Assembly: GCF_900142575.1 (NCBI RefSeq)
Contig: NZ_FRBI01000012.1
Span: 62,001-126,000 of the forward strand
DNA: 64,000 bases
Source: Actinacidiphila paucisporea
GTDB lineage: Bacteria > Actinomycetota > Actinomycetes > Streptomycetales > Streptomycetaceae
Reading direction: 5' to 3'
Shown here in pieces: positions 1 through 64,000 of the stretch. The position numbers and the translations under genes were made by a program. The notes beneath the pieces are model-generated. The model did not search any database and was not told the DNA's origin. It saw only the letters and a list, made by a program, of their open reading frames with translations. Position 1 is the first letter of the stretch. Each line of letters opens with the position of its first letter.

Positions 1-438
1 GATCCGCTCGCCGCCGAGCACGGCGTGCGGTTGGTCGGGGAGCGGGTCGAGCGGATTCCCATCGAGGTCGACGGCCGGGAGATGACGCGGGTGCTGGCGA
101 ATCTGCTGACCAACGCCATTCACCGGACACCGGCGGACGGCACGGTCGCGGTGTCCGCGCTGCGGGATGCCACGTCCGGGGCGGTCGTGGTGTCGGTGAC
201 GGACGGGTGCGGGGGGATTCCGGCCGCGGATCTCGCCCGGGTCTTCGACACGGGGTGGCGGGGCAGCGGGGCGCGCACCCCGACGATGACGCCTTCGGCG
301 GGGGCGGGGCTGGGGCTGGCGATCGTGCGCGGGATCGTGGAGGCGCACCACGGGCGGGCAGCGGTGCGCAATGTGCCGGGCGGATGCCGCTTCGAGGTCG
401 TGCTGCCCGCGGCCGCTCCCTCGCCGGGGAGGCTTTAG
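1..438 (+). CDS. Sensor histidine kinase, C-terminal ATPase part (5' end outside window)
   Basis: The frame is open from base 1, so the gene begins upstream. What remains is a HATPase_c domain. The N box lies in EMTRVLANLLTNAIHRTP, the G1 box in VTDGCGGIP, the F-box-like VFDTGWRG follows, and the G2 box is GAGLGLAIVRGIVEAHHG. These bind ATP and Mg for autophosphorylation of the upstream histidine, which is not visible here. The order fits a membrane two-component kinase; its response regulator should lie to the left. Family assignment is firm, the stimulus is unknown. Confidence 0.85.
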   Translation, partial: DPLAAEHGVRLVGERVERIPIEVDGREMTRVLANLLTNAIHRTPADGTVAVSALRDATSGAVVVSVTDGCGGIPAADLARVFDTGWRGSGARTPTMTPSAGAGLGLAIVRGIVEAHHGRAAVRNVPGGCRFEVVLPAAAPSPGRL

Positions 439-520
439 GGCGTGTCCGCAGACCCGGGCATGGCGGGTGCCCGGGGATCCGCCGGCGGTGCGGGCGGGTC
501 GGAGGACGCTCCGTCCACTC

Positions 521-565
521 CCAGGGCTTCGCCTGGAGGGGGGATCGGCGCGTGCCCCTGGGGTG
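521..565. repeat. Dispersed intergenic element, copy 1 (CTTCGCCTGG hairpin plus CCCCTGGGG)
   Basis: The spacer after the kinase holds CCAGGGCTTCGCCTGG, a short hairpin around a CTTCG-type loop, followed 14 nt later by CGTGCCCCTGGGGTG. The same two-part arrangement recurs at 27491-27540. Both copies lie between convergent genes. No gene is supported in 439-635. Confidence 0.5.
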
Positions 566-624
566 TCCTTTGCCGCACGGGGGTTTCGTCGCGGCCGGGC
601 GCGCGGTTGCCCGGGACCGCTGAG

Positions 625-648
625 CCTCCGCCTCCCTAGCGGCGGAGG
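625..648. terminator. Hairpin at convergent 3' ends, overlapping the epimerase stop
   Basis: CCTCCGCC and GGCGGAGG form a perfect 8-bp stem with an 8-nt loop. The loop contains the leftward epimerase stop codon. There is no U-tract, as is usual in Streptomyces. The position between a rightward kinase and a leftward epimerase suits a bidirectional terminator. Confidence 0.45.
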
Positions 649-1694
649 GGGGAGTGGGCGAAGGCGGGGATGCCCGTGTGGAAGGGGACCTGGGGGGCCC
701 ACGGGAGGTCGGTGTGGATGCGGGCGGTGGAGGCGGTGATGTGGCGGACGTCGCCGAGACGGTAGGCGCCGGTGATGCGGGGGGCGGGGCCGCCGCAGGT
801 GGTGGCGAGGAGGGTGGCGAGTTCCCCCACGGTGTGGGGGGCGCCGGTGGCGACGTTGTAGGGGCGCAGGGTGCCCGGGGGGACGTCGGGGAGGGCGTCG
901 AGGGCGGCCGCGTTGGCCGTGGCCACATCGGTGACGTGGACGAAGTCGCGTCGCTGGCCGCCGTCCTCGTACACGTCCGGGGCCTCGCCGCGGGCCAGGG
1001 CGGAGCGGAAGAGGGCGGCGACTCCCGCGTAAGGGGTGTCCCGGGGCATGCCCGGGCCGTAGACGTTGTGGTAACGCAGCGAGACGGCGCGGCCGCCGGT
1101 GTCACGGGCCCAGGCGGCGGCGAGGTGCTCCTGGGCGAGTTTGGTGGTGGCGTAGACGTTGCGCGGGTCGGCGGGCGCGTCCTCGTCGACGAGGCCGGGG
1201 GCGAGGGGCTGGCCGCAGCGGGGGCAGGGCGGTTCGAAGCGGCCGGCGTCGAGGTCGGCGGCGAGCCGGGGCCCGGGGCGTACGACGCCGTGCCGCGGGC
1301 ACTCGTACCGGCCTTCGCCGTAGATGACCATGGACCCGGCGAGCACCATCGAGGGCACGCCGGCCGCGGCCATGGCGGCGAGCAGGACGGCGGTGCCGTG
1401 GACGTTGCAGCTCGTGTAGTCCGGCGCGTCGGCGAAGTCCTTGCCCAGGCCGACCATCGCGGCCTGGTGGCAGACGGCGTCGACGCCGAGCAGGGCCGCG
1501 TCGACTGCCGCCCGGTCGCGGACGTCGGCGTGCCGCCATTCGACGCCGTCGGGCAGTACGGGGGGCGCCGGGTCGGGGCCGTGCGCGGCCGGCAGCAGCG
1601 CGTCGAGGACCCGGACGCGGTGCCCGACGGTGTGCAGGGCGGTGACGACGTGCGAGCCGATGAAGCCGGCGCCGCCGGTGACGAGGATCTGCAT
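636..1694 (-). CDS. NAD-dependent epimerase/dehydratase (extended SDR)
   Basis: 352 residues. The N-terminal Rossmann motif TGGAGFIGSH binds NAD(P), and the catalytic tyrosine and lysine appear as YATTKLAQEHL. Further C-terminal blocks such as GQRRDFVHVTDVA are typical of nucleotide-sugar epimerases. An unusual insert carries CPRHG and CPRCG, two Cys pairs that could hold a zinc or simply a loop. ATG at 1694 has no clear Shine-Dalgarno, but a TACGGT hexamer sits 7 nt before it. Substrate is probably a nucleotide sugar, but the sequence does not fix which one. It stands alone on the minus strand. Confidence 0.85.
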   Translation of the reverse strand: MQILVTGGAGFIGSHVVTALHTVGHRVRVLDALLPAAHGPDPAPPVLPDGVEWRHADVRDRAAVDAALLGVDAVCHQAAMVGLGKDFADAPDYTSCNVHGTAVLLAAMAAAGVPSMVLAGSMVIYGEGRYECPRHGVVRPGPRLAADLDAGRFEPPCPRCGQPLAPGLVDEDAPADPRNVYATTKLAQEHLAAAWARDTGGRAVSLRYHNVYGPGMPRDTPYAGVAALFRSALARGEAPDVYEDGGQRRDFVHVTDVATANAAALDALPDVPPGTLRPYNVATGAPHTVGELATLLATTCGGPAPRITGAYRLGDVRHITASTARIHTDLPWAPQVPFHTGIPAFAHSPLRR

Positions 1695-1764
1695 GGGGCC
1701 GACCGTACGGCCGCGGCGGTCCGTGCGGCGGGCGGGCCGCCGCCCTGTCAGGGGTCGGTAAGAA

Positions 1765-2703
1765 TCAGCCGAGCGCGGGCAGTTCGGCGGTGAGGGTGCC
1801 GGCGTCGGCGTCGAGGACGGCGGGCACCCCGAGCGGCACGGTGAGGGCGGGCAGGCAGTGCCCGAAGCCCAGATCCTCCAGGATCGGGACGCCGAGGGGC
1901 CCGAGCCGGTCGAGCAGCAGGGCGCGCACCTCGTCGTCGGGGCCGCAGCCCTCCCAGGAGCCGAGCGCGATCCCGGCGACCCCGTCGAGCCAGCCGGTGC
2001 GCAGCAGCTGGGTGAGGAAGCGGTCGAGGCGGTACGCCTCCTCGCCGGTGTCCTCCAGCAGCAGGATGCCGCCCGCGGCCGAGGGACGGCCCGTGGGCGT
2101 ACCGATGTCGGAGGCGAGCAGGCTGAGACAGCCGCCCAGGGTGACGCCCGCCGCCCGGCCCGGCACGAGTGCGCGGGCGGCCGGTGCGCGCAGCACTTGG
2201 ACGTCCTCGGGTGTGAAGAGGGTGCGGCGCAGGTGGTCGCGGCCGGCGGTGTCGGCGAGGAAGGCCGGGGTGCCGGGCATCGGGCCGTGCAGGGTGGCCA
2301 GGCCGAGGCGGGTGGCGAAGGCCTCGTGCAGCACGGTGACGTCGCTGTAGCCGACGAAGGCCTTCGGGGCGGCCCGCCGCATGGCGTCCCAGTCCACCAG
2401 GTCGACCATGCGCTGCGTGCCGTAGCCGCCGCGGGCGCAGAGAACGGCGGCCAGCGCCGGGTCGCACCAGGCGTCCAGCAGGTCGTCGGCCCTGGCCCGG
2501 TCGGCGCCCGCGAGATAGCCGGACGGGTGAGCGTCCAGCGCGTGCGGGGCGACGACCGGTTTCAGCCCCCAGTCCCGCAGGACGTCGAGCCCGGCCTCCA
2601 GCATCGCGGGCGGCACCGGTCCCGCGGGCGCGACGACACCCACCCGGTCACCCGCGACCAGCCGCGGCGGCCTGACCAGCGCGGACACGGCAGCCGCGGT
2701 CAC
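1765..2703 (-). CDS. LD-carboxypeptidase, peptidase family S66
   Basis: 312 residues, the usual S66 length. The N-terminal domain has the substrate loop ARGGYGTQR and the nucleophile in GYSD (about Ser120). The C-terminal domain supplies a Glu in LLEDTGEEAYRLDR and a His in GFGHCLPALT for the Ser-Glu-His triad. Members cut the L,D bond of murein tetrapeptides during cytoplasmic recycling, or detoxify microcin C-like adducts (MccF branch). The sequence alone does not separate the two. The GTG at 2703 has a poor ribosome site; the next GTG, five codons in, is an alternative. Confidence 0.88.
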   Translation of the reverse strand: MTAAAVSALVRPPRLVAGDRVGVVAPAGPVPPAMLEAGLDVLRDWGLKPVVAPHALDAHPSGYLAGADRARADDLLDAWCDPALAAVLCARGGYGTQRMVDLVDWDAMRRAAPKAFVGYSDVTVLHEAFATRLGLATLHGPMPGTPAFLADTAGRDHLRRTLFTPEDVQVLRAPAARALVPGRAAGVTLGGCLSLLASDIGTPTGRPSAAGGILLLEDTGEEAYRLDRFLTQLLRTGWLDGVAGIALGSWEGCGPDDEVRALLLDRLGPLGVPILEDLGFGHCLPALTVPLGVPAVLDADAGTLTAELPALG

Positions 2704-2709
2704 CTGGCC

Positions 2710-2733
2710 CCGCCACCGTCGATACGGTGGCGG
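2710..2733. promoter_or_regulatory. Perfect 10-bp inverted repeat upstream of the S66 peptidase
   Basis: CCGCCACCGT, a 4-nt CGAT centre, then ACGGTGGCGG. It lies 7 nt upstream of the S66 start, so it could be an operator or a leader hairpin that occludes translation. No clear promoter hexamers flank it. Confidence 0.4.
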
Positions 2734-2765
2734 ACCCGCGCGGCCGCGAACCCACCGGCCCGCAC

Positions 2766-2912
2766 GACTCCCCCACGGGCGACGCCACGTCCGGCGCCGG
2801 GAGCGACCCGACCAGGCACGGCCACACCGGCTCGCGCCACTCCCCCACCCGCGACGCCACGCCCGCGGCCCCGCCCGGCGCCGGGACCGACGCGACCAGG
2901 CGTGGCCACACC
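2766..2912. repeat. Two imperfect direct repeats in a 313-bp gene-free spacer
   Basis: Copy 1 spans 2766-2828 and copy 2 spans 2839-2912. Both begin ACTCCCCCAC, continue with GCGACGCCACG and GGCGCCGGGA, and end GGCCACACC; copy 2 carries an 11-bp insertion. An open frame at 2727-3077 translates the repeats, but it runs into the S9 gene on the other strand and looks like low-complexity GC-rich sequence. I see no gene in 2704-3016. Confidence 0.5.
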
Positions 2913-3016
2913 CGCCCGCCCAACCCCGGCGCCCCCGACGGACACACCCGCCCGCGCGGGCACCCTCCCCCGGGAGGAGCCCCGAGGCACGCGCCCGGCG
3001 CCCGGCTCGGCGCGCC

Positions 3017-5011
3017 TCACGGCGTCAGGTCCAGCACCGGGATGCCCGGCGGGGTGAAGGCGAAGACCTGGGCGTAGAGGGAGAGTTCGGCTTCCAGGCA
3101 GGTCACCAGGGTGTCCAGGCGGCGGAAGCCGTGGCTTTCGCCGGGGAAGGCGAGGTAGGCGTGGGGAACGGAGCGGCCGGCGAGGGCCGCGAGGAAGCGG
3201 TCGCACTGGGCAGGGGGGCAGATGACGTCGTCGAGGCCCTGCATCAGGAGGAAGGGGGCGGTGATGCGGTCGGCGTGGTGGACCGGGGAGCGGTCGTGGT
3301 AGCGCTCGGGGACCTCGGTGTGGGGGCCGATGAGGGATTCGAGGTACCAGGATTCAAAGTCGTGGGTCTCGCCGCCGGCCGGTGACCAGCCGGCCAGGTC
3401 GAGGATGGGGTAGCTGATCGCGCCGCAGGCGAAGGTCGAGGTGGTGGTCAGGGCGGCGGCGGTGGTCCAGCCGCCCGCGCTGCCGCCGCGGATGGCGAGC
3501 CGCCGCGGGTCGGCGGCGCCTTCGGCGGCCAGGCCCTCGGCGACGGCGACGCAGTCCTCCACGTCGACGATGCCCCATTGCTCGCGCAGCCGGTTGCGGT
3601 AGGCGCGGCCGTAACCGGTGGAGCCGCCGTAGTTGACCTCGGCGACGCCGATGCCGCGGGAGGTGAAGTAGGCGATTTCCAGGTCGAGGACCATGGGGGT
3701 GCGGCTGGTGGGGCCGCCGTGCGCCCAGATGACGTACGGGGCGGGCCCGGTGGCGGTGTGGTCGGGGTGGCGCGGGGCGTAGACGTGGGCGTGGACGTCG
3801 CGGCCGCCGGGTCCGGTGAAGACGCGTGCCTCGGCCCGGGGGATGTACGCCGGGTCGACGGTGTCGTGGTGCGGGTTGCCGATGACCCGGGTGCGGCCGG
3901 TGGCGGCGTCGAGTTCGACGATCTCCGGCGAGCTGTGGGCGCTCGCCGCGAGGCCGATGACGCGGCTGCCGGTGGCGGCGAGGGTGCTGCTCCACTCGGT
4001 CCAGTGGCCGGCGGCGTCGGTGAGCTGCCCGGTGGCGGGGTCGAGGAGGCCGAGCCTGGCGGCCCCGACGCCGTGCAGGACGGCGATCAGGCCGTGGTCG
4101 AGGGGGGCGAACCAGCGCTGGCCGAGCTTCCACAGCGGTCCGGCGAATTCCTCCTCGCGCGGGCACAGGTTGACGGCTTCGCCGGTCGCCGGGTCGACGC
4201 GGTGCAGATTCCACCAGCCGGTGCGGTCGGTGGCGGCGAGCAGGGTGCCGTCGGCGGCCCACTCGGCCTGGACGACGGATTCCTCGGGGCCCCCGATGAG
4301 GGTGCGGGCCGGGCCGAGGGTGCCGTCGGACCGGACGTCGGCGCAGCGCACCTCCGTGCCGTCCCAGGGCATCCGGGGGTGGTCCCAGGCCAGCCAGACG
4401 GCCTGCCCGGCGTCGGGTGACAGGCGCAGGCCGGTGACGAAGCGATGGGCGGCGGGGGCCAGTTCGCGTACGGCCGCGCGGTCCTCGGCGGCGCTGCCGT
4501 CGAGCGGGACGGCGGCGTGGATTCGGCGCAGGTCGCCGGGCGCCTCGCCGGTGAATTCCTCCAGTACGGCCCACACTTCGCCGCGCTCGGTGCGCACGGA
4601 CGGCTCGGCCCAGCGCAGCCCGCCGCCGACGGTGGAGACCGGGGTGAGCGGATAGGGCGGGTCCTGCGGGCGGTCCGGGCGGAAGGCGTAGAGGCGCTGG
4701 TCGGCGTGGTGGGCGAAGACGATCAGCGGGGAGCCGTCGACGAGCGCGCCGCCCCAGGGGGTGCCGCCGTATTCCATGACGCGGTCGCGGACGTTCCAGG
4801 GTTCGGGCAGCGGGCATTCCTCGGTGCCGTCGGGGCGGCGCCTGATCAGCGCGCGGCGGCCGCCCTCCGCGGGGCGGGGCGCGGTCCACCAGAGGTCATC
4901 GCCGACGACGCCGATGCAGTCGGGGCTGCCGTCGTGGGCGGCGGCGGTGGCCGCGTCGACGGGCGAGGTCCAGCTGCCGTAGCCGGTGTCCTGCTGCGTG
5001 GTGGCGGTCAT
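3017..5011 (-). CDS. Prolyl oligopeptidase family (S9) serine peptidase / acyl-peptide hydrolase type
   Basis: 664 residues. A beta-propeller-like N-terminal region (about 20-400) precedes an alpha/beta-hydrolase domain. The nucleophile elbow is RGGSAGGWTT, the acid sits in GLDDVICPP, and the histidine is in GESHGF. It should remove amino acids or dipeptides from short peptides in the cytosol. The reading frame is open to 5731, but ATG at 5011 follows GGAGGAGACCGC and overlaps the M20 stop by four bases (ATGA), which fixes the start. Last gene of the M55-M20-S9 operon. Confidence 0.9.
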   Translation of the reverse strand: MTATTQQDTGYGSWTSPVDAATAAAHDGSPDCIGVVGDDLWWTAPRPAEGGRRALIRRRPDGTEECPLPEPWNVRDRVMEYGGTPWGGALVDGSPLIVFAHHADQRLYAFRPDRPQDPPYPLTPVSTVGGGLRWAEPSVRTERGEVWAVLEEFTGEAPGDLRRIHAAVPLDGSAAEDRAAVRELAPAAHRFVTGLRLSPDAGQAVWLAWDHPRMPWDGTEVRCADVRSDGTLGPARTLIGGPEESVVQAEWAADGTLLAATDRTGWWNLHRVDPATGEAVNLCPREEEFAGPLWKLGQRWFAPLDHGLIAVLHGVGAARLGLLDPATGQLTDAAGHWTEWSSTLAATGSRVIGLAASAHSSPEIVELDAATGRTRVIGNPHHDTVDPAYIPRAEARVFTGPGGRDVHAHVYAPRHPDHTATGPAPYVIWAHGGPTSRTPMVLDLEIAYFTSRGIGVAEVNYGGSTGYGRAYRNRLREQWGIVDVEDCVAVAEGLAAEGAADPRRLAIRGGSAGGWTTAAALTTTSTFACGAISYPILDLAGWSPAGGETHDFESWYLESLIGPHTEVPERYHDRSPVHHADRITAPFLLMQGLDDVICPPAQCDRFLAALAGRSVPHAYLAFPGESHGFRRLDTLVTCLEAELSLYAQVFAFTPPGIPVLDLTP

Positions 5012-6375
5012 GCGGTCTCCTCCCCCGCGGCTCCACGCAGGAAACGGTCCAGTACGTGGACGCCGAAGTGCAGGGCGTCGACGGGGACGTGCTCGTCCAC
5101 GCCGTGGAAGAGCGCCTGGTAGTCGAAGCCCGGCGGCAGGCGCAGCGGCGAGAAGCCGTAGCCGGTGATGCCCAGCCGGGAGAACTGCTTGGCGTCGGTG
5201 CCGCCCGACATGCAGAACGGCACCACGCGGGCACCGGGGTCGAAGTGCTCGAGGGCCTCGCGCATCGCCGCGAAGGACGCCGAGTCGACCGGTGCTTCGA
5301 GCGGCACCTCGTGGTGGTGGTAGTCCCAGTGCACGTGCGGCCCGGTGAGCCGGTCCATGGTGGCGGTGAATTCGTCCTGGCCGCCGGGCAGGATGCGCCC
5401 GTCGACGTATCCGGTGGCGGTGCCGGGGATGACGTTGACCTTGTAGCCGGCCTGCAGCATCGTCGGGTTGGCGCTGTTGCGGACGGTGGGGCGTACGAAG
5501 GCCGCGGCGGTGCCGAGCCGGTCGAGCAGCGCGTCGACGTCGTCCAGGTCGGCGGGGACGCCGTAGAGCGCGGCGAGTTCGGTGAGGGCCGCCTCGACGG
5601 TGGCGGTGAGGTGGACCGGCCAGCGGTGCTCGCCGATCCTGGTGACAGCAGCGGCCAGGTGCACGACGGCGTTCTCGTGGTTGATCTTGGAGCCGTGGCC
5701 GGCCCTGCCCTCGGCGGTCAGTTCGAGCCACGCGGTGCCGCGCTCGCCGGCGGCGACCGGGTAGAGGCGCAGGCCGTTGTCGGCGTGGACGGTGTACGCG
5801 CCGGACTCGCTGATGCCCTCGGTGCAGTCGGCGAAGAGGTCGGGGTGCTCGGCGACGAGGTAGCCGGCGCCGTAGGCGGCGCTGTCCTCCTCGTCGGCGG
5901 TGAAAGCCAGCACGATGTCCCGCGGCGGGCGCCTGCCGGCGCGGGCCCAGGCGCGGACGCAGGCCAGCACCATCGCGTCGGTGTTCTTCATGTCAATGGC
6001 GCCGCGGCCCCAGACGGCGCCGTCGCGGATCTCGCCGGAGAAGGGGTGCACGGTCCAGTCGGCGGCCTGCGCCGGCACCACGTCGAGGTGCCCGTGCACC
6101 AGCAGCGCGTCGGCCGACGGGTCGGTGCCGGGAATCCTCGCCACCACGTTGCTGCGCCCGGGCGCCTTCTCCAGTACGGCCGGTTCGATGCCGGCCTCGG
6201 CGAGGCGCTCGGCGACGTATTCGGCCGCCGCCCGCTCATTGCCGTCGCCGCCGCCGCGGTTGGTGGTGTCGAGCCTGATCAGGTCGGAGGTGAAGCGCAC
6301 CACCTCGTCCAGCGCCTGGTCGTCGACCACCGGTGCGCCGGTCCCGCGGGTCGACGTCATGGACCGCTCAGCCAT
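5008..6375 (-). CDS. M20 family metallopeptidase (ArgE/DapE/carboxypeptidase type)
   Basis: 455 residues. Two-zinc site: HGHLDVVP (His96, Asp98), the bridging Asp in GRGAIDMKN, and the catalytic and binding Glu pair in TADEED. The dimerisation lid runs through the middle (AGHGSKINHENAV). Members hydrolyse N-acyl amino acids or dipeptides. The first ATG at 6375 follows GGAGGAGCAGT and is preferred over the ATG five codons later. It overlaps the M55 gene by 8 nt upstream and the S9 gene by 4 nt downstream, so the three are translated as one unit. Confidence 0.9.
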   Translation of the reverse strand: MAERSMTSTRGTGAPVVDDQALDEVVRFTSDLIRLDTTNRGGGDGNERAAAEYVAERLAEAGIEPAVLEKAPGRSNVVARIPGTDPSADALLVHGHLDVVPAQAADWTVHPFSGEIRDGAVWGRGAIDMKNTDAMVLACVRAWARAGRRPPRDIVLAFTADEEDSAAYGAGYLVAEHPDLFADCTEGISESGAYTVHADNGLRLYPVAAGERGTAWLELTAEGRAGHGSKINHENAVVHLAAAVTRIGEHRWPVHLTATVEAALTELAALYGVPADLDDVDALLDRLGTAAAFVRPTVRNSANPTMLQAGYKVNVIPGTATGYVDGRILPGGQDEFTATMDRLTGPHVHWDYHHHEVPLEAPVDSASFAAMREALEHFDPGARVVPFCMSGGTDAKQFSRLGITGYGFSPLRLPPGFDYQALFHGVDEHVPVDALHFGVHVLDRFLRGAAGEETA

Positions 6376-7204
6376 ACTGCTCCTCCACCGCCTGGGAAAC
6401 GAGTGTGGTCACGGCCTTGAAAGCGCGCAGGGCCGCGTACATCGTCGGCAGGGTATACGCCACCCGCCGCTCGCCGGTCTGCTCCACCCCGGGGACGACG
6501 GTGGCGGCGCCGACCAGGTGCCAGGCGTCGAACTCCAGCTCCACGGTGAAGGGCCCGGCCTGTACGGGCTCGTGCCGTACAGCCAGCTCGGCGGCCTGCT
6601 GGGCCGCTGCCCGGATGTCGGCGGCGGTCCTGGCCGGCGGCCGGCAGACGGCGGCGTAGCGGGACACATAGTCCTTCACGGCGACCGTACGGGCCCGCGG
6701 CGCGTAGCTCCGCGCGTCGACGCCGGTGCGGTCGTCACCGGTCACCAGGACGACAGGGACGCCGTATTCGGCGACCACCAGGGCGTTGAGCCGGCCCTCG
6801 CTCGCGGGTTCGCCGTTGACCCACACGCCGGTGATGGAGTTGGCGAGGTAGGTGTGCGCCAGGACGCCCTCTGTGCCGGCGCCGGTGTGGTAGCCGACGA
6901 AGGCGACGCCGTCGACGTCACCGTGCTGGACGCCCTCGACCATGGACAGTTCCTTGTGCCGCCCGGTGAGCAGCTGGGCGCGCTCGTCCAGCTGCTCGAG
7001 CAGCAGGTTGCGCATCGTCCAGTGCGCCTCGTTGATGAGCACCTGGTCGGCGCCGCCGTCCAGGAAGCCCGCGACGGCGGCGTTGACGTCGGAGGTGAAC
7101 ATGTGGCGGCAGCGCTGCCACTGCTCGGTGCCGGGCAGGACGTCGGCCGGCCAGGTCACGCCGGTGGCGCCCTCCATGTCGGCCGAGATGAGGATCTTCC
7201 GCAT
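6368..7204 (-). CDS. M55 family D-aminopeptidase (DppA type)
   Basis: 278 residues. The N-terminal metal motif SADMEG (Asp9, Glu11) and the later NEAHWT and FVGYHTGAG blocks supply the dinuclear zinc ligands of DppA-like enzymes. DppA releases N-terminal D-residues, notably from D-Ala-D-Ala. AAGGTGA lies 6 nt before the ATG. As first gene of a coupled peptidase operon it suggests scavenging of D-amino-acid-containing peptides such as those from cell-wall turnover; this role is inference. Confidence 0.88.
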   Translation of the reverse strand: MRKILISADMEGATGVTWPADVLPGTEQWQRCRHMFTSDVNAAVAGFLDGGADQVLINEAHWTMRNLLLEQLDERAQLLTGRHKELSMVEGVQHGDVDGVAFVGYHTGAGTEGVLAHTYLANSITGVWVNGEPASEGRLNALVVAEYGVPVVLVTGDDRTGVDARSYAPRARTVAVKDYVSRYAAVCRPPARTAADIRAAAQQAAELAVRHEPVQAGPFTVELEFDAWHLVGAATVVPGVEQTGERRVAYTLPTMYAALRAFKAVTTLVSQAVEEQYG

Positions 7205-7233
7205 GCGGAATCACCTTACGCGGCCGGTGCGGA

Positions 7234-7956
7234 TCATGCCGCCAGTCCCGCCACCAGCCATCGGGACGGGATCTCTATACGTGCCCCGTCGGGGCGGAAC
7301 TCGGTGGTCAGCAGCGGCTCCTCGCCCGCGGTCAGCACGTCGAGTCCCGCCGAGGTGAAGTAGCCGGGCACCGCGGCGTCGTGGACCTCGCCGGGCGCGA
7401 TGCCGTGCGCGAAGACCGCGCCGAGCTTCGGCGGCGGCCCGGTGGGGCCCTGGGCCAGGCCCATGAGCACGCCCTTGGCGGCCTCGGACAATTCCACGGC
7501 GAAGGCCCTGCCGCGCTGCCCGATGAGGGTGGCGATGCCGTCGACGAGGCGGCTGCGGTCGGCGGTCTCGCACTGGTGCAGCACGCCGCGCATGTAGACG
7601 TTGGCGTCGCCCAATTCCGCGTGCAGCGCCCGGACCGCGTCAGTGTCGACGGCGTCGAGCTGCTGGTAGCCGGCGAGGCCGTGCGGGTCGTCCCTCCTGG
7701 CACGCGCTATGGCCGCGTGGGACAGGTCGACCCCGACGACGGACGGGTAGCGGCCGGCCAGGAAGCGGGTCTGGGTGCCGTTGCCGCAGCCCAGGTCCAC
7801 CAGCGGCAGCCCGGGGTCGAAATACTCCTCGAAGAAGGCCAGGTGCCGTTGCGCCGTCAGTGCCGCTTCCGCGTCCCACAGGACGCCTCCCGGCTCGTAC
7901 GGAGCGTCCTCCCAGAAGCTCTCCCACGCATGTGCGTACCCGCTGGAGACGTTCAC
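7234..7956 (-). CDS. Class I SAM-dependent methyltransferase
   Basis: 240 residues. Motif I VDLGCGNGTQTRF binds SAM, with an acidic residue after beta-2 (VVGVDLSHAAI). The N-terminus SFWEDAPYEPGGVLW and the C-terminal half match the thiopurine or small-molecule methyltransferase style, but no substrate can be named. GTG at 7956 follows GGTGAG. It lies 29 nt upstream of the M55 gene on the same strand, so it may head the peptidase operon. Confidence 0.8.
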   Translation of the reverse strand: MNVSSGYAHAWESFWEDAPYEPGGVLWDAEAALTAQRHLAFFEEYFDPGLPLVDLGCGNGTQTRFLAGRYPSVVGVDLSHAAIARARRDDPHGLAGYQQLDAVDTDAVRALHAELGDANVYMRGVLHQCETADRSRLVDGIATLIGQRGRAFAVELSEAAKGVLMGLAQGPTGPPPKLGAVFAHGIAPGEVHDAAVPGYFTSAGLDVLTAGEEPLLTTEFRPDGARIEIPSRWLVAGLAA

Positions 7957-8033
7957 ACGTACTCACCACTCCCCACGTCGTGATCGTACGGAAAGGCCGG
8001 CGGCCCGCCGGGGCCGGCCGGAAGGGGCCGGTG

Positions 8034-10541
8034 TCAGCGTTTGCGGCGCACCGGCAGGGCCTGCTCGAACCACACGGTCTTGCCCTGCGCCGACCGGCTG
8101 GTGCCCCACTCGCGAGCCAGCCGGCTGACGATCCGCATGCCGCGGCCGCCTTCGTCCTCGGGGCCGGCGCTGAGCAGCACCGGCACCCCGTGGTCGTCGT
8201 CGGACACCTCCACCAGCAGTGCGTCGGCGCGCACCAGGCGCAGTCCGACCGGCCGGTCGTGCGCGTGCCGTACGGCGTTGGTGACGACCTCGCCGACCAG
8301 CAGCTCCGCCGTCTCGGCGACGTCCGCCAGCTCCCACTCCCGCAGCGTCTCGCGGACCAGGGACCTGGCCCTGGCCACTTCGGCGGGGTCGGCGGCCAGC
8401 TCCCAGGCGGCGACGTCCTCACGCGGGATGCCGTTGAGGCGGGCCATCAGCAAGGCCACGTCGTCCTTGCGGCCGCCGCGCGGGTTGAGGGCGCGGATGA
8501 TCGTGTCGCAGGCGTCGTCCATGGACGCGGCCGGGTGCGCGGCGCTCTCGCACAGTGCGGCGAGTCCTGCGCCGATGTCCTGGCCGCGGACCTCGACCAG
8601 GCCGTCGGTGCACAGCACCAGCCGGTCGCCGGGCGAGACCGGGATCCTGACCGTCTCGAAGGGCACCCCGCCGACGCCCAGCGGCGCCCCGGTCGGCACG
8701 TCGAGCAGTTCGCTGTGGCCGTCGGCTGCGCGGACCAGGACCGGCGGGATGTGCCCGGCGTTGGCGATCAGCACCTCGGACTCGACCGGGTCGTAGACGG
8801 CGTAGAGGCAGGTGGCCAGATACTGCTCGCCGAGCCGCTGCGCCAGGTCGTCCAGATTCCGCAGCAACTGGGCGGGCGGCAGGCCGAGCTGCGCCATGGT
8901 CTGCACAGCGGTGCGGAACTGCCCCATCATGGCGGCCGAGTTCAAACCGTGGCCCATGACGTCGCCGACGACCAGGGCGAGGCGCGAACCGGGCAGTTTG
9001 ATGCTGTCGAACCAGTCGCCGCCGACCCTGCCGAGCCGGGTGCCCGGCAGATAGCGCGTCGCCACGTCGCAGCCGGGCATCCGCGGCGCGATGTGCGGCA
9101 GCATGCTGTCCTGGAGGGTGTCGGCGACATTCTCCTGGTACGTGTACATCCGCGCGTTGTCGAGAACCAGCCCGGCGCGGGCGGCCAGTTCGGAGCCGGT
9201 GACGCGGTCCATGTCGTTGAAGTCCGGGCGCTCGCGGTGCCGCAGCAGGATCATGAAGCCCAGCACCACATTGCGCGCCTTCAGCGGCACGACCAGCATC
9301 GAGCGGTCGGTGATCAGCGGGCTGATGTCGCGCTTGGGAAACTGCGCGGCGATCGCATGGCCCATATCCTCGCTGATGCGCGGCACCATGACCGGCTCGC
9401 CGGTGGTCATGCACTGGAAGAACGGGGTCCGGGCGGGAAAGGGCATCGACTCGCCGACCGGCACGACGTCGTCCCAGCGCCCCGGCTCGTCGGTGTGCTC
9501 GAGGGCGACGCGATACCACATGGTGGTGACGTCGGGCGGGCCGTCGGGGAAGCCCTCGCCGGCGAGCACCTGCTCGCGCAGGTAGGTGCCGGCGACGTCG
9601 GTGAAGCGCGGCACGACGGCCGCGCTGACCTCCTCGATGGTGCGGGCCAGGTCCAGCGAGGTGCCGATCCGGCCGCTGACCTCGTTGAGGAATTCGAGAT
9701 GCTCGCGCACCGCGGCGTATTCCAGGTCGGGCGCCAGTTCCCCCGCCGGCACCGACTCCGGGTCGAGCGCCGCGGCCTGCTCGGCGGCCCGCCGCCTGGC
9801 CTGCCGCTCGGCCCTGCGTGGCACGCCCCAGTCGGGGGTGACGGGCACCCGGTCGTGCTGGCTGATCTCCAGCACCGGATAGCCCAGGTCGAGCACCTGC
9901 GCCACGATCCGCGCACTGTCCAGCGGATTCATGCTGGGCAGGATCTCCGGGAGCCGCTTGGCGAGACCGTCGGCGCCGGCGAATTCGGTGTGCAGGGCGA
10001 AGCCGGGGGCGATCCGCTCGAAGGCGTCTGCCGGGGCCTCCGCTCCGCCGGGCCGCAGCCGCGCCGCGTCGGCGGCCAGCACGAGCAGCCGCTCGGGGCC
10101 CGGGCCGACCAGCGGGTAGGCCCACCACAGGACGTCCAGGACGTCCGGTACGCCGTCGCCGCTGTCCTCACGCCCGCCGCCGTCCTCACGCCCGCCCGCG
10201 GACGGGTCCCGCGGCGGCTCGAAGAGCCGGGCACGGCCCGCGGTGGGATACGCGGCAGCGCCCGCCAGCGACGCCTCAAGGCCCCGCCCGTAGTCCTCCT
10301 CGGACGGATAGGCCGCTCCGGCCGCCGCGGGGGCGCCGCCGGCGTCCGGCCCTGCCGTGCCCTCCAGGGCGCCGACCACCGGGAGCAGATCGACAGCGGG
10401 GCGGCCGACGGCCTCCTGGCGGGAACGCCCGAACAGCTTGCGCGCCCCCGTACTCCAGTGCGACACCAGGCCCGCGGCGTCCACGACGATCACCGCGAGC
10501 GGGATCCGGCCGGAAAGCCCTGCGGGATTGCGGCGGTCCAT
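8034..10541 (-). CDS. PAS-GAF-SpoIIE (PP2C) phosphatase fused to an RsbW-like ATPase domain
   Basis: 835 residues. A PAS domain sits at the start (AVIVVDAAGLVSHWSTGARK), then a long linker, a GAF domain around the middle, and a SpoIIE-type PP2C domain with metal motifs GGDWFD, GDVMGHG, CTDGLVE and KDDVALL. The C-terminal ~130 residues are a HATPase_c_2 domain with N box GEVVTNAVRHA and the glycine box EGGRGMRIV. Streptomyces use many such proteins to control anti-sigma/anti-anti-sigma pairs. Carrying phosphatase and kinase-like halves together suggests self-contained partner switching. The frame is open to 11417, but ATG at 10541 has GGAAGGAG upstream and starts right at the PAS domain. Confidence 0.9.
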   Translation of the reverse strand: MDRRNPAGLSGRIPLAVIVVDAAGLVSHWSTGARKLFGRSRQEAVGRPAVDLLPVVGALEGTAGPDAGGAPAAAGAAYPSEEDYGRGLEASLAGAAAYPTAGRARLFEPPRDPSAGGREDGGGREDSGDGVPDVLDVLWWAYPLVGPGPERLLVLAADAARLRPGGAEAPADAFERIAPGFALHTEFAGADGLAKRLPEILPSMNPLDSARIVAQVLDLGYPVLEISQHDRVPVTPDWGVPRRAERQARRRAAEQAAALDPESVPAGELAPDLEYAAVREHLEFLNEVSGRIGTSLDLARTIEEVSAAVVPRFTDVAGTYLREQVLAGEGFPDGPPDVTTMWYRVALEHTDEPGRWDDVVPVGESMPFPARTPFFQCMTTGEPVMVPRISEDMGHAIAAQFPKRDISPLITDRSMLVVPLKARNVVLGFMILLRHRERPDFNDMDRVTGSELAARAGLVLDNARMYTYQENVADTLQDSMLPHIAPRMPGCDVATRYLPGTRLGRVGGDWFDSIKLPGSRLALVVGDVMGHGLNSAAMMGQFRTAVQTMAQLGLPPAQLLRNLDDLAQRLGEQYLATCLYAVYDPVESEVLIANAGHIPPVLVRAADGHSELLDVPTGAPLGVGGVPFETVRIPVSPGDRLVLCTDGLVEVRGQDIGAGLAALCESAAHPAASMDDACDTIIRALNPRGGRKDDVALLMARLNGIPREDVAAWELAADPAEVARARSLVRETLREWELADVAETAELLVGEVVTNAVRHAHDRPVGLRLVRADALLVEVSDDDHGVPVLLSAGPEDEGGRGMRIVSRLAREWGTSRSAQGKTVWFEQALPVRRKR

Positions 10542-10712
10542 GGTTCGTTGGGCTCCTTCCACGGGCAGCCGAGGACCCCGTTCCGGCGGGTGGGAACACC
10601 CGTCCGGCGCAGGGTCTGCGGTGCCGTTACCACGGTACGGCCGGGCCGGGTTCCGGGGGAGGCAAAGCGGAAATCCGGGCGCACGCCCGGGCGCGAGCAA
10701 CCGCGCGAGCCG

Positions 10713-10721
10713 TGCTAGCGT
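10713..10721 (+). promoter_or_regulatory. Possible -10 element (TGCTAGCGT) in the divergent spacer
   Basis: Extended -10-like TGC-TAGCGT lies 113 nt upstream of the membrane-protein start, in a 292-bp divergent spacer. The -35 region at 10693-10698 (CGAGCA) is poor. The spacer otherwise holds no gene. Confidence 0.3.
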
Positions 10722-10833
10722 CCAAACTCTGTGTTCGAACTCTGATCCGAGCCGCTCGCGGGTGGGGGTTCGATGCCCGCCGGGTGTCAGCCGGCCGGGC
10801 CATCCGCATCGCCCCGCCACCGGAAGAGGCTCT

Positions 10834-12501
10834 GTGACGACCTGGCAGCCTGCGCGTGTTTCCGAGCCCAGGAAGCAGAGGGCACTGCTTCGCCCGGTGA
10901 ATCTGCGCCACCCGGTCGTCGTCGCGACCGCGGTCGCCTTCGTGCTGCACGTGCTGTGGGCGTTCTTCCTGGCCAAGGACTCCGGCGACATGGCCGCGCA
11001 GTACGCCTGGACGGACTTCATACGGGCCCATCCCTCGGCCTCGTACAACCTGTCCTGGTACGGCGGGATGCACCCCGCGTCGTACAGCATCCTGTCGCCG
11101 TACATCATGGCCGCGCTGGGTGTGCGGACCACCGCGGTGATCGCCGGCACACTGTCGGCGACGGTCGGCGCTGCACTACTCATGCGGGGCGGTATCCGCC
11201 GTCCGATGGTGCCGGCGCTGTGGACGACGTTCGCCCTTTGGTGTGACGTTGTGTCCGGCCGGGTCACCTTCGCGCTCGGCATGCTCTTCGCGATGGTCGC
11301 CGCCCTCGCGCTCTTCCCTGGCGCCGCGAACCTGCGCGGCCGCTCGCCGCGGCTGGCCACGGCGGTGGTGATGACCGCGCTGGCCACCATGTGCAGCCCC
11401 GTCGCGGGGCTCTTCATGCTGGTGGTCGCCGCCGCGCTGTTCCTGACCGGCCGCAGGGCCGACTGCTACGTGCTGGCCGTGACGCCGCCGCTCGTGGTCG
11501 GCGCGACCTCGCTGCTCTTCCCCTTCTACGGGGTACAGCCCTTCAACTGGTATTTCGCGATCATCCCCTTCGCCATCGCGGTGGTGACCGCCCTGGTGGT
11601 GCCGAGGTCCTGGCGCGAGCTGCGCGCCGGGTCCTGGGTCTACGCCGCCGGTGTCGCGCTGACCTGGGTGATCCCCTCCCCCATCGGCAGCAACGTGGAA
11701 CGCCTCGCGCTGCTCTTCGGCGGCACCGTCCTGCTGCTCGTGGCCCGCGGCAGCCACTGGACCGGGCGGCGCCTGCTGGTCCTGTGGCTGGCCTTCGCCG
11801 GGGTGGCGGGGTGGCAGATCACCAAGCCGATCGTGGACCAGGTCAACACCTCCGCGGTCAGCTCCACCGTCCGGCACGCACCGCCGCTGATCGCCGAGCT
11901 GCAGAAGGTGCACGCGGACAAGGGCCGCGTCGAGGTCGTGCCGCTGCGCTCGCACTGGGAGGCGTCCGGCCTGTCGCCCTACGTGAACCTGGCCCGCGGC
12001 TGGAACCGGCAGGCCGACGTCGAGCGCAACCCGCTCTTCTACGACGGCACGCTGACCGCCGAGAGCTACCGGGAGTGGCTGGAGCACTGGAGCGTCTACT
12101 ACGTGGTGCTGCCGTCCGACGAGCCGGACGGCGCGGCCGTGGCCGAGGCTAAGGTCGTGCGCTCCGCGCCGGACTGGCTGGTCCCGGTGTGGCACGACGA
12201 GAACTGGCAGGTCTTCAAGGTCTCCGGCGACGTCGACCCGCTGGCCGACCCGCCGGCCACCGTCCAGGAGGCCGGCCCGGCCGAGCTGACCGTCTCCATG
12301 CCGGCCGCCGGCTCCGTGCTGCTGCGCATCCCCTGGTCCCCGGTGCTGGGCGTTGAGGGCACCGACGACAACCGGCACGGATGCCTGACGCCGGACGGTG
12401 AGTGGACGCGGCTGAACGCCCCGGCCGCCGGCACGTACCGGATCGGCGGTACCTACTCGTCGATCCGGGGCACGCAGTGCGCCAAGCCCAAGACCCCGTA
12501 G
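10834..12501 (+). CDS. Polytopic membrane protein, GT-C glycosyltransferase-like
   Basis: 555 residues. At least nine hydrophobic helices occupy residues ~30-350, for example VVVATAVAFVLHVLWAFFLA. A soluble C-terminal domain then includes NPLFYDGTLTAESYREWL and VYYVVLPSDEP. An acidic residue just after the first helix (KDSGD), external aromatic-rich loops and the C-terminal module resemble GT-C or PTPS-related integral membrane proteins, but no catalytic motif is certain. Family members are sometimes annotated as MFS, which the topology does not support. GTG at 10834 is preceded by GGAAGAGG; the longer open frame upstream overlaps the SpoIIE gene and is spurious. Confidence 0.7.
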   Translation: MTTWQPARVSEPRKQRALLRPVNLRHPVVVATAVAFVLHVLWAFFLAKDSGDMAAQYAWTDFIRAHPSASYNLSWYGGMHPASYSILSPYIMAALGVRTTAVIAGTLSATVGAALLMRGGIRRPMVPALWTTFALWCDVVSGRVTFALGMLFAMVAALALFPGAANLRGRSPRLATAVVMTALATMCSPVAGLFMLVVAAALFLTGRRADCYVLAVTPPLVVGATSLLFPFYGVQPFNWYFAIIPFAIAVVTALVVPRSWRELRAGSWVYAAGVALTWVIPSPIGSNVERLALLFGGTVLLLVARGSHWTGRRLLVLWLAFAGVAGWQITKPIVDQVNTSAVSSTVRHAPPLIAELQKVHADKGRVEVVPLRSHWEASGLSPYVNLARGWNRQADVERNPLFYDGTLTAESYREWLEHWSVYYVVLPSDEPDGAAVAEAKVVRSAPDWLVPVWHDENWQVFKVSGDVDPLADPPATVQEAGPAELTVSMPAAGSVLLRIPWSPVLGVEGTDDNRHGCLTPDGEWTRLNAPAAGTYRIGGTYSSIRGTQCAKPKTP

Positions 12502-12512
12502 GGCCCCCGGAG

Positions 12513-12526
12513 GCCCCCGGAGGGGC
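12513..12526. terminator. Short hairpin between convergent genes
   Basis: GCCCC and GGGGC pair around CGGA within the 24-bp gap separating two convergent stop codons. The stem is only 5 bp, so it is weak alone, but it is the only symmetry in the junction. Confidence 0.3.
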
Positions 12527-15051
12527 TAGTCGGGGTGGCCGAGTTGCAGGTCGCGTTCGGTGCGGCCGCCGCCGGCGACCTGGAGGACGGTGGCCACCGG
12601 CGGGTAGCCCGCCGCGATGACGGTGTACTCGCCTGCCGCGAGGTCGACGAAGCGGAAGTGGCCGTCGGCGCCGGTGGTGACGGAGTCGACGACATTGCCC
12701 GCGGCGTCCAGGAGGGTGACGCGGGCGTCCTCGACCAGGCGGCCGGCGGGGGCGCGGACGGTGCCGCGCAGGACCGCGCCGCCGGCCAGTTCGACGTCCT
12801 GGCGGGTCTCCCGGGAGGCCTGGACGGTGACGGGCAGGGCGGCGGGGCGGTAGGCGGGGGCGCTGGCGGCCAGGGTGTATTCGCCGGCGACCAGCTCCGC
12901 CAGGACGTACGCGCCCTCGCGGCCGCTGCGTGAGGTGGCCACGACGTCGCCGCGCACGTCGGTGAGGGTCACGATGGCGTCCCGCACCGGTGTGCCGTCG
13001 GCGGTGCGCACCGCCCCCGCGAGGCGGCCGGCGCCGCCCAGGACGACGTCGAGGTCGACCGGGTGGTCGCCGACGGTGACGCTGACCGCCTGCGGCTGGT
13101 GGCCGCCGGCCGCGGCGATCAGGACGTAGCTGCCGGCGCCCGGAGTGCTCAGCGCGTAGCGGCCGTCCTCCCCGGTGGCGCCGCGGCCGATCTGCCGCCC
13201 GGTGCCGTCGATCAGGGTGAGCGCGGCCCGGCCGACGCTGCTGCCGTCGGAGTGCTGGACGGTGCCGCAGACGGCGACGCCGCGGTGCTGCGGCGGGGTG
13301 GGCATCCGGCGGGCGCCGGGCAGCGGCGCGTCGGCCGCGGTGCCGTCGAGATGGTCCGTCGCGGGTGCGTCGTACGCGGTCGTGGCGGCGTTCGCGGCGG
13401 CGGGGCCGTGCTGGGTGACCAAGGGTTTCTCCTTGAGCAGGAAGGCGAAGAGGAAGCCGAGGACGAGCACCGGCACCAGGTAGAGGAAGATCCGCGGCAT
13501 GGCGTCGGCGTACGCCTGCACATAGCCGTCGCGCACCGCCGCGGGCAGGGTGCGGACCAGTTGCGGGGTGACCGACTGCGGGTCGGGCAGATGCGCGCCG
13601 TGCGGCAGTTCGACGGCCAGCCGCTTGCCGAGCCGGTCGGCGAAGAGCGTGCCGAAGACGGCGGCGCCGACCGATCCGCCGATCTGCCGGAAGTAGTTGT
13701 TGGCGCTGGTGGCGGACCCGATGTCGGCGGGGCTCACCGAATTCTGCACGGCGAGCACCAGGACGGGCAGCACCAGGCCGATACCGAGGCCCAGCACGGC
13801 CATGTAGACGCTGTAGGTGAGCTGCGGGGTGTCGGCATCCATCAGCGACAGCATCCACATGCCGGCCGCGGACAGGGCGCCGCCGAGGATGGGGAAGATC
13901 TTGTACCGCCCGGTGCGGCTGATGAGCTGGCCGCCGACGATGGACGCCACCACGACGCCGAGCATCATCGGCAGCATCAGCAGCCCGGAGCCGGTGGCGC
14001 TGGCGCCGTCGACCATCTGCAGGAAGGTCGGCAGGTAGCTGGCCGCGCCGAAGAGGGCGATGCCGACGACGCAGCCGATCACCGCGGTGACGTTGAAGAC
14101 CCCGTCGCGGAAGAGCCGCAGCGGGATGACCGGCTCCGGGGCGAAGCGCTCGACCAGCAGGAAGAGCAGGGCGCAGCCGACCGCGCCGGCGGCGAGGCCG
14201 AGGATCTGCTTCGACTGCCAGTCGTAGGTCGAGCCGCCCCAGGTGGTGATCAGCACCAGGCAGGTGGAGCCGGTGGCCAGCAGGAGGGCGCCGAGCACGT
14301 CGAGCCGGGGGCGGGCGGTGGGCTTGGGGAGCTTCAGCACCAGCGTGATGACGATCAGGGTGACCACGCCGAAGGGGATGTTGACGGCGAAGCACCAGCG
14401 CCAGGAGGCGTGGTCGGTGAAGAAGCCGCCCAGCAGTGGTCCCGCGACCGAGGCGAGGCCGAAGGCGGCGCCGATCATGCCCATGTAGCGGCCGCGCTCG
14501 CGGGGCGGGACGATGTCGGCCATGATCGCCTGGACGCCGATCATCAGCCCGCCGCCGCCGATGCCCTGGACCGCGCGGAAGGCGATCAGCTCGTTCATGG
14601 AGCGCGACCAGGCGGCCAGCGCGGAGCCCGCGACAAAGGTCAGGATCGCGAACTGGAAGACACCCTTGCGGCCGAAGAGGTCGCCGAGCTTGCCGTAGAT
14701 GGGCAGGCCGATGGTGGAGGCCAGCAGATACGCGGTGACGACCCAGGACATCTGGTCGAGGCCGTGCAGCTCGCCGACGATCTTCGGCAGGGCGGTGGCC
14801 ACGATCATCTGGTCGAGGGCGGCCAGCAGCAGCGCCAGCATCAGGCCGAGGAAGACCAGCCGGACCCGGCGGGGGGTCAGACCGGGTGCGCCGCCGGGCG
14901 TGCCGGCGTCGGCCGGGGGCCCGGCCGCCCCGGCCTTCGCCGTGCCCCCGGCCTGGGCGACACCCGCGCCGGCTCCACCGCCGCGCCCGCCTCCGTCGCC
15001 TCCGTCCTCGGTCAGTGCCGCCGTCCGGTCGGTCAGCGTGCTGCCAGCCAC
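12526..15051 (-). CDS. DHA2-type MFS multidrug exporter with three C-terminal carboxypeptidase-regulatory-like repeats
   Basis: 841 residues. After a Gly/Ala-rich cytosolic tail (1-60) comes a 14-helix DHA2 transporter. Signatures are motif [25 protein letters not shown] in helix 1 and motif [19 protein letters not shown]. The last ~240 residues are three homologous beta-sandwich units, each with an [13 protein letters not shown]-like start and a GxYxLxxLxxGxYTLxAxAP-like core, as in CarboxypepD_reg folds. After an even number of helices these should face the cytosol. GTG at 15051 follows GGGGAG. The drug or metabolite exported is unknown. Confidence 0.88.
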
Positions 15052-15197
15052 CCTTCACTCCCCTCGTCACACCTGTTGCGCCACCGTCTCCCGCATGAGG
15101 CGACAACGAAGCAGTGGCGCGGCGATTCTCAGGAAGTAGGCAAAACCACCCTTTTCAGTGAAAGATCATGAAACCAACCGGGTGACGGTGCCGGGTG

Positions 15198-15656
15198 CTA
15201 CGCGGTGGGCGCACCGCCCTCGACCTCGGCGGCGAGCGCCGCCAGGATCTCGTCGTAGATGCGGTTGAGGCCCTTGGGGGCGAAAGTGCGCTCGAAGAAG
15301 CCGCCGACGCCGGTGGCGCCCTGCCAGCGGGTGGCGGCGACGACCTTGCTGGCGCCCGCACCCGAAGGGCTGACCGTCCAGGTGGTGACGAGCGTGGAAT
15401 TGCGGTCGGTCTCGACCAGCTGCCGCGCGGCCGGGGCGGTGACGTCGAGCAGGCAGTCCCGCACCCGCTTGCTGGTGGCCTGCAGCTTCCAATGCACGAC
15501 GGTGCCCGCGCCGGTGCCACCCTCGCGCACCTCGTACTCGCTGTACTGCTCAGGGAGCAGCCGGGCGCGGGTGCCGGCGTAGTCGGCGAGGGCGTCGTAC
15601 ACCCGCTCCGGCTCCGCCGCGACGATCCGCTCGGTGGTGGCCTCGACCAGCGCCAT
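15198..15656 (-). CDS. SRPBCC family protein (START-like ligand-binding fold)
   Basis: 152 residues beginning TTERIVAAEPERVYDALADY, the standard first strand and helix of polyketide_cyc2/SRPBCC proteins. It ends in the long amphipathic helix FFERTFAPKGLNRIYDEILAAL. These proteins hold hydrophobic ligands in a cavity; no catalytic residue is diagnostic. A purine-rich GAGGAGAATTC precedes ATG at 15656. It shares a divergent spacer with the radical SAM gene. Confidence 0.8.
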   Translation of the reverse strand: MALVEATTERIVAAEPERVYDALADYAGTRARLLPEQYSEYEVREGGTGAGTVVHWKLQATSKRVRDCLLDVTAPAARQLVETDRNSTLVTTWTVSPSGAGASKVVAATRWQGATGVGGFFERTFAPKGLNRIYDEILAALAAEVEGGAPTA

Positions 15657-15722
15657 GAATTCTCCTCGGTCGGTGTCCGTGCACGTCGTTCACGCGCCGC
15701 CCAAGCCAACCACACCCGCTTT

Positions 15723-15738
15723 TCGAATCTGTGTTCTA
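15723..15738. promoter_or_regulatory. Candidate LexA (SOS) box
   Basis: TCGAATCTGTGTTCTA fits the actinobacterial and Bacillus-type box CGAAC-N4-GTTCG with the right 4-nt spacing and one mismatch in each half-site. A -10-like TATTGT overlaps its right edge at 15737-15742. It is 43 bp before the Rv2578c-type gene. Confidence 0.5.
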
Positions 15739-15781
15739 TTGTGGACCGTGACAGCACACCCGACGACCGGAGGAGGGCGCG

Positions 15782-16879
15782 ATGCGCTGGGACCAGCTGG
15801 GCCGGGACGACGCCACGGCCGCGCTCTTCGGCACCGACGCGGTGACCCGCCGCTTCGACACCCCCGAATTCCGCGGCATCACCTTCCACGAGGTGCGGGC
15901 CCGGTCGATCCTGAACCGGGTGCCGGGTGCGTCGCGGATGCCCTTCGAGTGGACGGTCAACCCCTACCGCGGGTGCAGCCACGCCTGCGTCTACTGCTTC
16001 GCGCGCAAAACGCACAGCTATCTGGACCTGGACACCGGGCACGACTTCGACACCCAGATCGTGGTGAAGACCAATGCCGCGGAGCTGCTGCGCCGCGAAC
16101 TGGCCGCTCCCCGCTGGCAGGGCGAGCACATTGCGATGGGCACCAACGTCGACTGCTACCAGCGGGCGGAGGGCCGCTATCAGCTGATGCCCGGCATCCT
16201 GGCGGCGCTGCGGGACCGGGCCAACCCGTTCTCGATCCTCACCAAGGGCTCGCTGATCCTGCGCGACCTCGAACTGGTGCGGCAGGCCGCGCGCGTCACC
16301 GAGGTGTCCGTCGCGCTGTCCGTCGGCTTCCTCGACGGCGAGCTGTGGCGCAGCGTGGAACCGGGCACGCCTTCCCCCCAGACGCGCCTCGCGGTCTGCC
16401 GCACCTTCAGCGAGAACGGCATACCGTCCTCGGTGCTGATGGCGCCGGTGCTGCCCTTTCTGAGCGACTCGCCCGAGCAGTTGCGGGAGACGGTCCGGGC
16501 CATCGCGGCGGCCGGCGCCGGGTCGATCACCCCGCTGGTGCTGCACCTGCGCCCCGGCGCCCGGGAGTGGTACATGGCGTGGCTGGCCCGCAACCACCCG
16601 CATCTCGTGCGGCGCTACGAGGCGCTGTACGGGGCCGGGTCGTACGCGCCGACGTGGTATCAGCGCCGCATCACCCGCCAGGTGCACGAATTCGCGGCCG
16701 AGTTCGGCTGCGGCCCGGCCCGCCGCAGCGGCTTCCGGCAGGACCCGGGGAAGGACCGGGGGCCGGGGCGGGCGCAGGAACCGGGACAGGAGCAGGGGAG
16801 GGAGCGGCAGCCGCCCGCCGCGGCACCGGCGTCCCGCCCGACCGCCGAGCCGGGGGACACCCAGCTGACCCTGCTCTGA
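15782..16879 (+). CDS. Radical SAM protein, Rv2578c family (SplB-like)
   Basis: 365 residues. CSHACVYCF is the CxxxCxxC ligand set for the 4Fe-4S cluster that cleaves SAM, preceded by the family hallmark PFEWTVNPYRG. The TIM-barrel core continues to about residue 300 and is followed by a disordered Gly/Gln/Pro tail ending TQLTLL. The family is distantly related to spore photoproduct lyase, and the mycobacterial namesake is, as I recall, DNA-damage inducible; the reaction is not established. ATG follows GGAGGAG at ideal spacing. Confidence 0.88.
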   Translation: MRWDQLGRDDATAALFGTDAVTRRFDTPEFRGITFHEVRARSILNRVPGASRMPFEWTVNPYRGCSHACVYCFARKTHSYLDLDTGHDFDTQIVVKTNAAELLRRELAAPRWQGEHIAMGTNVDCYQRAEGRYQLMPGILAALRDRANPFSILTKGSLILRDLELVRQAARVTEVSVALSVGFLDGELWRSVEPGTPSPQTRLAVCRTFSENGIPSSVLMAPVLPFLSDSPEQLRETVRAIAAAGAGSITPLVLHLRPGAREWYMAWLARNHPHLVRRYEALYGAGSYAPTWYQRRITRQVHEFAAEFGCGPARRSGFRQDPGKDRGPGRAQEPGQEQGRERQPPAAAPASRPTAEPGDTQLTLL

Positions 16880-16901
16880 CGGGACCGCGCACGCCGCATC
16901 T

Positions 16902-16940
16902 TCTGCCGGCCGTACTCCACGGGGGCGTACGGCCGGCAGA
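16902..16940 (+). terminator. Strong hairpin terminator after the radical SAM gene
   Basis: TCTGCCGGCCGTAC and its exact complement form a 14-bp stem with an 11-nt loop, starting 22 nt after the stop. There is no U-tract. This is one of the longest perfect stems in the window. Confidence 0.75.
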
Positions 16941-17017
16941 TCACCGCCCGCCGCCGGGAGCCGTTCGCGCTCATCTGTCGGCGGTGCAGATCACATGCGC
17001 GCAGGGGTGGCGCGGAA

Positions 17018-17033
17018 GTTACCCGCCAGTTAC
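17018..17033. promoter_or_regulatory. Direct GTTAC repeat in the spacer before the dehydrogenase
   Basis: GTTAC at 17018-17022 and again at 17029-17033, one helical turn apart. Both lie in the otherwise gene-free 375-bp interval 16880-17254, and a related GTTACGTT precedes the TetR gene. It may be a regulator site or part of a promoter. Apart from the terminator above I see nothing else in this interval. Confidence 0.3.
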
Positions 17034-17254
17034 GCTCGAAGGCACCGTGTACGGCGGCCTGGTGACGCAGCCGCCGCGCACTCGTAGCACCACGTCGGTC
17101 CGGCATCATGACGGCGCGGCCCCGGGACAGGGCCCGCCGGTATCCCACGCGGGCGCGCACATCTTCGCGACCGGCCCGCGACTCCGCCACACCACCGCCT
17201 CCCAGCCGTGCGCGCACCGCCGCGCCCGGTCTCCTCAGCGTCTGGAGTCACGCG

Positions 17255-19111
17255 ATGGACCGTCCCTCAGCAGCCCCGGAATCCGCAGCCCCCGCCGCAG
17301 CGCCGTCCGCGGCGCCGTCAACCGAGACCGCCGTCACTCCCCCGTCCGTCATCGCCGTGATCGGCCTGGGCACCATGGGCTCCGGCATCGCCGAGATCAT
17401 GGCCAGGGCCGGCCACGAGGTGATCGGCGTTGACCTGGACGCCGTGGCGGCCCGCCGCGCGGTCACCGCGCTGGAGGCCTCCACGGCGCGTGCGGTGGAG
17501 CGCGGCCGCTGCACCGCCTCGGAGCGCAACGACGTGCTCGCCCGCTTCCGCACCTTCCCCGACCTGCAGGCCGCCGCGGCCGCCGACCTGGTGATCGAGG
17601 TGGTGGACGAGCGCTACGAGACCAAGCGCGACGTCATCACCGCGCTCGACCGGATCGTCAAGCCGGGCGCGATCCTGGCCACCGGCACCAACGCGCTGTC
17701 GGTGACCCGGCTCGCCGCCGAGACCGGCCGCCCCGACCGGGTGCTGGGCCTGCACTTCTTCGCGCCCGCGCAGGCCATGAAGCTGGTCGAGGTGGTGTCC
17801 ACCGTGCTGACCTCGCCGGAGACCACCGCGGCCGTCACGGCCCTGGTCCGCAGCCTCGGCAAGGAGCCGGTGCCGGTCGGCGACCGGCCGGGATTCATCG
17901 CCGACGGGCTGCTTTTCGGGTATCTGAACCAGGCCGCGGCAATGTACGAAGCCCGCTATGCCACCAGGGAGGACATCGACGCGGCGATGCGGCTGGGCTG
18001 CGGCCTGCCGATGGGGCCGCTGGCCCTGCTCGACCTGATCGGCGTGGACACCGCGACCACCGTCCTCGACGCGATGTACGAGGCGAGCAAGGACCGGCTG
18101 CACGCCCCGGCGCCCGTGCTGCGGCAGCTCACCGCGGCCGGGCTGCTCGGCCGCAAGTCGGGCCGCGGCTTCTACAGCTACGAGGCCCCGGGCGGCTCCA
18201 CGGTGGTGCCCGACGCGGAGACCCCGGCGCAGGACCGGGTGCCGGCGCGGGTCCGTGACGTCGGCAGCGTCGGGGTGGCCGGTTCGGGGACCATGGCGAC
18301 GGGTATAGCCGAGGTTTTCGCGAAGGCCGGTTTCCCGGTGCAGTTGGCCGCGCGCAGCCCGGAGAAGGCCGAGCAGGCGGTGGCGCGGCTGGCGAAGTCG
18401 CTGGACCGCTCGGTGGCGCGGGGACGGCTCAGCGCGGAGCAGCGCGACGCCGCCGTCGCCCTGGTCACGCCCGCGGCCTCCTACGACGCCCTGGGGCAGG
18501 CCGACCTGGTGGTCGAGGCGGTCGCCGAGGACCTCTTCGTCAAGCAGGAGCTCTTCCGGGTCCTGGACAAGGTGTGCAAGCCGGGCGCGGTGCTGGCCAC
18601 CACGACCTCCTCGCTGCCGGTGGTCGCGATCGCCCGGGCCACCGAGCGCCCGCAGGACGTCGTCGGGATGCACTTCTTCAACCCGGCGCCCGCGATGAAG
18701 CTGGTCGAGGTGGTGCACACGGTGCTCACCGCCGACGACGTGCGGGCCACCGTCCACCAGGTGTGCGGGGTGCTGCGCAAGCACCCGGTGGACTGCGGCG
18801 ACCGGGCGGGCTTCATCGTCAACGCGTTGCTCTTCCCGTACCTGAACAACGCGGTGAAGATGGTGCAGGACCACTATGCGAGCGTGGACGCCATCGACGC
18901 GGCGATGAAGCTCGGCGGCGGCTACCCGATGGGGCCCTTCGAACTGCTCGACGTGGTGGGCCTGGACGTGTCGCTGGCCATCGAGCAGGTGCTGCACGAG
19001 GAGTTCCGCGATCCGGGGCTCGCGCCCGCCCCGCTGCTCGAACACCTGGTGTCCGCCGGCTGCCTGGGCCGCAAGACCGGCCGCGGCTTCCGCGAGTATG
19101 CCCGCCGCTGA
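17255..19111 (+). CDS. Tandem-domain 3-hydroxyacyl-CoA dehydrogenase (likely 3-hydroxybutyryl-CoA dehydrogenase)
   Basis: 618 residues made of two complete dehydrogenase halves. Each half has a Rossmann motif (VIGLGTMGSGIAEIMA near 30; VAGSGTMATGIAEVFA near 345), a catalytic-His block (GLHFFAPAQAMKLVEV; GMHFFNPAPAMKLVEV) and a helical dimerisation domain (GRKSGRGFYSY; GRKTGRGFREY). There is no crotonase domain, so it is not FadB. It should interconvert acetoacetyl-CoA and 3-hydroxybutyryl-CoA, feeding crotonyl-CoA to Ccr downstream. ATG at 17255 follows GGAGTCACGCG; the open frame extends back to 17108 without a ribosome site. Confidence 0.9.
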   Translation: MDRPSAAPESAAPAAAPSAAPSTETAVTPPSVIAVIGLGTMGSGIAEIMARAGHEVIGVDLDAVAARRAVTALEASTARAVERGRCTASERNDVLARFRTFPDLQAAAAADLVIEVVDERYETKRDVITALDRIVKPGAILATGTNALSVTRLAAETGRPDRVLGLHFFAPAQAMKLVEVVSTVLTSPETTAAVTALVRSLGKEPVPVGDRPGFIADGLLFGYLNQAAAMYEARYATREDIDAAMRLGCGLPMGPLALLDLIGVDTATTVLDAMYEASKDRLHAPAPVLRQLTAAGLLGRKSGRGFYSYEAPGGSTVVPDAETPAQDRVPARVRDVGSVGVAGSGTMATGIAEVFAKAGFPVQLAARSPEKAEQAVARLAKSLDRSVARGRLSAEQRDAAVALVTPAASYDALGQADLVVEAVAEDLFVKQELFRVLDKVCKPGAVLATTTSSLPVVAIARATERPQDVVGMHFFNPAPAMKLVEVVHTVLTADDVRATVHQVCGVLRKHPVDCGDRAGFIVNALLFPYLNNAVKMVQDHYASVDAIDAAMKLGGGYPMGPFELLDVVGLDVSLAIEQVLHEEFRDPGLAPAPLLEHLVSAGCLGRKTGRGFREYARR

Positions 19112-19190
19112 GCGGCCGGCCGGTCGCGGCGCCCGTGCGGCGGGCTGGGGCGGTTTTCCCCCGGCCGCCGGACGGGCGGGTCCGTCGTGT

Positions 19191-19196
19191 TACGTT
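19191..19196 (+). promoter_or_regulatory. -10 element for a leaderless TetR transcript
   Basis: TACGTT ends 6 nt before the ATG of the TetR gene, which has no Shine-Dalgarno, so transcription probably begins at the start codon. The -35 region is weak (CCGGAC). Confidence 0.4.
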
Positions 19197-19202
19197 CCCC
19201 AC

Positions 19203-19994
19203 ATGTCCCAGTCCGCGAAGTCCGGTGTCCCCGAGACCGCGACCGTCCGCCGCGCCGCCGCCCAGCGGCACCGGGTGCGGCAGGACCTCGCGTCGGCCGC
19301 GATGCACCTGTTCGCGACGCAGGGCTACGAGGAGACGACGGTCGACGAGATCGCCGCGACCGCCGGTGTGGCGCGGCGGACCTTCTTCCGGCACTTCCGG
19401 TCCAAGGAAGAGGCGATCTTCCCCGACCACGACGACACGCTGGTGCGCGTGCAGGCCGTGCTGGACTCCGCCGACCCGCACGAGCACCCGCTGGACACCG
19501 TCTGCCGCGGTATCACCGAGGTTCTGCGGATGTACGCGCAGGTGCCCGAGATCTCGGTGGAGCGCTACCGGCTGACCCGGGAGGTGCCGACGCTGCGGGA
19601 GCGCGAGATCGCCTCGGTGGCCCGCTACGAGCGGCTCTTCACGCGCTATCTGCTGGGCCACTTCGACGAGGGCGCGCAGGGCTACGGCGACGACGACCCG
19701 CTGCTCGCCGAGGTCGCCGCCTCCGCGGTGGTCGCCGCGCACAACCACGTGCTGCGGCGCTGGCTGCGGGCGGACGGCAAGGGCGACGTCGAGGCGCAGC
19801 TCGACCACGCCTTCGACGTCATCAAGGCCACCTTCGGCACCGGTATCGGAGCCGGGCGCATACCTTCCAGGGCCGCCTCCACGACTCCGGCGACGGTGTC
19901 CAGGCACGGCGAGGTGGTGGTCGCGGTGGCACGCACCGACGCCTCACCCGCGCAGATCCTGCGCAGCATCGAAGAGGCGCTGCGCAAGGCCTGA
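19203..19994 (+). CDS. TetR family transcriptional regulator
   Basis: 263 residues. The N-terminal HTH lies in TTVDEIAATAGVARRTFFRHF (~45-65). The ligand domain is all-helical and ends in a longer than usual tail (residues 215-263) containing SPAQILRSIEEAL. It stands between the dehydrogenase and ccr, both on the same strand, so it is the obvious candidate regulator of the ethylmalonyl-CoA genes. The ligand would then be an acyl-CoA, but this is inferred from position only. The ATG was chosen because the -10 hexamer sits 6 nt upstream. Confidence 0.85.
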   Translation: MSQSAKSGVPETATVRRAAAQRHRVRQDLASAAMHLFATQGYEETTVDEIAATAGVARRTFFRHFRSKEEAIFPDHDDTLVRVQAVLDSADPHEHPLDTVCRGITEVLRMYAQVPEISVERYRLTREVPTLREREIASVARYERLFTRYLLGHFDEGAQGYGDDDPLLAEVAASAVVAAHNHVLRRWLRADGKGDVEAQLDHAFDVIKATFGTGIGAGRIPSRAASTTPATVSRHGEVVVAVARTDASPAQILRSIEEALRKA

Positions 19995-20016
19995 GCACCC
20001 TCCCCACCGCCTGAGC

Positions 20017-20046
20017 AGCGGCCGTCCGGCCTTCCGGGTGGCCGCT
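20017..20046 (+). terminator. Terminator hairpin after the TetR gene
   Basis: AGCGGCC pairs with GGCCGCT. A second CCGG/CCGG stem is stacked inside after a GT/GT internal loop, with CCTT at the tip. It lies 22 nt after the TetR stop and separates it from the ccr promoter. Confidence 0.6.
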
Positions 20047-20070
20047 GTTGCCCATTTACCGCCGCGGGGT

Positions 20071-20131
20071 GACACTGAGAAGAAAAAATGGCACGCAGTG
20101 TCTTTACGACTGGCACGCGGTGCCATACGGT
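20071..20131 (+). promoter_or_regulatory. ccr: ccr promoter with two tandem operator-like palindromes
   Basis: TGGCAC-GCG-GTGCCA at 20111-20125 is a perfect inverted repeat. It sits exactly between a -35-like TTTACG (20103-20108) and a -10-like TACGGT (20126-20131), which are 17 nt apart. A near copy, TGGCACGCAGTGTC, starts at 20089, 22 bp (two turns) upstream. In addition GACACTG (20071-20077) and CAGTGTC (20096-20102) form a third symmetry around an A-rich stretch. This predicts repression by steric exclusion. The ~240-nt leader to 20371 holds no clear gene. Confidence 0.5.
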
Positions 20132-20371
20132 ATCCCCAGTCCGGGCGGACGGCATGCGGTGATCCCTCGCAGGCCGGCTGTCCCCCAGGCCCGGACGCCT
20201 GCGTCACAGGCACTCCGCGCCACCGCGCGGCCCTTCGCTCCACCGTCAGGCCCTTGCCGGACCGACGACGGCACCTCCATCCCACCCGACCCCCGCGTTC
20301 CCGCGCACACCACGGCACACAGCCCCGCACCACCGGTGTGCACGCGGAACGCTTCGCCGGAGGCGAGTCAT

Positions 20372-21817
20372 ATGAAGGAAATCCTGGACGCGATCCTCGC
20401 AACCGACAGCACGGCCGCCGACTTCGCGGCGCTGAAGCTGCCCGCGTCGTACCGCGCGGTCACCGTGCACAAGGACGAGGCGGAGATGTTCGCCGGCCTG
20501 GCCACCCGGGACAAGGACCCGCGCAGCTCGCTGCACCTCGACGAGGTGCCGGTGCCGGAGATCGGCCCCGGCGAGGCCCTGGTCGCGGTGATGGCCAGCT
20601 CGGTGAACTACAACTCGGTCTGGACCTCGATCTTCGAGCCCGTCTCGACCTTCGCCTTCCTGGAGCGCTACGGCCGCATGTCGCCGCTGGCCAGCCGGCA
20701 CGACCTGCCCTACCACGTCATCGGCTCCGACCTGTCGGGCGTCGTGCTGCGCACCGGGCCCGGGGTGAACAAGTGGCAGCCCGGCGACCGGGTCGTCGCG
20801 CACTGCCTGAGCGTGGAGCTGGAGTCGGCCGACGGCCACAACGACACGATGCTCGACCCCGAGCAGCGGATCTGGGGCTTCGAGACCAACTTCGGCGGCC
20901 TGGCCGAGATCGCCCTGGTCAAGTCCAACCAGCTGATGCCCAAGCCGGAGCACCTGAGCTGGGAGGAGGCCGCCGCCCCCGGCCTGGTCAACTCCACCGC
21001 CTACCGCCAGCTGGTCTCCCGCAACGGCGCCGGCATGAAGCAGGGCGACAACGTCCTGATCTGGGGTGCCAGCGGCGGGCTCGGCTCGTACGCCACCCAG
21101 TTCGCGCTGGCCGGCGGCGCCAACCCCATCTGCGTCGTCTCCAGCCCGGAGAAGGCGGAGATCTGCCACCGCATGGGCGCGCAGGCGGTCATCGACCGCA
21201 GCGCCGAGGGCTACCGCTTCTGGAGCGACGAGCACACCCAGGACCCCCGCGAGTGGAAGCGCTTCGGCGGCCGTATCCGCGAGCTGACCGACGGCGAGGA
21301 CGTCGACATCGTCTTCGAGCACCCCGGCCGGGAGACCTTCGGCGCCTCGGTCTACGTGACCCGCAAGGGCGGCACCATCGTCACCTGCGCCTCCACCAGC
21401 GGTTACACCCACGAGTACGACAACCGCTACCTGTGGATGAGCCTCAAGAAGATCGTCGGCTCGCACTTCGCCAACTACCGCGAGGCGTGGGAGGCCAACC
21501 GGCTGATCGCCAAGGGCAAGATCCACCCGACCCTGTCGCGCACCTACAGCCTGGCGGACACCGGCCAGGCCGCCTACGACGTCCACCGCAACCTCCACCA
21601 GGGCAAGGTCGGCGTCCTGGCACTGGCTCCCGAGGAGGGCATGGGCGTGACGAACCCGGCCCTGCGCGAGCAGCACCTGTCGGCGATCAACCTGTTCCGC
21701 GACGCGCCAGCGGGGCGAACCGACCAGCACAGCCGCGACGCGCCAGCGGGGCGAACCGACCAGCACAGCCGCGACGCGTCAGCGGGGCCGAGCGACCAGC
21801 AGGGCAGGGGCGTCTGA
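20372..21817 (+). CDS. ccr: Crotonyl-CoA carboxylase/reductase
   Basis: 481 residues, MDR superfamily. It reduces crotonyl-CoA with NADPH and traps CO2 to give (2S)-ethylmalonyl-CoA. With the ATG at 20372, the four CO2-pocket residues known from Kitasatospora Ccr fall at the same numbers: Asn81 (SVNYNSVW), Phe170-Glu171 (WGFETN) and His365 (IVGSHF). This confirms both carboxylation and the start. The NADPH loop is WGASGGLGSY. The ribosome site is GGAGGCGAG. The last ~38 residues are a tandem repeat (separate entry) beyond the normal end near LSAINLFR. The stop overlaps the mutase start by one base. Confidence 0.96.
   Translation: MKEILDAILATDSTAADFAALKLPASYRAVTVHKDEAEMFAGLATRDKDPRSSLHLDEVPVPEIGPGEALVAVMASSVNYNSVWTSIFEPVSTFAFLERYGRMSPLASRHDLPYHVIGSDLSGVVLRTGPGVNKWQPGDRVVAHCLSVELESADGHNDTMLDPEQRIWGFETNFGGLAEIALVKSNQLMPKPEHLSWEEAAAPGLVNSTAYRQLVSRNGAGMKQGDNVLIWGASGGLGSYATQFALAGGANPICVVSSPEKAEICHRMGAQAVIDRSAEGYRFWSDEHTQDPREWKRFGGRIRELTDGEDVDIVFEHPGRETFGASVYVTRKGGTIVTCASTSGYTHEYDNRYLWMSLKKIVGSHFANYREAWEANRLIAKGKIHPTLSRTYSLADTGQAAYDVHRNLHQGKVGVLALAPEEGMGVTNPALREQHLSAINLFRDAPAGRTDQHSRDAPAGRTDQHSRDASAGPSDQQGRGV
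21698..21805 (+). repeat. Three 36-bp tandem repeats in the 3' end of ccr
   Basis: Units at 21698-21733 and 21734-21769 are identical. The third, 21770-21805, is diverged. They are in frame and encode RDAPAGRTDQHS twice and then RDASAGPSDQQG, a polar tail without predicted structure. Unit length is a multiple of three, so copy changes keep the frame. Confidence 0.9.
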
Positions 21818-23820
21818 TGACCGCCGCACCGGGCAGGAAGGACCGCCCCTGGCTCATGCGGACCTACGCCGGGCACTCCACCGCCGAGGCCTCCAACGCG
21901 CTCTACCGGAGCAACCTCGACAAGGGCCAGACGGGGCTCTCCGTGGCCTTCGACCTGCCGACCCAGACCGGTTACGACGCCGACCACGTCCTGGCCCGCG
22001 GCGAGGTCGGCAGGGTCGGGGTGCCGATCGCGCATCTCGGCGACATGCGGCGGCTGTTCGAGGACATTCCGCTGGAGCGGATGAACACCTCGATGACCAT
22101 CAACGCCACCGCGATGTGGCTGCTGGCGCTCTACCAGGTGGTCGCGGAGGAGCAGGGCGCGGACATCGCCGCGCTGCAGGGCACCACCCAGAACGACATC
22201 GTCAAGGAGTACCTGTCCCGCGGTACGCATGTCTTCCCGCCGGTGCCGTCGCTGCGGCTGACCACGGACATGATCACGTACACCGTCCACCACATGCCCC
22301 GGTGGAACCCGATCAACATCTGCAGCTACCACCTGCAGGAGGCCGGGGCCACGCCCGTACAGGAGATCGCGTACGCGATGTCCACCGCGGTCGCGGTGCT
22401 CGACGCGGTCTTCGCGTCCGGGCAGGTGCCGGAGGAGCGCAGGGGCGAGGTGGTCGGCCGGATGTCCTTCTTCGTCAACGCCGGCGTCCGCTTCGTCGAG
22501 GAGATGTGCAAGATGCGGGCCTTCGGGCGCATCTGGGACGCCGTCACCCGGGAGCGCTACGGCATCCAGGACCCCAAGCACCGGCGCTTCCGCTACGGCG
22601 TGCAGGTCAACTCGCTGGGCCTGACCGAGGCGCAGCCGGAGAACAACGTGCAGCGCATCGTGCTGGAGATGCTGGCCGTCACGCTGTCCAAGGACGCCCG
22701 CGCGCGGGCGGTCCAGCTGCCCGCGTGGAACGAGGCGCTGGGCCTGCCCCGGCCCTGGGACCAGCAGTGGAGCCTGCGCATCCAGCAGGTGCTCGCGCAC
22801 GAGAGCGACCTGCTCGAGTACGACGACATCTTCGACGGCAGCCATGTGGTGGAGGCGAAGGTCACCGAGCTGGTGGAGCAGGCGACCGCCGAGATGGCGC
22901 ACATCGAGGAGCTGGGCGGCGCGATGGCGGCCGTCGAGTCCGGCTATCTGAAGTCCGAACTGGTGGCCTCGCACGCCGCGCGCCGGGCGAGGATCGAGTC
23001 GGGTGAGGAGAAGATCGTCGGCGTCAACATCCACGAGAGCACCGAGCCCAGCCCGCTGACGGCCGACCTGGACACCGCGATCATGACGGTCGACCCGGCG
23101 AACGAGGCGCGCGTGGTGGCCGCACTGCACGACTGGCGGCTGGCCCGCGACGAGCCGCGCGCGCAGGCCGCGCTGGAGGCGCTGCGGTCGGCCGCGGCCG
23201 GTACGGAGAACCTGATGGCGGCGACGCTGGACTGCGCGCGGGCGGGCGTGACGACCGGCGAGTGGTCGTGGGCGCTGCGGGACGTCTTCGGCGAATACCG
23301 CGCCCCGACCGGGGTCGGCGCCGCGCCGGTCGCGGTGTCCGCCCAGGACGGCAGCCCGCTGGCGGACGTGCGCCGCAAGGTCGCGGCGACCGCGAAGGAG
23401 CTGGGCGGCGGGCGGCTGCGGCTGCTGGTCGGCAAGCCGGGCCTCGACGGGCACTCCAACGGCGCGGAGCAGATCGCGGTACGCGCCAGGGACGCCGGCT
23501 TCGAGGTGGTCTACCAGGGGATCAGGCTGACCCCGGAGCAGATCGTGTCGGCCGCGGTGGCCGAGGACGTGCACTGCGTGGGCCTTTCGATCCTGTCCGG
23601 GTCGCACGCCGCGCTGGTGCCCGACGTGCTGGAGCGGTTGCGCAGGGCGGGGGTGGACGACATCCCGGTGGTCGTCGGCGGCATCATTCCGGCCGGGGAC
23701 GCGATCGCGTTGAAGGCGGCCGGTGTGGCGGCGGTGTTCACACCCAAGGACTTCGGTATCACCGGGATCATCGGCCGGATCGTGGACGAGATCCGGCTCG
23801 CGAACAAGCTGGAGGTATGA
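21817..23820 (+). CDS. meaA: Ethylmalonyl-CoA mutase (MeaA-type, B12-dependent)
   Basis: 667 residues. The catalytic TIM barrel starts at the N-terminus (GLSVAFDLPTQTGYDADH, then MTINATAMWLLALY). A C-terminal B12 domain has the lower-ligand motif DGHSNG within GKPGLDGHSNGAEQI and the SILSGSH and VVVGGIIP blocks. Single-chain architecture and the position directly after ccr identify the ethylmalonyl-CoA mutase that gives methylsuccinyl-CoA rather than a methylmalonyl-CoA mutase. The start overlaps the ccr stop as TGATG. Activity needs adenosylcobalamin; I see no B12 riboswitch upstream. Confidence 0.93.
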   Translation: MTAAPGRKDRPWLMRTYAGHSTAEASNALYRSNLDKGQTGLSVAFDLPTQTGYDADHVLARGEVGRVGVPIAHLGDMRRLFEDIPLERMNTSMTINATAMWLLALYQVVAEEQGADIAALQGTTQNDIVKEYLSRGTHVFPPVPSLRLTTDMITYTVHHMPRWNPINICSYHLQEAGATPVQEIAYAMSTAVAVLDAVFASGQVPEERRGEVVGRMSFFVNAGVRFVEEMCKMRAFGRIWDAVTRERYGIQDPKHRRFRYGVQVNSLGLTEAQPENNVQRIVLEMLAVTLSKDARARAVQLPAWNEALGLPRPWDQQWSLRIQQVLAHESDLLEYDDIFDGSHVVEAKVTELVEQATAEMAHIEELGGAMAAVESGYLKSELVASHAARRARIESGEEKIVGVNIHESTEPSPLTADLDTAIMTVDPANEARVVAALHDWRLARDEPRAQAALEALRSAAAGTENLMAATLDCARAGVTTGEWSWALRDVFGEYRAPTGVGAAPVAVSAQDGSPLADVRRKVAATAKELGGGRLRLLVGKPGLDGHSNGAEQIAVRARDAGFEVVYQGIRLTPEQIVSAAVAEDVHCVGLSILSGSHAALVPDVLERLRRAGVDDIPVVVGGIIPAGDAIALKAAGVAAVFTPKDFGITGIIGRIVDEIRLANKLEV

Positions 23821-24329
23821 CTGTGCAGTTCGGCCGCACATATGAGGAGTTCGAGGTCGGTGCCGTCTACAAGCACTGGCCCGGAAAGACGGTCACGGAA
23901 TATGACGACCACCTCTTCTGCCTCCTCACCATGAATCACCACCCGCTGCACATGGATGCCCACTACGCGGAGAAGGCGACCGACTTCGGCCGCAATGTGG
24001 TCGTCGGGAACTACGTCTACTCGCTGCTGCTCGGCATGTCGGTGCCCGACGTGTCCGGCAAGGCCATCGCCAACCTGGAGGTCGAGTCGCTGCGGCACGT
24101 GGCGCCGACCTTCCACGGCGACACCGTCTACGGCGAGACGACGGTGCTGGACAAGTGGCCGTCGAAGTCCAAGAGCGACCGCGGCATCGTCCAGGTCGAG
24201 ACCCGCGGGCACAACCAGGACGGCACCCTGGTCTGCGTCTTCCGCCGCAAGGTGATGGTGCCCACCGCCACGTACATCGAGCAGCGGGGCGGGGAACAGC
24301 CCGGGCGCCCGCAGCCGGAGGGGAACTGA
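23817..24329 (+). CDS. MaoC-family hydratase (candidate mesaconyl-CoA hydratase)
   Basis: 170 residues, a single hot-dog fold. The hydratase-2 type Asp/His pair is in MNHHPLHMDAHYAEKATDFG, and the dimer strand SLLLGMSVPDVSGKAI follows. In the pathway this activity hydrates mesaconyl-C1-CoA to beta-methylmalyl-CoA. It is about half the length of the double hot-dog Mch of alphaproteobacteria. It overlaps meaA by 4 nt (ATGA) and precedes the acyl-CoA dehydrogenase by 3 nt. Confidence 0.85.
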   Translation: MTVQFGRTYEEFEVGAVYKHWPGKTVTEYDDHLFCLLTMNHHPLHMDAHYAEKATDFGRNVVVGNYVYSLLLGMSVPDVSGKAIANLEVESLRHVAPTFHGDTVYGETTVLDKWPSKSKSDRGIVQVETRGHNQDGTLVCVFRRKVMVPTATYIEQRGGEQPGRPQPEGN

Positions 24330-24332
24330 GAG

Positions 24333-25547
24333 ATGGCCGACCGACTCGCGCAGACCGACGGGCTGACCGACGTCCAGCAGGAGATCCTCTCCACCGTCCG
24401 CAGTTTCGTGGACAAGGAGATCCTGCCGGTCGCCACCGAACTCGAACACCGTGACGAATATCCCACCGACATCGTCGAGGGACTCAAGGATCTGGGCATC
24501 TTCGGCCTGATGATCCCCGAGGAGTACGGCGGCCTCGGGGAATCGCTGCTGACGTACGCGCTTACCGTGGAGGAGATCGCCCGCGGCTGGATGAGCGTGT
24601 CGGGCATCGTCAACACGCATTTCATTGTGGCGTACATGATCAAGCAGCACGGCACGCAGGAGCAGAAGGACTACTTCCTGCCGAAGATGGCGACCGGAGA
24701 GGTGCGCGGCGCCTTCTCGATGTCGGAGCCGGGCCTCGGGTCGGACGTCTCGGCGATCCGCACCAAGGGCGTACGCGACGGGGACGACTACGTCGTCAAC
24801 GGGCAGAAGATGTGGCTGACCAACGGCGGCTCGTCGAACCTGGTGGCGGTGCTGTGCCGCACCGACGAGGGGCAGCCGGACGACGCGCCCGCGCACCGGT
24901 CGATGACGACCTTCCTGATCGAGAAGGAGCCCGGTTTCGGGCCCAACCCCACGGTCCCCGGCCTGACCGTGCCCGGCAAGATCGACAAGATGGGCTACAA
25001 GGGCGTCGACACCACCGAGCTGATCCTGCAGGACGTACGGGTGCCGGCCGACCGCGTGCTGGGCGGGGCCGGCGGGCGGGGCTTCTACCAGATGATGGAC
25101 GGGGTCGAGGTGGGCCGGGTCAACGTGGCCGCCCGCGGCTGCGGTGTCGCCAGAAGGGCCTTCGAGCTGGGCATCTCCTACGCGCAGCAGCGGCACACCT
25201 TCGGCAAGGCCATCGCCGAGCACCAGGCGATCCAGTTCAAGCTCGCCGAAATGGCCACCAAGGTGGAGGCGGCGCACCAGATGATGGTCAATGCCGCGCG
25301 CAAGAAGGATTCCGGCGAGCGCAACGACCTGGAAGCCGGGATGGCGAAATATCTGGCGTCGGAGTTCTGCAAAGAGGTCGTCGAGGACGCCTTCCGCATC
25401 CACGGCGGCTACGGCTTCTCCAAGGAGTACGAGATCGAGCGGCTCTACCGGGAGGCTCCGATGCTGTTGATCGGCGAGGGAACAGCAGAGATCCAGAAAA
25501 TGATCATCGGCAGGCGTCTCCTGGAGGAGTACCGGATCCAGGGCTGA
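24333..25547 (+). CDS. Acyl-CoA dehydrogenase (candidate methylsuccinyl-CoA dehydrogenase)
   Basis: 404 residues, the normal ACAD length. FAD and substrate motifs are AFSMSEPGLGSDVSAI and VNGQKMWLTNGGSS. The catalytic base is the Glu of IGEGTAEIQ at the C-terminus, and the IHGGYGFSKEYEIERLYR block is intact. The cluster predicts oxidation of (2S)-methylsuccinyl-CoA to mesaconyl-CoA, but the fold is shared with short branched-chain enzymes, so the substrate rests on context. The start follows GGAGGGGAACTGAGAG. Confidence 0.9.
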   Translation: MADRLAQTDGLTDVQQEILSTVRSFVDKEILPVATELEHRDEYPTDIVEGLKDLGIFGLMIPEEYGGLGESLLTYALTVEEIARGWMSVSGIVNTHFIVAYMIKQHGTQEQKDYFLPKMATGEVRGAFSMSEPGLGSDVSAIRTKGVRDGDDYVVNGQKMWLTNGGSSNLVAVLCRTDEGQPDDAPAHRSMTTFLIEKEPGFGPNPTVPGLTVPGKIDKMGYKGVDTTELILQDVRVPADRVLGGAGGRGFYQMMDGVEVGRVNVAARGCGVARRAFELGISYAQQRHTFGKAIAEHQAIQFKLAEMATKVEAAHQMMVNAARKKDSGERNDLEAGMAKYLASEFCKEVVEDAFRIHGGYGFSKEYEIERLYREAPMLLIGEGTAEIQKMIIGRRLLEEYRIQG

Positions 25548-25728
25548 ATGTCCCTGTTTATGATGATTTAACCGAGGCGAAGGTCACACTGTGTCATGCC
25601 CGACGCCACCGGAACCAGCCATCGACTCGCCCTTGCGCTTGCCCAGTTGCCGGTGTCAGCCGATACCATCGAGCAAAGCCGCCGTCCCCAGAAGTAATTC
25701 GCGGCATCCTCCGCTACGAAGGTCTTCC

Positions 25729-26376
25729 ATGCCCCACAGCCATTCCCCTGCTCCACGCGGCCAGGTCCGCCTCGCACGTGGCGCATCTCCGTGGCTCCTG
25801 CCGACCGTGGCCACCGCCGCGGTCTCCCTCGCCAAGGCGCGGCGCTCCGGCCGCTGGGCAACCGTGGCCGTCCCCGCCACGGTGCTCGCGGCCGGGATGC
25901 TGTGGTTCTTCCGCGACCCAGAGCGGGAGATCGCCGACGGCCGGGTGATCAGCCCGGCCGACGGCGTGGTCCAGAGCGTCATGCCGTGGAAGGACGGGCG
26001 CACCCGCGTCGCGATCTTCATGAGCCCGTTGAACGTGCACGTCAACCGGGCGCCGCTCACCGGCACGGTCACCTCCGTCGAGCACATTCCCGGCGGATAC
26101 GTACCGGCGTTCAACAAGGAGAGCGAGAACAACGAGCGGGTGGTCTGGCACTTCGACACCGAGGCCGGTGACATCGAGATGGTGCAGATCGCCGGGGCGG
26201 TCGCGCGGCGCATCGTGCCGTACGTGCCGCGCGGCTGCAAGGTCGAGCGGGGCGAGCGGATCGGGCTGATCCGCTTCGGCTCCCGGGTCGACGTCTACCT
26301 CCCGGCCGGGATCGAAGCGGGTGTCGAGGTCGGGCAGACCACCACGGCTGGGGTGACACGCCTTGACCGTGACTGA
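25729..26376 (+). CDS. psd: Phosphatidylserine decarboxylase proenzyme (short, actinobacterial type)
   Basis: 215 residues. It self-cleaves at Gly184-Ser185 in GLIRFGSRVD to make the pyruvoyl group that decarboxylates phosphatidylserine to phosphatidylethanolamine. There is one N-terminal membrane stretch (TVAVPATVLAAGMLWFF), followed by ISPADGVVQS and FMSPLNVHVNRAP. The ATG at 25729 has GAAGG upstream; the frame is open earlier to 25591 without support. The 181-bp gap after the acyl-CoA dehydrogenase suggests its own transcription start. The 3' end overlaps pssA. Confidence 0.92.
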   Translation: MPHSHSPAPRGQVRLARGASPWLLPTVATAAVSLAKARRSGRWATVAVPATVLAAGMLWFFRDPEREIADGRVISPADGVVQSVMPWKDGRTRVAIFMSPLNVHVNRAPLTGTVTSVEHIPGGYVPAFNKESENNERVVWHFDTEAGDIEMVQIAGAVARRIVPYVPRGCKVERGERIGLIRFGSRVDVYLPAGIEAGVEVGQTTTAGVTRLDRD

Positions 26377-27214
26377 TCACGACACGACGCAGTCCACGTG
26401 GGTCTCCGAGCTGCAGGACGAGGTCGACGACCTCCCCCTGTCGACCCGGCTGTCCATCGCCGACGCGCTCACCCTCGGCAATGCGATCTGCGGCTTCATG
26501 GCGGTGTACTTCACCACCACGGGCGTGCTGGTGCCGCACCTGATGGGTACGAGCGACGGCGGCATGTCCAAGCACAGTGCCGCCACGGCGGTCACGCTCA
26601 TGCTGCTCGCCTCGGTCTTCGACCTCTTCGACGGGCTCGTCGCGCGCAAGCTGCGCAGCTCGGCCATGGGGGCCGAGCTGGACAACCTCTCCGACCTGAT
26701 CAGCTTCGGGCTCGCCCCGGCGTATTTCGTGGTCGTCTGGGGCCTGGTCGCCGACGACGCCTACGGCAAGGTGTCCGCGGTCGCCGCGGTGCTCGTGGTG
26801 CTCGCGGTGGTGCTACGGCTGGCCCGCTTCTCCTGCACGACGCTGCGGGACGGCGTCTTCCAGGGCATGCCCAGCCCCTTCGGGGCGATGACCGTGGTGT
26901 CCGTGGTGCTCCTCGAACTCCCCTTCGTGCCGACCATCGCGGCGATCGTGGGCGTGGCCTGGCTGATGGTGAGCCGGGTCGAGTACCCCAAGCCGCGCGG
27001 GCGGCTGGCCGTCGTCACGCTGGCCTGGATCCTGGTCAGCATGGGCTGCCTCACCGCCTGGACGCTGGACGCCCCCGGCGGCCACCAGCTCCTCCAGACC
27101 GGTGCGGCGCTCCAGTGCCTGGCCGCGGCGGTCATTCCCTGCTTCGCGACGACGCGGCGGGTGAACACGATGCGGGCCAATCGCCGCGAGGCGCGGGCCG
27201 AGGCCATTCGCTAG
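26363..27214 (+). CDS. pssA: CDP-diacylglycerol-serine O-phosphatidyltransferase
   Basis: 283 residues, six to eight membrane helices. The CDP-alcohol phosphotransferase motif has Asp87, Asp90-Gly91, Ala94-Arg95, Gly103, Asp107 and Asp111. The Arg-to-Gly spacing is 7, one shorter than the common 8. It makes phosphatidylserine for Psd. The start is TTG at 26363 behind GGGGTGACACGCC, or GTG two codons later. It overlaps psd by 14 nt, so the PE branch is coupled. Confidence 0.92.
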   Translation: MTVTDHDTTQSTWVSELQDEVDDLPLSTRLSIADALTLGNAICGFMAVYFTTTGVLVPHLMGTSDGGMSKHSAATAVTLMLLASVFDLFDGLVARKLRSSAMGAELDNLSDLISFGLAPAYFVVVWGLVADDAYGKVSAVAAVLVVLAVVLRLARFSCTTLRDGVFQGMPSPFGAMTVVSVVLLELPFVPTIAAIVGVAWLMVSRVEYPKPRGRLAVVTLAWILVSMGCLTAWTLDAPGGHQLLQTGAALQCLAAAVIPCFATTRRVNTMRANRREARAEAIR

Positions 27215-27223
27215 TCCCGCGTG

Positions 27224-27240
27224 CCCGGGGTTCCCCCGGG
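27224..27240 (+). terminator. Hairpin terminator after pssA
   Basis: CCCGGGG, TTC loop, CCCCGGG: a perfect 7-bp stem 9 nt after the pssA stop, with no U-tract. Confidence 0.55.
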
Positions 27241-27370
27241 ACCCTCTGCCTGGCACCCTCCGCCGCTTCCCGCGGCCGGGGGGTGCTTTGCGTGGGGCTC
27301 GCCGATCCCCTGCGGGGGGCGGGGGCGGTGGCGACGTCCGCCCGTCGACGGCCGGGCGCGCCGTTCCCGG

Positions 27371-27540
27371 CGCCCCTGGGGGCTCGGCTGCCGCCGAGGC
27401 CCAGCCACCCGGCCCGGGGCAGGGGACGGCAGGGACAGCCCCCACGGGGCAGTGGCGACCTGCGGCACGCGACGGCTGGGCGGGCAGTTCTCCCCCAGCG
27501 CTTCGCCTGGGGGTACCCCCACGCGCCCCTGGGGGCTCGG
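27371..27540. repeat. Dispersed intergenic element, copies 2 and 3, in the 343-bp pssA-glycerate kinase spacer
   Basis: GCCCCTGGGGGCTCGG occurs twice, at 27372-27387 and 27525-27540. The second is preceded by CCCCCAGCGCTTCGCCTGGGGG (27492-27513), a hairpin matching the element at 521-565. The spacer 27215-27557 between two convergent genes contains only this material and the pssA terminator. Confidence 0.6.
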
Positions 27541-27557
27541 GCCCCGCCCCCCGGGGG

Positions 27558-28694
27558 CTAGGTCAGGAAGTCGTGGGCCAGGTTGGCGGAGAGGTGTTCC
27601 AGGAGGGGGCCGGCTTGGGACATGGAGCGGGTGGGGTCGGGCTCCAGGTCGGAGAGGGCGTAGGCGCGGCGGATGCCGGCGGTGCCGAGGGCGGCCGGGG
27701 GGAGGGTGAGGCGGCCGCAGACGGCCACGACGTCGATACCGCGGGCGCGGGCCGCGCGGGCGACGCCGGCGGGGGCCTTGCCGTGGAGGGTCTGCTCGTC
27801 GAGGGAGCCCTCGCCGGTGATGACGAGCGTGGCGCCGTCGAGGGCCGCCTCGAAGCCGAGGACGTCGAGCAGCACCTCGATGCCGGGCCGGAAGGCCGCG
27901 CGCAGGCCGACCAGGGCGCCGAAGCCGATACCGCCGGCGGCACCGGCGCCGGGCGCCTCGGCCTCCGCGGCGGCGTCGAGCACCTCGGCGTAGCGGGCGA
28001 GGGCCGCGTCCAGGACGGCGACGTCGGAGGGGGAGGCGCCCTTCTGCGGGCCGTAGACGGCCGCCGCGCCCTTCGGTCCGAGCAGCGGGTTGTCGACGTC
28101 GCCGGCGAGCACCACGTCGGTGGCGGCCAGCCGCGGGTCGAGCCCGCCGAGGTCGGCGGTGGCCAGGCCGGCGAGCGCGGCGCCGCCGGGTGCGACCGGC
28201 GCGCCGGCGGCGTCGAGCAGCCGGGCGCCCAGCGCGCTGAGCATGCCGGCGCCGCCGTCGGTGGTGGCGCTGCCGCCGACGCCGAGCACGATCGTGCGGG
28301 CCCCGGCGTCGAGCGCGGCCCGCAGCAGCTCGCCGGTGCCGTACGTGGTGGCCGTGAGCGGTGCGAAGACGCCGGGCGGCAGGTGCCGCAGCCCGGAGGC
28401 CTCGGCCATCTCGACCACGGCGGTGCCGTCGCGCAGCGCGTACGCCGCCTCGACGGGCTCCCCGAGCGGCCCGGTGACGCGTACCGTCCGCCGGTCGAAA
28501 CCGGCGGCGACCGCCGCGTCGACCGTACCGTCGCCGCCGTCGGCGACCGGCAGCGCGGCCACGTCGAGGCCGGGTACGACGGAGCGCAGGCCGGCCGTGA
28601 CGTGCTCGGCCACCTGCACCGCGGTCAGCGAACCCTTGAACTTGTCGGCGGCGATCAGCACACGCCCGGTCGAACTTCCTGTGGTGTCGGACAC
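27558..28694 (-). CDS. Glycerate kinase (GlxK/GarK family)
   Basis: 378 residues. Signatures are IAADKFKGSL at the N-terminus, PVADGGDGTV, GVGGSATTDGGAGMLSALG, GAAGGIGFG and ITGEGSLDEQT, all typical of the glycerate 2-kinase family. It phosphorylates D-glycerate and so links glyoxylate or glycerate to glycolysis. The frame opens earlier; GTG at 28694 is chosen because GGAG lies 9 nt upstream, while the ATG five codons before it has no ribosome site. Its neighbourhood to the ethylmalonyl-CoA genes, which release glyoxylate, is suggestive only. Confidence 0.88.
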   Translation of the reverse strand: MSDTTGSSTGRVLIAADKFKGSLTAVQVAEHVTAGLRSVVPGLDVAALPVADGGDGTVDAAVAAGFDRRTVRVTGPLGEPVEAAYALRDGTAVVEMAEASGLRHLPPGVFAPLTATTYGTGELLRAALDAGARTIVLGVGGSATTDGGAGMLSALGARLLDAAGAPVAPGGAALAGLATADLGGLDPRLAATDVVLAGDVDNPLLGPKGAAAVYGPQKGASPSDVAVLDAALARYAEVLDAAAEAEAPGAGAAGGIGFGALVGLRAAFRPGIEVLLDVLGFEAALDGATLVITGEGSLDEQTLHGKAPAGVARAARARGIDVVAVCGRLTLPPAALGTAGIRRAYALSDLEPDPTRSMSQAGPLLEHLSANLAHDFLT

Positions 28695-28819
28695 CCTGGT
28701 CTTCTCCATCCGGTACGGAACGTCGCGCCGTTCGGACCCTATCCCGGCCCGGCCGCCGTGCCCATCGGCGACGCCGCCGGTGCCGGGGCGAACACGGTCC
28801 GCAGGCGCGCCCGGCACCG

Positions 28820-28825
28820 TAAATT
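28820..28825 (+). promoter_or_regulatory. -10 element for a leaderless Nudix transcript
   Basis: TAAATT ends 6 nt before the Nudix ATG and no Shine-Dalgarno is present. The geometry is the same as at the TetR gene. Confidence 0.4.
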
Positions 28826-28831
28826 GGCGTT

Positions 28832-29335
28832 ATGACCATGGACTTCGCGACCTACATCGCCGGCCTGCCCAAGATCCTCGCCGGCGCCAGCATGCTGTGC
28901 CGTTCGGCGGACGGGCGGATTCTGATCGTGGAGCCGAACTACCGCGACGACGGGACGTGGACGCTGCCCGGCGGCACGATCGAGTCGGACCGCGAGGAGA
29001 CACCGCGGGAGGGTGCGCGGCGGGAGACCCTGGAGGAGATCGGGCTCGACGTGGTGCCGGGCGCGCTGCTGGTGGTCGACTGGTCCTCGGGGCCGGGGCG
29101 GCCGCCGTCCGTGAGCTTCCTCTTCGACGGCGGGGTGCTGTCGCAGGAGCAGCTGGCCGCGATCCGGTTGCAGGAGGAGGAGCTGGACTCGTGGCGGCTG
29201 GCCGCTCCCGCGGAGCTGGACCGCTTCTTCTCGCCCGGCCAGGTCGGCAGGCTGCGGGCCGCCCTGGCGGCGCTGGCCGCGGGCGCCGGGGCCGCCGAGC
29301 TGGTCAACGGCCGCCCGGCGGTCGCGGAGGGGTGA
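28832..29335 (+). CDS. Nudix hydrolase
   Basis: 167 residues. The right half of the Nudix box, RRETLEEIGL, is perfect and binds Mg through its Glu pair. The left half (GGTIESDREE) is about two residues longer than the canonical G-x5-E. Substrates are nucleoside diphosphates linked to another moiety; which one cannot be read. The tail LAALAAGAGAAELVNGRPAV is low complexity. ATG at 28832 was chosen for the -10 spacing; ATG at 28838 is possible. Confidence 0.85.
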   Translation: MTMDFATYIAGLPKILAGASMLCRSADGRILIVEPNYRDDGTWTLPGGTIESDREETPREGARRETLEEIGLDVVPGALLVVDWSSGPGRPPSVSFLFDGGVLSQEQLAAIRLQEEELDSWRLAAPAELDRFFSPGQVGRLRAALAALAAGAGAAELVNGRPAVAEG

Positions 29336-29336
29336 T

Positions 29337-29807
29337 TCAGGGCTTGGGGATGTCGAAGTAGTACGTCAGGCCGCCGGCCAGCCGGATGTCGCCCTTGACC
29401 TTGAGCTTGCGGGTGAAGAAGAGCGTGGGGCCGGACGCGTTGCCGGAGACGAGGCGGAGGAATTCGGGGGCGGCCATGGTGAGGCTGAGCTGCGGCTCGC
29501 GGTCGGTGCGCTCGGGGGTCACCGTGCAGGTGCCGCCGCCGATGTGGGTCTCGTAGACGTCGTCCTCGCCGCCGTCGCCGGCGGTGATGCGCCAGCGGAT
29601 CAGTGCGTCCTTGCCGGCGGCGGCGTCGGGCTTGAAGAGGGTGTGCATCCGGCCGAAGACCTCGTCGAGCACCCGGCGGCGCTGCTCGCCGCTCATCAGC
29701 TCGGTGATCTGCCGATTGGGCGTGCCCCTGACGATCCGGGCGAATTCAACGGGCTCGACCGAGCCGAAGTCCAGGGTCTCCAGGTCGAGATCGTCCAGTG
29801 CGGGCAT
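29337..29807 (-). CDS. SCP2 sterol-binding domain protein
   Basis: 156 residues. An N-terminal helical segment (EPVEFARIVRGTPNRQI) leads into an SCP2-like alpha/beta sheet. That part includes IRWRITAGDGG, LSLTMAAPEFLRLVSGNASGPTLFFTRKLKVKGD and a final LAGGLTYYFDI. The domain binds lipids in a tunnel and has no known catalysis here. AAGGA precedes the ATG. It converges on the Nudix gene with a single base between stop codons. Confidence 0.82.
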   Translation of the reverse strand: MPALDDLDLETLDFGSVEPVEFARIVRGTPNRQITELMSGEQRRRVLDEVFGRMHTLFKPDAAAGKDALIRWRITAGDGGEDDVYETHIGGGTCTVTPERTDREPQLSLTMAAPEFLRLVSGNASGPTLFFTRKLKVKGDIRLAGGLTYYFDIPKP

Positions 29808-29935
29808 CGGCCACCGTCCTTACTCCAGCGTAAACTTACCGGCGAGTAAGCCTAGTTTCCGTACGCCTCGGTGACAACCCGCACCCGGCGGAGGTGACCG
29901 ATCCCGTGGAAGATCCACGAATGGTGCGGAAAGCT

Positions 29936-29965
29936 GCGACACAGAGCAACCTTTACCCCTATGCT
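29936..29965 (+). promoter_or_regulatory. Possible promoter of the small duplicated protein
   Basis: GCGACA (29936-29941), an 18-nt spacer and TATGCT (29960-29965) in the 326-bp divergent interval 29808-30133. It implies a leader of about 160 nt. The interval is less GC-rich than its surroundings and holds no other gene I can support. Confidence 0.35.
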
Positions 29966-30133
29966 TCCGGTTCGGCATCCGTAACTGCCTGCGGAAACGG
30001 GTGCCTTGCGGCCTGAGCCGCACTCTCTTCGGCATGCCCCCCACCCCACTGCGGCCCGCGACGGCCGCATGTCGTGTTTGCCGGGCTGCCCGTTCCCACC
30101 GCTCCCGTTCCACCATCGAAAGGCACGTGTCCC

Positions 30134-30442
30134 ATGTCCCAGCCCCAGACCCTCGGCAACGGCCAGAACACCTCGTGGGAGAAGTTCTGGTACGTCCTCG
30201 GCTGCATCTACTTCGGCGCCGCCTACCTCTCCAAGGTCCCGGGCAAGAAGGCGCTCAGCGAGTACGGCCTGGTCGAGATGACCGGCGCCGAGAAGTTCTG
30301 GTACGTCGTGCAGTGCATCTTCTTCGGTGCCGGCTACTTCAACAAGATCATCGTGAAGAAGGCGCTGTCCGAGGTGCGCTTCGCCGCCCCGCAGGGCTAC
30401 GCGGCGCCGGCCGGCGCCCAGTCGTCGCCGTACGCGCCCTGA
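30134..30442 (+). CDS. Small conserved protein with an internal 37-residue duplication
   Basis: 102 residues, function unknown. Residues 16-43 and 53-80 align at 18 of 28 positions with an offset of exactly 37. Each starts EKFWYV, continues with a Cys and a hydrophobic FGA-x-Y stretch, and ends KKALSE. The middle of each unit is hydrophobic enough for a membrane-dipping helix with a basic end, so a two-helix hairpin is likely. The C-terminus is Ala/Pro-rich. AAAGG lies 12 nt before the ATG. I recognise no named domain. Confidence 0.75.
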   Translation: MSQPQTLGNGQNTSWEKFWYVLGCIYFGAAYLSKVPGKKALSEYGLVEMTGAEKFWYVVQCIFFGAGYFNKIIVKKALSEVRFAAPQGYAAPAGAQSSPYAP

Positions 30443-30495
30443 CCGCAGCCGCCACCCGGTCCTGCGCTGCTCCGACCTGAGCCGCCGCCGGTCCT

Positions 30496-30521
30496 GCGCC
30501 GCCTCCCGCCAGGGGCGGCGC
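30496..30521. terminator. Bidirectional hairpin between convergent genes
   Basis: GCGCCGCC and GGCGGCGC form 8 perfect pairs, extended by a wobble and one C-G pair, with a CCGCCA loop. It lies 54 nt after the small protein and 15 nt after the oppositely oriented oxidoreductase stop. Confidence 0.55.
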
Positions 30522-30535
30522 GCGCGGCAGCGGTG

Positions 30536-31966
30536 TCAGCGCCTGGCCGTGGCGCGCAGGTGCCGCAGGACGGCACGGGCTGCGTTGTGGCCGCTCATGC
30601 CGTGCACCCCGGGACCGGGCGGGGTCGCCGAGGAGCACAGGAAGACCCCGGGCCGCCGGGTCGCGTAGGGCACCGCGGCGAGCCGCGGGCGCAGCACCGC
30701 CTGGAGGCCCGCGAAGGCGCCGCAGGCCACGTCGCCGCCCACGTAGTTGGCGTTGCGCGCGGCGAGCCCGGCGGGCCCGGTGGTCGCGCGGGCCAGCACC
30801 AGGTCGCGGAATCCCGGCGCGAAGCGCTCGATCTGCCGCTCGACGGCGTCGGTGGCGTCGCCGTGCCAGTCGTGCGGGACGTGGCCGTAGGCCCAGAAGA
30901 CGTGCTTGCCCTCCGGCGCCCTGGCCGGGTCCACCACGCTGGGCTGCGAGGTGATCAGGAACGGGGTGTGCGGCGGCCGCCCGGTGACCGCCCGGTTCAG
31001 GGCGTCGCCGATCTCGGTGTACGTCGGCCCGATGTGCACGGTGCCGGCCCGCCGCGCCGCCTCCGCCGTCCACGGCACGGGGCCGTCGAGGGCGTAGTCG
31101 ATCTTGAAGACCGAGGGGCCGTAGCGGTAGCCGCGGTAGGCGTCGCCCAGCGCGGCGATCCTGGCCAGCGCGGTCGGCGAGGTGTCGAAGACATAGGCGC
31201 GGGCCGGCGGCAGCTCGTCCAGCTTGCGCACGGTCACGCCGGTGCGGATCTCGCCGCCCAGTTCGGTCAGATAGCCGGCCAGCGCGTCGGAGATCGACTG
31301 CGAGCCGCCGCGGGCCACCGGCCAGCCCCGCTCGTGGGCGGCGAGCGCGAACATCATTGCCATCGCGCCGGTGAAGGGCTGGCCCAGCCGCGAGATCGCG
31401 TGGCCGGCGAGCCCGGCGAGCATCCCCCTGGCCTTGGCGTCCCGGAAGCGCAGCGCCAGCAGCGCGGCCGGCGGGGTCCCGGTCAGCCCGAAGCGCAGGA
31501 AGCGGTAGGGGTCGCGGGGTATGCCGGCCCACGGCGGGCGGAAGAAGTCGGCGGCGATGGCGTCCCAGTGGCCGGTGTAGGGCGCCATCAGCTTGCGGTA
31601 CGTGCCCGCGTCGCGCGGCCCGAGGGACGCGGCGGTCTCGCCGACCGTACGGCCGAGCACCGCGGCGGTGCCGTCGGGGAAGGGGTGCGCCATCGGCACC
31701 TCCGGCTGCAGCCACTCCAGGCCGTGCCGGGCCAGCGGCAGTGCCTTGAAGGCGGGCGAGCCGATGCCGAAGGGGTGCACGGCGGAGCACGGGTCGTGCC
31801 GGAAGCCCGGCAGCGTCAGCTCCTCGGTGCGCGCACCGCCACCGACGGTGTCGGCGGCCTCGTAGACCTGCACGCTCAGGCCCGCGCGGGCCAGTTCGAC
31901 CGCGGCGGTCAGCCCGTTGGGTCCCGCTCCGACGACGACCGCGTCGGCGACGACGGCCCGCCTCAC
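30536..31966 (-). CDS. FAD-dependent oxidoreductase, phytoene desaturase-like
   Basis: 476 residues. The N-terminal dinucleotide fold [20 protein letters not shown] and the [14 protein letters not shown] block place it in the amine oxidase/CrtI superfamily. The C-terminal FAD motif is [21 protein letters not shown]. Substrate unknown; carotenoid genes are absent here. GTG at 31966 starts just before the FAD motif. The frame extends to 32050, but that part is unrelated Arg/Pro-rich sequence. Last gene of the leftward pyrimidine operon, 115 nt after the LLM gene, so membership is likely but not proven. Confidence 0.82.
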
Positions 31967-32081
31967 GGCCGGGCCGCCGTCCGGCCGGCCGGGTTGTCCT
32001 GCACACCGACTCCGTTGCCCATGGCGCCATCCAACCAGACGCCGGGGCACTGTGGTTCCGCACCCCGTACGGCCGCCGCCC

Positions 32082-33095
32082 TCATGACATCGCCGGGATC
32101 ACCTGCTCGCCATAGGCGTCGATCGTCGACTCCTTGGCGTCGTGCATGTCGTAGACGGCGAAGTGGTCGACGCCCAGGTCCCGCAGTGCCTTGAGCTTGG
32201 CGACATGGGCCTGCGGCGGCCCGATCAGGCAGAAGCGGTCCACGATGTCGTCGGGCACGAAGGCGGTGTCGGGGTTGCCGCTGCGGCCGTGGTGGGCGTA
32301 GTCGTAGCCGTGCCGCTGCTTGATGTACGCGGTCAACTCGTCGGGGACCAGCGCGGAGTGCTCGCCGTAGCGGCCGACCAGGTCGGCGACGTGGTTGCCG
32401 ACCATGCCGCCGAACCAGCGGCACTGCTCGCGGGCGTGCGCCAGCGCGTCGGGCGAGTCGTCGGCGGTGACGTAGGCGGGGGCGGCGACGCAGACGGTGA
32501 CGGCCGCCGGGTCGCGGCCCGCGGCCGCCGCGGCGGCGCGCACCGCCTTGACCATCCACTCGGTGAGGTAGACGTCGGCGAGTTGCAGGATGAAGCCGTC
32601 GGCCAGCTCCCCCGCCATGGCCAGCGCCTTGGGCCCGTACGCGGCCATCCACACCGGCAGCCTGCCGTCCTCGACCCACGGCAGCCGCAGCGCGGTGCCG
32701 TCGACCGTGGCCTCCCGCCCCTCGGCGAGGTCGCGGATGGCGGTGATGGCCTCGCCGAGCCTGGCCAGCGTGTTGGGCGGGCGGCCCGCGACCCGCATCG
32801 CCGAGTCGCCGCGGCCGATGCCGCAGACCGTGCGGTTGCCGTACATCGAGTTGAGGGTGGCGAAGGTGGACGCGGTCACCTCCCAGGTGCGGGTGCCCGG
32901 GTTGGTGACCATGGTGCCGACGGTGAGCCGCTCGGTGTGGTCCAGGATGCGGCTGTGGATGACGAAGGGCTCCTGCCACAGCACGGCGGAGTCGAAGGTC
33001 CAGCCGTGGGTGAAGCCGTTGCGCTCGGCGCGCCGCATCAGCTCGACGACGTCGGACGCGGGCGGGTCGGTCTGCAGCACGAGGCCGAAGTCCAT
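32082..33095 (-). CDS. LLM-class (luciferase-like) flavin or F420-dependent oxidoreductase
   Basis: 337 residues, a single TIM barrel. Family markers: [20 protein letters not shown] at the start, [20 protein letters not shown], the [19 protein letters not shown] block and [10 protein letters not shown] near the end. It fits the hydride-transfer subfamily that is often encoded beside dihydropyrimidinases. Cofactor (F420 or FMN) cannot be fixed by eye. AAGGAG precedes the ATG, 26 nt after the dihydropyrimidinase stop. A pathway redox step is inferred from position only. Confidence 0.88.
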
Positions 33096-33121
33096 GGCCG
33101 CACTCCTTAGGTGACGGGTGG

Positions 33122-34528
33122 CTACAGGTACTGGCAGATGCCGCGCGGGGTGTACTGGCCGTGCCCGGCCCTGCCGACGAAGGTGCGCCCCTCGATGACC
33201 GGGACGCCGCGGGAGAGCACGGTCTCGACCCGGCCGGTGAGCTTGCGGCCCTCGTAGGCGGAGTAGTCGACGTTCATGTGGTGGGTGCTCGCGGAGACGG
33301 TCTGCTCCGCGTGCGGGTCGTAGACCACCACGTCGGCGTCGGCGCCCGGGGCGATGGTGCCCTTGCGCGGGTAGAGGCCGAACATCCGGGCGGGCGCGGC
33401 GCAGGCGATGTCGATCCAGCGGCGGCGGGTGATCTGCCCGTCGACCACGGCCTGGTGGAGCAGGTCCATCCGGTGCTCCACCCCCGGCATGCCGTTGGGG
33501 ATCTTCGAGAAGTCGCCCCTGCCCATCTCCTTCTGCCCCGAGAAGCAGAACGGGCAGTGGTCGGTGGACACCACCTGGAGGTCGTCGGTGCGCAGCCCCC
33601 GCCACAGCGCGGCCTGGTGCTCGCGCGGCCGCAACGGCGTGCTGCACACGTATTTGGCGCCCTCGAAGTCCGGCTCGGCCAGGTTGTCGGTGGACAGGAA
33701 CAGATACTGCGGGCAGGTCTCGCCGAAGACCGGCAGGCCCAGGTCGCGGGCGGCGGCCAGTTCGGCGACGGCCTGCTCGGCGGAGACGTGCACGACGTAG
33801 AGCGGCGAGCCGGCCACCCGGGCGAGCTGGATGGCGCGGTGGGTGGCCTCGGCCTCCAGCAGCGCGTGGCGCACCTCGCCGTGGTAGCGGGGATCGGTCC
33901 TTCCCGCGGCGAGCGCCTGCTGGACCAGGACGTCGATGGCGATGCCGTTCTCGGCGTGCATCATCACCAGGCCGCCGTTGCCCGAGGCGCGCTGCATGGC
34001 GCGCAGGATCTGCCCGTCGTCGCTGTAGAAGACCCCCGGGTAGGCCATGAACATCTTGAAGCTGGTGACACCCTCCTCGACCAGGGTGTCCATCTCGGCG
34101 AGCGTCTTGTCGTTGACGTCGGCGACGATCATGTGGAAGCCGTAGTCGACGGCGCACTGGGCGTCGGCCTTGGCGTGCCAGTCGTCGAGTCCGGCCCGCA
34201 GCGACGCGCCCACGCTCTGGATCGCGAAGTCCACGATGGTGGTGGTGCCGCCCCAGGCGGCGGCCCTGGTGCCGGTCTCGAAGGTGTCGGAGGCGGTGGT
34301 GCCGCCGAAGGGCATCTGCATGTGGGTGTGCCCGTCGACGCCGCCGGGGATGACGTACTTCCCGGTGGCGTCGATGACGGTGTCCGCAATCCAGCCGGCC
34401 GCGGTGTCGCTGTCGTGGGCGGCGAGCGCGGCGATCCTGCCGCCCTCGATCAGGACGTCGGCGTGCATCTCGTCGGCGGCGGTGACGACCAGGCCGCCGC
34501 GGACGACGGTACGGGTGCCGGTGCTCAT
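33122..34528 (-). CDS. hydA: Dihydropyrimidinase (D-hydantoinase)
   Basis: 468 residues, cyclic amidohydrolase. Zinc ligands: His pair in GGVDGHTHMQMPF, the carbamylated lysine in TSFKMFMAYPG, later histidines in MMHAENG and VVHVSAEQ, and the Asp in VVSTDHCPF. It opens 5,6-dihydrouracil or dihydrothymine to the N-carbamoyl beta-amino acid. The frame runs on into the aminotransferase region, but ATG at 34528 follows GGGAGGCG and overlaps the aminotransferase stop by 4 nt. Second enzyme of the reductive pyrimidine pathway. Confidence 0.93.
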   Translation of the reverse strand: MSTGTRTVVRGGLVVTAADEMHADVLIEGGRIAALAAHDSDTAAGWIADTVIDATGKYVIPGGVDGHTHMQMPFGGTTASDTFETGTRAAAWGGTTTIVDFAIQSVGASLRAGLDDWHAKADAQCAVDYGFHMIVADVNDKTLAEMDTLVEEGVTSFKMFMAYPGVFYSDDGQILRAMQRASGNGGLVMMHAENGIAIDVLVQQALAAGRTDPRYHGEVRHALLEAEATHRAIQLARVAGSPLYVVHVSAEQAVAELAAARDLGLPVFGETCPQYLFLSTDNLAEPDFEGAKYVCSTPLRPREHQAALWRGLRTDDLQVVSTDHCPFCFSGQKEMGRGDFSKIPNGMPGVEHRMDLLHQAVVDGQITRRRWIDIACAAPARMFGLYPRKGTIAPGADADVVVYDPHAEQTVSASTHHMNVDYSAYEGRKLTGRVETVLSRGVPVIEGRTFVGRAGHGQYTPRGICQYL

Positions 34529-35880
34529 AGGGTGACGCCTCCCGTGCCGGTGGTCTGCGGGCTCTCCAGTGCGGTCTGCGCCGCCTTCAGCGCCGCTTCG
34601 AGTGCGGCGGCGCCCTCCTCGGCCTCGGCGACGCTCAGCGACAGCGGCGGGGCGATCCGCAGCACATTGCCGGCCCTGCCGCCCTTGCCGATGAGCAGGC
34701 CCTGCTCGCGGGCGGCCTCCAGGACCAGTCCCGCGGCCTGCGCGGACGGCTGGTCGGTGCCGGGCACGACCAGTTCGACGGCCAGCATCAGGCCGCGCCC
34801 GCGCACCTCGCGGACCACGCCGAGGCCGGCGGCCACCGACTCGAGCCGGGCCTTGAGCAGGCCGCCGACCCGGCGGGCGTTGCCCTGCAGGTCGTGCTCG
34901 ATCAGGTAGCCGAGGTTGGCGAGCGCCGCCGCGGCGGTGACCGGGCTGCCGCCGAAGGTGGAGATCGAGTTGGCGGTCAGGCAGTTCATCACCTCGGCGC
35001 GGGCCACCACCCCGCCCATCGACATGCCGTTGCCGACGCCCTTGGCGAAGGTGAGGATGTCGGGCGGCCCGGCCTTGCCGTGCGCCTGCCAGCCCCAGAA
35101 GTGCTCGCCGGTACGGCCCCAGCCGGTCTGCACCTCGTCGGTGATCCACAGGATGCCGTGCCGGTCGAGCACCTGCTTGAACGCCGCGAACAGCCCGTCG
35201 GGCGGCATGGTGAAACCGCCGACGCCCTGCACGGGTTCGGCGATCAGCGCGGCGACCTGGCCGCCCGCCTGCCCGAGCACGTCCTCCAGGTCGGCCACGC
35301 AGGCGGTGATGAACTCGGCGTCCGACAGGTGCGCGTACGGCCCGCGGGTGCGCACCCCGCCGTGCACGTAGAGCGTCTGCAGCGGGGACAGGCTGGTCGG
35401 CGACCAGGCCGAGTTGCCGGTGATGCCGATCGCACTGAAGGACCGGCCGTGGTAGCTGTTGCGCAGCGCCAGGATCTGGTTGGAGCGGCGGTAGGACGTC
35501 GCCAGCAGCAGGGCCGTGTCGTTGGCCTCGGTGCCGGAGGTGGTGAAGAAGACGCGGGCGTCGGGGATGCCCGACAGCCGGGCGATCCGCTCGGCCAACT
35601 CCACGGCCTGGCTGCTCAGATACAGCGTCGAGGAGTGCAGCAGCCTGCCGGCCTGCTCGGCGACGGCCGCGGCGACCTCGGGCAGGGCGTGCGCGGTCAT
35701 CGTGGTGAGGATGCCGCCGAAGAAGTCCAGGTAGCGGTTGCCCTCGGCGTCCCAGACGTACCGGCCCTCGCCGTGCGTCAGCTCGATCGGCTGCGCGTAA
35801 TAGGTCGCCAGCCAGTCGGGCAGTACCGCGCGGTGCCTGGCGTGCAGCGCGGCGTGCGCGCCTGCGGTCTCGGTGGCCAT
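34525..35880 (-). CDS. Class III aminotransferase (probably beta-alanine or beta-aminoisobutyrate)
   Basis: 451 residues, PLP fold type I. The PLP Asp is in WITDEVQTGWGRTG, the Schiff-base Lys in TFAKGVGNGMSMGG, and the phosphate loop in FFTTSGTEAND. It would transfer the amino group of beta-alanine to pyruvate or 2-oxoglutarate after the ureidopropionase step. GGAGG lies 10 nt before ATG at 35880. Only 4 nt separate it from the upstream gene and it overlaps hydA. Confidence 0.9.
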   Translation of the reverse strand: MATETAGAHAALHARHRAVLPDWLATYYAQPIELTHGEGRYVWDAEGNRYLDFFGGILTTMTAHALPEVAAAVAEQAGRLLHSSTLYLSSQAVELAERIARLSGIPDARVFFTTSGTEANDTALLLATSYRRSNQILALRNSYHGRSFSAIGITGNSAWSPTSLSPLQTLYVHGGVRTRGPYAHLSDAEFITACVADLEDVLGQAGGQVAALIAEPVQGVGGFTMPPDGLFAAFKQVLDRHGILWITDEVQTGWGRTGEHFWGWQAHGKAGPPDILTFAKGVGNGMSMGGVVARAEVMNCLTANSISTFGGSPVTAAAALANLGYLIEHDLQGNARRVGGLLKARLESVAAGLGVVREVRGRGLMLAVELVVPGTDQPSAQAAGLVLEAAREQGLLIGKGGRAGNVLRIAPPLSLSVAEAEEGAAALEAALKAAQTALESPQTTGTGGVTL

Positions 35881-35884
35881 CGGC

Positions 35885-36727
35885 TCAGGCCTCCGTCAGG
35901 TCGCCGTAGGCGTCGGGCCTGCGGTCGCGGTAGAAGGCCCACTGCTGGCGCACCTCGTCGATCACGCCGAAGTCCAGGTCGCGGACGAGCAGTTCCTCCT
36001 TGGTGTCGGAGGCGGTGCCGTCCACGAACTGCCCGCGCGGGTCGACGAAGTAGCTGGTGCCGTAGAAGTCGTTGTCGCCGTACTCCTCGCGGCCGACCCG
36101 GTTGATCGCGGCGACGAAGTATTCGTTGGCGACAGCGGCGGCCGGCTGCTCCAGCTGCCACAGGTACGCCGACAGGCCGCGGCTGGTGGCACTCGGGTTG
36201 TACACGAGCTGGGCGCCCGCGAGGCCCAGCGCGCGCCAGCCCTCGGGGAAGTGCCGGTCGTAGCAGATGTAGACGCCGATCCTGCCGACCGCGGTGTCGA
36301 AGACCGGCCAGCCGAGATTGCCCGGTTTGAAGTAGTACTTCTCCCAGAAGCCGGTCACCTGCGGAATGTGGTGCTTGCGGTACTTGCCGAGGAAGCTGCC
36401 GTCCGCGTCGATGACCGCGGCGGTGTTGAAGTAGACGCCCGGCTGCTCGATCTCGAAGACCGGCACCACGATCACCATGCCGGTCTCCCGGGCCAGTTCC
36501 CGCATCCTGAGCACGGTCGGCCCGTCCGGCACCGGTTCCGCCCAGCGGTAGTGCTCGGCCTCCTGCACCTGGCAGAAGTAGGGGGCGTTGAAGACCTCCT
36601 GGAAGCCGATCACCTTCGCGCCCTGCGCGGCGGCGGCCCTGGCGTGTTCCTCATGCTTGGCGATCATCGTCTCGGTGTCACCGGTCCAGGTCGCCTGGAC
36701 CAGCGCGGCACGCACGACATTGCTCAT
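35885..36727 (-). CDS. Beta-ureidopropionase / N-carbamoyl beta-amino acid amidohydrolase (nitrilase superfamily)
   Basis: 280 residues. The catalytic triad is Glu in GFQEVF, Lys in GKYRKHHIP and Cys in YICYDRHFPE. It hydrolyses N-carbamoyl-beta-alanine to beta-alanine, CO2 and ammonia, which matches the adjacent dihydropyrimidinase. It is the promoter-proximal gene of the operon, with GAGGAGCTGCTGTC before the ATG. A 16-bp palindrome sits 15 bp upstream of the start. Confidence 0.92.
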   Translation of the reverse strand: MSNVVRAALVQATWTGDTETMIAKHEEHARAAAAQGAKVIGFQEVFNAPYFCQVQEAEHYRWAEPVPDGPTVLRMRELARETGMVIVVPVFEIEQPGVYFNTAAVIDADGSFLGKYRKHHIPQVTGFWEKYYFKPGNLGWPVFDTAVGRIGVYICYDRHFPEGWRALGLAGAQLVYNPSATSRGLSAYLWQLEQPAAAVANEYFVAAINRVGREEYGDNDFYGTSYFVDPRGQFVDGTASDTKEELLVRDLDFGVIDEVRQQWAFYRDRRPDAYGDLTEA

Positions 36728-36742
36728 GACAGCAGCTCCTCT

Positions 36743-36803
36743 GACGTGACGTCACGTCGGTTCTACGCACGTAGATCCCCGCCGTCCGACGAACGTAAAT
36801 CCC
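36743..36803. promoter_or_regulatory. Operator region of the pyrimidine operon
   Basis: GACGTGACGTCACGTC at 36743-36758 is a perfect 16-bp palindrome next to the ribosome site of the ureidopropionase gene. Upstream are two direct repeats ACGTAGATCCC (36769-36779) and ACGTAAATCCC (36793-36803), 24 bp apart. The core TGACGTCA recurs at 36840-36847. The pattern suits repression by a dimeric regulator, perhaps GntR or PucR type; no regulator gene lies beside it. No gene is visible in the remaining part of 36728-37094. Confidence 0.55.
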
Positions 36804-37057
36804 TTGCCCCACTCTGACAAGGCCCCCGCCGTTACCGCCTGACGTCACCCATGTTTCGGCCGCGCCCGACCCATACGGCGCACTGGCGGGCCGGTGGCTT
36901 GAACCCGCTCATGCCGCCGGCGGCGGGCGTTCGAGGGGAGGCTCCTGCGACGGCCGGGGCGCGTGGGGGACCACGGCGGGCCGCGCCGGGACGGGCGGCG
37001 CGAATCGAACGGCGGCCGCTGGCCGATGCGTACTTCCCGCCAAAGTCCGCCATTCGG

Positions 37058-37087
37058 CTGACCTGGTGGGATATGCCCATTTACCGT
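37058..37087 (+). promoter_or_regulatory. Promoter of the Pro/Thr-rich secreted protein
   Basis: CTGACC, an 18-nt spacer and TACCGT match the Streptomyces housekeeping pattern well. The -10 ends 7 nt before the GTG start, which has no Shine-Dalgarno, so the transcript is probably leaderless. Confidence 0.5.
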
Positions 37088-37094
37088 ACTGGTC

Positions 37095-37805
37095 GTGAAA
37101 GCAGGACGTCGTACGCGGATGCTGCTGGCTGCCGCCGGCCTGGCGGCGCCGCTGCTGGCGCTGCTGCCGGCCGGGCCCGCGACGGCCACCGGCGGGGCGA
37201 CGGTGACCGTCGGCTGCGCGCCGGGCGCCGGGTGCGGGGTCCTGGTGGTCAGCTGCGGGCCTGACGGGCGCGTGACGGCCGTCGTGCGGTTGAGTGCCGT
37301 GCCGGTGCTGCCGATCGGGCTGGTGACGGTGGCCGTCGGGGGGCCGTGCGGGGTGGCGACGGCGCCGCCGCCTCCCCCTCCCATGACCCCTCCCCCGCCG
37401 CCTTCGACGGCGCCCACGACGGCGCCTTCCGCGACGGCGCCGAGTACGGCCCCCGCGCCGTCCGCCACTCCGGCGGCGCCGTCGCGGCCCGTACCGCCGG
37501 TCGCGGCCCGCACCGCGGAGCCCGCCGCGAGAACCTCGCCGCACCCGGCCACCGCCGGCGCCTCCGCCACCGCCGCGCCCACCGCCGCGCCCACCGCCGC
37601 CGCCACCAGCGGCCCGCCGCCGTCCGCCCCGCACGGCTCCGCCGGCACCGCCGGGCAGGCACAGGCGCCACCACCGCTCGCCGGCGAGCCGTACGACCGT
37701 GCGTCCGGCGACACCGCGCGCTGGTGGCTGCTGACGATGGCCGTCGTCGTCCTGCCCGCCGTGCTCGCGGCACTCCCGCACCGCCACGTCCGGCGCCGGC
37801 GCTGA
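37095..37805 (+). CDS. Secreted, Ala/Pro/Thr-rich protein with C-terminal membrane anchor
   Basis: 236 residues, function unknown. There is an N-terminal signal peptide (RRTRMLLAAAGLAAPLLALL, cleavage near ATATGG), a short Cys-containing domain with four Cys between residues ~40 and 90, and a ~100-residue Pro/Ala/Thr/Ser stalk. The end is a single helix (WLLTMAVVVLPAVLAALP) with an RHVRRRR stop-transfer tail. It looks like a wall-spanning display protein without an LPxTG motif. Not recognised as a named family. Confidence 0.65.
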   Translation: MKAGRRTRMLLAAAGLAAPLLALLPAGPATATGGATVTVGCAPGAGCGVLVVSCGPDGRVTAVVRLSAVPVLPIGLVTVAVGGPCGVATAPPPPPPMTPPPPPSTAPTTAPSATAPSTAPAPSATPAAPSRPVPPVAARTAEPAARTSPHPATAGASATAAPTAAPTAAATSGPPPSAPHGSAGTAGQAQAPPPLAGEPYDRASGDTARWWLLTMAVVVLPAVLAALPHRHVRRRR

Positions 37806-37830
37806 AGCCCCACCGACCCCTGGGAGCCCC

Positions 37831-38607
37831 ATGTCCCCCTACACCCTCCCCCTGCTGTCCACCCTCGGCGGCGCCGCCTTCGCCTTCTGCCTCGGCCGCT
37901 TCCTGGGCACTGGCCGCGTCACCACCGACGGGGAGTACGGCGGGCAGGCGCTGTCCCTGATCGGTGCGGTGCTGCTCAGCTCCTTCATCCTGCTGACCGG
38001 CTTCCAGGTCGCGGGGAGCTGGTCGGCGCTCAGCAGCGCGCGCAGCGGTACGTACGACGAGGAGCGGGCGCTCACCGACACCTACTGGGCCGCGGGCGGG
38101 CTCGCCGCCGCCGACCGTACGGCCGTGCGCGGGCTGCTGCGGCAGTACACCGCGGACGTCCGCACCGCGGAATTCCCCGAGCTGGCGCACGGGCGGACCA
38201 GCCCGGCGGCCTGGCAGGCGCTCGACCGGGTCCGCGCGGCCGTGCGCACCGCGGCCGCCCCCCGCCCTGACCAGCAGGTGGCGAAGGCAGCGGCCCAGTC
38301 CGCGCTGGCGACCGTGTACGAAACGCGCACCGATCGCGCTGCCGCGGTCAAGGCCGGCATACCCCGGATCATCTGGCTCGCGATGGTCCTCTCCGGCGCG
38401 TTCCTGATCGCCTTCCCCGCGGTCCTCGGCCTCACCGCCACCGCCCGCCACCTCGCCGCCCACTCCTTCGCCGGCGCCGCGGTCGCCTTCGCGATCGTGC
38501 TGGCGGCCCAGCTCAACCACCCGTTCCGCGAGCCCTTCGGCGTCACCAGCACGGCTTTCGCCTTCGCCGAGACCCGCTTCGACCAGATGGACGGCCAGCA
38601 GCGGTGA
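37831..38607 (+). CDS. DUF4239-type membrane protein
   Basis: 258 residues with four helices: two N-terminal (STLGGAAFAFCLGRF, SLIGAVLLSSFILLTGF) and two C-terminal (IIWLAMVLSGAFLIAFPA, SFAGAAVAFAIVLAAQL). Between them is a helical cytosolic stretch with YDEERALTDTYW. Arrangement and HPFREPFGV near the end fit the bestrophin-like DUF4239 family of unknown role. GGGAG precedes the ATG, 25 nt after the previous stop, so co-transcription is likely. Confidence 0.7.
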   Translation: MSPYTLPLLSTLGGAAFAFCLGRFLGTGRVTTDGEYGGQALSLIGAVLLSSFILLTGFQVAGSWSALSSARSGTYDEERALTDTYWAAGGLAAADRTAVRGLLRQYTADVRTAEFPELAHGRTSPAAWQALDRVRAAVRTAAAPRPDQQVAKAAAQSALATVYETRTDRAAAVKAGIPRIIWLAMVLSGAFLIAFPAVLGLTATARHLAAHSFAGAAVAFAIVLAAQLNHPFREPFGVTSTAFAFAETRFDQMDGQQR

Positions 38608-38660
38608 GCCGTATGGGGGCAGCCACGTGTCGGGGGGCGCCGCCGGGGAAGACGATCGGT

Positions 38661-39170
38661 ATGGCCGTACTGAGGAAGTTCGCCCGCCCCCTGCTCGCGT
38701 CGACCTTCGTCGTCGGGGGGTATGCGGCGCTGCGCAGCCCCGACGCGCAGGCGCCGGACGTGACGCCGACCGCGCTGCCGCTCACCGAACGTGTGCTGCG
38801 GCTGCCGCAGGACGCCGAGCAGCTGGTGAGGATCACCGGCGCCGTGCAGCTGGGTGCCGGCGGGCTGCTGGCGCTCGGCCGGCTGCCCCGCGCGGCGGCG
38901 CTGGCGCTGTCGGTCAGCCTGCTGCCGGCCGTCCTGGCGGTCGAGCCGTGGTGGACGATCGACGACCCCGACGAGCGGGCGCGGCAGCGCGCCCGGTTCT
39001 TCGCCGTCCTGTCGGCGCTCGGCGGGGTGCTGCTGGCCGCCGCCGACACGCACGGCAAGCCCTCGCTCGCCTACCGGACCCGGCAGGGCACCCGGCACGC
39101 GGCGGACGGTCTCGCGGACGGCGTGCGGGATCTGGCGGGCGGCGTACGCGACAGGCTCCCGATCAGCTGA
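38661..39170 (+). CDS. DoxX-like membrane protein
   Basis: 169 residues. A DoxX-type four-helix core starts at LRKFARPLLASTFVVGGYAAL and includes LVRITGAVQLGAGGLLALGRLPRAA and FFAVLSALGGVLLAA. The polar C-terminus ends in a helical DGLADGVRDLAGGVRDRL. The frame opens at a GTG at 38604 overlapping the preceding stop, but ATG at 38661 has GGGGAAG upstream and begins at the family N-terminus. DoxX proteins are linked to redox and thiol stress; the role here is unknown. Confidence 0.75.
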   Translation: MAVLRKFARPLLASTFVVGGYAALRSPDAQAPDVTPTALPLTERVLRLPQDAEQLVRITGAVQLGAGGLLALGRLPRAAALALSVSLLPAVLAVEPWWTIDDPDERARQRARFFAVLSALGGVLLAAADTHGKPSLAYRTRQGTRHAADGLADGVRDLAGGVRDRLPIS

Positions 39171-39237
39171 GCCGGGCGGTCCGGGGAAGGCTGGGAGCAG
39201 AAGCCGGGGCGGTCCGGCCGGGCGAAGGGACCGAAGC

Positions 39238-39594
39238 ATGATCCATATCGGGGACATCCGCGAGTGGCGCAACGAAGAAGTCGTCGATCCCGCAGGCCAC
39301 AGGATCGGGATCCTGGAGTCCGTCTACGTGGACACCAGCACCGACGAGCCCGCGATGGCCACCGTCCGGGTCGGGATGCCCACCCGGCACCGGCTGGTCT
39401 TCGTACCGCTGGACGACGCGCAGGTCGGGCCGGGCTATGTGAAGGTCGGCTACGACAGGGAGCTGGTCAAGTCCGCGCCGTCGATCGGCACGGACGACGT
39501 CCTGCCCGCCGAGGACGAGCCCGCGGTCTTCTCGCACTATGGCCTCACTTACAAGCCGGGGGCCAACGGCGAGCGGCAGCTCGCCCGCCGCTGA
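39238..39594 (+). CDS. PRC-barrel domain protein
   Basis: 118 residues. IGDIREWRNEEVVDPAGHRIGILESVYVDT and LVFVPLDDAQVGPGYVKVGYDRELV form the small beta-barrel of photosynthetic-reaction-centre H/RimM type. In Streptomyces such short proteins are general-stress type accessory genes without a known partner. AAGGGACC lies before the ATG. The same short stress-like run continues with the next small membrane protein. Confidence 0.75.
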   Translation: MIHIGDIREWRNEEVVDPAGHRIGILESVYVDTSTDEPAMATVRVGMPTRHRLVFVPLDDAQVGPGYVKVGYDRELVKSAPSIGTDDVLPAEDEPAVFSHYGLTYKPGANGERQLARR

Positions 39595-39646
39595 CCCCGC
39601 CGCGGGCCGTGCCCGCGCCGGGACGCACCGAGGAGGTGTCCGCGTC

Positions 39647-39814
39647 GTGGTTCTTTTCCTGCTGCTGATCATCGTGGCGATGGTGCTCGGCCTGATCGGC
39701 GCCGTCGTCAACGGCCTGCTCTACCTGCTGGTCATCGGCATCCTGGTCTTCGTCGCCGACCTCGCCTATCTCGCCCGCCTCGTCCGAGGTCCGGGCCGCC
39801 GCCCCGTGCGCTGA
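39647..39814 (+). CDS. Small hydrophobic membrane protein
   Basis: 55 residues, almost entirely two overlapping hydrophobic helices (LFLLLIIVAMVLGLIGAVV and LLYLLVIGILVFVADLAYLA) with a basic tail RGPGRRPVR on the cytosolic side. It follows the PRC-barrel gene by 52 nt with AGGAGG 10 nt before the GTG, so it is very likely real and co-expressed. No function known. Confidence 0.6.
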   Translation: MVLFLLLIIVAMVLGLIGAVVNGLLYLLVIGILVFVADLAYLARLVRGPGRRPVR

Positions 39815-39865
39815 GGCCTGTCCGGCAGGTCCCGCCCGGTCGGCTCCAGGGCCCACCCCCGGCTC

Positions 39866-41182
39866 TCAGCGGCCTCCGCGGTGCAGGGCCGCCGCCAGGT
39901 CGCGGTGGCAGGGCGGGGAGACGCGGGCGGCCGCGGCCAGCAGCGGGTCGGTGAGGGCCGGGCGGGCGCGGGCCACCGCGGCCGCCGCTTCCGCGCTCCG
40001 GCCGCGGGCCACGGTTTCGAGGAGCTCGCCGGCCTCGGCCGTGCGGCCGCCGCTGTGCAGGAGGTCGGCCACCACGGCGACGTCTCCCGCCGCGCGCGCG
40101 GCGACCTGGTGCAGCAGCGTGCGGGAGTGCGGGCCGCGCCCGGCGGCGGCCAGCGCGTTGACCGCTTCCGCGACCGGCTGCGGCGGCAGCGCCGCGATCT
40201 CCCAGAGCAGGGTCGCCACGTCCGCGGCGAGGCCGGTGCGCTCCAGTTCCCGTACGACGTAGGGCAGGCGGTCGGCGGGGCCTTCCGCGGCCGCGGCCAG
40301 GACGAGGTAGGCGGCACCGCTCTCCCCTGTCCGGCGCAACTGGCCGAGCCTGGCGGCCTCGGCGCGCGCCTCGGCGGTCCACCGGGGGTCGTCGGCCGGC
40401 CTCACGGGCTCCGGCGCCGGTTGCGGCGCACCGGCGAAGCGGGCCCCGCGCGGCATCCGGGCCGCGGGGGCCTCGCGTACGGCGGAGCCGGCGGCCGGGG
40501 GCGCGGGCTGCGCGTCCGACCGGGGCGCACCGGCGAAGCGGGCACCCCGCGGCGCGGCGGCGGACCCGTCGTACTCCCCCGCCGGGGGCGCCGCGGGATC
40601 CGCACCCGAGGGCGCGGGCCGCGCGTCCGACCGCGGCGCCCCGGCGAAACGCGCACCGCGCGGCGCCGACTGCGTCGGCGCACCCGGTGGCTCGACCGGG
40701 GCGGGGGCGGGTGGAGCGACGGCGGCAAGCCGTTGGTGGAGGGCCGTGCAGCGTGCGGTGGTACGAGTCAGGTCGTCCCGGGTCCAGGCGAGCGACTGGG
40801 CTCGGGCGGAGGTGGGGTGGCGGGCGTAGGCGCGGGCGGACTCGCGCGCGCGGGCGGCCGCGGACTCGCGGGCCCGGGTGGCCTCGTCGAGGCGGGAGCG
40901 CAGCCGGGCGGCGGCGCCGGGCGCGGCGTCCTCGGCCGCGAGGGCGGCGCGGTGCAGGGCGTACGCCCTGGCCGCGATGGACGGGTCGATGTCGCCGGCA
41001 CCGGAGTTGACCGCGAGGTCCCGCAGGATGGTCCTGACCACGTCCCAGGGCGGGATCTCCCGCCCGGTCTCGTGGTCGCGGGCGGCGCCGGGTTCACGCT
41101 GGGCGTACAGGCCGTACCAGCCGGGCCGTTCGCCGAGCGCCGCCACCAGGGACCGGAAGTAGTACGTGAAATCCGCCGTCAC
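39866..41182 (-). CDS. Hypothetical protein with N-terminal conserved domain, repeat linker and helical-repeat C-terminus
   Basis: 438 residues, unknown function. The N-terminus (TADFTYYFRSLVAALGERPGWY to about 80) is a conserved actinomycete motif. Then comes a charged helix rich in Arg-Glu-Ser that may form a coiled coil (~90-150), then a Pro/Ala linker with three PRGARFAGAP repeats. The C-terminal ~170 residues of short helices resemble TPR/HEAT-type repeats. GTG at 41182 follows GGGAGG; the longer frame start at 41209 has no ribosome site. Confidence 0.65.
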   Translation of the reverse strand: MTADFTYYFRSLVAALGERPGWYGLYAQREPGAARDHETGREIPPWDVVRTILRDLAVNSGAGDIDPSIAARAYALHRAALAAEDAAPGAAARLRSRLDEATRARESAAARARESARAYARHPTSARAQSLAWTRDDLTRTTARCTALHQRLAAVAPPAPAPVEPPGAPTQSAPRGARFAGAPRSDARPAPSGADPAAPPAGEYDGSAAAPRGARFAGAPRSDAQPAPPAAGSAVREAPAARMPRGARFAGAPQPAPEPVRPADDPRWTAEARAEAARLGQLRRTGESGAAYLVLAAAAEGPADRLPYVVRELERTGLAADVATLLWEIAALPPQPVAEAVNALAAAGRGPHSRTLLHQVAARAAGDVAVVADLLHSGGRTAEAGELLETVARGRSAEAAAAVARARPALTDPLLAAAARVSPPCHRDLAAALHRGGR

Positions 41183-41270
41183 CGAAGCCTCCCGACCGGC
41201 ATTGGACACCCGGTGCGTTACGGCGCTGCTACGGACGGTTTTCGGGCGGTGACAGAATCCGCCGCCGATC

Positions 41271-41311
41271 GACAGGCAAACTTGTCAGTTGTCCTGTCGG
41301 ACTCCTACGGT
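41271..41311 (+). promoter_or_regulatory. Promoter and operator of the MarR-isochorismatase pair
   Basis: TTGTCA (41282-41287), 18-nt spacer, TACGGT (41306-41311); the -10 ends 6 nt before the MarR ATG. An imperfect inverted repeat overlaps the -35: GACAGGCAAACT (41271-41282), TGTC centre, AGTTGTCCTGTC (41287-41298), 10 of 12 positions paired. This is the classic layout for MarR autorepression. Confidence 0.6.
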
Positions 41312-41317
41312 GGGGGC

Positions 41318-41818
41318 ATGCCGAGAACCGACCCCGCGCGCACCGCGGACGAGCTGACCACGCTGGTCGCCCAGCTCGGCAGGCGGCTGCGGGCGGCGTC
41401 CGCGGCGGCCGAGCTGACCCCCTCGCAGCAGTCGGTGATGGGGCGGCTGGGACGTCAGGGTCCGGCGACCACGGCCGGGCTGGCCCGCGACGAGCTGGTC
41501 AGGCCGCAGTCGATGCGGCTGACGCTTGCCGCCCTGGAGGAGCGCGGGCTGGTCGCGCGCGCCCCGCACCCGACCGACGGCCGGCAGGTGGTCTTCTCGC
41601 TGACCACCGAGGGCGCCGGCCTGCTGGGCTCCGGCCGGGCGGCCCGCCGCGGCTGGCTGGCGGAGGCGATCGACACCGGGCTCACCCCGGACGAGCACCG
41701 CGCCCTGGCCTGCGCGCTCCCGCTGCTCCGCCGGCTGGTGGAGTCGCCGCACGCCCCCCGGCACGACCCACCGCACCACCCGCACCACCCCGATCCCACA
41801 GGAGATGTCCCGCGATGA
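41318..41818 (+). CDS. MarR family transcriptional regulator
   Basis: 166 residues. The winged-helix core has LTPSQQSVMGRLGRQGP, the recognition region TTAGLARDELVRPQSMRLTLAALEERGLVAR and the wing PTDGRQVVFSLT. The C-terminus is His/Pro-rich (HDPPHHPHHPDP), which is unusual and could bind a metal. It overlaps the isochorismatase-fold gene by 4 nt, so regulator and enzyme are made together. Its probable operator overlaps its own -35 region. Confidence 0.87.
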   Translation: MPRTDPARTADELTTLVAQLGRRLRAASAAAELTPSQQSVMGRLGRQGPATTAGLARDELVRPQSMRLTLAALEERGLVARAPHPTDGRQVVFSLTTEGAGLLGSGRAARRGWLAEAIDTGLTPDEHRALACALPLLRRLVESPHAPRHDPPHHPHHPDPTGDVPR

Positions 41819-42372
41819 GCGCCACCACCCTCGACCCCCGTACCGCCCTGGTCGTCATCGACCTGCAGGCGGGCATCGTCGCCCTGCCCACCGCCCACCC
41901 GGCGGACGAGGTCGTCGCCCGCAGCGCGCGGCTGGCCGCCGCCTTCCGCAAGGCGGGGCTGCCGGTGGTGCTGGTGAACGTCACCGGCATGGCGCCCGGT
42001 CGCACCGACGGCGGCCCCGGCGGCAGTGTCGCCTTCCCCGAGGGCTGGGCCGACCTGGTCGGCGAGCTGGACCGGCAGCCGTCCGACATCACCGTCTCGA
42101 AGCAGCAGTGGGGCGCCTTCTACGGCACCGGGCTGGACCTGGAGCTGCGCCGCCGCGGCGTCACCCAGATCGTGCTGTGCGGCATCTCCACCAGCATCGG
42201 GGTGGAGTCCACCGCCCGTGACGCGTACGAGCACGGCTACAACGTCACGGTGGCCACCGACGCGGTGACCGACACCGACGCCGCCGCGCACGAGCGCTCG
42301 GTCGCGACGATCTTCCCGCGGCTCGGCGAGACGGGCAGCACCGCGGACATCCTGGCCCTGCTCCCGGCCTGA
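41815..42372 (+). CDS. Isochorismatase-fold hydrolase lacking the catalytic Cys
   Basis: 185 residues. The family Asp (VVIDLQAG, Asp16) and Lys (TVSKQQWGAF, Lys96) are present. At the nucleophile position of the GxxTxxCVESTARDA block there is Gly129 (GISTSIGVESTARDA). True isochorismatases also lack the Cys, whereas nicotinamidase and carbamoylase relatives need it. So it either acts on an enol-ether-like substrate or binds a ligand without thiol chemistry. Tight coupling to a MarR regulator suggests a small aromatic inducer. Confidence 0.8.
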   Translation: MSATTLDPRTALVVIDLQAGIVALPTAHPADEVVARSARLAAAFRKAGLPVVLVNVTGMAPGRTDGGPGGSVAFPEGWADLVGELDRQPSDITVSKQQWGAFYGTGLDLELRRRGVTQIVLCGISTSIGVESTARDAYEHGYNVTVATDAVTDTDAAAHERSVATIFPRLGETGSTADILALLPA

Positions 42373-42437
42373 CCGGCCGCTCGCGGCGCGGCCCCACCGT
42401 AGTCGGCACCGCTCGAACACCGCTACGATGCCGCGCC

Positions 42438-43199
42438 ATGAGCGACGACCTCCGCAACCTCGTCCTTGGCCTGGCCGCTGCCGCCGTCTGCGTGGCGCTC
42501 GGCTGGTTCGCCCGCGGCTACCTGTGGCAGCGCAGGCTGCACCGCAAGCAGCGCTTCTTCGGGCTCCCCAAGGACTCCGAGTGCCTGCTGGTGGTGCCGC
42601 GCGACCCGGGGTCGCGGGGCTGGAGCGTGGCGCGGCACGACGCCTTCGCCCTGCTCGAACTGGCCGCGGTGATCGGCGACTGCGGGGCGCACTCGGAGGT
42701 GCTCGCGCACGACACGGCCTGGCAGGGCTTCGGTGCGCGCACCGAGTTCTGCATCGGCGGGCCCGCGGAGAACCTGCGGCTCGCGGCCCATCTGCGCTCC
42801 ATGCTGCCGGGCGTCGAGATCAACGTCGATCCGGCGCCCGGTCCCGAGCAGGGCGCGATAACCGTCGGCGGCGAGACCTACCGGCTGGAGAAGGGCGCTG
42901 TCGAGCACGTCCTGCTGGCCCGGCTGGCGTCGGCCGGCGACACCGGCAACGACCGCCCGGTCTTCCTGTCGTCGGGCCAGCGCGGTATCGCCAACCAGGC
43001 CGCCGTCAGGTACCTGGCCAGGCACCACGTGCGGCTGGCCCGCAAGCACGGGGTGGACGCGACCTTCTGCCTGCTGCTGCGGGTGGTGAACTCCCAGGCG
43101 TACGGCTCCGACGTGGTGGAGCTGGTGGCCGACGTGACCAAGCCGGCCGTCGGGACGTCCAGGAAGTTCAGTCAGCGAGACCGATCACCAGCCACATGA
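42438..43199 (+). CDS. Conserved hypothetical protein with one N-terminal membrane helix
   Basis: 253 residues. One helix (LVLGLAAAAVCVALGWFARGY) anchors a soluble domain with FFGLPKDSECLLVVPRDPGS, GARTEFCIGGPAENLRLAAHLRSMLPGV and FLSSGQRGIANQAAVRYLARHH. These are conserved-looking, but I cannot name the family. The C-terminus is basic. The final 32 bp overlap the convergent ZIP gene. Orientation of the domain relative to the membrane is uncertain. Confidence 0.65.
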   Translation: MSDDLRNLVLGLAAAAVCVALGWFARGYLWQRRLHRKQRFFGLPKDSECLLVVPRDPGSRGWSVARHDAFALLELAAVIGDCGAHSEVLAHDTAWQGFGARTEFCIGGPAENLRLAAHLRSMLPGVEINVDPAPGPEQGAITVGGETYRLEKGAVEHVLLARLASAGDTGNDRPVFLSSGQRGIANQAAVRYLARHHVRLARKHGVDATFCLLLRVVNSQAYGSDVVELVADVTKPAVGTSRKFSQRDRSPAT

Positions 43200-43935
43200 T
43201 GCCGGTGCCGGCGACCGTGCACAGCAGCGTGGATGTGGACGGGTGCGGGCTGTGCGCCTCCGGGAGGATGTCGGAGGTCGCCAGGTAGAGCAGGAACCCG
43301 GCGAAGAAGCCCAGGTAGAGGCCGAGTGCCCCGGACGGGATGGTGAAGGCCAGCGTCACTGCCGCCCCGGCCACCGGGGCGATCGCGTCGGCGCCGAGCA
43401 GCATCTGCGCCCGGCGCCTGCCGTTCCCGTACATCCGGGTGATCGTGTACGTGTTGAAGCCGTCGGCGAAGTCGTGTGCCACGACGGCGATGGCGACCAC
43501 GATGCCGACGGTGTTGCCGGCCTGGAAGGCGGCGCCGATCGCGAAGCCGTCCATGACGCTGTGCCCGACCAGTGCGGCGGCCGCGGTGATCCCGATGCCC
43601 TTGACCGGGTCGTGCGCGTGCCCGTGGCCGTGCGCGTGCGGGGCGTACTCGCCCTCGTGGGCGCGGTGGATGGCGACCGAGCGCTCGATGATGTGCAGCG
43701 CGAGGAAGCCGGCGACGAACATCAGCAGCGCCGAGGGCACCCCGAAGACCACCCTCGGCTGGGTCTGCAGCGCCTCGGGGAGCAGATCGAATCCGACGAC
43801 GCCGAGCATCAGCCCGGCGGCGAGTCCGAGGACGAGGTGGCGGCGGTCCCCGATGCGCTGGGCGACGACTCCGCCGACGAGGGTCATCGCGAAGGCGCAC
43901 GCGGCTATCAGGACCGGCATGGATCGATGATCCAT
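43168..43935 (-). CDS. ZIP family metal transporter
   Basis: 255 residues, eight predicted helices. Metal-binding helices are GHSVMDGFAIGAAF and AHDFADGFNTYTI. A His-rich loop, HAHGHGHAHD, sits between helices 3 and 4. It should import Zn or another divalent cation. Two ATGs (43935 and 43920) lie in a perfect inverted repeat with 8-bp arms (43918-43936); neither has a Shine-Dalgarno, so the start is unsure. The 3' end overlaps the previous gene by 32 bp. Confidence 0.85.
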   Translation of the reverse strand: MDHRSMPVLIAACAFAMTLVGGVVAQRIGDRRHLVLGLAAGLMLGVVGFDLLPEALQTQPRVVFGVPSALLMFVAGFLALHIIERSVAIHRAHEGEYAPHAHGHGHAHDPVKGIGITAAAALVGHSVMDGFAIGAAFQAGNTVGIVVAIAVVAHDFADGFNTYTITRMYGNGRRRAQMLLGADAIAPVAGAAVTLAFTIPSGALGLYLGFFAGFLLYLATSDILPEAHSPHPSTSTLLCTVAGTGIMWLVIGLAD

Positions 43936-43967
43936 GACGCCGCGCGCGCCCGCGACTCAGGGTCGCC

Positions 43968-44927
43968 TTACCTGCGGGAACGGTCCGCGTCGGCGACCTG
44001 GGCGGCCACGGCCTGCGCCATCACCCGCTCGCCGGTGGCGTTGGGGTGGGCGGGCGCGGCAGGCGAGGCGGGCACCAGCGGCTCTATCCAGCGGTCCGCG
44101 GGTGCCTTGCACATGTCGTGGCCCACGGTCGGCCGGTAGGTGTCGACGTATTCGGCGCCGCCGAAGAGCGCCTCGATCCGCAGCATGGCGTTGAGCTGCT
44201 TCTCGGTGTCCCGCAGGTAGGGGAAGTCGCCGGCCGCGAAGGGCACGGCGGGGAAGCAGCCGACGCCGTCGTCGGGCAGCAGGTCGGGGTAACCGACGAC
44301 GACGACCCGGGCGTGCGGGGCCTGGCGGTGCACGGCCCGCAGCACCGCGGCGATCTTCGGCGCGGTCTTGACCACGTTGAGGGTGAGCTGGTCGAAGCCG
44401 CCCGCCCGGTAGTGGTCCTTGCAGGGGCTGCCCGCGGGGGCGGTGACGCTCAGCCCCGCGCAGGTGGCGATGATCGAGCCGAAACCGATGTCGTTGCCGC
44501 CGATCTGCACGGTGACCAGGGTGGTGTCCCGGGTGACGGCGTCCAGCTGCGGGCCGTTTGTGCCCTGTGCCTGCCACATCTGGACGGTGGTGGCGCCGCC
44601 GCAGCTGACGTCGGTGAAGCTCGCGTACCGCCCGGCGGCGGCGACCAGGGACGGGTAGTTCTCGTTCGACCTGGCGCAGTTCGCGTCGACCTGGGTCGGT
44701 ATGGCGGGGCCCGAGGTGTACGAGTCGCCGAGCGCCACGTAGTGGACGGCCTTGCCGTGCCCGTCGCCCTGGTGCCCGGCGGGGTGGGCGGCGGCCGGGG
44801 TGACGGCCGCGGCGGTCAGCGCGAGGGCTCCGCCGAGCGCCGCCGCCCCCAGCCCCACCGCCCTGCGGCGCACCCCCGCGCCCCGTACCCCGCTCCTGCT
44901 GCTGCCCATGCCAAACCTGGCGGCCAT
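43968..44927 (-). CDS. Secreted SGNH/GDSL hydrolase (lipase/esterase)
   Basis: 319 residues. The signal peptide begins with twin arginines (GVRRRAVGLGAAALGGALAL, cut near AAAHP), suggesting Tat export. Catalytic blocks: GDSYTSG (nucleophile about Ser69), the glycine block SCGGATT, QIGGND (oxyanion Asn), and the C-terminal HPNATGE histidine. Cys pairs (CARSNENY/SCGG and others) would form disulfides, as in Streptomyces lipases. The ribosome site GGGGAGG is strong. Substrate class is ester or phospholipid; specifics unknown. Confidence 0.9.
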   Translation of the reverse strand: MAARFGMGSSRSGVRGAGVRRRAVGLGAAALGGALALTAAAVTPAAAHPAGHQGDGHGKAVHYVALGDSYTSGPAIPTQVDANCARSNENYPSLVAAAGRYASFTDVSCGGATTVQMWQAQGTNGPQLDAVTRDTTLVTVQIGGNDIGFGSIIATCAGLSVTAPAGSPCKDHYRAGGFDQLTLNVVKTAPKIAAVLRAVHRQAPHARVVVVGYPDLLPDDGVGCFPAVPFAAGDFPYLRDTEKQLNAMLRIEALFGGAEYVDTYRPTVGHDMCKAPADRWIEPLVPASPAAPAHPNATGERVMAQAVAAQVADADRSRR

Positions 44928-44944
44928 GTGGCCCCTCCCCTGCG

Positions 44945-44991
44945 TCGACGCTGACGTCGATCAGGCTCGGGGCCGTGGGGAGCGGTGTCAA
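44945..44991 (-). promoter_or_regulatory. Possible promoter and inverted repeat for the SGNH hydrolase
   Basis: On the minus strand TTGACA (44991-44986) is followed after 17 nt by GAGCCT (44968-44963). The -35 is perfect, the -10 poor. Just downstream TCGACG-CTGA-CGTCGA (44945-44960) forms a 6-bp inverted repeat near the predicted transcription start. Confidence 0.35.
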
Positions 44992-45083
44992 TGGGCCGGA
45001 CGCCGCAAAGTTACCCGGGCGTCACTTCTCGTTCGAGCGGGGCGTACGAAGGGGCGTGCGCAGGGCTGGCCTCCGCGGGGCGG

Positions 45084-46952
45084 TCAGGTGGCGACGAGCT
45101 TGCGGGCGGCGGCCGCGATCGCGGACGCGTCGATGCCCGCCGCGTCCAGTTGCTCGGCGGGCGTCGCGGAGCCCGGCATGGTGTGGACGGCGAGCCGGGT
45201 GTGCAGCGGGGTGGGGTGGCCGTTGCCGAAGGACCCCATGACCGCGTCGGCGAGGCCGCCCTCGGGGTGGTGGTCCTCGGCGATCACGAAGCGGCCGGTG
45301 TCCGCGGCAGCGGTCCGCAGCGTCTGCGTGTCGACCGGCTTGACCGAGTAGAGGTCGATCACCCGGGCCCTGATGCCGTCGGCGACCAGCTGGTCGGCGG
45401 CGGCCAGCGCCTCGTGGACGGTGACGCCGGCGCCGATCAGGGTGACCTGGTCGTCGGGGTGCGAGCGCAGCACCTTGCTGCCGCCGACCGGGAAGGCGTC
45501 GCCGGGCCCGTAGATGACCGGGCTGTCACCGCGGGTGGCCCGCAGGTAGGTGATGCCGGGCTGGTCCGCCATCGCGGTGACCAGCTGGACGGTCTGGTTG
45601 GCGTCGCAGGGGTAGAGCACGGTGGTGGCGTGGATGGCCCGCATCATCGCCAGGTCCTCCAGCGCCATCTGGGACGGCCCGTCCTCGCCGATCGAGACGC
45701 CCGCGTGGGTGCCGACCACGTTGATCGCCGAGCGGCTGATCGCGGCCATCCGCAGGAAGTCGTGGGCCCGGGTCAGGAAGGCCGCGAAGGTGGACGCGTA
45801 GGCGGTCCAGCCGCGCACCCCGACCCCGACGGCGGTGGCGATCATCTGCTGCTCGGCGATGTAGCACTCGATGTAGCGCTCGGGGTGGTCGGCGGAGAAG
45901 AGCTGGGCCTTGGTGGAGTCGCCGACCTCGCCGTCCAGGACCACGACGTCGTCGTGCAGCGAGCCGAGCGCGGCGAGCGTCTCGCCGAAGGCGGTACGGG
46001 TGGCCACCGGGTCTCCGCCGGTTTCGTAGCGCGGCAGCGCGGTGTGCGGGTCGCCGCCACCGCGGGCGGGCGGCTCGACGTCGGGCGGTGACTGGACGTG
46101 CACCCGCAGGTCGCGCACCCCGCCGAGTTCGCGGATGGCGGCGTCCGGGTCGGACAGCGGCTTGCCGTGCTTGCCCTCGCGGTCCTCGACCTCGCTGGCG
46201 CCACGGCCCTTGCGCGTACGGGCGATGATCGCGGTGGGGGCGCCGCGGGTGGTGGCGGCGGTGGTCATGGCCTCGTCGATGGCCGCGATGTCGTGGCCGT
46301 CGATCTCCACGGTGTGCCAGCCGAAGGCACGGATCCTGCGCGCGTAGGCGTCCAGGTCCCAACCGTGCCGGGTGGGGCCGCGCTGGCCGAGCCGGTTGAC
46401 GTCGATGATCACCGTGAGGTGGTCGAGGCCCTCGATGCCGGCGTGCTCGAAGGCCTCCCACACCGAGCCCTCGGCCATCTCGCTGTCCCCGCAGATCACC
46501 CAGGTGCGGTACGGCAGGTGGTCCAGCCGGCTGCCGGCGAGGGCGACACCGACGCCGACGGGCAGGCCCTGGCCGAGCGACCCGGTGGCCACGTCGACCC
46601 ACGGCAGCCGGGGCGTGGGGTGGCCCTCCATGCGGCTGCCCAACTTGCGGAAGGTGAGCAGCTCCTCGTCGCTGATGGCGCCGGCCGCCTTGTAGGCGGA
46701 GTAGAGCAGCGGGGAGGCGTGGCCCTTGGAGAGGATCAGGTGGTCGTTGCCGGGGTGGTCGGGCCGGTCGAAGTCGTAGTGCAGGTGCCGGGCGAGCAGC
46801 ACGGCCATCAGGTCGGCGGCGGACATCGACGAGGTGGGATGCCCGGAGCCGGCCGCCGCGGCCGCCCGCACGGAGTCCACCCGCAGTTGCTGGCCCAGCT
46901 CGACGATGTCGGTGTCGCTCATGGCCGAGGCGTGGGTGATCGTGTCTTTCAT
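45084..46952 (-). CDS. tkt: Transketolase, short form
   Basis: 622 residues. Thiamine diphosphate site GDSEMAEGSVWEAFEHAGI plus the downstream Asn, GHPTSSMSAADLMA at the N-terminus, the activating Glu in ECYIAEQQMIATAVG, and PSQMALEDLAMMRAI. The length and spacing resemble the ~620-residue animal-type transketolases rather than the ~670-700-residue bacterial TktA, so it is probably a second, accessory enzyme. ATG at 46952 has AGGAAAGAG upstream; the frame continues to 47051 without support. It stands alone on the minus strand after the gluD terminator. Confidence 0.88.
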   Translation of the reverse strand: MKDTITHASAMSDTDIVELGQQLRVDSVRAAAAAGSGHPTSSMSAADLMAVLLARHLHYDFDRPDHPGNDHLILSKGHASPLLYSAYKAAGAISDEELLTFRKLGSRMEGHPTPRLPWVDVATGSLGQGLPVGVGVALAGSRLDHLPYRTWVICGDSEMAEGSVWEAFEHAGIEGLDHLTVIIDVNRLGQRGPTRHGWDLDAYARRIRAFGWHTVEIDGHDIAAIDEAMTTAATTRGAPTAIIARTRKGRGASEVEDREGKHGKPLSDPDAAIRELGGVRDLRVHVQSPPDVEPPARGGGDPHTALPRYETGGDPVATRTAFGETLAALGSLHDDVVVLDGEVGDSTKAQLFSADHPERYIECYIAEQQMIATAVGVGVRGWTAYASTFAAFLTRAHDFLRMAAISRSAINVVGTHAGVSIGEDGPSQMALEDLAMMRAIHATTVLYPCDANQTVQLVTAMADQPGITYLRATRGDSPVIYGPGDAFPVGGSKVLRSHPDDQVTLIGAGVTVHEALAAADQLVADGIRARVIDLYSVKPVDTQTLRTAAADTGRFVIAEDHHPEGGLADAVMGSFGNGHPTPLHTRLAVHTMPGSATPAEQLDAAGIDASAIAAAARKLVAT

Positions 46953-47052
46953 GGCGCCGTCTCTTTCCTCGCGGGGTCGGATCCGTCCCACCGGAGCGGG
47001 TGCCCGACCCCGCGCGGGACAAACCGGGATCACGCCCCACCGGTCGCACACC

Positions 47053-47077
47053 GCCGGCTTACCCCCGGTAAGCCGGC
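47053..47077 (-). terminator. Terminator of the glu transporter operon
   Basis: GCCGGCTTACC, a CCC loop and the exact complement give an 11-bp perfect stem 17 nt after the gluD stop. No U-tract. Confidence 0.75.
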
Positions 47078-47094
47078 ATCGGGACAGGCGGGAC

Positions 47095-47937
47095 TCAGAT
47101 CTCCTCGGGCAGCGCCGTCGTCACCGTGACGCCCTTGGCCTTGGGACTGCGCCGCTCGTGCCTGGCGATCCGGTTGGCGGACCAGGACAGCAGCACGCAC
47201 ATGCCGATGTAGACGGGGGCGATCACCATCACCACCGGGATGAAGGGCAGGTCGTAGTCCAGGTTGGTGGCGATCAGCTTCCCCGAGTAGAGGAACTCCT
47301 GGTAAGTGATGAGGTAGCCCAGCGAGGTGTCCTTCAGCGCCACCACCAGCTGGCTGATGATCGCCGGCAGCATCGCCCTGGCCGCCTGCGGCACCAGCAC
47401 GTACGGCATCACCTGGGTCTTGCGCATCCCGAGCGCGTAGGCGGCCTCCCGCTGGCCGCGCGGCACCGCGTTCACCCCGGCGCGGAAGACCTCGGCGAGC
47501 ACCGAGCCGTTGTAGAGGGTCAGACCGATGATCAGCGCGAGCATCGGGTCGAGCTTGAGCGCGATGAAGATGAAGAAGATCATCACCAGCAGCGGCATCG
47601 CCCGGAAGAACTCCACCACCAGCGTGCTCGTCCAGCGCACCACCCGGTGGTCCGAGAGCCGCCCGGCGGCGAAGACCACCCCGAAGACCAGCGAGGCGAG
47701 CGCGGCCCAGCCGAAGGCCTTGAGGGTGTTGGCGAGGCCGGTCAGCAGCAGCCGCTGGATGCCCTGGTAGGTGAAGGGGCGCCATTTCACGGCCGAGAAC
47801 TGCCCGGTGTCCACCAGCTTGTAGACGACGAAGCCGACCAGCGCGACGAGCACCGCGGTGGTGATCCAGGCGTACAGCCGGTGCCTGGCCAGCGCCTTGG
47901 GGCCGGGGATGTCGTAGAGGGCGCTGCCCGCGGTCAC
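47095..47937 (-). CDS. gluD: Amino-acid (glutamate-type) ABC permease
   Basis: 280 residues, HisM family. A long N-terminal extension precedes the conserved IQRLLLTGLANTLKAFGWAAL. The EAA loop REAAYALGMRKTQVMPYVLVPQA contacts the ATPase. About five or six helices. GTG start overlaps the gluC stop by 4 nt (GTGA). The C-terminus is basic. Substrate is inferred from the set order (ATPase, binding protein, two permeases), the gluABCD layout of actinobacteria. Confidence 0.87.
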   Translation of the reverse strand: MTAGSALYDIPGPKALARHRLYAWITTAVLVALVGFVVYKLVDTGQFSAVKWRPFTYQGIQRLLLTGLANTLKAFGWAALASLVFGVVFAAGRLSDHRVVRWTSTLVVEFFRAMPLLVMIFFIFIALKLDPMLALIIGLTLYNGSVLAEVFRAGVNAVPRGQREAAYALGMRKTQVMPYVLVPQAARAMLPAIISQLVVALKDTSLGYLITYQEFLYSGKLIATNLDYDLPFIPVVMVIAPVYIGMCVLLSWSANRIARHERRSPKAKGVTVTTALPEEI

Positions 47938-48578
47938 CGGGCCACCCCCAGCTTCCTCTCCAGCAGGCCGAAGACGCCGGCCAGGGTGAGCGTGACGATG
48001 AGGTAGCCGACCGCGATCCACACGAAGGTCCACACGATCCCGTAGCCGCGTTCGTTGAGCGGCTTGTAGGTGCCGAGCAGTTCGGTGACCGAGAAGGAGC
48101 CGGCGATCGCGGAGTTCTTGGCCAGCGCGATCAGGGTGGAGCCGATCGGCGGGATCACCGAGCGGGCCGCCTGCGGCAGCACCACCAGCGACAGCGTCTG
48201 GGTGAAGGTCATCCCGAGGCTGCGGGCCGCCTCCCCCTGGCCGAGCGGCACGGTGTTGATGCCGGCCCGCACCGCCTCGCAGATGAAGGCCGAGGTGTAC
48301 GCGCCGAGGGCCAGCACCGCGAAGACCATGAAGGGCAGCACGACGCCGAACCGCGGCAGGCCGAGCAGCACCGCGAAGAACAGCAGGGTCAGCGGGGTGT
48401 TGCGGAGCACCGTCACCCACGCGGTGCCGAACACCCGCAGCGCCTTCACCGGTGAGACCCGGAAGCCGGCGATCAGCACCCCGACGGCCAGTGCGAGGGC
48501 GCCGGCCAGCAGGGTGAGCTGGACGGTGCCCCACAGGCCCTTTCCGTAGAGCGAGAAGTTGTCGGTCAGCACGTTCAC
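47934..48578 (-). CDS. gluC: Amino-acid (glutamate-type) ABC permease
   Basis: 214 residues, HisQ family with five helices. The EAA loop is GEAARSLGMTFTQTLSLVVLPQA. It lies 19 nt after gluB and overlaps gluD. A GTG start at 48578 is preceded by GAGGGAGCGAC. It forms the heterodimeric channel with GluD. Confidence 0.87.
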   Translation of the reverse strand: MNVLTDNFSLYGKGLWGTVQLTLLAGALALAVGVLIAGFRVSPVKALRVFGTAWVTVLRNTPLTLLFFAVLLGLPRFGVVLPFMVFAVLALGAYTSAFICEAVRAGINTVPLGQGEAARSLGMTFTQTLSLVVLPQAARSVIPPIGSTLIALAKNSAIAGSFSVTELLGTYKPLNERGYGIVWTFVWIAVGYLIVTLTLAGVFGLLERKLGVAR

Positions 48579-48597
48579 GCGTCGCTCCCTCGTCCCC

Positions 48598-49521
48598 TCA
48601 GTAGCGGTCGACCGGCGGCGGGGTGGGCGCGGGCACCCCTGACAGGCCGAGGGTGGCGTCGTAGGCCCGCTTCCAGTCGCCGTTGCGCTCGTGCGCGACG
48701 ATGGCGTCGTCCAGCGCGAGCCGCAGCGCGGTGTCCCCCTTGGACAGGCCGATGCCGTAGGGCTCCTTGGAGAACGGCCTGCCGACCACCTTCATCTCCT
48801 TGGGGGCCTTGGCGGCGTAGCCCAGCAGGATCGAGTCGTCGGTGGTGACCGCGTCGACCTGGTAGGTGAGCAGGTTGTCCACGCACACCGAGTAGGTGTC
48901 GTAGGTGACCGGTGTCGCGTCGGGGTAGTCGGCCTCGATGCGCTGGATGGAACTGGAACCCGCGGCCGAGCAGACCTTCTTGCCCTTCAGGTCGCGCGGC
49001 CCGTTGATGTCGTGCTCGTCGGTGCGCACCAGCAGGCCCTGGCCGGCCAGGTAGTACGGCCCGGCGAAGCCCACCTGGCGTTTGCGCAGCGCGTTGATGG
49101 TGTAGGTGCCGACGTAGAAGTCGACCTGCCCGTTGCCCAGCGCCGTCTCCCGGTTGGCCGAGGCGATGGCCTTGAAGGTGATGCGGTCGGCCGGGAAGCC
49201 GAGCGAGGCGGCCGCCATCCTGGCGATCTCGATGTCGAAACCGGAGTACGCCCCCGTGGCGGGGTCGCGCTCGCCGAGGTAGGGCTGGTCGTCCTTGACG
49301 CCGACGACGAGCCGGCCGCGGCGGTGGGCGCGGGTCCAGGTGGGCGAGGCGGGCAGCGAGAAGGCGGTGTCGACGTGGTAGGCGGGCAGGTCGCCGGCCC
49401 GCGGCCCCTTGGCCGGCGGGCTGCCCTGCCGGCCGCAGCCGCCGGTCAGCGCCAGCACGAGGGCGGCCAGCACCGGCAGGAGGGCGGCGGCGAGCCGGGG
49501 ACCGCGCTGCGTCGAGGTCAC
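48598..49521 (-). CDS. gluB: Glutamate-type ABC transporter substrate-binding lipoprotein
   Basis: 307 residues. Signal peptide with lipobox LTGGC (Cys29), then the SBP_bac_3 fold: GRLVVGVKDDQPYLGERDP, FDIEIARMAAASLGF, DFYVGTYTINALRKRQVGFAGPYY and KEPYGIGLSKGD. It binds an acidic amino acid outside the membrane. The start is 10 nt after gluA. Typical length. Confidence 0.88.
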   Translation of the reverse strand: MTSTQRGPRLAAALLPVLAALVLALTGGCGRQGSPPAKGPRAGDLPAYHVDTAFSLPASPTWTRAHRRGRLVVGVKDDQPYLGERDPATGAYSGFDIEIARMAAASLGFPADRITFKAIASANRETALGNGQVDFYVGTYTINALRKRQVGFAGPYYLAGQGLLVRTDEHDINGPRDLKGKKVCSAAGSSSIQRIEADYPDATPVTYDTYSVCVDNLLTYQVDAVTTDDSILLGYAAKAPKEMKVVGRPFSKEPYGIGLSKGDTALRLALDDAIVAHERNGDWKRAYDATLGLSGVPAPTPPPVDRY

Positions 49522-49531
49522 GGGCGGCCGT

Positions 49532-50275
49532 TCAGTGGTGGAGGATCTTGGACAGGAAGTCGCGGGCCCGGTCGGTCCGCGGGTCGGTGAAGAAGTCCTC
49601 CGGCACCCGGTCCTCGATGATCTCCCCGTCGGCCATGAAGACCACCCGGTCCGCGGCGGACCGGGCGAAGCCCATCTCGTGGGTGACCACGACCATCGTC
49701 ATGCCCTCCTCGGCGAGCTGCTGCATCACTTCGAGCACCTCGTTGATCATCTCGGGGTCGAGGGCGGAGGTCGGCTCGTCGAAGAGCATCGCCTTGGGGT
49801 CCATGGCCAGCGCGCGGGCGATCGCGACCCGCTGCTGCTGGCCGCCGGACAGCTGGGCGGGCAGCTTGTCCGCCTGCGCCGTCAGACCGACCCGGTCGAG
49901 CAGTTCGCGGGCCTTGCGCTCGGCCTCGGCCTTCCCGTGGCGGCGGACCTTGAGCGGCGCCAGCATCACGTTGTCCAGCACGGTGCGGTGGGCGAAGAGG
50001 TTGAAGGACTGGAAGACCATGCCGACGTCCGCCCGCAGCTTCGCCAGGGCCCGGCCCTCGGCGGGCAGCGGCTGCCCGTCCACGGTGATGGTGCCGGACT
50101 CCACCGGCTCCAGCCGGTTGATCGCCCTGCACAGGGTGGACTTCCCCGAGCCCGACGGGCCGATGACCACCACGACCTCGCCGCGGCCGACGGTCAGCTC
50201 GATGTCCTTGAGCACGTGGAGCCGCCCGAAGTGCTTGTTCACACCGCGCAGGACGATCAGCGGCTCCTCCGGCAT
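49532..50275 (-). CDS. gluA: Amino-acid ABC transporter ATP-binding protein
   Basis: 247 residues. Walker [11 protein letters not shown]-loop MVFQSFNLF, signature LSGGQQQR, Walker [14 protein letters not shown] and H-loop VVTHEMGFA are complete, as in GlnQ/HisP. It powers the GluC-GluD channel. The start is 10 nt after the TfoX-like gene on the same strand, which may lead the operon. No clear Shine-Dalgarno. Confidence 0.92.
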
Positions 50276-50285
50276 GCGGCGGCGG

Positions 50286-50537
50286 TCAGCCGAGCACGCG
50301 GTGGACGAGCGTGTCGCGTTCGGTCTGCGGGATCGCCGTCCACCGCATGCCGCGCAGGGCGCCTTCCAGCGCCAGCAGGGTGTGGGTGCAGGCGTCGTCC
50401 GGCAGGTCGGGGCGGATCTTCTCGAAGGCCCTGCCCGATCCCAGCCGGCGCAGTTCGCCGGCGTCGTCGACGCCCGCGCGGCGCAGGCGGTCGGCGAGCA
50501 CCGCCCCGATGTTCGGCAGCTGCTGTAGGGAGTCCAC
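50286..50537 (-). CDS. TfoX C-terminal domain-like protein
   Basis: 83 residues. [31 protein letters not shown] is the helix-hairpin-helix-like TfoX_C motif, and the C-terminal helices include [16 protein letters not shown]. Proteobacterial TfoX activates competence, but the stand-alone C-terminal domain has no known role. GTG at 50537 has GGAGG 7 nt upstream; the frame continues to 50573. It may be co-transcribed with gluABCD. Confidence 0.75.
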
Positions 50538-50620
50538 GTGGTGCCTCCGGTGCCAGGCTGATGGGAGAGTCATGGGGAACGTCTGCCGCCATCATGCACA
50601 TATGCCGCACCCCAGCCGGC

Positions 50621-50663
50621 GACCAGGGCGTTGACACGCCCTGGTCGTACCCCAGCGTGGGGT
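50621..50663. other. Two adjacent hairpins in the 306-bp spacer 50538-50843
   Basis: GACCAGGGCG and its exact complement flank a TTGACA loop (50621-50646, 10-bp stem). Directly after, ACCCC-AGCGT-GGGGT (50649-50663) forms a second hairpin. The left gene (TfoX-like) starts 84 nt away and the right gene ends 180 nt away, both on the minus strand. It could be a terminator or an operator. The rest of the spacer is a dispersed-repeat-like GC-rich tract with no gene. Confidence 0.5.
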
Positions 50664-50843
50664 GCGCACCACCGGTTCGGGTGACCCGCCCGGCGGGGCG
50701 CGGCCCTCTTCCCTCCGGGGTGCCCGGACCCGTGTGCTCCGGGATCTTCCGCCGGCGGGGGGGTTGCCCGCGCAGTTCCCCGCGCCCCCTCTTCCTCCGC
50801 GGACGGCCTCGTTCCTCGGCCGGCCACTACGACAGCTCGGGCG

Positions 50844-51290
50844 TCAGTCCTCTGATGTCTCGGCCAGGGCCTGGGACAGTTCCGGGCTGCCGTTCTCGGC
50901 CCAGGTGTGGCCCAGTTCGACGGTGTCGATCTCGCGGCCGGTCGCGAGGCGCACTATCGGGCGGCCGTTGGGCCACACGTCCCAGCGTGCGCCGGGGACC
51001 GTGCGGACGATGACCGTGCCCAGGTAGAGGCCCGCGCCGTTGCCGAGCCGGTCGAGTGCCTGCTCCTCCTCGTCGCGCCAGTTGGGCACGAGCTGGTCCA
51101 GCGCGCTCAACGAGGCGGCGGTGTCGTCCAGTTCCACCCCGTCGTCAGCCGCCCTGGCCCGCAGCAGCGGGCATTCGCCCAGCAGCTCGGCCAGCATCGC
51201 GGGGTCCGGCGGGTCCGGGCTGCCGAAGACGGCGAAGCCGCTGGGCATGGCACGCCGCTTGCGCCACCGGCTGATGAGGGGGATGTCCAT
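50844..51290 (-). CDS. Conserved Streptomyces hypothetical (possibly DUF6278)
   Basis: 148 residues, no catalytic motif. It begins MDIPLISRWRKRR, has an acidic helical middle (DPAMLAELLGECPLLRARA, LDQLVPNWRDEEEQAL) and a beta-rich end (GAGLYLGTVIVRTVPGARWDVWPNGRPIVRLATGRE) that mentions a substrate-free scaffold. I think it matches DUF6278 but cannot check. The ATG at 51290 has only a close GAGGG. It lies 54 nt after the exonuclease III gene. Confidence 0.6.
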   Translation of the reverse strand: MDIPLISRWRKRRAMPSGFAVFGSPDPPDPAMLAELLGECPLLRARAADDGVELDDTAASLSALDQLVPNWRDEEEQALDRLGNGAGLYLGTVIVRTVPGARWDVWPNGRPIVRLATGREIDTVELGHTWAENGSPELSQALAETSED

Positions 51291-51344
51291 GCCCTCAGCC
51301 TGGCAGCGCATCCACCGCACCGATACCAGGCGCGCGGCCGGATG

Positions 51345-52124
51345 TCAGACGTCGAGGTCGACGACGACCGGGGCGTGGTCGGAGGCGCCCTTGCCCTTGC
51401 GCTCCTCGCGGTCGACATACGCGTCGGACACGGCCTTGGCGAACGGCCCGTTGCCGTACACCAGGTCGATGCGCATGCCGCGGTTCTTGGGGAAGCCGAG
51501 CTGGCGGTAGTCCCAGTAGGTGAACGGGTGGTCGTACTTCAGCGGGCGCGGGACCACATCGGTCAGGCCGGTGCCGCGCAGCGCGGCCAAGGCGTCCCGC
51601 TCCGGGGCGGTGACATGGGTGCTGCCCTCGAAGACCGAGATGTCCCAGACGTCCTGGTCGGTCGGCGCCACGTTGTAGTCGCCGAGGATCGCGAAGGGCA
51701 GCTCGGCCGCCGCGTCGTCGGCCACGGCGGCGCGCAGCGCCTCCAGCCACTGGAGCTTGTACGCGTAGTGCCCGTGGCCGACCTCGCGCCCGTTCGGCAC
51801 GTAGACCGACCACAGGCGGACCGGGCCGCAGGTCGCGGACACCGCCCGCGGCTCCTGCACCCCGTCGTAGGCGGGCCCGCCGGGCAGGCCCTTGACGATG
51901 TCGGTCAGGCCCACCCGGGAGATCAGCGCCACCCCGTTCCACCGCCCGTCGGCATTGACGGCCGCCTCGTACCCCAGCTCGCGCAGCTCGTCGTACGGGA
52001 ACTGCTCGTCCGTGCACTTGGTCTCCTGGACGCACAGGACGTCCGTGCCGCTGCTCTCCAGCCAGCCGAGCAGCCGGGGCAGCCGGGCGGTGATCGAGTT
52101 GATGTTCCAGGTCGCGATGCGCAT
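51345..52124 (-). CDS. xthA: Exodeoxyribonuclease III
   Basis: 259 residues, endonuclease/exonuclease/phosphatase fold. Motifs: ATWNINSITARLP, VQETKCTDEQFP (metal Glu), VYVPNGREVGHGHYAYKLQWL, LGDYNVAPTDQDVWD (Asp/Asn), FTYWDYRQLGFPKNRGMRIDL and the final SDHAPVVVDLDV histidine. It cleaves at abasic sites and trims 3' ends in base-excision repair. ATG at 52124 is chosen over the in-frame ATG at 52154, because the fold begins at MRIATWN. Confidence 0.93.
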   Translation of the reverse strand: MRIATWNINSITARLPRLLGWLESSGTDVLCVQETKCTDEQFPYDELRELGYEAAVNADGRWNGVALISRVGLTDIVKGLPGGPAYDGVQEPRAVSATCGPVRLWSVYVPNGREVGHGHYAYKLQWLEALRAAVADDAAAELPFAILGDYNVAPTDQDVWDISVFEGSTHVTAPERDALAALRGTGLTDVVPRPLKYDHPFTYWDYRQLGFPKNRGMRIDLVYGNGPFAKAVSDAYVDREERKGKGASDHAPVVVDLDV

Positions 52125-52175
52125 ACGGACCAACCTAGCGGCTGGGTCCGACAACGAGCCGCACGCCCTGACCGG

Positions 52176-52808
52176 TCAGGTCGCGGTGCCGTCGCCCGGC
52201 GCGAGCCGCAGGTGGTCGGCGCCGGTCAGGTTGGCCAGCTGCGTGTCGTACACCGGCCGGGCCAGGTCGGTCAGCAGCGCGTCGTGGATGTCGACGGCCC
52301 GCCGCGGCTTGACCTCGCGGACGTAGTCGATGACCTCGGAGAGCTTGTTCCAGGGCGCCATGACCGGCAGCAGCAGGGTGTCCACCGGGTAGCCGGGCAC
52401 GGTCAGGGCGTCCCCGGGGTGGAAGACGGCCCCGTCGACCAGGTAGCCGACGTTGGTGATCCGCGGCAGGTCGGGGTGGATGACGGCGTGCAGCTCGCCG
52501 TGCACCTGCACGTCGAAGCCGGCGGCGGTGAAGGTGTCGCCGTGTCCCACCGTGTGCACCCGGCCGGGGAAGGCCGCCGAGAGCTGCTCGGCGACGCTCG
52601 CCAGGGTCCACACCTCGGCCGCCGGGTTGGCTTCGAGAGCGGACCGCAGCCGGCCGGGGTCGAAGTGGTCGGCGTGCTCGTGGGTGACCAGGATGACGTC
52701 GGCGCCGTCCGCCGCGTCCTGCTCGCTGAAGGCACCCGGGTCGATGACGAGCGTCAGCCCGTCCTTCTCCATCCGGACGCAGGAGTGCCGTTTCTTGGTC
52801 AGCTTCAC
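52176..52808 (-). CDS. Metallo-beta-lactamase-fold hydrolase, UlaG-like
   Basis: 210 residues. The metal motif is VTHEHADHFDP (HxHxDH), with further His and Asp in VFHPGDAL and AVDIHDAL. It starts KLTKKRHSCVRMEKDGLTLVIDPGAF, as in UlaG-type metal-dependent hydrolases found throughout actinomycetes. Physiological substrate unknown. GTG at 52808 follows AGGGTGG. Codes on the same strand 51 nt before exonuclease III. Confidence 0.87.
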   Translation of the reverse strand: MKLTKKRHSCVRMEKDGLTLVIDPGAFSEQDAADGADVILVTHEHADHFDPGRLRSALEANPAAEVWTLASVAEQLSAAFPGRVHTVGHGDTFTAAGFDVQVHGELHAVIHPDLPRITNVGYLVDGAVFHPGDALTVPGYPVDTLLLPVMAPWNKLSEVIDYVREVKPRRAVDIHDALLTDLARPVYDTQLANLTGADHLRLAPGDGTAT

Positions 52809-52864
52809 TGGATTCCACCCTCGCGGTGCGCGTCGGTCGGACTCGGTGTCCAGGGGCCCGTCCC

Positions 52865-52880
52865 GCGCCCCTGGGGTGTG
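52865..52880. repeat. Dispersed GCGCCCCTGGGG element
   Basis: GCGCCCCTGGGGTGTG in the 122-bp gap between the UlaG-like and PcaDC-like genes. It shares its core with the copies at 551-565, 27371-27387 and 27523-27540. No gene lies in the gap. Confidence 0.5.
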
Positions 52881-52930
52881 CGTGGCTTCATGGGGCGCCG
52901 CGCGGGACGGCGGTGCCCTATTCCATCCTG

Positions 52931-54271
52931 CTACGGATGCCCGTTGGTCTCCTCCTCGACCACGGTGCGTGCCGCGGCCAGCGCGGCCCGTGCGGCCGGC
53001 AGCCCGCAGTAGACCGCGGTGTGCAGCAGCACCTCCTCGATCTCGGCCGGACTCAGGCCGATCCGCAGCGCGCCCCTGACGTGGTCGGCCAGCTCGGCGA
53101 GCTGGCCGGTCGCGGTCAGCGCGGTGAGCGTGACGCAGGCGCGGGTGCGCCGGTCCAGGCCGGGCCGCGCCCATATCTCGCCCCACGAGTAGCGGGTGGC
53201 GAAGGCGTCGAAGCCGCTGCCGAAGCCGTCGCCCGTGGTCAGCGGCCGGTCGGTGCCGGCGCTGTCGCCGATGACCTCGCTGCGGATGCGGGAGCCCTCG
53301 GCGAGCCGGTCGGGCGTCGCGGACGCCGGGATACGGGCCGGCGGGACGGGCGGGACCGGCGGCGGGGGCAGCGGCATCGCGGCGGGGCCGTGGTCCTGCC
53401 AGGCGGTGCCGAAGTGGGTGGCGAGCAGCTCGCCGACCGCGACCGGCTCCTCGACGGGCGCGAGGTGGCCCGTGGCGGGGACCACCGCGAGCCGCGAGTC
53501 GGGGATGCCGGCGACCAGCAGCCGGGCGTCGGCCGGCGGTGTCTCGGTGTCGTCGGCGCCGGCCACCACGAGGGTGGGCACGCCTATGCTGCCGAGCGAG
53601 TCGCGGATGTCGAAGGCCGCGAGCGCCTCGCAGGCGGCCACGTAGCAGGCCGGGTCGGTGCTGGCGACCATCTGCACGGCCCACTCGGTGATCGCCGGCT
53701 GGGTGGCCAGGAAGGCGTCGGTGAACCAGCGCTTGGGGCCGGACTGCGCGGTCCGGTCCAGGCCGTTGGCGCGGACCACGACACCGCGCTGCCGCCAGGT
53801 GTCGGCGGAGCCGAAGCGGGCGGCGGCCGACACCAGGGCGAGCGCGGCGACCCGGTCGGGCCGCAGCAGCGCCAGCCGGGCGCCGATGGCCGCGCCGAGC
53901 GCGCAGCCGGCGTAGCCGAAGGTGTCGATGCCCTCGTCGTCCAGGACGGCGAGCAGCCGCCGTGCCAGGTCGTCGACGGAGGACGCGGGCTCGGCGGGGG
54001 CGCCGCCGTGTCCTGGCAGCTCGTAGCGCAGCACCCGCCAGTTCGTGGCGAGCATCGGCAGCTGCCGGTCCCACATGTGCCAGGTCGCGCCGAGGGCGGG
54101 GCCCAGCACGAGCACGGGCGCGCCGTCCGGTCCGTCGAAGCGGTACTGCAGCGGAGGCGCTCCCGCGTACATGTCGTCCATGTCGTCGTAGTCGGCCATG
54201 CGGTCGTCCCGGGGGCCGGCCGCGTAGTCGGCTGCGGCGCCGAAGGGCGCGTCGGTCGTCAGCTCGCTCAT
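52931..54271 (-). CDS. PcaDC-like fusion: degenerate alpha/beta-hydrolase plus carboxymuconolactone decarboxylase
   Basis: 446 residues. Residues 40-290 are a 3-oxoadipate enol-lactonase-type hydrolase, and residues ~340-440 a CMD domain (YSWGEIWARPGLDRRTRACVTLTAL, ELADHVRGALRIGLSPAEIEEVLLHTAVYCG). A PPPPPVPPVPPARIP linker joins them. The hydrolase keeps its Asp (GADDTETPP) and His (ATGHLAPVE), but the nucleophile elbow is AGCALG with Ala124 where Ser is expected. An acidic 35-residue N-terminal tail is extra. No other beta-ketoadipate genes are near. The decarboxylase half looks intact, the lactonase half probably inactive. Confidence 0.82.
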   Translation of the reverse strand: MSELTTDAPFGAAADYAAGPRDDRMADYDDMDDMYAGAPPLQYRFDGPDGAPVLVLGPALGATWHMWDRQLPMLATNWRVLRYELPGHGGAPAEPASSVDDLARRLLAVLDDEGIDTFGYAGCALGAAIGARLALLRPDRVAALALVSAAARFGSADTWRQRGVVVRANGLDRTAQSGPKRWFTDAFLATQPAITEWAVQMVASTDPACYVAACEALAAFDIRDSLGSIGVPTLVVAGADDTETPPADARLLVAGIPDSRLAVVPATGHLAPVEEPVAVGELLATHFGTAWQDHGPAAMPLPPPPVPPVPPARIPASATPDRLAEGSRIRSEVIGDSAGTDRPLTTGDGFGSGFDAFATRYSWGEIWARPGLDRRTRACVTLTALTATGQLAELADHVRGALRIGLSPAEIEEVLLHTAVYCGLPAARAALAAARTVVEEETNGHP

Positions 54272-54305
54272 CGCTTCACGCTACCGACTCCTGAGGCCAC
54301 CCGGG

Positions 54306-54995
54306 TCACCCGCCCCCGAAGCCGTGCTGGAAGTTGACAGTGGAGACCACATAGACCACGGGCGTGTCGGCGTGCGTGAGGTCGACGGTGATGTCGTGGT
54401 CGGGCTTGTCCCCGGCCTGGTGGGAGGACATCCCGGCCCACTGGTGGTGGGGGATGTCGAAGTTCCAGCCGACCTGTGCCGACTGCTTCGGGCTGATCGC
54501 GACCTTGCCGTCGTGCAGCGCGGCCCTGCTGGTGCCGAGTTGGGCGAGGAAGGTGTCCAGGCCGCCCGCGCTGGTGGTGAACTGGCAGTAGAACTCGCTG
54601 GTGTCCCAGGAGTTGGTCTCCAGGTAGCCGTCGTGGACGGTGCCGTCGGGGATCGGCACCTGGTAGATGCGGCGCTGCAGCTCGCTGGGCACGACCCAGG
54701 TCAGATGCCGCGCGGCGGCCTGCTTCTGGACGTCCTGGCCGCTGTCGCGGCTCTGCGCGGCGGAGATGATCACATAGCCGAGCGGGACGAGCACCAGCAG
54801 CGGCACGATCGCCCAGCGCACCCAGCGGGGCAGGTCGCGCGGCACCGGCAGTGCGGGGTCGCCGTCGCCGCCCCGCCCGCCGCCGGGGCCGGAGTCCCCG
54901 GGCCCCTCGCCGTCGAGGCCGCCCGGCGCCGGCTCGGCGGCGGTGTCCTCGCCGGCATAGTGCGATACGGCCTCCCGCTCGGGGGTCGTCGTCAC
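54306..54995 (-). CDS. Membrane-anchored hypothetical protein
   Basis: 229 residues. A Gly/Asp-rich cytosolic tail (1-55) is followed by one helix (WAIVPLLVLVPLGYVIISAA) and an extracytoplasmic domain with ETNSWDTSEFYCQF, SPKQSAQVGWNFD and HDITVDLTHADTPVVYVVSTVNF. The family is unrecognised. GTG at 54995 follows AGGAGG and overlaps the ROK kinase stop by 4 nt. So it is the last gene of the sugar ABC/ROK operon, possibly an envelope partner of the transporter. Confidence 0.65.
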   Translation of the reverse strand: MTTTPEREAVSHYAGEDTAAEPAPGGLDGEGPGDSGPGGGRGGDGDPALPVPRDLPRWVRWAIVPLLVLVPLGYVIISAAQSRDSGQDVQKQAAARHLTWVVPSELQRRIYQVPIPDGTVHDGYLETNSWDTSEFYCQFTTSAGGLDTFLAQLGTSRAALHDGKVAISPKQSAQVGWNFDIPHHQWAGMSSHQAGDKPDHDITVDLTHADTPVVYVVSTVNFQHGFGGG

Positions 54996-56136
54996 GAGTC
55001 GGCCTCCTGGCGGCCGTAGATCCTGCCGTAGCGCTCGTAGCGCTCGACCCGGCGGCGGTTGGCGCGGCGGAAGCGGCGGGCGACCAGCCTGGCCAGGTCG
55101 GCGGCGCCGACCATGCCGGCCTCCGGGCCCAGTTCCGCCTTGGCGATCCTGGCCTCGGGGCGGTAGCCGCGGCCGGTCAGCGTGCGCCGGAAGGCGTCCC
55201 TCGCAGGGGCGATCAGCAGGTCGTCCGCCGCGCTGACGCCGCCGCCGATGACGAAGCACGACGGGTCGAGGGCGGCGGCCAGGTTGGCGATGCCGACGCC
55301 GAGCCACTGGCCGATGTCCTGGAAGAGCTCCACGCACATCGGGTCGCCGGCCCTGGCCAGTTCGGTGATCAGCGGCCCGGTGATGTCGCCGATGTGGCCG
55401 CCGACCCGGTCGATGATGCCGTACGCGACCGGCGATTCGGCGGCGGCCAGCTCGCGGGCCTCCCTGACCAGGGCGTTGCCGGAGCTGTACTGCTCCCAGC
55501 AGCCGCGGTTGCCGCAGGCGCAGCGGTGACCGCCGGGCACCACCTGCATGTGGCCGAACTCTCCGGCGACCCCGTAGCGGCCCCGCTTGACCTGGCCGTC
55601 CTCCAGGATGGCGCCGCCGATGCCGGTGCCCAGCGTGATCATCACCAGGTCGTCCTCGCCGCGGCCGGCGCCGAAGCGCCATTCGGCCCAGGCGGCGGTG
55701 TTGGCGTCGTTGTCGACCATGACCGGGACCAGCAGCCGCTCCGCGAGCCGTTCGCGCAGCGGTTCGTCGCGCCAGGACAGGTGCGGGGCGAAGAGGATGC
55801 GGGAGCGGTCGGCGTCCACCCAGCCGGCCGCGCCGATGCCGACCGCGTGCACGTCGTGCCGCTCCGACAGGTCGAGCACCAGCTCGACGATGGTGTCCTC
55901 GACGACCTTGGGGCTCTTGGACTTGTCGGGCGTCTCGGTGCGCAGCGTTTCGAGGATGGCCCCGTCGGCGTCCACCACCCCGGCCATGACCTTGGTGCCG
56001 CCGATGTCGATGCCGACGGTCGGCACCCGGGGCGCCGTCAGATGGCTGCGTCTCTCCCGGCGCTCGGCGCCGCTGACGTTGCGCCACACCGTCGCTCTGG
56101 CGGCGCTGCCGCGGTACACACGTTCACGATTGGCAC

Positions 56137-56140
<4 letters not shown>
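54992..56140 (-). CDS. ROK family sugar kinase (glucokinase-like)
   Basis: 382 residues. ATP motif [16 protein letters not shown], catalytic Asp in [30 protein letters not shown] and the ROK zinc motif [15 protein letters not shown]. No N-terminal HTH, so it is a kinase, not a repressor. The ~40-residue basic N-terminal extension is longer than in GlkA-type enzymes. A TTG start at 56140 is supported by GGAGACCCGCGC; the stop and start of the ABC gene overlap it. It should phosphorylate the incoming sugar, but inositol itself is not a usual ROK substrate. Confidence 0.87.
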
Positions 56141-57023
<883 letters not shown>

Positions 57024-57027
<4 letters not shown>

Positions 57028-58061
57028 GCGGTGGCCTCCGCCCGCTTGCGTACCCAGGCGTTGAGCAGGGTGGCGAGCAGCAGCATCGCCCCGAGGAAGA
57101 ACTTGAACCAGTCCGGATTCCACTGGGCGTAGACGATGCCCTTGCTGGTCATGCCGAAGATGAACGCGCCGACCGCGGACCCGACGGCGCTGCCGTAGCC
57201 GCCGGTCATCAGGCAGCCGCCGATCACGGCAGCGATGATGTAGAGGAACTCGTTGCCGACGCCCTCCCCCGACTGGACCACGTCGAAGGAGAACAGCAGG
57301 TGCTGGCCGGAGATCCAGGCGCAGAAGGCCACCGCCATGTAGAGCCCGACCTTGGTGCGGGCCACCGGGACGCCGACCGCGCGGGCCGCGCCGGCGTTGC
57401 CGCCGGCCGCGAAGATCCAGTTGCCCGCCCGGGTGCGCAGCAGCACCCAGGTGGCGACGGCGACCAGGCCGAGCCACCACGCGATCGTCACCTGGAGGTC
57501 GACCGAGCCGACGGTCCAGTGCGAGGCGAAGAGGTCGTGGGCGGCGGGGAAGCCCTCCATGTCGCCGATCGACTTGGTCGCCACCGTGCCGCTGATCAGC
57601 TTGGTCAGGCCCAGGTTCAGGCCGGTGAGCATCAGGAAGGTGCCCAGCGTGATGATGAAGCTGGGCAGCTTGGTGCGCACCAGCATGATCCCGTTGAAGG
57701 CGCCGAGCGCCAGCGTCACCAGCAGCGAGACGCCGACGCCGACCCAGACGTTCGCGGTCATCTGGAAGCTGAACATCGAGGAGACCAGCGCGGAGCTGGT
57801 CACCATCACGCCGGCCGACAGGTCGAACTCGCCGCCGATCATCAGCAGCGCCACCGGCACCGCCATGATCCCGATGGTGGACGAGGCGTACAGGACGGTG
57901 CCGAAGCTGGACCACTGCAGGAAGGGGTCGGCGGCGAAGGCGAAGAAGACGAAGACCGCCACGGCCCCGACGACCGCCCCCAGCTCCGGCCGCCCGAGCA
58001 GCCGCCGCGCCGTGGACCGCGGCGCCAGCCGCTCGTCCGCCACGGCCGCGAGGTCGCTCAT
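57024..58061 (-). CDS. CUT2-type sugar ABC permease (RbsC/XylH family)
   Basis: 345 residues, eight to ten helices. BPD_transp_2 hallmarks: [46 protein letters not shown], and [22 protein letters not shown] for ATPase contact. This class carries ribose, xylose, galactose and inositol. It overlaps both neighbours by 4 nt. Start ATG at 58061; the open frame runs on to 58532 inside the next gene. Confidence 0.9.
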
Positions 58062-59071
58062 CGGGTACCCCGCTTGGCGTACGACAGCAGCGCGTCGGCG
58101 TCGTCCTTGGTGACGATCTGCGGGCCGGTGAGCACGGCCTGGCCGCCGCCGAGGGTGTCCTTGTTGTAGCGGTCGAGCCACAGCAGGTCCACCGCCTCGT
58201 AGCCCTGGAGGTAGGGCTGCTGGTCGACGGCGAAGCCGATGGTGCCGTTCTTCAGCGACGTCGCGACCTGCGGGTTGAGGTCGAACGTGTCGATCTCGGC
58301 GCTGGAGCCCGACTGCTGCTTGGCCTTGGCCGCGGTGTCGGCGAAGGGCGCGCCGAGGGTGACCACGGAGTCGATCGACTTGTCGGACTGGAGCTTGGCC
58401 TGGATCGCGGACAGCACGTCGGGCATGTTGGTGCCGTTGACGTAGAGGTTGTCCATCCGGCCGTGGAATTTCTCCTTCGCGCCGGCGCAGCGCTGTTCGA
58501 GGCCGACGTTGCCCTGCTCGTGCAGGACGCACAGGGCGTGGTGCCTGCCGCGGGTGTTCAGCTCGTCACCAACCGCGTTGCCGGCGACGGTCTCGTCCTG
58601 GCCGATGTGGGTGAGCGCGCCGAACTCCTTGGACTGGGCGGCGCCGGAGTTGATGGTGATCACCGGTATGCCGGCGGCGACGGCCTTGGCGACGACCGCC
58701 TTCATCGCGTCGGGCTTGGCGAGGGTGACGACCAGGCCGTCGACATGGCTGTCGATGGCGGCCTGGACGAGCTGCGCCTGCTGGTCGCCCTGGTCGCTGC
58801 TGGAGTAGACGAACTTGATGTTGTCCTTCGCCGCGGCCTGCTCGGCACCGTTCTGGACGATGTCCCAGAAGGTGTCGCCGGCTCCCGAGTGGGTGACCAT
58901 GGCGAAGGTCCAGTGCGGTGTGTTCACGGCCGAGCCGTTCGCCGCGAGCTTCTTGGCCCGGTCCTCCGCGCGCTTGCCGCCGGTGCTGCTGCACCCGGCG
59001 AGGCCGGCCGCGCCGAGCACCACCGCCAGGAGTGCGCCCAGCGCCTTCGTTCCCGCCCTTGCCATCGCCAC
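58058..59071 (-). CDS. Sugar ABC transporter substrate-binding lipoprotein
   Basis: 337 residues. Lipobox GLAGC (Cys27) after a hydrophobic signal. The periplasmic-binding-protein type I fold shows [53 protein letters not shown] and [21 protein letters not shown] at 59071 is used because AAGG lies 9 nt upstream; the ATG two codons later is possible. Together with the GntR and iol genes next door it probably binds an inositol or related polyol. Confidence 0.88.
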
Positions 59072-59141
59072 CGGGCCCTGCCTTTCCGTTCCGTTCGTGG
59101 TGCAGCCGTGAGGGAAGTGCTGCGAAAAGCTTCGAGCGACG

Positions 59142-59170
59142 ACCATCCCGGCGGGGCAAGTATCCGTCAA
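59142..59170 (-). promoter_or_regulatory. Possible promoter of the sugar ABC operon
   Basis: Minus-strand TTGACG (59170-59165), a 17-nt spacer and GATGGT (59147-59142), about 70 nt before the lipoprotein start, in the 159-bp gap after the GntR gene. Confidence 0.35.
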
Positions 59171-59187
59171 GGGCTACGGCAACCCTG

Positions 59188-59207
59188 CCGCCGGGGGGCT
59201 CCGGCGG
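59188..59207 (-). terminator. Hairpin after the GntR regulator
   Basis: CCGCCGG and CCGGCGG pair in a perfect 7-bp stem around a 6-nt loop, 23 nt after the regulator stop. Transcripts into the ABC operon may be reduced here. Confidence 0.4.
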
Positions 59208-59230
59208 GCTCGCGGCCTGCGGTATGCGGC

Positions 59231-60013
59231 TCAGCCGCGGACCAGCAGCCGGAATTCGAAGGTGTAGCGGGAGGCCCGGTAGACATGGGTGCCGTATTCG
59301 ACCGGCCGGCCGCGGTCGTCGTAGCTGACCCGCCGCATGGTGAGCAGCGCCGCCCCGGCGGGTTCGCCGAGCAGCCCGCACTCCTCGGCGGTGCCCGACC
59401 TTGCGCCGACGCTCTGCTGGGCGCTGTGCAGGGTGATGCCGTGCCGGCGCATCAGCGCGTACAGGCCGCTGCTCTCCAGCTCGCCGGTGGGCAGGTCGAG
59501 CAGGTCGCTGGGCAGGTAGTTGCACAGATACGCCATCGGTTCGCCGCGGGTCAGCCGCAGCCGGTGCACCACGGTGACCTGGCAGGACTCCGGCAGCCCG
59601 AGCGCGGCGGTGACCTCGGCGGGGGCGGGGCCGCGGGTGTTGTGCAGCACCCGGGTGGTGGGGTGCAGGCCGGCGGCGGCGAGGTCCTCGTAGAGGCTGC
59701 TCAGCGCCATCGGCCGGGCGACCCCGGTGTGCACGACCTGGGTGCCGACGCCCCGGCGGCGCACCAGCAGGCCCTTGTCGACCAGCAGCCTGATCGCCTG
59801 CCGGACGGTGGGGCGGGACAGGCCGAGCCGGGCGGCCAGCTCGATCTCGTTGCCGAGCAGGCTGCCAGGAGTGAGCGCACCGTCCTCGATGGCCGTCTCC
59901 AGCTGCCGGGCCAGCTGGAAGTACAGCGGTACGGGGCTCGCCCGGTCCACGGCGAGCCGCAGCTGTGCGGGCTCGTGCTTGGGCACGCTGGGAGCGTAGC
60001 GGGACGGCATCAT
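59231..60013 (-). CDS. GntR/HutC family regulator, candidate iol repressor
   Basis: 260 residues. The winged HTH has GNEIELAARLGLSRPTVRQAIRLLVDKGLLVRRRGVGT and PLYFQLARQLETAIEDGALTPG before it. The C-terminal UTRA domain (TTRVLHNTRG, RLRLTRGEPMAYLCNYLP, RVSYDDRGRPVEYGTHVYRASRYTFEF) binds the effector. It lies between the leftward ABC operon and the rightward iol operon, with a palindrome in front of both. AAGGA precedes ATG at 60013. An inositol-derived effector is likely but unproven. Confidence 0.88.
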   Translation of the reverse strand: MMPSRYAPSVPKHEPAQLRLAVDRASPVPLYFQLARQLETAIEDGALTPGSLLGNEIELAARLGLSRPTVRQAIRLLVDKGLLVRRRGVGTQVVHTGVARPMALSSLYEDLAAAGLHPTTRVLHNTRGPAPAEVTAALGLPESCQVTVVHRLRLTRGEPMAYLCNYLPSDLLDLPTGELESSGLYALMRRHGITLHSAQQSVGARSGTAEECGLLGEPAGAALLTMRRVSYDDRGRPVEYGTHVYRASRYTFEFRLLVRG

Positions 60014-60027
60014 GACGGGAAGTCCTT

Positions 60028-60073
60028 ATGTCCGGACATTGCGTTGACACGGGTGCGGGTGACGCGGGAGGTT
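60028..60073 (+). promoter_or_regulatory. Operator and promoter between gntR and iolG
   Basis: ATGTCCGGACAT at 60028-60039 is a perfect 12-bp palindrome, 15 bp before the regulator start. Four bases on, TTGACA (60044-60049) is a perfect -35 with GAGGTT (60068-60073) 18 nt downstream, reading into iolG. A repressor on the palindrome could control both directions. Confidence 0.6.
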
Positions 60074-60126
60074 GGGACGGCGCGGACAGCCGTCACGACT
60101 CCTCTTCCGAAGGGGCAGGAGCAGGT

Positions 60127-61167
60127 ATGCGGATCGGACTCATCGGCGCGGGACGGATCGGCACCTTCCACGCCGGGACGCTGCGGGAGCACCCCGACGT
60201 CGGCGAGCTGCTGGTCGCGGACGCGGACCCGGCCCGCTCGCGGCAGGTCGCGGCCGGGCACGGGGGCCGGGCCATGCCGGTCGAGCAGGTCTTCGCGGCC
60301 CGTCCCGACGCGCTGGTCATCGCCTCGGCGACGGCCGCGCACGCGGGCCTGATCGCCAGGGCGGCCCAGGCCGGGGTGCCGGCCTTCTGCGAGAAGCCGA
60401 TCGCCGTGGACCTCGCGGGCACGATCGCCGCGCTGGACGCGGCGGAGGGCCGGGACGCGGTGCTGCAGATCGGCTTCCAGCGCCGCTTCGACCCCGGTTA
60501 CGCCGCCGCCCGGCAGGCGGTCGCCGCCGGGCGGCTCGGCCGGCTGCACACCGTGCGCACCGTCAGCTCCGACCCGGCGCCGCCGCCGGCCGCGTACGTC
60601 CCGCTGTCCGGCGGGCTCTACCGGGACTGCCTGATCCACGACTTCGACATCCTGCGCTGGGTCACCGGCCGGGCGGTGACGGAGGTGTACGCGGCGGGCG
60701 CGAACGTCGGCGCCGACTTCTTCCGGGCGGCGGGCGACGCGGACACCGCGGCGGTACTTCTCACCCTGGAGGGCGGGGTGCTGGCCACCGCGACGGCGAC
60801 GCGGTACAACGCGGCCGGGTACGACGTGCGGATGGAGCTGGCGGGCACCGACGACCAGATCGCGGTCGGCGTCGCCCCCCGGACGCCGCTGACCTCGGTG
60901 GAGCCGGGCGCCGCCCCGCCGCGTACGCCCTGGTCGGGCTTCCTCGACCGGTTCGGCTCGGCCTACCGGGCCGAAATGGACACCTTCCTGCGCGTCGCGC
61001 GCGGGGTCGAGGCCAATCCCTGCGAGGGTCGGGACGCGCTGCGGGCCCTGCTGGTCGCGGAGGCCTGCGAGATCTCCCGGCGCGAGCGGCGCCCGGTGCC
61101 GGTCGCCGAGGTCGAGGCGGCCGCGCGGGCCTGCCACGGCGGCGCGCGGAAGGGAGTGGTGGCGTGA
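60127..61167 (+). CDS. iolG: Inositol 2-dehydrogenase, Gfo/Idh/MocA family
   Basis: 346 residues. NAD site IGLIGAGRIGTFHAGTL, catalytic Lys in FCEKPIAVDLAG, and DCLIHDFDILRWVTG with the active-site Asp/His. It oxidises myo-inositol to 2-keto-myo-inositol. AGGAG precedes the ATG. The downstream gene overlaps by 4 nt (GTGA). Identity as IolG rather than another sugar dehydrogenase rests on its place before iolE, iolC and iolB. Confidence 0.88.
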   Translation: MRIGLIGAGRIGTFHAGTLREHPDVGELLVADADPARSRQVAAGHGGRAMPVEQVFAARPDALVIASATAAHAGLIARAAQAGVPAFCEKPIAVDLAGTIAALDAAEGRDAVLQIGFQRRFDPGYAAARQAVAAGRLGRLHTVRTVSSDPAPPPAAYVPLSGGLYRDCLIHDFDILRWVTGRAVTEVYAAGANVGADFFRAAGDADTAAVLLTLEGGVLATATATRYNAAGYDVRMELAGTDDQIAVGVAPRTPLTSVEPGAAPPRTPWSGFLDRFGSAYRAEMDTFLRVARGVEANPCEGRDALRALLVAEACEISRRERRPVPVAEVEAAARACHGGARKGVVA

Positions 61168-62024
61168 GGCGGGACCGGATCGCGGCGGCGCCGATCTCCT
61201 GGGGCGTATGCGAAGTTCCCGGCTGGGGGCACCAGTTGACGCCCGATCGGGTGCTCGACGAGATGACCGGGCTCGGCATCACCGCGAGCGAGTTCGGCCC
61301 CGACGGCTTCCTGCCGGGGCCGCTGCTCGCCGCGTACGGCGTGACCGCGGTGGGCGGCTTCGTGCCCGCGGTGCTGCACGACCCCGGACACGACCCGCTG
61401 CCCGACGTACGGGCCGCGCTCGACCGCTTCACCACGGCGGGCGCCCGCACCCTCGTCCTGGCCGCGGCGACCGGACTCGACGGCTACGACGAGCGTCCCG
61501 CCGTCGACGCGGCGGGCTGGCGCCTGCTGCTGGACCGGCTGGACAAGATCGCCGCGCTGGCGGCGTCGCTGGGCGTCACCGCGGCCCTGCACCCGCACGT
61601 CGGCACGGTCGTCGAGGGGCCTGCCGAGGTCGACCGGGTGCTCGACGGCAGCGGTATCGGCCTGTGCCTGGACACCGGGCACCTGCTGATCGGCGGCACC
61701 GACCCGGTGGCCCTCGCCCGGCGCGCCGCCTCCCGCGTCGCCCACGTCCACCTCAAGGACGTCCACGCCGCCACCGCGACGGCGGTCCGCACCGGCCGCA
61801 CGACCTACACGGCCGCGGTCGCGGCAGGCCTCTACCGCCCCCTCGGCGCCGGCGACCTCGACCTCCCGTCCCTGCTCACGGCCCTGGAGTCGGCGGGTTA
61901 CCCCGGCTGGTACGTGATGGAACAGGACACCGTCCTCCCCACCGCCCCCCCACCGTCCACGGGCCCCCTGACCGACGTCCGCACCTCCCTGACCTGGCTA
62001 GAGTCCTGGACCCCCGACCAATGA
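61164..62024 (+). CDS. iolE: Inosose dehydratase-like TIM-barrel enzyme
   Basis: 286 residues, AP_endonuc_2 fold. Metal and active-site segments: RIAAAPISWGVCEVPGWG, SEFGPDGFLP (Glu), TAALHPHVGT, LCLDTGHLLIGG, VAHVHLKDV and WYVMEQDT (Glu). It is the IolE/IolI group; order in the operon favours dehydration of inosose to a diketone. The GTG start overlaps iolG, and its stop overlaps the next start. Confidence 0.85.
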   Translation: MRRDRIAAAPISWGVCEVPGWGHQLTPDRVLDEMTGLGITASEFGPDGFLPGPLLAAYGVTAVGGFVPAVLHDPGHDPLPDVRAALDRFTTAGARTLVLAAATGLDGYDERPAVDAAGWRLLLDRLDKIAALAASLGVTAALHPHVGTVVEGPAEVDRVLDGSGIGLCLDTGHLLIGGTDPVALARRAASRVAHVHLKDVHAATATAVRTGRTTYTAAVAAGLYRPLGAGDLDLPSLLTALESAGYPGWYVMEQDTVLPTAPPPSTGPLTDVRTSLTWLESWTPDQ

Positions 62025-63241
62025 GGCCCCCCGAGCCAATCAAGCCCGTCCGGCAATCCCAACCGCCCGAGCCGATTCAGCCCGTCCGGCGATTGAGGGC
62101 ACCCGGGCAGGTGAACGCGCGACCCGAGCAATCGCAGCCCGTCCGGCGATTGAGGACACAAGGGCGGGCGGGCGGGGAAGAACCCGCGGGCGCCCCGTAC
62201 GACGTCGTCACGCTCGGCCGGGTCGGCGTCGACCTCTACCCCGAGCAGAGCGGCATCGGCCTCGCCGAAGTCCGCAGCTTCGCGAAATACCTCGGCGGCA
62301 CCGCCGGAAACGTCGCGGTGGCGGCTGCCCGCCTCGGCCTGAGCACGGCGGTGCTCAGCGCCGTCGGCCCCGACCCCTTCGGCGACTTCGTGCGCACCGC
62401 CCTCACCGCCTTCGGCGTGGACACGCGCCTGCTCGCGACCGTGCCGGGCACCCAGACCCCGGTGGTCTTCTGCGAGTTGTTCCCGCCCGACGACTTCCCG
62501 ATCCACTTCTACCGCCGCCCCGTCGCGCCCGACGAGTGCCTGACCCCCGACCACCTGCCGGCGGCGGTCCGCACCGCCCGCGCCCTGTGGATCACCGGTT
62601 CCGCGCTGGCCGTGGAGCCGACCCGCTCCACGGTCTTCGCCGCGCTGGAGGCGCGGGCCGGCGGCGAGGTCTGGTTCGACCTGGACTGGCGGCCCGGTTT
62701 CTGGGCGGACCCCGCCGAGGCCCCGGCGCTGTACGCCCGCGCGCTGGCCTACGCGACGCTCGCGGTCGGCAACCGGGCCGAGGTCGAGGTCGCGGTGGGC
62801 AGCGCGGACCCCGAGACGGCGGCCGGGCTGCTGCTGCGGCGGGGGGTGCGTACGGCGGTGGTCAAGCAGGGCCCGGCGGGCGCCCTGGTCCGTACGGCCG
62901 GGGAGAGTTACGTGGCGCCGCCGATGCCGGTGAAGGTCGTCAACGGCCTGGGCGCCGGCGACGCCTTCGGCGGCGCCCTGTGCGCGGGCCTGATCGCGGG
63001 CGACCCGCTGCCCGAGGTGCTGCGGGCGGCCAACGCGGCGGGCGCGATCGTCGCCTCCCGGCTGGCGTGCGCCGACGCGATGCCCACCAGGGCGGAGATC
63101 GACGCGATGCTGCACGAGCGGAGCGCCCCGGGCGGCGGTACGGGCGCGGCCCCACGGCTCGCGGAGGACCGCGCCCCGGGGCCGGACGCGGACCCGTCGG
63201 ACGGAACCTCCGACCCGCACCCGGGAGTTGACCTCGTATGA
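62021..63241 (+). CDS. iolC: 5-dehydro-2-deoxygluconokinase (PfkB family)
   Basis: 406 residues if started at ATG 62021, which overlaps the iolE stop as ATGA. The PfkB core begins at PYDVVTLGRVGVDLYPEQSG (residue ~59). It has the first signature GGTAGNVAVAAARLG and the ATP/anion motif NGLGAGDAFGGALC with the catalytic Asp. The first ~55 residues are translated repeat sequence (PIKPVR, PIQPVRRLR, SQPVRRLR) and are not part of the fold. The only other starts, GTG 62111 and a TTG near 62150, lack ribosome sites. The tail (370-406) is also disordered. Confidence 0.85.
   Translation: MRPPEPIKPVRQSQPPEPIQPVRRLRAPGQVNARPEQSQPVRRLRTQGRAGGEEPAGAPYDVVTLGRVGVDLYPEQSGIGLAEVRSFAKYLGGTAGNVAVAAARLGLSTAVLSAVGPDPFGDFVRTALTAFGVDTRLLATVPGTQTPVVFCELFPPDDFPIHFYRRPVAPDECLTPDHLPAAVRTARALWITGSALAVEPTRSTVFAALEARAGGEVWFDLDWRPGFWADPAEAPALYARALAYATLAVGNRAEVEVAVGSADPETAAGLLLRRGVRTAVVKQGPAGALVRTAGESYVAPPMPVKVVNGLGAGDAFGGALCAGLIAGDPLPEVLRAANAAGAIVASRLACADAMPTRAEIDAMLHERSAPGGGTGAAPRLAEDRAPGPDADPSDGTSDPHPGVDLV
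62033..62156. repeat. Three copies of the dispersed CCCGTCCGGCGATTGAGG element
   Basis: Copies at 62033-62057 (shortened and mutated), 62069-62099 and 62126-62156. Each begins GAGC, contains CAGCCCGTCCGGCGATTGAGG or close, and is separated from the next by 11-26 nt. The element is familiar from Streptomyces intergenic regions. Here it lies inside the iolC open frame. Confidence 0.75.
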
Positions 63242-64000
63242 CGCACCTTCCCGCGGGCCGCGGCGCCCGGGACGGCTACGACCTGTGGATCGACCCGGCG
63301 TCGGCCGGCTGGACGTATTCGGCGCTGCGGGTGCTGACCCTGGAGCCGGGCGGGCAGCGGGAGTTCGGGACCGGGGACAGCGAGTGGATCGTGCTGCCGC
63401 TGGCCGGGGCGTGCACGGTGCTGGTCGACGGCGAGGCCTTCGCCCTGCACGGCCGCGCCGACGTCTTCTCCGGGGTGACGGACTTCGGGTATCTGCCGCG
63501 TGACGCGCAGGCGGTGGTCGCCTCGGCGGCCGGCGGCCGCTTCGCACTGGCCGGCGCCCGCTGCTCGCGCCGGCTGCCCGCGCGCTACGGCCCGGCGTCC
63601 GGCGTGCCGGTGGAACTGCGCGGCGCGGGCGGCGCGAGCCGCCAGGTGAACAACTTCGCCGCGGCCGGGGTCTTCGCGTGCGACCGGCTGATCGCGGTGG
63701 AGGTGCTGACGCCCGGCGGCAACTGGTCGTCCTTCCCGCCGCACAAGCACGACGAGGCGGGACCGCACGAGTCGCAGCTCGAAGAGGTCTACTACTACGA
63801 ACTGGCCGGCGGTCCGGCCGCGTTGGGCTACCAGCGGGTCTACCCCTCCCCGCATGGCTCCACGGACGTGCTGGCCGAGGTCCGCTCGGGCGACGCCGTG
63901 CTGATCCCGGACGGCTGGCACGGACCGAGCATGGCCGTGCCCGGCTACGACATGTACTACCTCAACGTCATGGCGGGGCCGGGCCCTTCGCGGTCCTGGC
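63238..64000 (+). CDS. iolB: 5-deoxy-glucuronate isomerase, 5' part (runs off the window)
   Basis: 254 residues visible, continuing past base 64000. It starts by ATGA overlap with iolC. Bicupin fold; the metal-binding C-terminal cupin shows SSFPPHKHDEAGPHESQLEEVYYYE with two His and Glu, and later GWHGPS. It converts 5-deoxy-glucuronate to 5-deoxy-2-ketogluconate, the substrate of IolC. iolD and iolA probably follow outside the window. Confidence 0.93.
   Translation, partial: MTHLPAGRGARDGYDLWIDPASAGWTYSALRVLTLEPGGQREFGTGDSEWIVLPLAGACTVLVDGEAFALHGRADVFSGVTDFGYLPRDAQAVVASAAGGRFALAGARCSRRLPARYGPASGVPVELRGAGGASRQVNNFAAAGVFACDRLIAVEVLTPGGNWSSFPPHKHDEAGPHESQLEEVYYYELAGGPAALGYQRVYPSPHGSTDVLAEVRSGDAVLIPDGWHGPSMAVPGYDMYYLNVMAGPGPSRSW

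Follow-up and report, generated by a model that had tools for sequence, protein, structure and literature searches.

A gene for the kinase IolC opens with a stretch of short repeats, translated on paper into some 60 residues that precede the kinase fold. This raises the questions of where the repeat came from, whether translation really begins upstream of it, and whether the resulting leader has become a working part of the enzyme. We addressed these questions in the 64,000-nucleotide stretch of DNA that contains the gene (the window) and by comparison with related genomes.

Layout of the iolE–iolC junction

The plus-strand gene order, iolG-like, iolE-like, iolC and iolB, is that of an inositol operon, and the iolE–iolC and iolC–iolB junctions are both 4-base overlaps (Table 1). 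The iolG-like and iolE-like genes upstream of iolC score below their respective cut-offs, and iolB downstream scores above its own. IolC matches TIGR04382 with 341.7 bits against a curated cut-off of 300, which places it in this family; the PfkB match spans residues 61–356. Since the kinase match covers residues 60–364 and the alignment with 3pl2, the closest relative of solved structure, begins at residue 59 of IolC, residues 1–59 are considered to be extra. A tRNA scan of positions 58000–64000 found none, and a search for annotated plasmid context matched only two records, in neither of which the listed match coincided with an annotated feature, so that it was of little help.

Table 1. Coordinates of genes, element copies and candidate start codons around the iolE–iolC junction (window positions).
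Feature	Position	Strand	Remarks
iolE-like (myo-inosose-2 dehydratase family)	61164..62024	+	TIGR04379 140.9 bits, below curated cut-off 290
iolE-like stop TGA	62022-62024	+	
iolC, 406 aa (5-dehydro-2-deoxygluconokinase)	62021..63241	+	ATG overlapping iolE stop
Repeat-derived IolC leader, residues 1-59	62021..62197	+	family matches begin at about residue 60
Degenerate element copy	62045-62062	+	codon phase 0; first 10 bases exact, 12/18 overall
Exact CCCGTCCGGCGATTGAGG copy	62081-62098	+	IolC frame, read PVRRLR
In-frame TTG, alternative internal start, residue 25	62093..62095	+	
In-frame GTG, alternative internal start, residue 31	62111..62113	+	codon absent in G011 (L053)
Exact CCCGTCCGGCGATTGAGG copy	62138-62155	+	IolC frame, read PVRRLR
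In-frame TTG, alternative internal start, residue 44	62150..62152	+	
iolB, runs off window	63238..63999	+	ATG overlapping iolC stop; TIGR04378 261.7 bits against cut-off 205

The first-pass annotation had counted three copies of the element between iolE and the IolC fold. Two of these are exact, but the third matches at 12 of 18 positions only, so the junction is better described as carrying two copies plus one relic. At up to three mismatches the two exact copies are the sole matches to CCCGTCCGGCGATTGAGG in the window; shuffled versions of the window gave a mean of 0.30 matches, and two matches were reached in 5 of 100 shuffles. The copies at the junction are direct repeats and, as had been noted from the sequence originally, the frame stays open from the overlap ATG across both exact copies into the kinase.

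Dispersion of the element in the Streptomycetaceae

A near-consensus form of the element, CCGTCCGGCGNTTGAGGA, was found in 90 of 249 genomes of the family, distributed over 4 of 17 genera and reaching 281 copies in a single genome, while its reversed control gave one match across the same sample. Comparison of genomes establishes an element family. In the 8.16 Mb source genome, the exact 18-mer occurs only at its two iolC copies, and with up to three mismatches there are 21 matches against 13 for the reversed control. The earlier description of a 'dispersed Streptomyces repeat' is thus borne out for the family, but not for the source genome itself.

The element is frequently present as an inverted pair. 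A hairpin that is almost perfect (-51.4 kcal/mol, z -13.5) is predicted for one such pair, taken from a relative, and the 23-nt half-site alone has no stable palindrome of its own (-4.1 kcal/mol, z 0.06). Five of the six reading frames of the element are without a stop. In order to describe its usual setting, we scored the flanks of 71 copies, excluding every iol locus, with a crude test of GC content by codon position. Because 60 of the 71 were coding-like on neither side, 10 on one side and only one on both sides in a single open frame, the claim that the repeat is normally intergenic stands.

REP and REPIN elements, which are associated with RAYT transposases, are likewise short dispersed units that occur singly or as hairpin-forming inverted pairs. 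The streptomycete half-site differs in not being a palindrome itself. Moreover, the Y1 (RAYT) transposase PF01797 was detected in 3 of 12 genomes tested and was absent from G165 and G265; the nine genomes without it include two with 225 and 281 copies of the element. On the absence of Y1 from 9 of 12 genomes, together with the non-palindromic half-site, we rejected a REP/RAYT origin. In a literature search that covered few subscription journals, no paper contained sequence or peptide strings of the element, or its 17-base core in combination with Streptomyces. Literature on repeats, searched by title or start of abstract with similar coverage of subscription journals, yielded no description of the element, and none occurs in the accessible portions of PMC1590033 and PMC4681348.

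Conservation of frame at the junction and in CobB linkers

We surveyed the iol locus in 35 genomes of the genus, the source genome being G000. Eighteen of these form a close iol clade in which iolE and iolC are neighbours, and a further 11 have a more distant adjacent pair whose iolC is 51–55% identical to that of the source. An adjacent same-strand iolE is missing from the examined stretch in five genomes (G001, G012, G009, G029 and G028), in which IolC is 55–59% identical, and G016 gave a weak match only. The start assigned by our script was the in-frame ATG, GTG or TTG nearest to the overlap; an offset of -279 returned for G005 was an artefact and was excluded. In 17 of the 18 close-clade species an in-frame start lies exactly in the iolE-stop overlap. 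The exception, G025, has its start 47 bases downstream and a leader of 4 codons. The 17 leaders that begin in the overlap vary from 6 to 103 codons, and all are in frame.

The element is present in the leader of five of the 18 close-clade species, namely G000, G031 (four copies), G013, G011 (a remnant) and G008. All intact copies lie in codon phase 0, and frame 0 is free of stops. Two degenerate copies in G013 register one base off by pattern because of internal indels, their first bases being in phase 0. A 4-mismatch match in G004 (L066), which overlaps the start of the core, was taken as chance. Same-strand spacings between copies are multiples of 3 in 7 of 7 cases at the junction as against 20 of 61 elsewhere, in a test that omits the degenerate copies of G013 and G000. 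With the degenerate copies and a further spacing of 24 in G004 included, the counts become 9 of 10 and 21 of 62. Part of this frame signal follows automatically from the 57-bp spacing that is common in the family and divisible by 3; when this spacing was removed, 6 of 7 spacings at the junction remained multiples of 3, compared with 13 of 54 elsewhere. These extended tests gave Fisher p values of 0.001–0.003, although the species are related and the counts are therefore not independent.

An orthologous intergenic array located before degV (Pfam DegV) in seven species provides a comparison. Its spacings are off the 3-base grid in five of the seven, and the gene start after the array is conserved. 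In G011 this array happens to be open into the next gene without being its leader. An open frame by itself therefore proves little, and the start shared in the overlap carries more weight. At the sequence level, conservation of both the frame and the start position at the iolE–iolC junction is clear. In the source genome (L142, C45:378382 region), a TGA within the element appears to stop the gene upstream of degV (...KPSLPGD before the stop), and in relatives this gene appears to end before the array. An array in G008 (L143) was considered as a further N-terminal capture and rejected, the gene probably starting after it.

On a tree of the 18 close-clade species, the distribution of the repeat requires two changes. 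G000, G031, G011 and G013 form one clade (100/99) and G008 stands apart. The junction copies in G008 are of a variant form, GCCCGCGCGGCGNNTGAGCG, that occurs at 32 places in that genome, three of them at the junction, but nowhere in the four remaining species with the repeat. The position of G008 in the tree and its own subfamily of the element establish capture in a second lineage; it would follow that, at this very junction and with the frame unchanged, G008 either acquired the element independently or had an older array overwritten by conversion.

An element copy in G033 was found inside CobB, in the linker between the Pfam CbiA and GATase_3 domains. We extracted this linker from 34 genomes of the genus (the 35th, G014, gave no match) and from 30 relatives, the latter chosen for carrying the element. 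Counting matches with up to two mismatches and leaving out those with three (for example in G029), 13 of the 34 genus genes and 10 of the 30 relatives carry the element in this linker (23 of 64 overall). The linkers contain 25 elements in 15,647 bp and the flanking conserved CobB domains none in 74,343 bp, counts that establish its absence from those domains. In all of the 64 genes but one, that of G030, the length of the linker is divisible by 3. The copies occur on both strands and in several frames, and none of the nine plus-strand copies is in the stop-containing frame. All ten element-bearing linkers among the relatives come from one other genus, and the linkers of seven relatives from two further genera were without the element. 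The source genome has a copy of its own (C48:63074-63091; L144, L162), in frame and with one mismatch to the N consensus, where the linker reads ...VRPVRRSRTG.... Because conserved domains lie on both sides of the linker, translation of the element in this family is nearly certain, a point that the N-terminal case of IolC alone could not establish. In several CobB linkers (L168-L170, L173 and L176) a second, PAPSRNRGSAPDPG-like peptide recurs beside the element. We take this peptide to resemble GGGGCTCCGCCCCGG repeats, and it may be another captured intergenic repeat.

Translation and role of the leader

The first-pass annotation had held the ATGA overlap to be the only well-placed start of iolC, and had named a start near residue 56 as the case that would count against a translated leader. 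Three further in-frame TTG and GTG codons lie within the leader (Table 1), and there is no start codon near residue 56. Initiation at one of these internal codons, leaving the repeat as a partly or mostly untranslated iolE–iolC spacer, is nevertheless improbable. Such codons are present in the leaders of four of the five repeat-bearing species (G000, G031, G008 and G013), and in the source genome and G031 the GTG follows a GAGG at a distance of 12 nt, while no clear Shine-Dalgarno sequence was found before the overlap ATG. However, the leader remnant retained by G011 contains no ATG, GTG or TTG inside it, and the first internal start of G013 is preceded by 67 codons that are all in frame. In addition, most of the repeat-free close relatives have no further in-frame start, and comparison of the junction in relatives lacking the repeat, as proposed originally, places the start still in the overlap in all but G025. 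As 17 of the 18 close relatives start there, with or without the repeat, the pattern of starts argues that translation of the leader most likely begins at the ATGA overlap.

The same annotation had proposed that the repeat was domesticated as a basic leader, and a selected function, such as binding to nucleic acid or membrane, a regulatory role or contact with a partner, could in principle account for the two changes on the tree, where the second lineage carries a distinct subfamily at this junction without a change of frame, and for the persistence of the leader in four sister species. We consider this very unlikely. Net charge in the five repeat-bearing species spans +6, +5, +1, -4 and -5, so the leader cannot be called basic as a class; its sequence is not conserved, and its length differs even between sister species (25 codons in G011 and 103 in G013). 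No fold is predicted for IolC residues 1–58 (pLDDT about 30–49, in a model with a mean of 63.5 based on a shallow 7-row alignment), and the 11 more distant IolC proteins of the genus have leaders of 2–11 residues. It is also very unlikely that the array serves mainly as an RNA or DNA element, such as a terminator or a processing or recombination site, which is open by chance. The hairpin formed by the inverted pair from a relative would fit such a role, but the copies at the junction are direct repeats, the junction RNA folds no better than shuffles (z +1.14), and the single Rfam match there scored 20.5 bits where the gathering score is 35.6, so that no family reached this threshold.

Given the variable charge, the predicted disorder and the short leaders of distant IolC proteins, we read the leader as a tolerated spacer; sequence comparison and modelling suggest that this, rather than a new working part, is most likely what it is. 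In our view it is highly probable that permissive linkers have captured an intergenic palindromic element neutrally and in frame, and that in IolC it is translated as a disordered leader. According to this scheme, a half-site of about 20 bp from a dispersed, hairpin-forming intergenic element of the Streptomycetaceae would have inserted downstream of the coupled iolC start, which overlaps iolE at ATGA, in the stretch without conservation that precedes the kinase fold. There it would have spread as a direct-repeat array and been translated as a disordered N-terminal leader, an insert being tolerated if the frame is kept and no stop is introduced. The element would persist at iolC because the leader is a permissive spacer, and the same capture would have taken place in the CobB interdomain linker. 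We infer the actual translation of the IolC leader, its neutrality and the mechanism of insertion and amplification from these comparisons. It is a more doubtful proposition that species-specific subfamilies of the hairpin-forming element repeatedly seed the same disordered linkers, in IolC and CobB, in frame; if so, selfish DNA from between genes would be a lasting supply of linker sequence for proteins in at least two genera.

That the element recurs at two sites in proteins provides an entry to how non-coding repeats become protein, and also raises the question of whether linkers are simply where selection leaves such repeats. It is also a caution that N-termini in the Streptomycetaceae can be repeat-derived. 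The best-known case of dispersed palindromes captured in frame is that of Rickettsia, to judge from two reviews, PMC2229807 and PMC10969869, which describe in-frame fusion of small palindromic repeats as established for the Rickettsia palindromic elements (RPEs) and some MITEs. RPEs are dispersed palindromes of about 105–150 bp with an ORF of their own, found in intergenic regions and fused in frame inside conserved protein genes (PMC2229807, PMC10969869). The streptomycete element resembles RPEs in being dispersed, mostly intergenic and in frame in conserved proteins (CobB linker 23/64, IolC leader 5/18). It differs in not being an element of about 100–150 bp with a conserved ORF of its own, the unit being a half-site of only some 20 bp that occurs in several frames and on both strands, and in that it occupies an N-terminal leader and an interdomain linker, with a tandem array at IolC. 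Within the two proteins examined it was located only in linkers. ERIC/Correia-type MITEs, described in PMC2229807 as small non-autonomous repeats with frames fused to host ORFs, share this fusion; the streptomycete unit is much shorter. Here a far smaller unit appears to lead to the same outcome in actinobacteria of high GC content.

A separate arrangement was noted elsewhere in the source genome (L141, C48:59570-59642), where an inverted pair of the element lies between two genes, downstream of an ATGA and upstream of a GAGGAGG–GTG start, and a frame stays open through the pair.
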